A stretch of 19,358 bases of DNA from an uncultured Rubrobacteraceae bacterium (lineage in GTDB: Bacteria; Actinomycetota; Rubrobacteria; Rubrobacterales; Rubrobacteraceae), in the NCBI GenBank assembly GCA_902805985.1, contig CADCUW010000092.1:1-19358 (forward strand), read 5' to 3'. The notes under the pieces are model-generated. The model did no database searches. It saw only the letters and a program-made list of their open reading frames with translations, and had not been told where the DNA came from. Numbering within the stretch: position 1 is the first letter of the stretch; the number at the start of each line of letters is the position of its first letter. This document shows positions 1 through 19,358 of this stretch, piece after piece. Made by a program: the position numbers and the translations under genes.

Positions 1-457
1 CATCGGGGTTCCGGCCGAAGAAGCGGTACTCCTTGAAGGCGCCGTCTTCGTCGTAGACGACCGAGAGGGAGCTCGTCGGGGCGTCGGTGGAGGCGATGGT
101 GGGGACGACGACGAGCGGGAGGCCGGCGGGGTGGGCGACCGCCTTCGCGGCGTCTATGGTCTTGCCGCCGCCGATGCCGACTACCGCGTCCGCGCCGTTC
201 TCGGAGGCTGCCGCGGCCACGCGGTCTATCTCTTCGGGGGAGCACTCGCCGCCGAACTCGACGCGGGTGGCGCCGGAGATGGCGTCCAGCGTGCCGCCCA
301 TGATCTCGTCGACTATCGGGTCGCCCAGGATCAGGGGCCGCGTAGAGCCGAGCTGCTCGAGAACCCCCCCGATCCTGCCCACGGCGCCCGCGCCCTGGAT
401 GTATTTGCCTGGCGACGCGAACACCGTCGCCAGCGGCCTCCCACCGTTCTCCTGCAT
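1..457 (-). CDS. gldA: Glycerol dehydrogenase (GldA family), 5' part, runs off the left edge
   Basis: Seen: an open frame starts at ATG 457, preceded by a GGAGGAG ribosome site, and stays open to the window edge (about 152 residues). Motifs follow E. coli GldA as I remember it: SPGKYIQGA (residues 15-23), FGGECSPEEIDR, the nucleotide-binding GIGGGKTIDAAKAVAH, and PTIASTDAP-SSLSVVYDEDG. Known of the family: iron- or zinc-dependent alcohol dehydrogenases of this group oxidise glycerol to dihydroxyacetone with NAD and also interconvert 1,2-propanediol and hydroxyacetone (acetol). Context: last visible gene of the divergent iclR-ferredoxin-109aa-gldA run, 35 bases after the 109-residue gene. Inference: because PrmABCD/MimABCD-type enzymes can oxidise acetone to acetol, this enzyme may handle a C3 hydroxyketone made by the neighbouring pathway. 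The metal-binding His residues would lie in the unseen C-terminal half. Confidence 0.9.
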   Translation of the reverse strand, partial: MQENGGRPLATVFASPGKYIQGAGAVGRIGGVLEQLGSTRPLILGDPIVDEIMGGTLDAISGATRVEFGGECSPEEIDRVAAAASENGADAVVGIGGGKTIDAAKAVAHPAGLPLVVVPTIASTDAPTSSLSVVYDEDGAFKEYRFFGRNPD

Positions 458-492
458 CTCGCGCGCTCCTCCATTGTCGTGAGTGGTACTGA

Positions 493-822
493 CTACCTGA
501 CGCCGTCACCCTTCGCCTGTTTGGCGTTCTCGAGGTCGATCTGCTTTCGCACCTCCGCCGGCGGCCCCTGGACGTAGAGCACGGCCCCCCAGGACATGAA
601 GATGGTAGGGTCCCCCGGGTTGCGCTTCACCTCGATGCCTAAGTTCCCGTAGTCCTCAAGAAGGAACGAGGCGGTCACGGCCTCGGGTTTGTCCCTCACC
701 GGCTTGGCCGGCTTGTCGGCGTCGAGGTTCGGGCCCGCCATATAGGAGACGAAGACCCAGTAGTTCAGCCACTCGGAGAGTATCGGCGTCTTCGCGGACG
801 GACCGTCGCTCGTGGTCTGCAT
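493..822 (-). CDS. Unrecognised 109-residue protein beside ferredoxin
   Basis: I do not recognise this family. Seen: 109 residues, no cysteines, no signal peptide; one aromatic-rich stretch (EWLNYWVFVSYMAG, about residues 17-30), a central FLLEDYGNLGIEVKRNPGDP segment and a charged C-terminus. The stretch IFMSWGAVLYVQG (about 74-86) is hydrophobic but broken by polar residues, so a soluble beta-rich fold seems more likely than a membrane anchor. Start: ATG 822 shares its first base with the ferredoxin stop (TGATG), with GAGAGG about 8 bases upstream, so the two genes are probably translationally coupled. That coupling suggests a partner or accessory protein of the ferredoxin; this is inference from position only. 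It does not look like a MmoB/PrmD coupling protein. Confidence 0.75.
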   Translation of the reverse strand: MQTTSDGPSAKTPILSEWLNYWVFVSYMAGPNLDADKPAKPVRDKPEAVTASFLLEDYGNLGIEVKRNPGDPTIFMSWGAVLYVQGPPAEVRKQIDLENAKQAKGDGVR

Positions 823-1187
823 CAGTATGGCCTCTCTATCCAGACGGGCTCGGGTGTGATCTCCTCCTCGGGCTTGCCCCCGGCGGAGTTGGCCTTGCTA
901 CCGCTCACGGTCAGCCCCACGCGCAGCTTCATGTCTTCTTCGCACAGAATCTGGCACGAGAGCCGCTCCTTCTCCAGGAGATCCCGCATCTGCAGCGCCA
1001 TCATCTCGGCCTGCGTCATGTCCTCGGGCTCCCCCTCCAGAAACGCCACCCGGCACGTAGTGCAGTGCGCGTAGCTCCCGCACTGGTGCTGGATGTCCAC
1101 GCCGGCGTCCTCCTCGATGGCGAGGACGAGCCGCTTGCCCTCCTCGACGTCCACCGGCTCGGCCCCCTCGACCTCTAACCTCGGCAA
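822..1187 (-). CDS. 2Fe-2S ferredoxin (plant/adrenodoxin-like fold)
   Basis: Electron carrier of 121 residues. Seen: the cluster ligands are C36, C42, C45 and C78, in the order C-x5-C-x2-C then RLSCQ, as in chloroplast-type and adrenodoxin-type ferredoxins; the rest of the domain (EVDGAEP-like N-terminus, VDVEEGKRLVLAIEEDAG) fits. A tail of about 35 residues after the domain is polar and Pro/Glu-rich. Start: TTG 1187 with GGGGAA upstream; no better ATG is available. Context: 33 bases after the iclR stop and coupled to the 109-residue gene. The reductase at 4440-5531 already carries its own 2Fe-2S domain, so this ferredoxin is surplus to the standard four-component monooxygenase. It may serve another enzyme in the pathway or be an alternative electron route; that is inference. 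Confidence 0.9.
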   Translation of the reverse strand: MPRLEVEGAEPVDVEEGKRLVLAIEEDAGVDIQHQCGSYAHCTTCRVAFLEGEPEDMTQAEMMALQMRDLLEKERLSCQILCEEDMKLRVGLTVSGSKANSAGGKPEEEITPEPVWIERPY

Positions 1188-1220
1188 ACCGTTCCCCTCT
1201 CGTTGCGTGTTTGCATCTCT

Positions 1221-2033
1221 CTACCGCCCGTTCTGGATCAGCACGGAGGCCTCCCGCCCGGCCCACTGGACGAGCTCGATGAGGTGCCTCTGCCCCTCCT
1301 CCCTGATGCGCCGGGGCGTGGTCGAGAGCCCTATCGCCCCCTCCACCTTGCCGTTCTCGTCCTGCACGGGCGCCGCCACGCAGCACAGGTTCAGCGCGAA
1401 CTCCTCGAAGTCCGTCGCCAGCCCAACCATCCGCGCCTTGTTGAGCTGCGCGTGCAAAAGCGCCGGCTGGGTGATGGTCCTTGGCGTGAACGCCTCCAGC
1501 CCGTGGTCGTCAACGTAATCGTCGACGTACGCGGACCCCTGGCCGGCCAGCAGCACCTTGCCCAGAGCCAGCGCGTGCGTCGCCCCCTGGAAGCCCGGCG
1601 TGACCCCCACGGGCGGCCCGTCCGGCGGGGCCTTGACCTGCGTGACGGTGACCTCCCCGTCCGAGAGCACCGCCGTGTAGACATTCCGGCACGACCGCCG
1701 GGCCAGCTCCGCCACGACGGGTTCGATGGTGGCGTCGAGGTTGCTCCTCGCGTTGTGCTTGAGCGCGGCGACCGCGGGACCCAGCCTGTAGCCCCCGTTC
1801 TTCGGGACCCTGTCGATGTACCCCTCCTCCACGAGTATGTGCAGCAGGTAGTAGCAGTTGGAGAGGCTTGTCTCTATCTCCCGGGCCAGTTGCTTCGCCG
1901 TGAGATCCTCACCGCGCCGGCTGACGAGGTCTATGATCTTGAAGACCCGACGCACGCTCCGGAATTTCGGTCCGGTCTCCAACTCTCGTGCGGGCGCAGA
2001 ACCGTTGGCCCTCTCCGAAAAATGCCGCCTCAT
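1221..2033 (-). CDS. IclR-family transcriptional regulator
   Basis: 270-residue DNA-binding regulator. Seen: a winged helix-turn-helix at about residues 28-92 (LTAKQLAREIETSLSNCYYLL, then GYIDRVPKNGGYRLG for the wing), then an IclR effector domain (about 100-265) with HALALGKVLLAG, a DDHGLEAFTPRTIT segment and AAPVQDENGKVEGAIGLS. Length is usual for the family. Start: ATG 2033 with GGGGTGA about 8 bases upstream. Context: transcribed away from the hydroxylase gene, so the two share the 2034-2330 control region with the palindrome at 2151-2169. A weak - strand promoter (TTGCGC 2125-2120, CAAAAT 2103-2098, 16-bp spacer) may drive it. Inference: it is the best candidate to bind the palindromes ahead of the three monooxygenase units. 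Family members can activate or repress; the site position favours activation. In mycobacterial mim loci the regulator (MimR) is, as I recall, of another family. Confidence 0.93.
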   Translation of the reverse strand: MRRHFSERANGSAPARELETGPKFRSVRRVFKIIDLVSRRGEDLTAKQLAREIETSLSNCYYLLHILVEEGYIDRVPKNGGYRLGPAVAALKHNARSNLDATIEPVVAELARRSCRNVYTAVLSDGEVTVTQVKAPPDGPPVGVTPGFQGATHALALGKVLLAGQGSAYVDDYVDDHGLEAFTPRTITQPALLHAQLNKARMVGLATDFEEFALNLCCVAAPVQDENGKVEGAIGLSTTPRRIREEGQRHLIELVQWAGREASVLIQNGR

Positions 2034-2150
2034 TGACGGTCACCCCGATCTCGCACCCCTCTCTCGAGGCGCGGTGGATTGCCTTTCCCTTAACCTGATT
2101 TTGTAACACCTGCTCCCTCGCGCAAGCCCTCTACCCCTTTACGTGTAATT

Positions 2151-2169
2151 TTTCTCACACTGTTGGAAA
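2151..2169. promoter_or_regulatory. Palindromic operator O1 ahead of the hydroxylase gene
   Basis: TTTCTCACACTGTTGGAAA is a dyad: TTTC-nn-ACA-n-TGT-nn-GAAA, symmetric about base 2160 except the n positions. It shares 13 identical bases (ACACTGTTGGAAA) with the site at 4268-4280, and TGTTGGAAA with the site at 8681-8689. Its centre lies 48 bp upstream of the first base of the -10 hexamer at 2208, about -60 from the expected transcript start. It lies between the divergent iclR and the hydroxylase gene, so it could serve both. Confidence 0.75.
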
Positions 2170-2184
2170 AATGGTTCGGTGGCC

Positions 2185-2213
2185 TTTGCCGGCCCCGACG
2201 CCGGACATAAGAT
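2185..2213 (+). promoter_or_regulatory. Putative sigma-70-type promoter of the hydroxylase large-subunit gene
   Basis: TTTGCC (2185-2190) and TAAGAT (2208-2213) are separated by 17 bp; TTGCCG one base later with a 16-bp spacer is an equal reading. The predicted transcript start near 2220 gives a leader of about 110 bases. The match to consensus is moderate, which suits a promoter needing an activator at the upstream palindrome. Confidence 0.55.
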
Positions 2214-2242
2214 GGCTTTGTAAGAAAGGGAACTTGCAAGGT

Positions 2243-2314
2243 ATGCCGTCGGGAAAACGGAGGAGGTACGGGCGAGGACACTGCCAGGAAGCACGTTTGG
2301 TAGCCCGACTCTAG
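2243..2314 (+). CDS. Possible 23-codon leader ORF
   Basis: ATG 2243 to TAG 2312-2314 encodes a short basic peptide (starts [12 protein letters not shown], one Cys, ends VARL). It lies wholly in the predicted leader and stops 16 bases before the GTG of the hydroxylase gene; its stop codon sits just before that gene's AAGGAG ribosome site. It has only a poor ribosome site of its own (CAAGG one base from the ATG, or AAAGGG about 12 away). It may be chance; if translated it could couple to the downstream gene. Confidence 0.2.
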
Positions 2315-2330
2315 AAAGGAGTCATTCTAC

Positions 2331-3968
2331 GTGGCCCGAAGAAGCGTAACCAAGGCACACAAGAAGATCCAGGAACTCTCCTGGGAGCCGACTTTCGTCG
2401 AGAAAGACCCGAAGTACAAGACCGACTACGTGCTCGAAAAGGGTTCGCAGAAGGACCCGATGAAGCAGGTAATGCAGTCGTACTTCACCATGCAAGAGGA
2501 GAAGGACCACAGGGTGTACGGCGCCGTAGACGGTGCTGTGCGCGGGAACATGTGGCGTCAGGTGCAGCCGAGGTGGATGGAGTGGCAGAAGCTCTTCCTC
2601 TCCATCATCCCCTTCCCCGAGATCTCCGCGGCCAGGGCGATGCCGCTCCTGACGGAGGCGGTGCCCAACACGGAGATCCACAACGGGCTTGCGCTCCAGA
2701 TGATCGACGAGGTCCGCCACTCGACGATCCAGATGAACCTCAAGCGCGAGTACATGAAGAACTACATCGACCCGGCGGGGTTCGACATCACCGAGAAGGC
2801 GTTCTCCAACAACTACGCCGGGACCATCGGCCGTCAGTTCGGCGAGGGTTTCATAACGGGTGATGCGATCACGGCCTGCAACATCTACCTCCAGGTCGTC
2901 GCGGAGACCGCCTTTACGAACACCTTGTTCGTGGCGATGCCGTCGGAGGCTGCGGCCAACGGCGACTACCTGCTGCCGACGGTGTTCCTCTCGGTCCAGT
3001 CCGACGAATCCAGGCACATGAACAACGGCTACGGCACGCTCCTGATGGCGCTCGCGAACGACGAGAACAAGGACCTCCTAGAGCGCGACCTGATCTACTC
3101 GCTCTGGAACCAGCACGCCGTCGTCGACGCCGCCATCGGCGTGTTCATCGAGTACGGAACCAAGGACCGCCGCAAGGACCGCGAGTCCTACGCGGAGATG
3201 TGGCGCCGCTGGTACTACGACGACTACTACCGCAGCTACCTGGTGCCGCTCGAGAAGTACGGTCTCAAGGTCCCCCACGAGGTTGTCGAGGAGGGCTGGA
3301 ACCGGATCTGGAACAAGGGCTACGTGCACAAGGTCGCCCAATTCTTCGCAACCGGCTGGCCGGTCAACTACTGGCGCATAGACCCGATGACCGAGGAAGA
3401 CTTCGAGTGGTTCGAGCACAAGTACCCAGGCTGGTACAACGAGTTCGGCCAGTGGTGGGAGCACTACAGCTCGCTCTCGGAGCCCAACGGCCACAAGCCG
3501 ATAGCCTTCGAGGACACGGGCTACGTGTACCCGCACCGCTGCTGGAGCTGCATGGTCCCGTGCCTGATCCGCGAGGATACGGTCATGGACTTTGTCGACG
3601 GCCAGTGGAGGACCTACTGCCACGAGTACTGCCACTGGACGGACACGGTCGCCTTCCGGGACACCTACAAGGGCCGCCCGACGCCCGCCATGGGCAAGAT
3701 GACCGGCAAGCGCGAGTGGGAGACCCTCTACCACGGCTGGGACCTCGCCGACATTCAGCAGGACCTCGGCTACGTCCGGGACGACGGCAAGACCCTCGTC
3801 CCCCAGCCCCACGTCCTCTTCGACGAGAAGAAGATGTGGACCCTCGACAATATGCGGGGCATCGAGTTCCAGAGCCCGAACGTCCTGCTCAACCAGATGT
3901 CCGACGAAGAGCGCGAGAAGCACATGGCGGAGTACAAGCAAGGCTTCACCATCAACACGAGCTACTAA
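2331..3968 (+). CDS. prmA: Propane/acetone-type soluble diiron monooxygenase, hydroxylase large (alpha) subunit
   Basis: Catalytic subunit (545 residues) of a soluble diiron monooxygenase of the PrmA/MimA group; known members oxidise propane to 2-propanol, and some act on acetone or phenol. Seen: six iron ligands at E97, E127, H130, E192, E226 and H229 (EVRH and ESRH motifs); the spacings 30-3-62-34-3 equal those of methane monooxygenase (114, 144, 147, 209, 243, 246). The conserved run [20 protein letters not shown] lies between. A C-terminal Cys/His cluster (C404, C407, C411, C430, C434) resembles a YHS-like metal-binding domain. Start: GTG 2331 with AAGGAG 9 bases upstream, giving [10 protein letters not shown] as in relatives. 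Context: unlike the usual contiguous operon, a terminator and about 470 bases separate it from the reductase gene. Alternative symbol mimA; substrate cannot be read from sequence alone. Confidence 0.96.
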
Positions 3969-3990
3969 CCGTCCACGACATCCGAAAGGC

Positions 3991-4015
3991 GAGCGGCCGG
4001 GCAAACCGGCCGCTC
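3991..4015 (+). terminator. Probable intrinsic terminator after the hydroxylase large-subunit gene
   Basis: A 10-bp perfect stem (GAGCGGCCGG / CCGGCCGCTC) with loop GCAAA begins 23 bases after the stop codon and is followed by a pyrimidine run (TCTCTTT). It separates the large-subunit transcript from the reductase operon. Confidence 0.7.
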
Positions 4016-4261
4016 TCTCTTTGCGCCGCAAGCGAAGATACCGGAGCTTGAAATTCCTGCCTCCAAGGAACGGCGCGGGCTTTTTTGACCGGACCGTTTC
4101 GCGTGCGTAGGATCCAGGCCGGAAAGGGAATCGCAGGAACGAGAGCCAAGAGCAGGTCGCCGTCGGCGGGGAGGCGGGCGCGAGAAACACACGGCGGCCC
4201 GGTCTCTAAAGAGCGCCGCCGATCTCACCGAGCGGTCTCCCCTCGCGCCTCACGGTCCTCG
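4016..4261. other. Intergenic stretch with no recognised gene
   Basis: About 246 bases between the terminator and the O2 palindrome. Small open frames here have atypical, Arg/Ser-rich composition and no ribosome site. A TTTTTT run at 4081-4086 follows a GC-rich stretch but no convincing stem precedes it. I see no RNA gene or repeat. Confidence 0.5.
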
Positions 4262-4280
4262 ATTCCGACACTGTTGGAAA
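4262..4280. promoter_or_regulatory. Distal palindromic operator O2 ahead of the reductase operon
   Basis: The core TTCCGACACTGTTGGAA (4263-4279) is the most symmetric copy: TTCC-n-ACA-n-TGT-n-GGAA, centre 4271. It is about 107 bp upstream of the predicted transcript start and exactly 48 bp (centre to centre) upstream of the weaker copy O3. Confidence 0.7.
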
Positions 4281-4310
4281 TTCTCCGTATTTCGTACACG
4301 CACCCGTAAA

Positions 4311-4327
4311 TCCCAACACTTGAGGAA
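4311..4327. promoter_or_regulatory. Proximal, weaker operator O3 ahead of the reductase operon
   Basis: TCCCAACACTTGAGGAA matches 9 of the 12 fixed positions of TTC-nn-ACA-n-TGT-nn-GAA. On its own it would be unconvincing. Its centre (4319) is 47 bp before the first base of the -10 at 4366, the same spacing as O1 (48) and O4 (47), which is why I call it. Confidence 0.55.
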
Positions 4328-4342
4328 TCGATTGGCACTATT

Positions 4343-4371
4343 TTGACGTGGCCTTGTTGCGTGTATACGAT
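4343..4371 (+). promoter_or_regulatory. Promoter of the reductase / small subunit / coupling protein operon
   Basis: TTGACG (4343-4348), a 17-bp spacer, then TACGAT (4366-4371); the overlapping TATACG (4364-4369) with a 15-bp spacer is the alternative. This is the best sigma-70-like promoter in the locus. Predicted start is near 4378, leaving a leader of about 60 bases. Confidence 0.65.
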
Positions 4372-4439
4372 CGTGGTTCACCAGGGGTTTAGGGCATACA
4401 CCACAAGACCATGCATAAAAGGGGTTGAGGGGCTTAGTT

Positions 4440-5531
4440 ATGGGAAAGAAGCACAAGGTCCACTTTGAGCCGGTCGGCATCGAGATCGAGGTAGACGAAG
4501 AAGAGACCGTCCTCGATGCGGCGTTCCGGCAGGGCGTCATGTTGATGCATGGCTGTAGGCAGGGGCAGTGCGCGGCGTGCAAGGCGTTTCTGTTGGATGG
4601 CGACATGGAGATGGACCCTTTCTCCACTTTCGCGCTAAACGAGACCGAGGAAGAGGAGGGCTTCGTCCTCCTGTGCAAGTCTTACGCCTACGGCGATCTT
4701 GAGGTCGAGCTCATCGCCTACCACGAGGACATGCTGGAGACGGGTGTTCCGATCCAGATGATTCACGCCGAGGTCCAGGAGATCGAGGCGCTCACGCATG
4801 ACATAAAGCGCCTCGTGCTCAACCTGGTGGATCCCCCGGAGATGAACTTTATCCCGGGGCAGTACGCCGAGCTCTACCTCCCGGGGAGCAACGAGCACCG
4901 GGCCTACTCCATGGCGAACACCACCTCCTCCGCCGAGCGGGCCGAGTTCATCATCAAAGTCTATCCGGGCGGGATGTTCTCAAGTTACCTGGAGGAGGAG
5001 CTCAAGGTCGGGGACAAGATGAAGGTGAAGGTCCCCTTCGGGATGTTCATGCTGCACGAGAAGTCCGAGGGAGACATCATCTTTCTCGGGGGCGGCTCGG
5101 GAATGGCCCCGATCTGGTCCATCCTCAACCACATGGCCGAGAACGGCATCGAGCGGAAGGCCACTTACTACTACGGGGCCAGGACAAAGAAAGACCTCTT
5201 CTTTCTCGACGAGTTAGCGGCGTTGGAGAAAAAGCTGCCAGGTTTCCGTTTCGTGCCGGCGCTCTCGGACCCAGACCCCGACGACGAGTGGGACGGGGAG
5301 ACGGGTTTGATCACGGATGTCCTCAGCCGCCTGGAAGGAGACCTCAGCGGGACGGAGGCGTACCTGGCCGGCCCACCCCCCATGATCGACGCGGCTATCC
5401 CGGTGATCGAGGCGAAGGGCGTGGAGCGGGAGAGCATCTACTTCGACAAGTTCACGACCACGGGGGAGGCGGAAGGGTCCAAGAAAAAAGAAGTGAAAGG
5501 CCCGGAGGCCCCCGAACGACTCGAACAATAG
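4440..5531 (+). CDS. prmB: Monooxygenase reductase component (2Fe-2S / FAD / NADH)
   Basis: Passes electrons from NADH through FAD and a 2Fe-2S centre to the hydroxylase. Seen in 363 residues: an N-terminal ferredoxin domain with C39, C44, C47 and C79 (C-x4-C-x2-C-x31-C), FAD-binding RAYSMAN (154-160), the NAD-binding GGGSGMAP (217-224), and the C-terminal IYFDKF typical of the ferredoxin-NADP reductase superfamily. A Lys/Glu-rich tail of about 20 residues follows. Start: ATG 4440 is preceded by GAGGGG 7 bases away and fits the family; a TTG 15 bases upstream is in frame but less likely. Context: first gene of a three-gene operon with its own promoter. Alternative symbol mimB. Confidence 0.95.
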   Translation: MGKKHKVHFEPVGIEIEVDEEETVLDAAFRQGVMLMHGCRQGQCAACKAFLLDGDMEMDPFSTFALNETEEEEGFVLLCKSYAYGDLEVELIAYHEDMLETGVPIQMIHAEVQEIEALTHDIKRLVLNLVDPPEMNFIPGQYAELYLPGSNEHRAYSMANTTSSAERAEFIIKVYPGGMFSSYLEEELKVGDKMKVKVPFGMFMLHEKSEGDIIFLGGGSGMAPIWSILNHMAENGIERKATYYYGARTKKDLFFLDELAALEKKLPGFRFVPALSDPDPDDEWDGETGLITDVLSRLEGDLSGTEAYLAGPPPMIDAAIPVIEAKGVERESIYFDKFTTTGEAEGSKKKEVKGPEAPERLEQ

Positions 5532-5630
5532 AAGGAGATGCCTATGCTTTGACGGGCAGAGAAGCGACAAATCCAGAGAGAGCATCGTGCGGACAGCAAA
5601 GATCAGTTGGGAAAGGATGGTTGACTGTCT

Positions 5631-6764
5631 GTGAGTGAAGAGAAGGCAATTACCGAAGCGGCGGGACGGGGAACGAGGAGCATACCCCCCATCCGGTTGA
5701 CGGACGCGGAAGCCGGGGCGGCCGAGTTCGCGGGGTCCGGCAGCCGGACGTACAACTACTTCGAGCCCAAGGGGCGTCGCGCCACCAAGTACGAGGACGT
5801 GACGGTCGACGTCCAGCCCGACCCCGACAAGTACCTGACGCAGGGTTGGATCCTCGGGTGGCCCAACGGCGATCTGGGCTACGACGCGACCTGGACGAGC
5901 ATAAAGTCGTCCAACTGGCACGAGTTCCGCGACCCCAACGAGGAGTGGGAGAAGACGTACTACGTCAACAACTCGAACTCCGTCCGCCAGATCACGCAGA
6001 GCATCGAGAACGCCAAGTCAGAGAACGTGTTCCAGTACTGGAACAAGAGCTGGCTCCCGATCGTCGCCAAGCACGTCAGCGCCTGGTCGCACGTGGATCA
6101 CGGCCTCGGCATGTACGTCTTCATGCCAGCCCAAAGGGCCGCCATGAGCAACATGCTCAACAACGCCATCGCCGTCAACTGCATGCACAAGCTGCGCACC
6201 GCCCAGGACATCATCCTCTACAACCTGGAGATAAGCGAGATCTTCTCCGAGGACGAGTTCGACCCGACCATCCATCAAGAAACCTGGATGAACGATCCGT
6301 CCTGGCAGGGCGTGCGCGAGAACGTGGAGCGCATAATCAACGCCAAGGACTGGGCTGAGACCACCTTCGCGGCCAACATTATCCTGGAGCCGCTCGTCGG
6401 CGAGCTGTTCCGCAGCCAGTTCGTGATGCGGTTCGCCCCCCTGCACGGCGATTCGCTGACCGGCTCGGTGATCGGCGTGAGCGAGAGGGAGTTCAACGAG
6501 CGCGACCTCCGCTACACCAAGGAGATGTTCCGGGTCTTCGGCGAGGACGAAGTCCACGGCGAGGAGAACCGCCAGCTCATGCAGGAGTGGCTCGCCCGCT
6601 GGACGCCCTACAGCGTCGCCGCCGCCAAGGGACTCGCACCCATCTGGTCCGAGCCCGAGGCCAAGCCGGTGAGCTTCGAGGATTCCTACGAAGGGGTCAA
6701 GAGCCGCTTCCAGGGCATCCTCTCCGATCTGCAACTCCAGCTGCCAGAGGAGGTGACCCTGTGA
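5631..6764 (+). CDS. prmC: Monooxygenase hydroxylase small (beta) subunit
   Basis: Structural partner of the large subunit in the dimeric hydroxylase; it has the ferritin-like four-helix fold but no metal site in this family. Seen: 377 residues with the family pattern RTYNYFEPKGRRATKYEDVT (about 39-58), QPDPDKYLTQGWI, LKSS-like IKSSNWHEFRDPNEEWE, NNAIAVN-MHKLRTAQD and LEPLVGELFRSQFVM. No EXXH iron pairs, as expected. Start: GTG 5631, with AAAGGATGG ending 10 bases upstream. A five-codon ATG reading frame (5617-5634) ends over this GTG, so translation may be reinitiated. Context: about 100 bases after the reductase and overlapping the next gene by GTGA. Alternative symbol mimC. Confidence 0.94.
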   Translation: MSEEKAITEAAGRGTRSIPPIRLTDAEAGAAEFAGSGSRTYNYFEPKGRRATKYEDVTVDVQPDPDKYLTQGWILGWPNGDLGYDATWTSIKSSNWHEFRDPNEEWEKTYYVNNSNSVRQITQSIENAKSENVFQYWNKSWLPIVAKHVSAWSHVDHGLGMYVFMPAQRAAMSNMLNNAIAVNCMHKLRTAQDIILYNLEISEIFSEDEFDPTIHQETWMNDPSWQGVRENVERIINAKDWAETTFAANIILEPLVGELFRSQFVMRFAPLHGDSLTGSVIGVSEREFNERDLRYTKEMFRVFGEDEVHGEENRQLMQEWLARWTPYSVAAAKGLAPIWSEPEAKPVSFEDSYEGVKSRFQGILSDLQLQLPEEVTL

Positions 6765-7126
6765 GCGAACGGCCCACCGAAGAACGATTCCAGAGCGACC
6801 GCACCTCGTCCAACAGGTGCGGCGTCACGATGAGCGCCAGCGTCGAGGGCAACGCCATCGCCGAGGTAATGGGCGAGAAGCCCGGGGTTGAGGTCAGCAA
6901 GTACCCGGCCATGATCCGGATAGACGCCGACGACAGGCTCGAGTTCGACATGGACGAGATAGCCGAGGCCCTGGGCGTCGAGGAGTTCACCCCGGAAGAC
7001 TTCGAGATCGAGACCTCCACCCACTACGGGCGGATGGTCAAACAGGACGACCGGGTCCTCCTGTTCGCCAACCCCGAAGATGCCGCCGAGGAAATCGGCT
7101 TCCAACTCCCGGAGGTGAAGCAGTAG
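6761..7126 (+). CDS. prmD: Monooxygenase coupling (regulatory) protein, MmoB/PrmD family
   Basis: Small cofactor-free effector that binds the hydroxylase and tunes oxygen activation and electron transfer. Seen: 121 residues, with CGVTMSASVEGNAIAEVM (about 20-37), the PAMIRIDADDRLEFD strand pair, STHYGRMVKQDDRVLLFANP and the final EDAAEEIGF, all typical of PrmD/MimD. Start: GTG 6761 overlaps the stop of the small-subunit gene (GTGA) and has GGAGGTGA just upstream, so it is translationally coupled; an upstream in-frame extension inside the previous gene is a shadow. Last gene of the unit; a long palindrome follows 25 bases later. Confidence 0.95.
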   Translation: MSERPTEERFQSDRTSSNRCGVTMSASVEGNAIAEVMGEKPGVEVSKYPAMIRIDADDRLEFDMDEIAEALGVEEFTPEDFEIETSTHYGRMVKQDDRVLLFANPEDAAEEIGFQLPEVKQ

Positions 7127-7151
7127 CCCTTCGCTAAACCAGAGCTTTTCT

Positions 7152-7191
7152 GTAAGAGGGCGGCAGGTTCGCGAACCTGCCGCCCTCTTAC
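7152..7191. terminator. 40-base perfect palindrome after the coupling-protein gene
   Basis: Arms of 20 bases are perfectly complementary (starts GTAAGAGGGCGG, centre TTCGCGAA). No T run follows on the + strand; the - strand side is also not T-rich. As RNA it would form a very stable hairpin with a UUCG-like tip. It is probably a terminator of the U-less kind reported in actinobacteria, or a 3'-end stabiliser of the reductase operon mRNA. Confidence 0.6.
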
Positions 7192-7306
7192 GGCGTCGAC
7201 ACGCGATGGTTTAATTCGATTCACCGTGAGCCCCGCGCGAGGGGGACGCTGCCCTTCCCCGGGTGGCATCATGGGTTTGCAGGGAGATCGACCAAGGGAT
7301 AAGGTC

Positions 7307-8051
7307 ATGAGGTTCCGCACCCTCATGCGCGCGGCACTCTTTGACGGTACGCTGTACGCGGAGGCCAAGGCTAACACGACAGCCACCGGGTCGGCGCTTG
7401 GGGTCGTAGGGCTCGTGGCGCTGGCGCACGGTGCGGGAGGGATCATTCGGGCGGTGGCCTTCGAGCGGGACCCCCCGACAGGGACCCCCGACAGAGGGCT
7501 TCCTCATCGGCGCGCAAGGCGAGATCGTCTTCTGGGTCGGGAGCTCCTCCGCGATCTATCTCATCGGTAGATACCTTCTGGGCAGCACGGCCACCTACGG
7601 GCAGGAGCTACGGCCGTTGGGCTTCGCGGCGGTACCAGGGCTGCTCATCCCCGTTGCCGCCCTGGCCTCGCTCGTCGGTGCCGAGACCTTGATCTTCGCG
7701 GCGCTCGTTCCCTGGCGGTTGGCGACGAGCCTCGTCGCCGTAGACCGGGCCTTGGGGGTGGGTCGGACGAGGAGTGCGGTTGCCTTCTTGCTCGGCGCAA
7801 TGTGCGGGCTAGTGCTGGTGGGGATCGGTACGGTAACGCTGCTAAACGTACTGGCCTTAGCCAATCTCAGAGGATCCCCTGACCTTCGAAACCTTTGTTT
7901 GCCCCGGCCTTGCCACCCGACGAGCAGGACCGAGCGGCCAACTGGACCTTACGGCCGGTGGGAGAGCGCCTGGACGACCTTCTGGGGGGTCGGTAGGCGT
8001 TCCACGCCGGGCCAGCCGCGGCTGAGCAGCCCGCCGCCGCCCGCGACGTAG
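7307..8051 (+). pseudogene. Yip1-like membrane protein gene, frameshifted by a 13-bp tandem duplication
   Basis: Seen: the first part (ATG 7307, RFRTLMRAALFDGTLYAEAK, then a hydrophobic TGSALGVVGLVALAHGAGG) is in one frame; the rest (GEIVFWVGSSSAIYLIGRYL, then several hydrophobic segments to about 7860) is in another. They meet at two direct copies, GGGACCCCCCGACA (7467-7480) and GGGACCCCCGACA (7481-7493). Removing the 13-base second copy restores one frame reading ERDPPTEGFLIGAQGE, so the break is explained exactly. The pattern of a short N-terminus, then four or five membrane segments with ATYGQELRPLGFAAVPGLL, resembles Yip1-domain proteins common in these bacteria. After about 7870 the frame runs on over - strand sequence and no longer looks like protein. 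ATG 7271 and 7325 are alternative starts. Function unknown; either a pseudogene or a sequencing/assembly error. Confidence 0.65.
7467..7493. repeat. 13/14-bp tandem duplication
   Basis: GGGACCCCCCGACA is followed directly by GGGACCCCCGACA. The copies differ only by one C in the C run. The 13-base insertion shifts the Yip1-like reading frame by +1. Confidence 0.85.
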
Positions 8052-8240
8052 GAGATGATCACGGACGTGGGACCGTCGTCCCCGAAGCTGACCATCCGGT
8101 AGTACTTGCCGTGCCTCCCGATAACCGTGCCGGACGAACCCCGTTCCGACCGATCCTCCCACCCCAGGCGCGCGAGCGCTCCCCGTACACCTCGGCCCTG
8201 CTCTCTCCGCGAGAAGCCACGCGCCCTCCCGTCGCCCTCC
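7949..8240 (-). pseudogene. Fragment of an unrecognised protein gene, no start codon
   Basis: An open - strand frame (from after TGA 8275-8273 to TAA 7951-7949) has convincing protein character in its 3' half: GTVIGRHGKYYRMVSFGDDG, PTSVIISYVAGGGGLLSRGW, then VERLPTPQKVVQALSHRP. There is no ATG, GTG or TTG in the frame before an internal ATG at 8095, which lies mid-domain. Near 8180-8200 another frame reads RAEVYG, which would join ALARLGWEDR if two bases were removed, so a second frameshift is likely. I do not recognise the family. It lies just downstream of the 102-residue gene and the two frames overlap by about 23 bases. Called a remnant; a 48-residue product from 8095 is possible. Confidence 0.4.
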
Positions 8241-8249
8241 GGTCCCCGT

Positions 8250-8558
8250 CTAGCCGTTGCCCGGGCGCCGCGTCATCTCCCGCTCCTTGAGCTCCAACAG
8301 CCCGTCCCGGAACTCCTCCGGAGAGGTGGATCTCTCGAAGAGGCCGGCAATGTCCTCTATGTCCCGGCGATTCATCAGGAGGTACTCCCACCCGTCCTTG
8401 GTGTGCAGGCCCTCGAAGGCGCAGACCGCCATCGCCACGGTATTCCACGGGTCCTCCGTCCCGTTCTCGTGGCACATGTGGAGCATCCTGCCCGCCTTGA
8501 GGGTGCGCTCCCCGAACTCCCTCGGCCTCGTGTGCCTGTTCGCATGATCCCCGAGCAT
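8250..8558 (-). CDS. Unrecognised 102-residue protein
   Basis: No family recognised. Seen: 102 residues, hydrophilic, no membrane segment; a motif-like core KAGRMLHMCHENGTEDPWNT (about 22-41), then VAMAVCAFEGLHTKDGWEYL and a charged helical C-terminus (SPEEFRDGLLELKEREM). Start: ATG 8558 has a strong AAAGGAG about 6 bases upstream; a TTG 18 bases further up is less likely. A weak - strand -10 (TATAGA) lies about 75 bases upstream. Context: back to back with the amidohydrolase operon promoter. Its good ribosome site and codon use suggest a live gene, unlike its downstream neighbour. A His/Cys pair (HMCH) might bind metal; that is speculation. Confidence 0.65.
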   Translation of the reverse strand: MLGDHANRHTRPREFGERTLKAGRMLHMCHENGTEDPWNTVAMAVCAFEGLHTKDGWEYLLMNRRDIEDIAGLFERSTSPEEFRDGLLELKEREMTRRPGNG

Positions 8559-8670
8559 TCTCGACTCCTTTCCCAAAAGGGCGGCGAAGATCGTCGTGTT
8601 CTCGGCCGAACGTCCCTCGCTTGCAACAGTCTATACAGGCAGGGTGGCCGCGTCCCGTTCCCCCGAGGTT

Positions 8671-8689
8671 TTTCTTACGTTGTTGGAAA
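8671..8689. promoter_or_regulatory. Palindromic operator O4 ahead of the amidohydrolase-groEL operon
   Basis: TTTCTTACGTTGTTGGAAA follows TTTC-nn-AC-nnn-GT-nn-GAAA, centre 8680. It shares TTTCT-AC and TGTTGGAAA with O1. The centre is 47 bp before the first base of the -10 at 8727, about -59. Confidence 0.75.
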
Positions 8690-8702
8690 GCCGGGGGCGT
8701 TG

Positions 8703-8732
8703 TTGCCGCGGGTCCGGGGTTCACCCTATAAT
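8703..8732 (+). promoter_or_regulatory. Promoter of the amidohydrolase / MIP18 / adh / groEL operon
   Basis: TTGCCG (8703-8708) and a perfect TATAAT (8727-8732) with an 18-bp spacer. Predicted start near 8739 leaves a leader of about 150 bases, in which a strong AAAGGAGG (about 8755) has no standard start codon behind it. The real first start is TTG 8889. Confidence 0.65.
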
Positions 8733-8888
8733 TGTGTCGATCTCAACCTTGGGAAAGGAGGGAATCGGTTCGAGGATTCACGCAACCTCTAAGAGCCGGG
8801 TAAGCCATCTGGCTTGTCCTGTGTATGCGTAGTTACCGGGGGTACGTCTGGCTGGGGAGCGGCGTATCCGAGAGGGAGAGGAGATCTC

Positions 8889-9923
8889 TTGTACGAGAAA
8901 GACGGCGAGAAGTACTTCGTGGTCGACGGTCACGTCCACTACTGGGACGCGAGCCCGGAGAACACGACCAACCGCTACGGCGAGGGCTTTATAAGCTGCT
9001 TCTACGACTACCATAAGAACCTCAGCCCCGAAGAGTACGCGTGGGACTACGACAAGTACCGCAAGTACTCTGAAGAGGACATGATGCACGACCTCTTCGA
9101 GGTGGGCTACGCCGACAAGGCGATCTTCCAGCCCACCTACCTCACGGACTTCTACGGCAACGGCTTCAATACCACCGAGCGCAACGCCATCATGCGCGAC
9201 AAGTACCCCGACAAGTTTATCCTGAACGGCTCCTTCGAGCCCAGGCGCGGCGAGGCCGGCCTCCAGGAGTTCGAGCGCAAGCACGAGAAGTACGGCTTCA
9301 CCGGCGTCAAGCTCTACACCGCCGAGTGGCACGATGACTCTAGAGGCTGGAAGCTCGACGACTACTGGTCCATAAAGCACCTCGAGAAGTGCGTGGAGCT
9401 CGGTGTAAAGAACGTCCACGTCCACAAGGGGCCGACGATCTGGCCGCTCAACAAGGACGCCTTCGACGTCGCAGACGTCGACAGGGTCGCCGGCGAGTTC
9501 CCCGACCTCAACTTTATCGTCGAGCACGTGGGGTTGCCGAGGCTGGAGGACTTCTGCTGGATCGGGACGCAGGAGCCCAACGTCTACGGTGGCCTGGCGG
9601 TCGCGATGCCGTTCATCCACGCCAAGCCCAGGTACTTCGCCCAGATCATGGGCGAGCTGCTGTACTGGCTCGGCGATGACAAGCTCCTCTTCGCCAGCGA
9701 CTACGCGCTCTGGCAGCCCAAGTGGCTCGTCGAGATGTTCGTGGACTTCAAGTACCCCGAGGACGCGGAGTTCGACGACTACGACGAGATCACGCCGGAC
9801 GTCAAGCGCAAGATCCTCGGCCTCAACGCCGCCAACCTCTACGGCATAGAGGTCCCGCAGGAGATGCGGGCCACCGAGGAGAGCGGCGACCGCGTGGCCG
9901 CCGAGCCGGTCTCCCCCGCCTGA
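8889..9923 (+). CDS. Amidohydrolase-2 family metal-dependent hydrolase of the monooxygenase locus
   Basis: TIM-barrel hydrolase (344 residues) of the amidohydrolase-2 (PF04909-type) group. Seen: the metal-binding HxH at H15/H17 (VVDGHVHYWD), later HVHKGPTIWP, EHVGLPRLED and the catalytic Asp region LLFASDYALWQP. Start: TTG 8889 gives MYEKDGEKYFVVDGH, with GAGGAG 5 bases upstream; a longer in-frame reading from 8814 has no ribosome site. Known: a homologue accompanies mimABCD in mycobacteria, from memory, but its reaction is not established to my knowledge. Context: first gene of the third unit, with overlap TGATG to the next gene. Inference: it may act in maturation of the monooxygenase or on a downstream metabolite. 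Confidence 0.9.
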   Translation: MYEKDGEKYFVVDGHVHYWDASPENTTNRYGEGFISCFYDYHKNLSPEEYAWDYDKYRKYSEEDMMHDLFEVGYADKAIFQPTYLTDFYGNGFNTTERNAIMRDKYPDKFILNGSFEPRRGEAGLQEFERKHEKYGFTGVKLYTAEWHDDSRGWKLDDYWSIKHLEKCVELGVKNVHVHKGPTIWPLNKDAFDVADVDRVAGEFPDLNFIVEHVGLPRLEDFCWIGTQEPNVYGGLAVAMPFIHAKPRYFAQIMGELLYWLGDDKLLFASDYALWQPKWLVEMFVDFKYPEDAEFDDYDEITPDVKRKILGLNAANLYGIEVPQEMRATEESGDRVAAEPVSPA

Positions 9924-10618
9924 TGCCTGCCCGCAAGGAGGTCCTGGACGCCCTCTCGGGCGTCCGGGACCCGGAGCTTGACGAGCCGATCACCGACCTG
10001 GACTTCGTGTCCTCGTTGGAGATAGAGGACGACGCAGCCACCATCAGGCTGCGGCTGCCGACGTACTTCTGCGCCCCGAACTTCGCCTACCTGATGGTCG
10101 CGGACGCGCAGGCCGCGGCCGTCTCGGTGCCGGGCATCGAGCGGGCGACGGTCTTTCTCGACGACCACTACGCCTCCGAGGAGATCAACGGCGGCGTCAA
10201 CGAAGAGCGCGGCTTCGACGGCGCCTTCCCCAAGGAGACGGAGAGCCCCGACCTCGAAGGGCTCCGTACCATCTTCCGGCGCAAGAGCTTCGTCTCCCGC
10301 CAGGAGCAGCTCTGCCGAACCCTACGGGCTGATGGCCATCCTCCGGAAGAACTCGCGAACATGAAGTTGGAGGACCTCCCCCCCTCAGACGAGTTCGAGA
10401 AGTATCTGGAGCGCAGGGCGGAGCTCGGCCTCGACGTCTCGGCCGGGGCTCCGCTCGTCGTTGACCCTGACGGCAACCGGGTGCCGGAGGATGCGGTCGT
10501 GCAGCACCTGCGGTTCGCCAAGACCGTGAGGGTGAGCATCGAGGGGAACGCAGGCCTCTGTCGCGGTCTCCTCTCCGTCCGCTACGGCATTCCCCAAAGA
10601 GAGGAGAAGACCGCATGA
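9923..10618 (+). CDS. MIP18/DUF59 iron-sulfur assembly-type protein with C-terminal extension
   Basis: 231 residues. Seen: an N-terminal MIP18 (DUF59) domain, about residues 1-85, with the family signature DALSGVRDPELDEPITDLDF and a conserved-looking Cys in YFCAPNFAYLM; then about 145 residues that I cannot assign, including RKSFVSRQEQLCRTLR and FAKTVRVSIEGNAGLCRGLL. Known: DUF59 proteins help load metal or iron-sulfur centres (SufT, the PaaD family; PaaD serves another diiron monooxygenase, PaaABCDE). Start: ATG 9923 overlaps the amidohydrolase stop (TGATG); the end overlaps the next gene (ATGA), so all three are tightly coupled. Inference: maturation factor for the diiron hydroxylase or its reductase, by analogy with PaaD. 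Confidence 0.85.
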   Translation: MPARKEVLDALSGVRDPELDEPITDLDFVSSLEIEDDAATIRLRLPTYFCAPNFAYLMVADAQAAAVSVPGIERATVFLDDHYASEEINGGVNEERGFDGAFPKETESPDLEGLRTIFRRKSFVSRQEQLCRTLRADGHPPEELANMKLEDLPPSDEFEKYLERRAELGLDVSAGAPLVVDPDGNRVPEDAVVQHLRFAKTVRVSIEGNAGLCRGLLSVRYGIPQREEKTA

Positions 10619-11676
10619 AGGCGGCCCGGCTGCACCGCTACGACGAGAGCATTCCCAAGGACAGCCTCAAGGTCGAGGAGATCGAAGAGCCGAAGATAGA
10701 GAACCCCTTAGACGTTCTCGTGAAGGTCGGGGCGGCGGGGCTCTGCCGCACGGACATCCACGTCGTCGAGGGCCAGTGGGCGCCCATCCAGGACCCGGAC
10801 GGGACGCTGCTGCCGTACGTGCTCGGGCACGAGAACTCGGGGTGGGTCGAGGAGGTCGGGTCTGCCGTCACCAACGTGCAACCGGGCGACACCGTGATCT
10901 GCCACCCCCTAATGACGTGCGGGCTTTGCCACTATTGCCGAGCGGGCAGGGACATGCAGTGCGAGAACGGCGCCTTCCCCGGCATAAGCCAGGACGGCGG
11001 CTTCGCCCAGCTTCTGAGAACGAGCGCGAGGAGCGTCGTAAAGCTCGACCCGGTCCTGCAGCCCAAGGACATCGCAGCCCTCGCCGACGCGGGGCTGACC
11101 GCCCACCACGCCGTCAGGAAGGCCGTACCCGACCTCTACGCCGGGACTAACGCCGTCGTCATAGGCGCCGGGGGGCTCGGGCACATCGGCATCCAGTGCC
11201 TGAGGGCGATGACGCCGACGAACATAATCGTGGTGGACCCGAGTGAGGAGGCGCTCGCACTCGCCAAGGAGTGGGGCGCGGACGAGACCGTGCAGGTCCA
11301 GGAGGGCTACGCGGACACCGTGATCGAGATGACCAACGGGGGGGCCGAGGTCGTCTTCGACTACGTCGGCGAGCGGGGCGCCCAGGACGAGGCCTGGAAG
11401 ATGACGCGGCCGGCCGGCTCCCACTACGTCATCGGCTACGGTGGGAAGATCGAGATCCCGACCATAGACATCATCTCGACCGAGCGGAACGTCATCGGCA
11501 ACCTCGTCGGCACCTACAACGACCTCGCCGAGCTGATGAACCTGACGGCCCGGGGCCTGGTCACGCTCCATACATCGACCTACCCGCTGGACGCCGTCAA
11601 CGACGCGATCCAGGACCTGAACTCGGGCAACCTGAGGGGGCGCGGAATACTCATCCCCGAGGGCGCCGCCGCCTGA
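10615..11676 (+). CDS. adh: Zinc-dependent NAD alcohol dehydrogenase (MDR family)
   Basis: 353 residues, medium-chain dehydrogenase. Seen: catalytic zinc ligands C44 and H72/E73 (GLCRTDIH, GHENSG), a full structural zinc lobe C102, C105, C108 and C116, and a Rossmann motif VIGAGGLGHIG (about 176-186); the acidic residue in IIVVDPSEE indicates NAD rather than NADP. Known: an adh follows prm/mim genes in Gordonia and mycobacteria and oxidises the alcohol product, such as 2-propanol to acetone. Start: ATG 10615 overlaps the preceding stop. Context: third gene of the unit, followed by a stem-loop and then groEL. The substrate is inferred from position. Confidence 0.93.
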   Translation: MKAARLHRYDESIPKDSLKVEEIEEPKIENPLDVLVKVGAAGLCRTDIHVVEGQWAPIQDPDGTLLPYVLGHENSGWVEEVGSAVTNVQPGDTVICHPLMTCGLCHYCRAGRDMQCENGAFPGISQDGGFAQLLRTSARSVVKLDPVLQPKDIAALADAGLTAHHAVRKAVPDLYAGTNAVVIGAGGLGHIGIQCLRAMTPTNIIVVDPSEEALALAKEWGADETVQVQEGYADTVIEMTNGGAEVVFDYVGERGAQDEAWKMTRPAGSHYVIGYGGKIEIPTIDIISTERNVIGNLVGTYNDLAELMNLTARGLVTLHTSTYPLDAVNDAIQDLNSGNLRGRGILIPEGAAA

Positions 11677-11710
11677 TACCCCAGTAGGGACCACAACGAC
11701 CGCGAGATAA

Positions 11711-11740
11711 ACAGGGGTGCCGGAATGCCGGCGCCCCTGT
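11711..11740 (+). other. Stem-loop between adh and groEL
   Basis: A 13-bp stem (ACAGGGGTGCCGG / CCGGCGCCCCTGT, one G-U pair) with loop AATG, 34 bases after the adh stop. No T run follows, and no clear promoter is visible before groEL, so I favour an attenuator or mRNA processing/stability element within one operon over a full terminator. Confidence 0.5.
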
Positions 11741-11784
11741 CCATTATCGACCAAGCCGTGTCGCAGCGGCGGGAAGGTTCTACC

Positions 11785-13419
11785 GTGGCGCACAAGAAGC
11801 TGAAGTTCGACACCGACGCCCGCCGGGCGCTCGAGAGGGGCGTAGACAAGCTCGCGGGCGCCGTGAGGGTCACGCTAGGCCCGAAGGGGCAGTACGTGGT
11901 CCTCGGCCAGGCGTTCGGCACGCCGACGATCACCAACGACGGCGTGACCATCGCCCGGCAGGTGGAGCTCAGAGACGTCTTCGAGAACCAGGGCGCCCAA
12001 CTCGTGCTCGAGGTCGCGACCAAGACAAACGACGTGGCGGGCGACGGGACGACGACAGCCCTCGTGCTGGCCCAGAAGATCGTGAGCGAGGGCCTCAAGA
12101 ACGTGGCGGCCGGGGCCAACCCGGTCATCTTGCGGGGCGGCATCGACAAGGCCGTCGAGGCCGCGGTCGGTTCGATCCGGGCTCAGGCGCGCGAGATCTC
12201 GGGCAGGGATGAGATCTCGCGCGTCGGCGCGATCTCCGCCCGCTCCCGGGAGATAGGCGACGTTATCGCCGACGCTATAGAGAAGGTCGGCAAGGACGGC
12301 GTCGTGAACGTGGAGCAGGGACAGACCCTCGCCATGGAGCTGGAGTTCACGGAGGGGATGCACTTCGACAAGGGCTACGTCTCCCCCTACTTCGTCACCG
12401 ACCAGGAGACGATGGAGGCGGTGCTCGACGAGCCATACATACTCCTCGCGAACCAGAAGATCAGCAACGTCCCTGACCTGCTGCCGGTCCTGAACGCCGT
12501 CGTGCGGGCCGGCAAGCCGCTGCTCATAATCTCCGACGACCTCGAAGGCGAGGCCCTGGCGGCCCTGATAGTCAACAACGCGCGCGGGACCTTCTCCGTG
12601 GCCGCCGTGCGGGCGCCGAGCTTCGGCGACCGCAGGAAGAGGATGCTCGAGGACATCGCCATCCTCACCGGCGGCGAGGTCATCACCGCCGACCTCGGCC
12701 TCACGCTCGAGAACGCCAGCATAGACCAGCTCGGCCGTGCGAGGCGCGTCTACATCACCAAGGACGACACCGTCATCATCGACGGCGCGGGCGACCCCGA
12801 GGAGATCTCCGGCCGCACCCACCAGATCCGGAACGAACTCGAGATGACCGAATCGGACTTCGACCGCGAGAAGCTCCAGGAGCGTCTCGCCAGGCTGGCC
12901 GGCGGCGTCGCGATCGTCAAGGTTGGCGCCGCGACCGAGACGGAGCTCAAGGAGCGCAAGCACCGCGTCGAGGACGCCCTCTCGGCGACCCGGGCAGCTC
13001 TTGAGGAGGGCATCGTCCCCGGCGGGGGCGTGGTGTACCTGCGGGCCCAGGAGGCCGTCGCCGGGATACTCGATACGCTCGACGGCGACGAGAAGACGGG
13101 GGCCAGGATCGTGCACCGGGCGCTGGAGGAGCCGATCCGCCAGATCGCCGCCAACGCCGGCGCCGACGGGTCGATCGTGGTCTCCAGGGTGAGGGACCGG
13201 GGCGGCGACGTCGGCTTCAACGCGCTAACCGGCGAGTACGAGGACCTGATCTCCGCCGGCGTCACCGACCCGACGATGGTCTCCCGCTCGGCCCTCGAGA
13301 ACGCCGCCTCGATCGGCTCCCTGATCCTGACCACCGAGGTCGTCGTCGCAGAACCCCCGCCCGAGGGCGGAGGCGCCGCGGCCGTCTCCCGCACCGGCCA
13401 CAACATGGACTTCATGTAG
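11785..13419 (+). CDS. mimG: Dedicated GroEL-like chaperonin of the monooxygenase locus
   Basis: 544 residues, a full-length Hsp60. Seen: [22 protein letters not shown], the ATP-site [15 protein letters not shown], and the chaperonin signature [15 protein letters not shown]. The C-terminus ends GHNMDFM and lacks the GGM repeats of housekeeping GroEL. No groES is next to it. Start: GTG 11785 ([14 protein letters not shown]) with GGGAAGG 7 bases upstream; the in-frame extension upstream covers the stem-loop and is not coding. Known: in mycobacteria MimG, a GroEL homologue, is needed to produce active MimABCD in a foreign host. Inference: it folds the hydroxylase here. Last gene of the unit. Confidence 0.93.
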
Positions 13420-13458
13420 GTTTCGGGGGACGGTTCTCCGGGGCGCGGACCTACTCGC

Positions 13459-14073
13459 TCACCGGTCCGTGGCCGCGAGTTTGGCGGCGAAGCAGACCAG
13501 GAACGCGCCGAACGCCCGTTCGATCCACCGGCGGGCGACGGGCGCCGCGAGCACGAGGTCGCGTATGGCGGCGCTCGCGAACACGTAGGCGGTGAACACG
13601 GCGAGGGTCATGAGCATGAAGATCCCACCGAGCCAGATCAGCTCGGCGTCGAGCAGGCCCGGCGGGGCGTCCAGGAACTGCGGCAGGAAGGCGAAGAAGA
13701 ACAGGGTCAACTTCGGGTTGAGGACGTTTAGAAGTACCCCGCGCCGCACGATCGGGCCCGCGGGATCGCTTGTGGCCGCCCCGCCGTCCATCGGGAGGTC
13801 GCCGGCATGGCGGATCATCGATAAGCCCATGTAGACGAGGTAGGCGACCCCCGCCCACCGGACCACCTCGAACACTACCGACCCGGCCTGCATGATGCCG
13901 GACAGACCGAGCATGGCAGCCAGCATGTGAGGGACGATGCCTAGAGTGCAGCCGACGGCCGCGAACAACCCGCGTCGGCGACCGCCGCCGATCGAGCTAG
14001 AGACCGTGTAGACCACCCCGGTGCCAGGTATGAGGACCACAACGAGCGACGTCAAAAGATACTCGACGGACAT
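13459..14073 (-). CDS. LysE/RhtB-family amino acid exporter
   Basis: Inner-membrane exporter of about 204 residues. Seen: N-terminal EYLLTSLVVVLIPGTGVVYTVS with the family's PG motif, GGGRRRGLFAAVGCTLGIVPHM, then LLNVLNPKLTLFFFAFLPQF, the usual NPK signature, and about six hydrophobic segments. Start uncertain: ATG 14073 gives the conserved N-terminus but has no ribosome site; TTG 14109 adds 12 residues and has AAGG about 5 bases upstream. Context: converges on groEL with only 39 bases between the two stops; an unrelated function is likely. Substrate unknown. Confidence 0.88.
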   Translation of the reverse strand: MSVEYLLTSLVVVLIPGTGVVYTVSSSIGGGRRRGLFAAVGCTLGIVPHMLAAMLGLSGIMQAGSVVFEVVRWAGVAYLVYMGLSMIRHAGDLPMDGGAATSDPAGPIVRRGVLLNVLNPKLTLFFFAFLPQFLDAPPGLLDAELIWLGGIFMLMTLAVFTAYVFASAAIRDLVLAAPVARRWIERAFGAFLVCFAAKLAATDR

Positions 14074-14121
14074 GCCAGGGAGGCTAGTGGCTCCGGGTGA
14101 GCCTGTCAATAACCTTAAGTA

Positions 14122-14141
14122 CCGGGGGCGAACTCCCCCGG
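14122..14141 (-). terminator. Stem-loop after the P1 peptidase gene
   Basis: A 7-bp stem CCGGGGG / CCCCCGG with a 6-base loop, about 20 bases downstream of the peptidase stop on the - strand, followed by the moderately T-rich TACTTAAGGTTATTG. It likely ends the topA-to-peptidase direction transcript; it also lies just before the exporter start. Confidence 0.45.
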
Positions 14142-14160
14142 CCTGGCTTCAAACTCGGCT

Positions 14161-15147
14161 TCAGGTCCCGGTCTGGCGGGCCGACGGAAGTCCCGGGAGC
14201 CCTTCGGCCAGACGGACCGCCCGCACGATGGCCCTCTCCATGACGCGTGCCCCCCACACCCCGACGATGTCCGTCGCGACCTCCAGACCGCCCGCGGAGG
14301 CGGCGAAGACTACGTCGCCGTCCACGGTGGTGTGGACGGGGTGGACGGCGCGCGCGAGGCCGTCGTGGGCCATCTGGGCGACCTTTACCGCCTGCGGCTT
14401 GCTCAGCCGGGCGTTGGTCGCGACGATGCCCAAGGTGGTGTTCTCCCCCCACCGCAGCCGCGAGGCCGCCTCCGGCAGCAGGTAGGCCGTGTCGCCGGGC
14501 GTGCCGTCCTCGAGGCGTGGTCCCGCGAGGGTTTCGTTCGTCTCGGGGTCGCGGACGTCGCCGAAGGCGTTAACGGCGGCTATGGCGCCGACGACGAGGC
14601 CGTCGTCGAGATTTACGGAGGCGCTTCCGATGCCGCCCTTCATCGCCCGGTCCATGCCAAGCACCTTCCCGACGCTGGCACCCGTTCCCGCCCCGACGGT
14701 CCCCTGATCAAAATCCCACGACTTCGCCGAGGCCGCGGCCTCGTAGCCCATCGCCGCGTCGGGGCGCGCGGCGGGGTCGCCGACCACGAGGTCGAAGAGG
14801 ACGGCCGCCGAGACGAGCGGGATGCGGGCGATGCCGATGTCCAGGCCGACGCCCTTCTCCTCCAGAAAGCGGACGACGCCGTCGGCGGCTGCCAGGCCGA
14901 AGGCGCTGCCGCCGGTCAACAGGAGGCCGTGGGTGCCCCTCACGGCCCCGATGGAACCGAGGCGGTCCGTCTCGCGGGTGCCTGGCGAGGAGCCCCGCAC
15001 GTCGACGCCGACGACCGCGCCTTCGGGGTTATCGAACAGGACGGCGGTGCAGCCGGTGAGGCCCTCGCTGTCGGTGGCGTGGCCGACGAGCACGCCCGGC
15101 ACGTCGCACAGGTTGTCCGGCACGGGTCTAGCCTTCTTCCGGGCCAT
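14161..15147 (-). CDS. P1-family peptidase (DmpA/NylC type, self-cleaving N-terminal nucleophile hydrolase)
   Basis: 328 residues. Seen: LLLTGGSAFGLAAADGV (about 75-91), the VGAGTGASVGK loop (151-161), KGGIGSAS, and GENTTLGIVATNARLSK with the predicted self-cleavage before a Thr at N236/T237. Known: P1/S58 family proteins cut themselves before a Thr or Ser, which becomes the nucleophile; members are aminopeptidases or nylon-oligomer hydrolases. Start: ATG 15147 with GGAG close upstream, overlapping the ricT gene by 20 bases; GTG 15123 with GAAGAAGG is an alternative. Last gene of the housekeeping run; substrate unknown. Confidence 0.88.
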   Translation of the reverse strand: MARKKARPVPDNLCDVPGVLVGHATDSEGLTGCTAVLFDNPEGAVVGVDVRGSSPGTRETDRLGSIGAVRGTHGLLLTGGSAFGLAAADGVVRFLEEKGVGLDIGIARIPLVSAAVLFDLVVGDPAARPDAAMGYEAAASAKSWDFDQGTVGAGTGASVGKVLGMDRAMKGGIGSASVNLDDGLVVGAIAAVNAFGDVRDPETNETLAGPRLEDGTPGDTAYLLPEAASRLRWGENTTLGIVATNARLSKPQAVKVAQMAHDGLARAVHPVHTTVDGDVVFAASAGGLEVATDIVGVWGARVMERAIVRAVRLAEGLPGLPSARQTGT

Positions 15148-15922
15148 CCGTCTCCGGCAGGTCCCAGTCTTCCGGGTCCGCGGGCTCGACGCCGGGGTTG
15201 TCGCGGGCGAGGCGGCCCAGGGGCACGATCTCCTGGTCGGAGCGCTTGGGGCCTATCTGGACGACCACCGAGTCCCGGACCATCGAGTAGTCGACGACCT
15301 TGCCGTCCCTCTCCCCGAGCTTGACGATAGAGTTCCGGAACGGGGCACGCTCCTTGAACTCCTTGTAGGCGTCGTGCTCGTAGCGCATGCAGCACTTGAC
15401 CTCGCCGCAGCAGCCGATGATCTTCTCGTTCGGCGTAACACCCTGCTGCTTGGCGAGCCTGACGTTTACGGGCCCCATGTCCCGCGCCCCGCTCCACGTC
15501 GCGCAGCACAGCGGCAACCCGCAGGTGTCGCAGCCGCCCGTATCACCGGAGCGGTCCAAAAAGCCGAACCGGCGCAGCGTGACCTGCGCGTCGTAGGCGC
15601 GCTGGAGCCCGTCCTTGACCGGCCTCAGGTCCAGCTGCTTCTCGTCGGCCTGGTACTTGACCTCGACGTACTCGCCGTCAAGGGAGACGTCGCACCCGAT
15701 AAACTCAACGCCGCTTATCCGGTGGTCGCGGGCGAGCTTGCGGGCCTCCACGCGGATCTCACGGCCGAGCTCCCTGTTCCGGTCCTCCTCGCGCTCATCC
15801 TCCTCGGTCACGACGCGCACGATGTCGTATGGGTCGGTATACGCCTCGCGGCGCCGGGGCGTGAGGGCCACACGCCCGACAAAGTCCCCGACCTCGGTCG
15901 CGACGACGACCCGGTACCCCAC
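15128..15922 (-). CDS. ricT: PSP1-domain protein (RicT/YaaT type); N-terminal start unclear
   Basis: Seen: at least 264 residues with the family's cysteine-rich centre (GGCDTCGLPLCCATWSG, then NEKIIGCCGEVKCCMRYE), VEFIGCDVSLDGEYVEVKYQ, and an acidic C-terminus. Known: in Bacillus RicT (YaaT) works with RicA/RicF in mRNA maturation and carries iron-sulfur centres; tmk-holB-yaaT synteny is classic. Odd: the conserved N-terminus continues upstream of the GTG 15922 (RLVDVRIPGWGVARLCYARD, similar to the VGVRF...YYF.PGDL start of relatives), but the frame is open for 47 codons (16063-15923) with no ATG, GTG or TTG. The stretch overlaps the holB end in another frame. The true start may be non-standard, or a frameshift error may be present. 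Confidence 0.85.
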   Translation of the reverse strand: MGYRVVVATEVGDFVGRVALTPRRREAYTDPYDIVRVVTEEDEREEDRNRELGREIRVEARKLARDHRISGVEFIGCDVSLDGEYVEVKYQADEKQLDLRPVKDGLQRAYDAQVTLRRFGFLDRSGDTGGCDTCGLPLCCATWSGARDMGPVNVRLAKQQGVTPNEKIIGCCGEVKCCMRYEHDAYKEFKERAPFRNSIVKLGERDGKVVDYSMVRDSVVVQIGPKRSDQEIVPLGRLARDNPGVEPADPEDWDLPETDGPEEG

Positions 15923-15957
15923 CCTGAGGTCGAGGTCGCGGGCGTAGCAGAGCCTGG

Positions 15958-17076
15958 CTACGCCCCAGCCCGGGATGCGGACGTCGACGAGCCTGGGAAG
16001 GGTTCTAGTATGTTCCGCCGTATCCGTGATAACGCCACCTCCAGAATCGCCTCCGGGGAGACATTATACGCAAGGGCCGCCCGCGCTTCCCCCAACGCGA
16101 GGGCGGCCCCGGCCCAGTCGGCGCCGGGATGCTCGTCCACCCTGGCCCGCAACTCCTCCACCCGGTCAACGTTCGCCACGAGCTCCTCGGCACCTACCGC
16201 CACCGCCGCCGCGTCCCGGTACGTAAGCGCCAGAAGGTCGATGGCCTCGCGCACCGCCGCGTCCCGCGCCGCCCTGCCCGCCCGCTTCGCCCCGTCCTTC
16301 GCCCGCCGGTCGGGCTCCTCGACTGAGGCCAGGACCTCCTTCTCCCGCGCCGCGCCCAGCGCCTCCGCCCTGCCCACGATCCCCTCGACCGCCCCGTGAC
16401 GCGCCTCGAAGTCCTCCGCGACGGAGAACCCGGCCCCGAAGACCGTCCCGCGCAGCTCCTTCAACTCGGGGTCCTCCGCGTAGCGCAGCGCGAGCCCCAC
16501 GCTGCCCCTCCCGAGCGCTGCGGCGAGCGCGGGCTCCGGGGCGCCGCGCCCGCGCAAGAACTCCTCCACCTCCACCGTGGGAACGGGGTTGAACCTGACG
16601 GCCTGGGCGCGGGAGAGGATCGTGGGCAGCACCCCCTCGCGGGAGCCGGCCAGAAGGATGAAGACCGTATCCCCCTCGGGCTCCTCCAGCGTCTTGAGGA
16701 GCGCGTTCGCCGCCTGCACGTTCAGCGTGTCGGCCTCCAGGACGAACGCCCGGCGCGCGCCCTCGAAAGGACGGCTGGAGGCGAGGCGCAGGATCTCCCG
16801 CACCTGCCCGATGGTCGTGAACGCGCCCTCCGGACGTACCTCCGCGAGGTCAGGGTGCAACCCGCGCCGCGCCCGGTCCTCGGCCGCCACGTCCCCGCCG
16901 GCGACCAACGCCGCCCCGAAGCGCCGCGCCACCGTCCGCTTGCCGACGCCCGCGGGACCAAAAAACAGGTAGGCGTGCGCGACCCGCCCCGTTGCCAGCC
17001 CGTTCTCGAGCAGCCGGATGGCCCCAGCGTTGCCGACGATGCCGTCGAACGTGCCCGTTCTATCCATCTCCCCCAC
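15958..17076 (-). CDS. holB: DNA polymerase III subunit delta' (HolB)
   Basis: Clamp-loader subunit, about 372 residues. Seen: Walker A GPAGVGKRT (40-48), HPDLAEVRPEG, TIGQVREILRLAS, ANALLKTLEEPEGDTVFILL and the sensor-like ILSRAQAVRF. Odd: the whole protein has no cysteine; the four-Cys zinc module that normally lies between Walker A and HPD is replaced by a short AALVAGGDVAAEDRARRGL linker, and SRC has become SRA. The C-terminal third is Ala-rich and divergent. Start: GTG 17076 (AGGG upstream) or ATG 17067. Context: between tmk and ricT, the order also seen in Bacillus. Confidence 0.87.
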   Translation of the reverse strand: MGEMDRTGTFDGIVGNAGAIRLLENGLATGRVAHAYLFFGPAGVGKRTVARRFGAALVAGGDVAAEDRARRGLHPDLAEVRPEGAFTTIGQVREILRLASSRPFEGARRAFVLEADTLNVQAANALLKTLEEPEGDTVFILLAGSREGVLPTILSRAQAVRFNPVPTVEVEEFLRGRGAPEPALAAALGRGSVGLALRYAEDPELKELRGTVFGAGFSVAEDFEARHGAVEGIVGRAEALGAAREKEVLASVEEPDRRAKDGAKRAGRAARDAAVREAIDLLALTYRDAAAVAVGAEELVANVDRVEELRARVDEHPGADWAGAALALGEARAALAYNVSPEAILEVALSRIRRNILEPFPGSSTSASRAGA

Positions 17077-17127
17077 CGCGGCCCTGCCGTTCGTCCGGTT
17101 CGAGATCCACGCCCACCTCCATGAGGC

Positions 17128-17925
17128 CTACCCGCCGCGAGTATATTGCAACCGGCGCATCTCCCCCACCACGAGGTCGGCCAGTTGCTCCGGCGGAAGC
17201 GCGGCGTCGAGGACCAGGATCCTACCCGGTTCCCGTCTTGCGAGCTCCTCAAAGCCCTCCTCGACACGCCGCATGAAGTCCGCGCCGACGGCCTCGATCC
17301 TGTCCAGCGGGGCCCCGAGCGTCGCGGCCCGCCGCTCGCGCTCTTGGGGGTCGAGTCGCAGGTAGAAGGTCCTCTCCGGCATCACGGCCTCGACCGCATA
17401 GGAGTTGAGGCCACGGACCGCCTCGAGCCCGAGCCCCCTCCCGACGCCCTGGTAGGCGAGGCTCGAGTCCAGGTACCGCTCGCAGACCACGTCCTGCCCG
17501 CGCCGCAGCCGGGGTAGGATCTCCGCCCGCGCATGGTCGGCCCGCGCCGCCGCGTACAGGTACGCCTCCGTCCAGACGTCCATCTCCGCCTCCGGATCGA
17601 GCACGATGTCGCGGATCCTCTCCGCTACCGGCGTCCCGCCGGGCTCCCGCGTGAAGTGCGTCTCGCTACCGGCGAGCGCGTTCTTCAAGACACTCACCAG
17701 CGTGGATTTACCTGAGAAATCCAGGCCCTCGACGGTCAGGAAGAGCCCCCGGACGGGGGTGGCCTGTGGCGGTTCCGGCGCGGCCCTGCCTATGGCCCGG
17801 CCTATGCCGCGGCCTGGCGCCTGGCGTGGTGCTCGGCGGCGGAGACGTGGGCCTCGAAGAGGGCGCGCTGCTGACGGCTGGCCCCGCGCATCGCCTCGGC
17901 GTGCCACTGGACGCCGACCAGCCAC
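17128..17925 (-). CDS. tmk: Thymidylate kinase; N-terminal start unclear
   Basis: Phosphorylates dTMP to dTDP. Seen: P-loop VEGLDFSGKSTLV, REPGGTPVAERIRDIVLD, the ERYLDSSLAYQG substrate-site motif, and a C-terminal half of normal type. The conserved product begins at about residue 58 (RGLFLTVEG, base 17751). Odd: between that point and GTG 17907/17925 there is no standard start codon, and those GTGs lie within the amidotransferase gene in another frame, giving a basic, low-complexity 50-58 residue extension. So either a non-standard start near 17754 or a real overlap of about 124 bases. The functional core is roughly 17128-17754. Context: topA, amidotransferase, tmk, holB, ricT in one direction. 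Confidence 0.87.
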   Translation of the reverse strand: MAGRRPVARRGDARGQPSAARPLRGPRLRRRAPRQAPGRGIGRAIGRAAPEPPQATPVRGLFLTVEGLDFSGKSTLVSVLKNALAGSETHFTREPGGTPVAERIRDIVLDPEAEMDVWTEAYLYAAARADHARAEILPRLRRGQDVVCERYLDSSLAYQGVGRGLGLEAVRGLNSYAVEAVMPERTFYLRLDPQERERRAATLGAPLDRIEAVGADFMRRVEEGFEELARREPGRILVLDAALPPEQLADLVVGEMRRLQYTRGG

Positions 17926-18566
17926 CGGTTGGGGAGGTCCGTACCCTCGATCGCCTCGACGACCCCGTCGGCGGAGCGGGCCGAGACGACCAGCCCTTCC
18001 GCGAGGTCTTTAATTCCCTGGTGATGGTAGGAGTTGACCTTCACGATGCCCCGTCCCGCCACCTCGGCCAGATAGGACCCGTCCCGCACCTCGACCTCGT
18101 GGGTGGCTTGCCACTTGGGCGTGGTCTGGCGGTGCTTGAGCACGCCCCCCTCGAACTGCGAGGGGAGGTCCTGGTAGAGGGTCCCGCCGAGAACGACGTT
18201 CAGGACCTGGAGCCCGCGGCAGATCCCGAAGACCGGAATCCCCCGCGCCAGCGCCGCCTCCAGCAGCGCGACCTCGAAGGCGTCGCGCTCCGGGATGGTG
18301 GGACCGAGCTCCGGGGAAGGCTCCTCGCCGTAGTAGCAGGGGTCGAGGTCGCTTCCGCCGCTCAAGAGAAGGCCGTCGAGGCCCCCGATCACGGCCTCCG
18401 CCATCCGGCGCTCTCCCAGTGGCGGCAACACGACCGGAGCCCCACCGGCCTCGGCGACCCCGGCGACGTAGTCAAGGTCCGCCCGCACGAAGTGCCCTAG
18501 CGGACGCTCCGCTACCTGGTCCACATCCTCTTTCAATGTCGCCGTTACGCCGATTACCGGGGTCAA
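17802..18566 (-). CDS. Class I glutamine amidotransferase, PuuD-like gamma-glutamyl-GABA hydrolase (C26)
   Basis: 254 residues. Seen: the catalytic triad C116 (VFGICRGLQVLN), H222 and E224 (GVQWHAEAM), plus GLLLSGGSDLDP and NSYHHQGI (178-185), as in PuuD and related C26 peptidases that cut gamma-glutamyl amides. Start: TTG 18566 with AGAAGG close upstream; a -10-like TATAAG lies about 30 bases before it, so it may have its own promoter. Context: sits between topA and tmk, a position where I would not expect it; the 3' end is followed immediately by the tmk region. The substrate is inferred from the family only. Confidence 0.9.
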   Translation of the reverse strand: MTPVIGVTATLKEDVDQVAERPLGHFVRADLDYVAGVAEAGGAPVVLPPLGERRMAEAVIGGLDGLLLSGGSDLDPCYYGEEPSPELGPTIPERDAFEVALLEAALARGIPVFGICRGLQVLNVVLGGTLYQDLPSQFEGGVLKHRQTTPKWQATHEVEVRDGSYLAEVAGRGIVKVNSYHHQGIKDLAEGLVVSARSADGVVEAIEGTDLPNRWLVGVQWHAEAMRGASRQQRALFEAHVSAAEHHARRQAAA

Positions 18567-18605
18567 TGCCTTCTCACTCTTTAACGGTTTCTTCTTATAC
18601 CTTAA

Positions 18606-18739
18606 CTAAAGGGCGGCGGAATAGCAAACCACGACGGCGATGGCGAGGATGAGAAGATAGCCGCCGAGCCTCGTCAGGTACGACGGGGGGTCGGTTGGGC
18701 GGCCATCGTCGTAGGGGGTAAGGAGGTCGAGCCGGTCCC
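18606..18739 (-). CDS. Candidate small single-pass membrane protein, start not found
   Basis: After the topA stop, a frame with high GC at third positions reads RLDLLTPYDDGRPTDPPSYL then a hydrophobic helix (GGYLLILAIAVVVCYSAAL) and ends at TAG 18608-18606. It looks like a real 40-45 residue tail-anchored peptide, but no ATG, GTG or TTG begins it; the frame continues upstream inside topA. Could be a remnant or chance. Confidence 0.25.
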
Positions 18740-19358
18740 CTACGTGGTGGACTTTACCGGCTCTTTCGCGCTCTCCTCTGATGGGTTCTCCCCCTCCTGC
18801 TGTTCCTTCGCGGCTTTCTCGGCCGCCTCCTTCTGGGCGAGCTTCTTCGGGCAGTCCATGTTGATGCACGTTACCCAGGGACGCTTGCCCCCAAGCACCT
18901 TTATCTCCGGGGAGCCGCAGGCGTCGCACTCGGTGCCGAGGGGGATGATCTCACCCCGCTGCGGCAGCGGGTAGGTCACGTTGCAGTCCGGGTAGCCCGA
19001 GCAGCCGACGAAGCGCTTGCGGCTCTTGCGGCTGCGGCGGATTATGAGGTCGTGGCCGCTTACGGGGCACTTACCCAGGGTTTCGTCCGTGCGGATGCCC
19101 TCCCAGACGATATCCGCGAACTCCGTCTCGACCTTCTGGAGGTGGTCGTAGACGCGGCGGAGCACGTCGCGGGATTCGTCGACGACGGAGTCCTTGGAGA
19201 TCTTGCCCTCGGAGATCGCGTCCATGCTCTTCTCGAGCTCGGCGGTCATCTCGTGGGAGGCTATCTCGGAGGCGAAGTCCGTGAGGGCTTCGGCGACCTT
19301 GACACCCTTCTCCGTCGGCACGAGCGGGTCGTCGTGGACGTAGCCGCGGTCATACAGG
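18740..19358 (-). CDS. topA: DNA topoisomerase I, C-terminal part, runs off the right edge
   Basis: Type IA topoisomerase that relaxes negative supercoils. Seen: the frame is open to the window edge (LYDRGYVHDDPLVPTEKGVKV), the conserved end of the toprim/catalytic core; then the helical linker and zinc-ribbon modules KCPVSGHDL...RFVGCSGYPDC and CDACGSPEI...CINMDC, and a Lys/Glu-rich tail ending VKSTT. The first ribbon has Ser-Gly where a CxxC second Cys is usual, so it has three cysteines; the second has four. Gene head lies outside the window. It is the first visible gene of the - strand housekeeping run. Confidence 0.93.
   Translation of the reverse strand, partial: LYDRGYVHDDPLVPTEKGVKVAEALTDFASEIASHEMTAELEKSMDAISEGKISKDSVVDESRDVLRRVYDHLQKVETEFADIVWEGIRTDETLGKCPVSGHDLIIRRSRKSRKRFVGCSGYPDCNVTYPLPQRGEIIPLGTECDACGSPEIKVLGGKRPWVTCINMDCPKKLAQKEAAEKAAKEQQEGENPSEESAKEPVKSTT

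Follow-up and report, generated by a model that had tools for sequence, protein, structure and literature searches.

The propane-type monooxygenase locus of an uncultured Rubrobacteraceae bacterium quite likely constitutes a local regulon of an IclR-family protein, probably an activator, with operators positioned near -60 of the promoter predicted for each of its three units. The window, meaning the whole stretch of 19,358 nt that was analysed (CADCUW010000092.1, GCA_902805985.1; genome 4.23 Mb), carries palindromes ahead of every unit, and by sequence comparison these are likely the operators of the divergent IclR protein (1221–2033, reverse strand).

The locus and its palindromes

The first unit encodes the hydroxylase large subunit of the PrmA/MimA type (2331–3968, Pfam Phenol_Hydrox), and the second encodes a reductase (4440–5531, Fer2, FAD_binding_6 and NAD_binding_1), the hydroxylase small subunit (5631–6764, Phenol_Hydrox) and the coupling protein (6761–7126, MmoB_DmpM). 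The third unit is composed of genes for an amidohydrolase-2 protein (8889–9923, Amidohydro_2), a MIP18/DUF59-type protein (9923–10618, FeS_assembly_P), a zinc alcohol dehydrogenase (10615–11676, ADH_N and ADH_zinc_N) and a GroEL-type chaperonin (11725–13419, Cpn60_TCP1); all three units are on the forward strand. This is the prm/mim gene set as given in the description of PMC4428276, prmABCD with a hydrolase, a metal-sulfur protein, an alcohol dehydrogenase and GroEL, and the same enzyme genes and companions are found in Rhodococcus and Mycobacterium. A terminator-like stem with a T-rich tail was found by stem search between units 1 and 2 (3991–4015, forward strand); the region has six terminator-like sites against 5.1 in shuffles, so that this stem is weak by itself, and similar stems were seen by eye in several orthologous gaps.

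The palindromes have the form TTC-nn-ACA-n-TGT-nn-GAA, with outer bases TTCN...NGAA and a right side that is mostly GGAA. Operator 1, TTCTCACACTGTTGGAA (2152–2168, centre 2160), is an exact match between the divergent iclR and prmA genes, and operator 3, TTCTTACGTTGTTGGAA (8672–8688, centre 8680), has one mismatch. Unit 2 is preceded by two sites, the distal operator 2a, TTCCGACACTGTTGGAA (4263–4279, centre 4271), which is exact, and the weak proximal operator 2b, TCCCAACACTTGAGGAA (4311–4327, centre 4319), with three mismatches. The preliminary description had copies centred at 2160, 4319 and 8680, all of which were recovered, with 0, 3 and 1 mismatches; for unit 2 it was right about the weak copy and missed the perfect tandem site at 4271. 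Its text mentions four sites and lists three.

In the whole genome, TTCnnACAnTGTnnGAA has two exact copies, at 2152 and 4263, both in this locus. Allowing one mismatch yields nine places, three in the locus and six elsewhere, and the control pattern gives no match at that threshold. The six off-locus places were rejected as regulon members, as they share a near-identical sequence and a common flank and are apparently the ends of one repeated element. The genome scan thus confines the motif to the locus apart from these repeat ends, and a scan of 14 genomes of the family gave a like result: with a 21-bp form (17 fixed bases), all matches with up to two mismatches lie inside IclR, prm or amidohydrolase loci, and the eight off these loci each have three mismatches. 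The reversed control of this form gave two matches in total. As side observations, an off-locus exact copy of the motif also occurs in G051, and in G004:C88 TTCAAACATTGTTTGAA is closely followed by a reading frame whose beginning resembles, by eye, a TetR-type start. A count in the window alone is not convincing, with five copies at up to three mismatches against 2.48 expected and 18 of 200 shuffles reaching that count.

Among the loci of the family, 12 of 13 have the palindrome at the prmA head (leaving out L154 and L155, counted as having only the prmA end), 9 of 12 at the reductase head and 12 of 13 at the amidohydrolase head. All 40 copies with up to two mismatches, from 21 stretches, fall outside the tracked genes. 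With the near-copies L136 and L150 left out, the 17-bp operator reaches 1.75 bits per column in the prmA-iclR gap (11 sequences), compared with 0.56 for other windows, and 1.56 bits per column at the amidohydrolase heads (10 sequences), compared with 0.38 elsewhere. Directly left of operator 1 there is a conserved box, TGTAATTT (2144–2151), identified by column conservation (columns -16 to -9) and a weak candidate for a third half-site; at the amidohydrolase heads conservation left of the operator is limited to -10 and -9. The comparison with relatives strengthens the assignment of these palindromes as putative operators.

Spacing to the predicted promoters

Promoters were predicted on the forward strand for prmA (2186–2213; -35 TTGCCG 2186–2191, -10 TAAGAT 2208–2213), unit 2 (4343–4371; TTGACG 4343–4348, TACGAT 4366–4371) and unit 3 (8703–8732; TTGCCG 8703–8708, TATAAT 8727–8732). 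From the operator centre to the first base of the -10 hexamer (2208, 4366 and 8727) the distances re-measure as 48, 47 and 47 bp, the values given earlier. A promoter for iclR was predicted on the reverse strand (2098–2125; -35 TTGCGC 2125–2120, -10 CAAAAT 2103–2098), with its -10 at 57 bp from the centre of operator 1, which is about one helical turn more than on the prmA side; this layout is kept at 57–58 bp in 7 of 12 loci.

The same phase is observed in the relatives. At the prmA heads, the best -10-like hexamer within a search range of 36–59 bp from the operator centre lies at 47–50 bp in all 12 loci. Promoter-like pairs, counted without the near-copies L136 and L150, amount to 5.60 per offset at 46–50 bp, against a background of 0.18 if offsets 56–59 and 91–95 are omitted (picked after the secondary peaks were seen) or 0.31 with those peaks included, and so are 18 to 31 times commoner there depending on the choice of background. 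A predicted promoter at 46–50 bp accompanies 25 of 36 operators. The spacing rule is broken at the amidohydrolase heads of L138 and L143 and at unit 2 of L144 (56 bp), L140 and L154 (53 bp). Alignment of upstream regions, proposed beforehand as a check, accordingly finds the motif kept at the heads counted above and in the same phase. Two of the refuting outcomes named in the preliminary description, a motif occurring at random across the genome and one not kept in close relatives, were checked, and neither was observed. The earlier claim that a shared motif at a shared phase is hard to get by chance agrees with the genome-wide rarity and with the relatives, though the window count at three mismatches does not suffice for it.

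At unit 2, a pair of sites 48–49 bp apart is present in 5 of 12 heads (the window, L136, L137, L138 and L139), a second site with three mismatches lies 38 bp away in two (L140 and L154), three have a single site, and no site with up to three mismatches was found in L141 and L142. The centre of operator 2a is 95 bp from the -10 at 4366; the distal site is at this distance in 6 of 12 heads and at 91 bp in three more, and counterparts of the proximal site lie 46–47 bp from the -10 in L136, L137, L138 and L139. The weak site at 4319 is probably real owing to its position and conservation, not its own sequence. The tandem spacing of 48 bp corresponds to 4.6 helical turns, which is no whole number.

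Relative to the predicted promoters, the sites lie near -60 and do not reach the -35, and the distance is kept (25 of 36); this is the place of class I activators as had been proposed, a site at -60 being in itself no proof of activation. The same IclR protein could instead bind these sites as a repressor released by an effector, since the -35 of unit 2 (TTGACG) and the -10 of unit 3 (TATAAT) are near consensus and their promoters might thus work without an activator. This reading is rather unlikely: the sites with a promoter at 46–50 bp end upstream of the -35 and overlap neither hexamer, their distance is tightly kept, and the predicted prmA -35 is weak, all 12 loci having TTGC or TTGT there.

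The IclR-family protein as the likely binder

The product of the divergent gene (1221–2033) has an N-terminal HTH_IclR and a C-terminal IclR_C effector domain, both above the Pfam cut-off (PF09339, 37.4 bits with a cut-off of 22; PF01614, 93.8 bits with a cut-off of 24, respectively), which places it in the IclR family, and its best solved chain is 1mkm, an IclR regulator. Close homologues were found in a search of 396 genomes, and the motif is present upstream of 20 of 21, some of them in genomes with no PrmA match; many of these 20 are loci where the motif was first seen, and two new ones, G027 and G029, both carry it. Where there is no PrmA match, the IclR gene, the motif and the amidohydrolase-MIP18-adh genes are still together. 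The preliminary description had neither this arrangement nor the predicted iclR promoter across operator 1. In a phylogenetic tree, the IclR proteins of prm loci and those of other loci come out as sisters, moderately supported (85/54 and 83/78). Of 11 proteins encoded in the prm-less loci, seven had Pfam matches, none of them revealing the pathway, and between the two operators of G017 lie genes for a protein with a glyoxalase fold and for a GMC oxidoreductase.

Outside the family, 71 prm loci were compared, drawn from the best 80 of 129 and covering 10 kb from prmA, or less at contig ends; L098, a partial Rubrobacteraceae record, was left out. The sole locus with an exact motif (L051) is also the sole one with a close IclR protein (53%), and 16 of the 71 encode distant IclR proteins (29–35%). 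The IclR gene of L051 lies several kb from the motif on the other strand, and by eye no promoter was seen at the usual distance from the motif. G036 is a counter-example, as the motif is missing there although it has a prm locus and its IclR protein is 66% identical; in the recognition helix, a Cys is present in the 21 motif-bearing proteins and an Ala in G036, the only such close homologue.

This co-occurrence, in 20 of 21 homologues, in genomes without PrmA and in the distant L051, supports the IclR protein as the binder suggested in the preliminary description. A different regulator encoded elsewhere, with iclR merely one of its targets, would account for G036 having retained the IclR gene and not the motif, and for the IclR gene of L051 not being adjacent to its motif. 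Such a regulator is improbable, as the motif goes with the IclR gene even without PrmA and in one distant prm locus, is hardly present elsewhere in the 14 genomes scanned, and is missing beside the close homologue with Ala for Cys in its recognition helix. That the palindromes are chance or repeat leftovers with a coincidental phase, as the window count within chance and the apparent repeat ends might suggest, is scarcely credible given that the sites are conserved across genera and the phase is enriched.

For the IclR protein as activator, we infer binding, activation, a ligand and autoregulation from the sequence comparisons. The protein would bind TTCnnACAnTGTnGGAA-type DNA near -60 as a dimer, or as a pair of dimers where unit 2 has its tandem sites. 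From there, just upstream of the -35 and clear of it, it would most likely recruit RNA polymerase in a class I-like manner on binding an effector, for which an alcohol or ketone from the pathway is plausible. The occurrence of the module without a PrmA match would point to a downstream compound as the signal, and not to the gas itself. The three units, parted by the terminator-like stem and unrelated DNA, would thereby stay co-ordinated. Operator 1 is also near the predicted iclR promoter, about one helical turn further away than from that of prmA, so the regulator probably also sets its own level. A possible further target is the gene of a 108-aa protein (8250–8576, reverse strand) divergent from operator 3, for which Pfam and NCBIfam searches gave no match; it was located in 10 loci, and in 8 of them an operator lies 61–173 bp from its start.

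Known systems and the meaning of the proposed regulon

In the text of Suvorova and Gelfand 2021 (PMC8222616), IclR proteins in general control their own genes along with one or two neighbouring operons, and group 2 operators have the consensus TGRAACAN1-2TGTTYCA. The palindromes described here have the same ACA-N-TGT core, and in the local regulons of group 2 the IclR-family regulator is likewise encoded next to its targets and divergently. The outer bases differ, TGRA...TYCA in group 2 and TTCC...GGAA here, and by sequence the putative operator is related to group 2 without being a plain member. Tandem spacing in the family is commonly 18–22 bp in PMC8222616, whereas it is mostly 48–49 bp here, and the target is a propane-type monooxygenase cluster, unlike the regulons presented there; the main text of PMC8222616 has no mention of monooxygenase, propane or Rubrobacter. 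The extra box left of operator 1 would be in keeping with the third half-site of the three-box operators of PcaU, PobR and HmgR, but their core type, GTNCG-N5-6-CGNAC according to PMC8222616, is not the type here, and the third box is not seen at the amidohydrolase heads. In NCBIfam the PcaR/PcaU/PobR model ranks second for the IclR protein, scoring 88 bits where the cut-off is 284.75.

In Rhodococcus and Mycobacterium, passages of PMC4428276 describe a Fis-family regulator divergent from prmABCD/mimABCD, and MimR is named in PMC8394569. In the present locus an IclR gene, not a Fis-family gene, is divergent ahead of prmA, so the same enzyme cluster would be wired to unrelated regulators, and unlike prm/mim in those genera the cluster is divided into three promoter-headed units. 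The operator motif, at 0–1 mismatch, is absent from the fetched Rhodococcus, Nocardia, Streptomyces and similar loci. The preliminary description knew of no such site for a prm/mim locus, and at the level of titles and passages the literature searched agrees: none describing an IclR operator of a prm/mim locus was found in PMC8784404, PMC4428276, PMC7901476, PMC5445863, PMC8394569 or PMC12285266 (on PobR), and the IclR gene in the passages of PMC5445863 has no relation to propane monooxygenase genes.

A tentative reading of the origin of the regulon is that the IclR-operator pair was an older switch of the amidohydrolase-MIP18-adh alcohol pathway that later came to govern the propane-type monooxygenase. 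As the cluster was broken up or rearranged, by separation of prmBCD and by displacement of the amidohydrolase unit or groEL, every piece would have acquired a head of operator and promoter at almost the same helical register. Under this older-switch reading, the distances to the -10 would be about 47 and less often 57 bp, and the window itself would retain, at 4054–4113, the decayed remains of an earlier unit 2 head, upstream of the one now in place. If it is true, the loci would offer a set of promoters that nature has rewired to a single regulator with their phase kept. As natural promoters with kept spacing they could be used for studying IclR-type action from upstream sites, and the set might provide parts for hydrocarbon or alcohol biosensors. 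Propane-type monooxygenase genes are known from soil-crust Rubrobacteria genomes, with their exact function left to determine in the account of PMC7901476, and for those of the Rubrobacteraceae a candidate regulator and operator can now be named.

The palindrome in the window and its genomic distribution

In the annotated part of the window, up to 13.4 kb, an IclR-family gene (1221–2033, minus strand) lies divergently from the hydroxylase large-subunit gene (2331–3968), followed by a second unit encoding the reductase, small subunit and coupling protein (4440–7126) and a third encoding an amidohydrolase, a MIP18-type protein, a zinc-ADH and GroEL (8889–13419). The palindrome TTCnnACAnTGTnnGAA occurs exactly at 2152 and 4263, with one mismatch at 8672 and with three mismatches at 4311. 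The preliminary description had placed one such operator ahead of each unit, 48, 47 and 47 bp from a -10 hexamer, and these distances were confirmed. The site that it assigned to unit 2, centred at 4319, is present but is the weaker member of a tandem pair, the perfect copy (centre 4271) being located 48 bp upstream.

In the window alone, five copies at up to three mismatches were found against 2.48 expected, and 18 of 200 shuffles reach as many, a count compatible with chance. The genome-wide scan proposed earlier revealed no scatter: the 4.23 Mb host genome (G000), whose close relatives are on record as Rubrobacteraceae, contains the exact palindrome in two places, both within this locus, and nine places at up to one mismatch, three in this locus and six at the apparent ends of one repeated element. 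These near-identical GAGACTGTCTGAAAAG-type ends (L004–L009) lie on six host contigs and appear to belong to a repeated, perhaps mobile, element. Over 39 genomes the exact pattern was found in 12 places, 10 of them inside IclR/prm/amidohydrolase loci, and a reversed control pattern in none. A scan of 14 family genomes with a 21-bp form (17 fixed bases, up to three mismatches) returned exclusively loci of this system at zero to two mismatches; the eight rows outside the system all carry three mismatches, and the reversed control gave two rows.

Conservation and spacing of the operators in the family

Family loci were identified by tblastn and the motif counted at up to two mismatches. Comparison of orthologous upstream regions, also suggested in the preliminary description, shows that the motif is kept at most heads: 12 of 13 for prmA, 9 of 12 for the reductase and 12 of 13 for the amidohydrolase, counts that are not independent because the genomes are related; many of the compared genomes are draft or metagenome assemblies. 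The exceptions are the prmA and reductase heads of L142 (genome G036), the reductase heads of L140 and L141, and the amidohydrolase head of L139. L140 has three-mismatch sites at its reductase head, and operator 1 may serve the L139 amidohydrolase unit since iclR-fdx precedes this unit in the same orientation. All 40 motif copies, from 21 stretches, fall outside tracked genes. Information per column is 1.75 bits in the operator against 0.56 in the flanks at the prmA head (11 sequences) and 1.56 against 0.38 at the amidohydrolase head (10 sequences).

In L138, L139, L140 and L155, where groEL is separated from adh or no adh was found, a site is located 126–476 bp ahead of groEL, in each case between groEL and a divergent gene for a 108-aa protein. 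In the window this protein (8250–8576, minus strand) has no Pfam or NCBIfam match, and its gene is possibly a regulon member. It was located in 10 loci, and in 8 of them an operator lies 61–173 bp from its start. A conserved 109-aa protein, likewise with no Pfam or NCBIfam match, is encoded on the iclR side (493–822, minus strand), flanked by genes for a 2Fe-2S ferredoxin and an iron-ADH, and its homologue adjoins groEL in L138, L140 and L155.

The shared phase extends to the relatives. When the best -10-like hexamer was sought 36–59 bp from the operator centre, it was found at 47–50 bp in 12/12 prmA heads and at 46–49 bp in 10/12 amidohydrolase heads. Under a stricter definition (TTG, 16–18 bp, xAxxxT, at least three of six matches), predicted promoters number 5.60 per offset at 46–50 bp against 0.18 elsewhere with secondary peaks excluded, or 0.31 with them included, and 25 of 36 operators have such a promoter at 46–50 bp. 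The secondary peak at 57–58 bp is due chiefly to the predicted promoter of iclR, across operator 1 from prmA (7/12 loci), and that at 95 bp reflects the distal unit-2 site in 6/12 heads, with 91 bp in three further heads. Other unit-2 spacings are 56 bp (L144) and 53 bp (L140 and L154). The step of 10 bp is consistent with dependence on the face of the helix; the tandem step of 48 bp, at 4.6 turns, has no simple fit to it.

Judged from predicted promoters, the palindrome is most likely an IclR-type site for an effector-controlled activator, which would sit near position -60 of each unit; the predicted promoter of the regulator itself lies roughly one turn further away, on the opposite side of the operator. 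We infer activation from the site position and the poor -35 hexamers at prmA; a repressor role for the protein is the less likely reading.

The gap between units 1 and 2 is 474 bp in the window and 586 bp in G004, and 188–319 bp in the ten other loci measured. The extra DNA contains a second predicted promoter-like pair (TTGACC 4085, TAGGAT 4108) and, centred 46 bp from this -10, a decayed operator, TTCCTGCCTCCAAGGAA (4054–4070), which retains the TTCC...GGAA arms and has lost the ACA/TGT core. An alignment of 4054–4113 with the working unit-2 head of L137 (genome G006) scores 25, against 14 for the best of 100 shuffles, and the stretch looks like an older unit-2 head that would have been abandoned when the present head was gained.

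The IclR protein as the likely binder and its relatives

Of 396 genomes of the phylum, 21 encode close homologues of the IclR protein (E up to 1e-55), and all 21 belong to the family of the window. The motif is upstream of 20 of the 21, in 19 with at most one mismatch; most of these loci had been seen before, and the two new ones (G027 and G029) both carry it. The homologue lacking the motif is that of G036, in whose prm locus (L142, gap from PrmA 3711 to IclR 3937) no operator was found at either head. One recognition-helix position is Cys in all 21 motif-bearing rows (20 from the family and L051) and Ala in G036 and five distant rows; from this single case, the difference is suggestive of a tie to motif presence. 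The published IclR group 2 consensus, TGRAACAN1-2TGTTYCA (PMC8222616), has the ACA-N-TGT core in common with the palindrome and differs in the outer bases.

Eight of the 21 genomes, all drafts, lack a prm locus of this type: no PrmA match was found in the drafts G013, G016, G017, G018, G021 and G027, and the sole match in G009 and G029 is of about 25% identity. In the six of the eight in which the genes were located (all but G027 and G029), amidohydrolase-MIP18-adh adjoins the IclR gene, or is separated from it by a few kb in G017, and the motif is present. The stretches L146–L151 contain the IclR gene and amidohydrolase-MIP18-adh with no prm genes found within the stretch, and these three genes are therefore not tied to the monooxygenase alone. 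In L148 (G017), an operator precedes genes for a glyoxalase-fold protein, a 247-aa protein with no Pfam match and a GMC oxidoreductase (4657–7729), and a second is located at the head of the amidohydrolase unit. The prm-locus and non-prm-locus groups are sisters in the IclR tree with moderate support; prm may have joined an older amidohydrolase-adh switch or may have been lost.

Among 71 prm loci outside the family, drawn from the best 80 of 129, an exact copy of the motif in the 500 bp preceding prmA was found only in L051 (Solirubrobacterales). L051 is also the sole locus to encode an IclR protein above 50% identity, several kb away. Two others of the 71 have two-mismatch sites, and 16 encode distant IclRs only (29–35%). 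A distant IclR gene is just 5' of prmA on the same strand in 13 of these outside loci, L050, L052, L054, L055, L058, L064, L067, L069, L080, L083, L088, L103 and L109, mostly Solirubrobacter/Conexibacter by title.

Comparison with known propane monooxygenase loci

Propane monooxygenase genes have been noted in Rubrobacteria genomes (PMC7901476) and a regulator, MimR, has been named (PMC8394569). In Rhodococcus and Mycobacterium the gene divergent from prmA and ahead of it is of the Fis family (PMC4428276), whereas that of the window is of the IclR family. In the part of the literature covered, no IclR operator was described for a prm/mim-type locus, in line with the preliminary description, which knew of none. 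The locus is a predicted local IclR regulon, the architecture of which is unusually clear, repeated and kept in phase.

Follow-up and report, generated by a model that had tools for sequence, protein, structure and literature searches.

A putative IclR-type operator at a fixed promoter position ahead of the separate units of a prm/mim-type monooxygenase locus in Rubrobacteraceae

The window (that is, the whole stretch of 19,358 nucleotides analysed here) contains a prm/mim-type monooxygenase locus that is split into three units and headed by a divergently oriented regulator gene (1221..2033, minus strand). The product of this gene belongs to the IclR family, with Pfam domains HTH_IclR (PF09339; 37.4 bits, cut-off 22) and IclR_C (PF01614; 93.8 bits, cut-off 24), and its nearest NCBIfam models, BhcR and PcaR/PcaU/PobR, both scored far under cut-off. 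First, on the plus strand, follows the gene for a prmA/mimA-type hydroxylase large subunit (2331..3968), which matched structures of the methane monooxygenase hydroxylase alpha subunit (best, 8.6e-68), had no match in an NCBIfam profile search and stands at 98% to its counterpart in locus L010. The second unit, also on the plus strand, encodes a reductase (prmB, 4440..5531, in an open reading frame [ORF] spanning 4425 to 5531; MmoC-like, 286 bits, under the curated cut-off of 500), the hydroxylase small subunit (prmC, 5631..6764; MmoY-like, 124 bits, under the cut-off of 700) and a coupling protein (prmD, 6761..7126, in a longer ORF spanning 6587 to 7126; NCBIfam MimD, 165 bits, over the cut-off of 150). 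The MimD-type coupling protein and the order large subunit, reductase, small subunit, coupling protein identify the cluster as prm/mim type. The enzyme might oxidize propane at C2 or, as an alternative activity described for related Mim enzymes (PMC7176365), hydroxylate acetone. The third plus-strand unit consists of genes for an amidohydrolase (8889..9923; Amidohydro_2), a MIP18/DUF59-type protein (9923..10618, longer ORF 9722 to 10618; Pfam FeS_assembly_P), a zinc alcohol dehydrogenase (adh, 10615..11676) and a GroEL-type chaperonin (11725..13419; TIGR02348, above cut-off). The best structural match of the dehydrogenase was 1h2b, and its matches also include 2xaa (a secondary alcohol dehydrogenase) and 8uar (Rhodococcus ruber ADH). 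Divergent from this unit lies a conserved 108-amino-acid ORF (8250..8576, minus strand), without a match in a Pfam profile search and with homologs in the prm loci of relatives; it is a possible further target of the regulator.

Copies of the palindrome TTCnnACAnTGTnnGAA start at positions 2152, 4263, 4311 and 8672. Candidate operator 1 (2152..2168, exact, TTCTCACACTGTTGGAA) sits in the iclR-prmA gap, ahead of a predicted prmA promoter on the plus strand (2185..2213: TTTGCC at 2185 to 2190, a 17-bp spacer and TAAGAT at 2208 to 2213) whose phase is conserved. Candidate operator 3 (8672..8688, one mismatch, TTCTTACGTTGTTGGAA), with equivalents ahead of the amidohydrolase gene or groEL in relatives, precedes the putative amidohydrolase promoter (8703..8732, plus strand: TTGCCG at 8703 to 8708, 18 bp, TATAAT at 8727 to 8732). 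The putative reductase promoter (4343..4371, plus strand: TTGACG at 4343 to 4348, 17 bp, TACGAT at 4366 to 4371) is preceded by a tandem pair, made up of a distal exact copy (4263..4279, TTCCGACACTGTTGGAA, centre 4271), approximately 107 bp ahead of the predicted start site, and, 48 bp downstream of it, a weak proximal copy (4311..4327, three mismatches, TCCCAACACTTGAGGAA). An earlier note on this DNA had placed centres at 2160, 4319 (weak) and 8680, at 48, 47 and 47 bp from −10 hexamers at 2208, 4366 and 8727, respectively, and all of these coordinates check. Its claim that the three units share one operator also stands, with the refinement that the strong copy of the reductase unit is the distal member of the tandem pair.

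A scoring matrix trained on 17 sites, all from outside the host genus and with near-duplicates G027 and G029 left out, ranked the copies at 2152, 8672 and 4263 first to third in the window (35.7, 27.0 and 20.2 bits; next, 1.3). The 4311 copy scored −0.8 and came ninth, and is therefore not significant by itself. Its support comes mainly from conservation: five relatives (G004, G006, G010, G011 and G032) carry a second site 48 to 49 bp past the strong one, followed by TAnnnT 46 to 47 bp further on, and in G032 this second reductase site ranks third.

We consider it very improbable that the palindromes are chance occurrences or parts of a repeat element. When up to three mismatches are allowed, the count in the window alone is, admittedly, not significant (5 matches against a shuffle mean of 2.48, with 18 of 200 shuffles reaching 5), so that the evidence against chance comes from the exact and one-mismatch copies. 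If no more than one mismatch is allowed, the 4.23-Mb host genome has only nine matching places, of which three fall in the window, and a reversed control pattern has none. Five of the remaining six are common to one dispersed repeat of 145 to 190 bp, and the sixth (L009), although it looks much like them, shows no BLAST similarity to the repeat copies; all six were set aside. The look-alike carried by the repeat, TTCTGAGACTGTCTGAA, has AGA in place of ACA and is found on other contigs. The exact motif, then, is not scattered at random through the genome, and this rarity is joined by conservation in relatives: of the 13 family genomes with a close prmA, 12 have a site with no more than one mismatch ahead of this gene.

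The phase is conserved as well. Of the 41 sites counted, 28 have TAnnnT at 47 to 49 bp from their centre, against a mean of 1.6 and a maximum of 5 for other 3-bp windows; once similar promoters are collapsed, 20 of 32 do. For this count, 45 sites were hand-picked from promoter matches (at most two mismatches) plus two weak partners; the count omits three distal reductase sites (G000, G006 and G010) as well as the G017 site on the iclR side, and the distal reductase sites of G004, G011, G020, G028 and G032 were kept and scored as misses. Where groEL comes first after the divergent ORF (G024, G011, G010 and G028), the site is found ahead of groEL. The spacing of the tandem pair, 48 bp here, is 38 bp in three relatives. 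There are exceptions. Locus L030 has an exact site ahead of prmA, yet no TAnnnT at 47 to 49 bp; G023 has no site at prmB; and L118, a second prm cluster in G010 whose prmA upstream region is cut off by a contig end, has none either, including in the part of the groEL upstream region that is present. On the other strand, the iclR promoters show no common TAnnnT offset.

Site and regulator gene occur together. Of 39 family genomes, 10 contain the exact motif, and each of these belongs to the 21 that have an IclR ortholog (E ≤ 1e-40; Fisher P = 6e-4); 13 of its 14 places are in a prm or iclR locus. The named prm loci compared are the best 80 of 129 relatives. Eight of the nine with a close IclR (53 to 96% identity) carry a site at no more than one mismatch, and so do none of the other 71, which include truncated contigs (P = 3e-10; both P values treat related genomes as independent, with kinship uncorrected). 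A search of 396 sampled genomes of the phylum at E ≤ 1e-55 returned 21 IclR matches, all in family genomes already known. The one-mismatch motif is not specific by itself, since it occurs at 89 places in the 39 genomes (30 for the reversed control), with at least one in 30 genomes and 25 in genomes without the ortholog. With two mismatches, a match appears somewhere in 9 of the 71 loci without a close IclR (L026, L043, L048, L053, L056, L064, L070, L076 and L087); that of L043 lies 97 bp ahead of prmA. In following up L043, only codon phase and TAnnnT offsets were used, as the consensus was drawn from the scored loci and scores would be circular. Separately, G004 carries an exact match away from prm (TTCAAACATTGTTTGAA, G004:C88:10120); a distant paralog of IclR (24% identity) is encoded approximately 1.6 kb away.

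Most sites share a locus with iclR, so that linkage alone would yield such co-occurrence, and a first look at the host genome gave 13 candidate IclR-type genes (one match at E ≤ 1e-40). A different regulator might accordingly bind the palindrome, with the IclR gene a mere neighbour. We regard this as improbable: besides the 71 prm loci that lack both close IclR and one-mismatch site, the site stays beside the separate units when gene order changes and beside IclR in eight genomes without a close prmA, which keep IclR, site and amidohydrolase module together. In G017, iclR and this module are approximately 3 kb apart, each with a site. The palindrome thus marks the regulator's own gap as well as neighbouring genes and is conserved with the regulator, G036 being the exception (IclR at 65% identity, no site at prmA or prmB). 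These observations support the proposal of a local regulon and suggest that, in this soil-dwelling relative of Rubrobacter, one IclR-type regulator controls all three gene groups jointly.

The core, too, resembles an IclR motif class. Group 2 of the family has the consensus TGRAACAN1-2TGTTYCA (Suvorova and Gelfand 2021, PMC8222616), with which, compared by eye, the AACAnTGTT core and the outer T/A agree, GR/YC being replaced by CC/GG. Group 2 regulons as described there resemble this locus in combining an IclR protein, a 15- to 17-bp palindrome with core ACAnTGT, a regulator beside its targets and tandem sites; they differ in flank (TGRA..TYCA, against TTCC..GGAA here) and in main tandem spacing (18 to 22 bp, against 48 bp), and here, unlike there, a single pathway has the site in several of its promoters. 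The terms "monooxygenase," "propane" and "Rubrobacter" are absent from the main text of that article. In the prm clusters of Rhodococcus, Gordonia and Mycobacterium, as covered by PMC4428276 and PMC8784404, the regulator gene by the cluster is of Fis type rather than IclR type, and Rhodococcus BCP1 has a palindrome that overlaps the prmA −35, as opposed to an operator near −60 and split units here. No paper about an IclR operator at such a locus appeared among the literature matches listed, as judged from titles and abstract openings, which is no proof of absence from print.

Class I activators bind near −60, clear of the −35, and the IclR-family activator MhpR of Escherichia coli has its operator near −58. 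Like MhpR, the protein studied here would be placed ahead of the −35, at a distance similar to that of class I activators; the MhpR operator (GGTGCACCTGGTGCACA) and pathway are different. The earlier note knew of no description of such a site for a prm/mim locus. The reading we favour, with a probability of roughly 0.7, is a local regulon of the divergently encoded IclR protein, with its operators near −60 and probable class I activation. An IclR dimer would bind TTCCAACAnTGTTGGAA-like palindromes centred approximately 60 bp before the starts of prmA and of the reductase and amidohydrolase operons. From there, on the upstream side of the −35, it would touch RNA polymerase when it has bound a compound of the pathway, for example 2-propanol or acetone. 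The strong distal and weak proximal sites of the reductase promoter would act as a pair. The repeated operator may keep in step the split units, whose genes form one run in many other actinobacteria.

That the protein activates is the most likely reading of site position. The same protein on the same operator could instead repress, holding the promoters down from −60, through pairs or loops, until released by a ligand; the tandem pair and the location of the first site inside the divergent iclR-prmA gap would suit such a mechanism, and the distance is compatible with it. We consider repression unlikely, as the site keeps its place to within 1 to 2 bp at many promoters and leaves the −35 free, which suits contact by an activator better than it suits occlusion, and as both prmA (TTTGCC) and the amidohydrolase gene (TTGCCG) have poor −35 elements.

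A defined operator and regulator would show which genes act jointly and what signal the cell responds to. Propane monooxygenase homologs have been reported from seven Rubrobacteria metagenome-assembled genomes of arid soil crust, their exact function undetermined (PMC7901476), and the prmABCD regulators given in a biosensor review are of Fis type and known from sequence analysis only (PMC8784404); for this pathway, the regulon would offer an IclR-based candidate sensor. The best reading of its most widely kept target is the alcohol/ketone module (amidohydrolase-MIP18-adh) rather than the monooxygenase, and the genomes in which the regulon is retained but the monooxygenase is absent suggest that the signal is an alcohol or ketone and not the alkane. 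More tentatively, and with the odds somewhat against it, the regulon may be older than its monooxygenase link: a free-standing alcohol or ketone pathway of IclR, operator and amidohydrolase-MIP18-adh, which prm joined or left, the operator being re-placed at the same phase for each new unit. In Solirubrobacterales, a TTCCA-type element with TAnnnT 45 to 47 bp on accompanies a diverged IclR (approximately 29 to 35% identity), a similar geometry that would fit the retention of one activator geometry while protein, motif and gene order changed.

On the basis of gaps and promoters, the monooxygenase and associated pathway genes of the window were judged to fall into three putative units, next to a divergent IclR-family gene (1221-2033, minus strand). 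These are prmA, for a propane-monooxygenase type large subunit (2331-3968, plus strand); the genes for the reductase (prmB), the small subunit and a coupling protein that scored above the cut-off of the MimD model (4440-7126, plus); and those for an amidohydrolase, a MIP18-type protein, a zinc alcohol dehydrogenase (adh) and GroEL (8889-13419, plus). In many other actinobacterial loci (e.g., L020 to L022), prmA, amidohydrolase, MIP18, adh and groEL follow each other in this same order, all on one strand and separated by short gaps. A 17-bp palindrome (TTC-nn-ACA-n-TGT-nn-GAA), the putative IclR operator, is found as an exact copy ahead of prmA (2152) and with one mismatch ahead of the amidohydrolase gene (8672). 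When remeasured, the palindrome and its distances to the -10 hexamers matched the values in the earlier note; the phased copy it had placed in the reductase promoter (4311) is present but weak, a perfect copy lying 48 bp upstream (4263).

A scan of the window's own genome for random occurrence (4,226,979 bases in 707 contigs, approximately 89% complete) returned nine matches at one mismatch or fewer, of which three lie in the window, and none for a reversed control pattern. Five of the remaining six belong to one dispersed, MITE-like repeat of 145 to 190 bp (L004 to L008, on five contigs; 92 to 98% identical), which holds TTCTGAGACTGTCTGAA or a close form, an operator look-alike. A matrix trained on 17 sites, all from outside the window's genus, gave the three window sites 35.7, 27.0 and 20.2 bits, with the next-best position at 1.3; in a background of 1,286,044 positions from 70 named loci that lack the close IclR, two reached 14 bits and none 16. 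Across 39 Rubrobacteraceae genomes, the exact motif occurred at 14 places, versus 0 for the reversed control, and with one mismatch at 89 versus 30, so that isolated one-mismatch matches away from the locus carry little weight. One exact copy, TTCAAACATTGTTTGAA (L163:5121; G004:C88:10120), lies well away from prm; another IclR paralog is about 1.6 kb distant from it.

The search for conservation in relatives covered 99 genomes, with Rubrobacteraceae taken as the family. A close prmA was present in 13 family genomes, the window's included, and in 12 of these a site that deviates from the motif at one position or none has its centre 167 to 197 bp upstream of the prmA start. The sole exception is G036 (L119), where the IclR gene is present although the prmA and prmB operators are both missing. 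The presumed recognition helix of the G036 protein carries Ala (SAYYLL), versus Cys in the other 20 aligned close IclRs. An exact site precedes prmA in L030, from a Solirubrobacterales metagenome-assembled genome (IclR 53% identical), but its reductase promoter has no site. In L117 (G037:C184), prmA has an internal stop and reads as two pieces; an exact operator lies upstream.

Among 12 readable family reductase promoters, six, including that of the window, have paired sites 48 to 49 bp apart and a TAnnnT 46 to 47 bp past the second. In three more (G020, G024, G028), the spacing of the pair is 38 bp and TAnnnT follows after 53 bp; one (G019) has a single site, and two (G023, G036) lack any. 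Sites deviating from the motif at two positions or fewer precede the amidohydrolase gene in G000 (the window's genome), G004, G006, G011, G019 and G032, and groEL in G010, G011, G024 and G028 (356 to 476 bp upstream of the start in three); the operator thus heads a unit even where the gene order has changed. In L118, groEL has no operator upstream.

The shared phase described in the earlier note extends beyond the window: among 41 sites hand-chosen from promoter matches, TAnnnT starts 47 to 49 bp from the centre in 28, compared with a mean of 1.64 matches (maximum, 5) in the other 3-bp windows (offsets 12 to 43 and 53 to 76), and in 20 of 32 once similar promoters are collapsed. The 13 misses comprise L030 (no TAnnnT), G037 (at 50), six unmatched reductase sites, four at 46 (G010 reductase, G019 amidohydrolase, G010 groEL and G036) and a groEL site where it begins at 51. 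If transcription starts about 12 bp past the first -10 base, the operator centre would lie near -60. In the gap towards iclR (about 2080-2150, minus strand), a CTTGCG ... CAAAAT pair was seen by eye here and in several relatives; its distance to the operator centre is about 57 bp, a turn more than at the enzyme promoters.

The exact motif was found in 10 of the 39 family genomes, all among the 21 with an IclR ortholog (E ≤ 1e-40), and in the named prm loci (best 80 of 129 relatives) a site (one mismatch or fewer) was present in eight of nine with the close IclR and in 0 of the 71 others, related genomes being counted as independent in both comparisons. In eight genomes without a close prmA (G009, G013, G016, G017, G018, G021, G027 and G029; in G009 and G029 the gene has just a distant homolog, at 25 to 26% identity), IclR adjoins the amidohydrolase-MIP18-adh module, the G029 contig ending before the adh position. 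All eight have a site ahead of the amidohydrolase gene (at most one mismatch in seven, two in G018), with TAnnnT at 47 to 49 bp; in G017, iclR and the module are about 3 kb apart, each with a separate site.

Thirteen named prm loci (12 from Solirubrobacterales or their genera, one from Pseudonocardiaceae) have a more distant IclR gene (29 to 35% identity) that directly precedes prmA in the same orientation. In nine (L029, L033, L034, L037, L043, L048, L059, L062 and L067), the IclR open frame contains TTCCA (TCCCA in one case) with a partly palindromic element after it, at a fixed distance from a CTTG-type -35 ahead of prmA. All three codon phases are represented, and because phase varies between loci, the element looks conserved as DNA rather than protein. 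TAnnnT follows 46 to 47 bp past it in six of the nine; in L046 and L082 the element is weaker and TAnnnT is at 45, and nothing convincing was seen upstream of prmA in L031 and L088.

IclR-family proteins can be activators, repressors or both, and the operator core, AACAnTGTT, matches the group 2 motif class of the family (PMC8222616). The geometry, a site upstream of the -35 whose position is constant to about 1 bp over four kinds of promoter, fits direct RNA polymerase contact from a class I position. Compared by eye at prmA and the free-standing module, the half-site nearer the promoter (TGTTGGAA) is more strongly conserved than its distal counterpart. In Rhodococcus and Mycobacterium, the gene divergent from prmA is reported to be of the Fis type (PMC4428276), whereas that of the window is IclR family. 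The word IclR is absent from the main text of a hydrocarbon-biosensor review (PMC8784404), and no published account of such an operator at a prm/mim locus was found at the level of titles and abstract openings.

Retention of the regulon in some genomes without the monooxygenase suggests that the ligand is an alcohol or ketone; on acetone and 2-hydroxyisobutyrate, a related Mim cluster is reported to be abundant, together with the Adh1, amidohydrolase-like protein and GroEL that belong to it (PMC7176365). Finally, a 108-amino-acid open reading frame divergent from the third unit (8250-8576, minus strand), without a Pfam match, may be another of the operator's targets; most relatives' prm loci have a homolog (45 to 89% identity), and 51 homologs were found in all, the named ones all "hypothetical".
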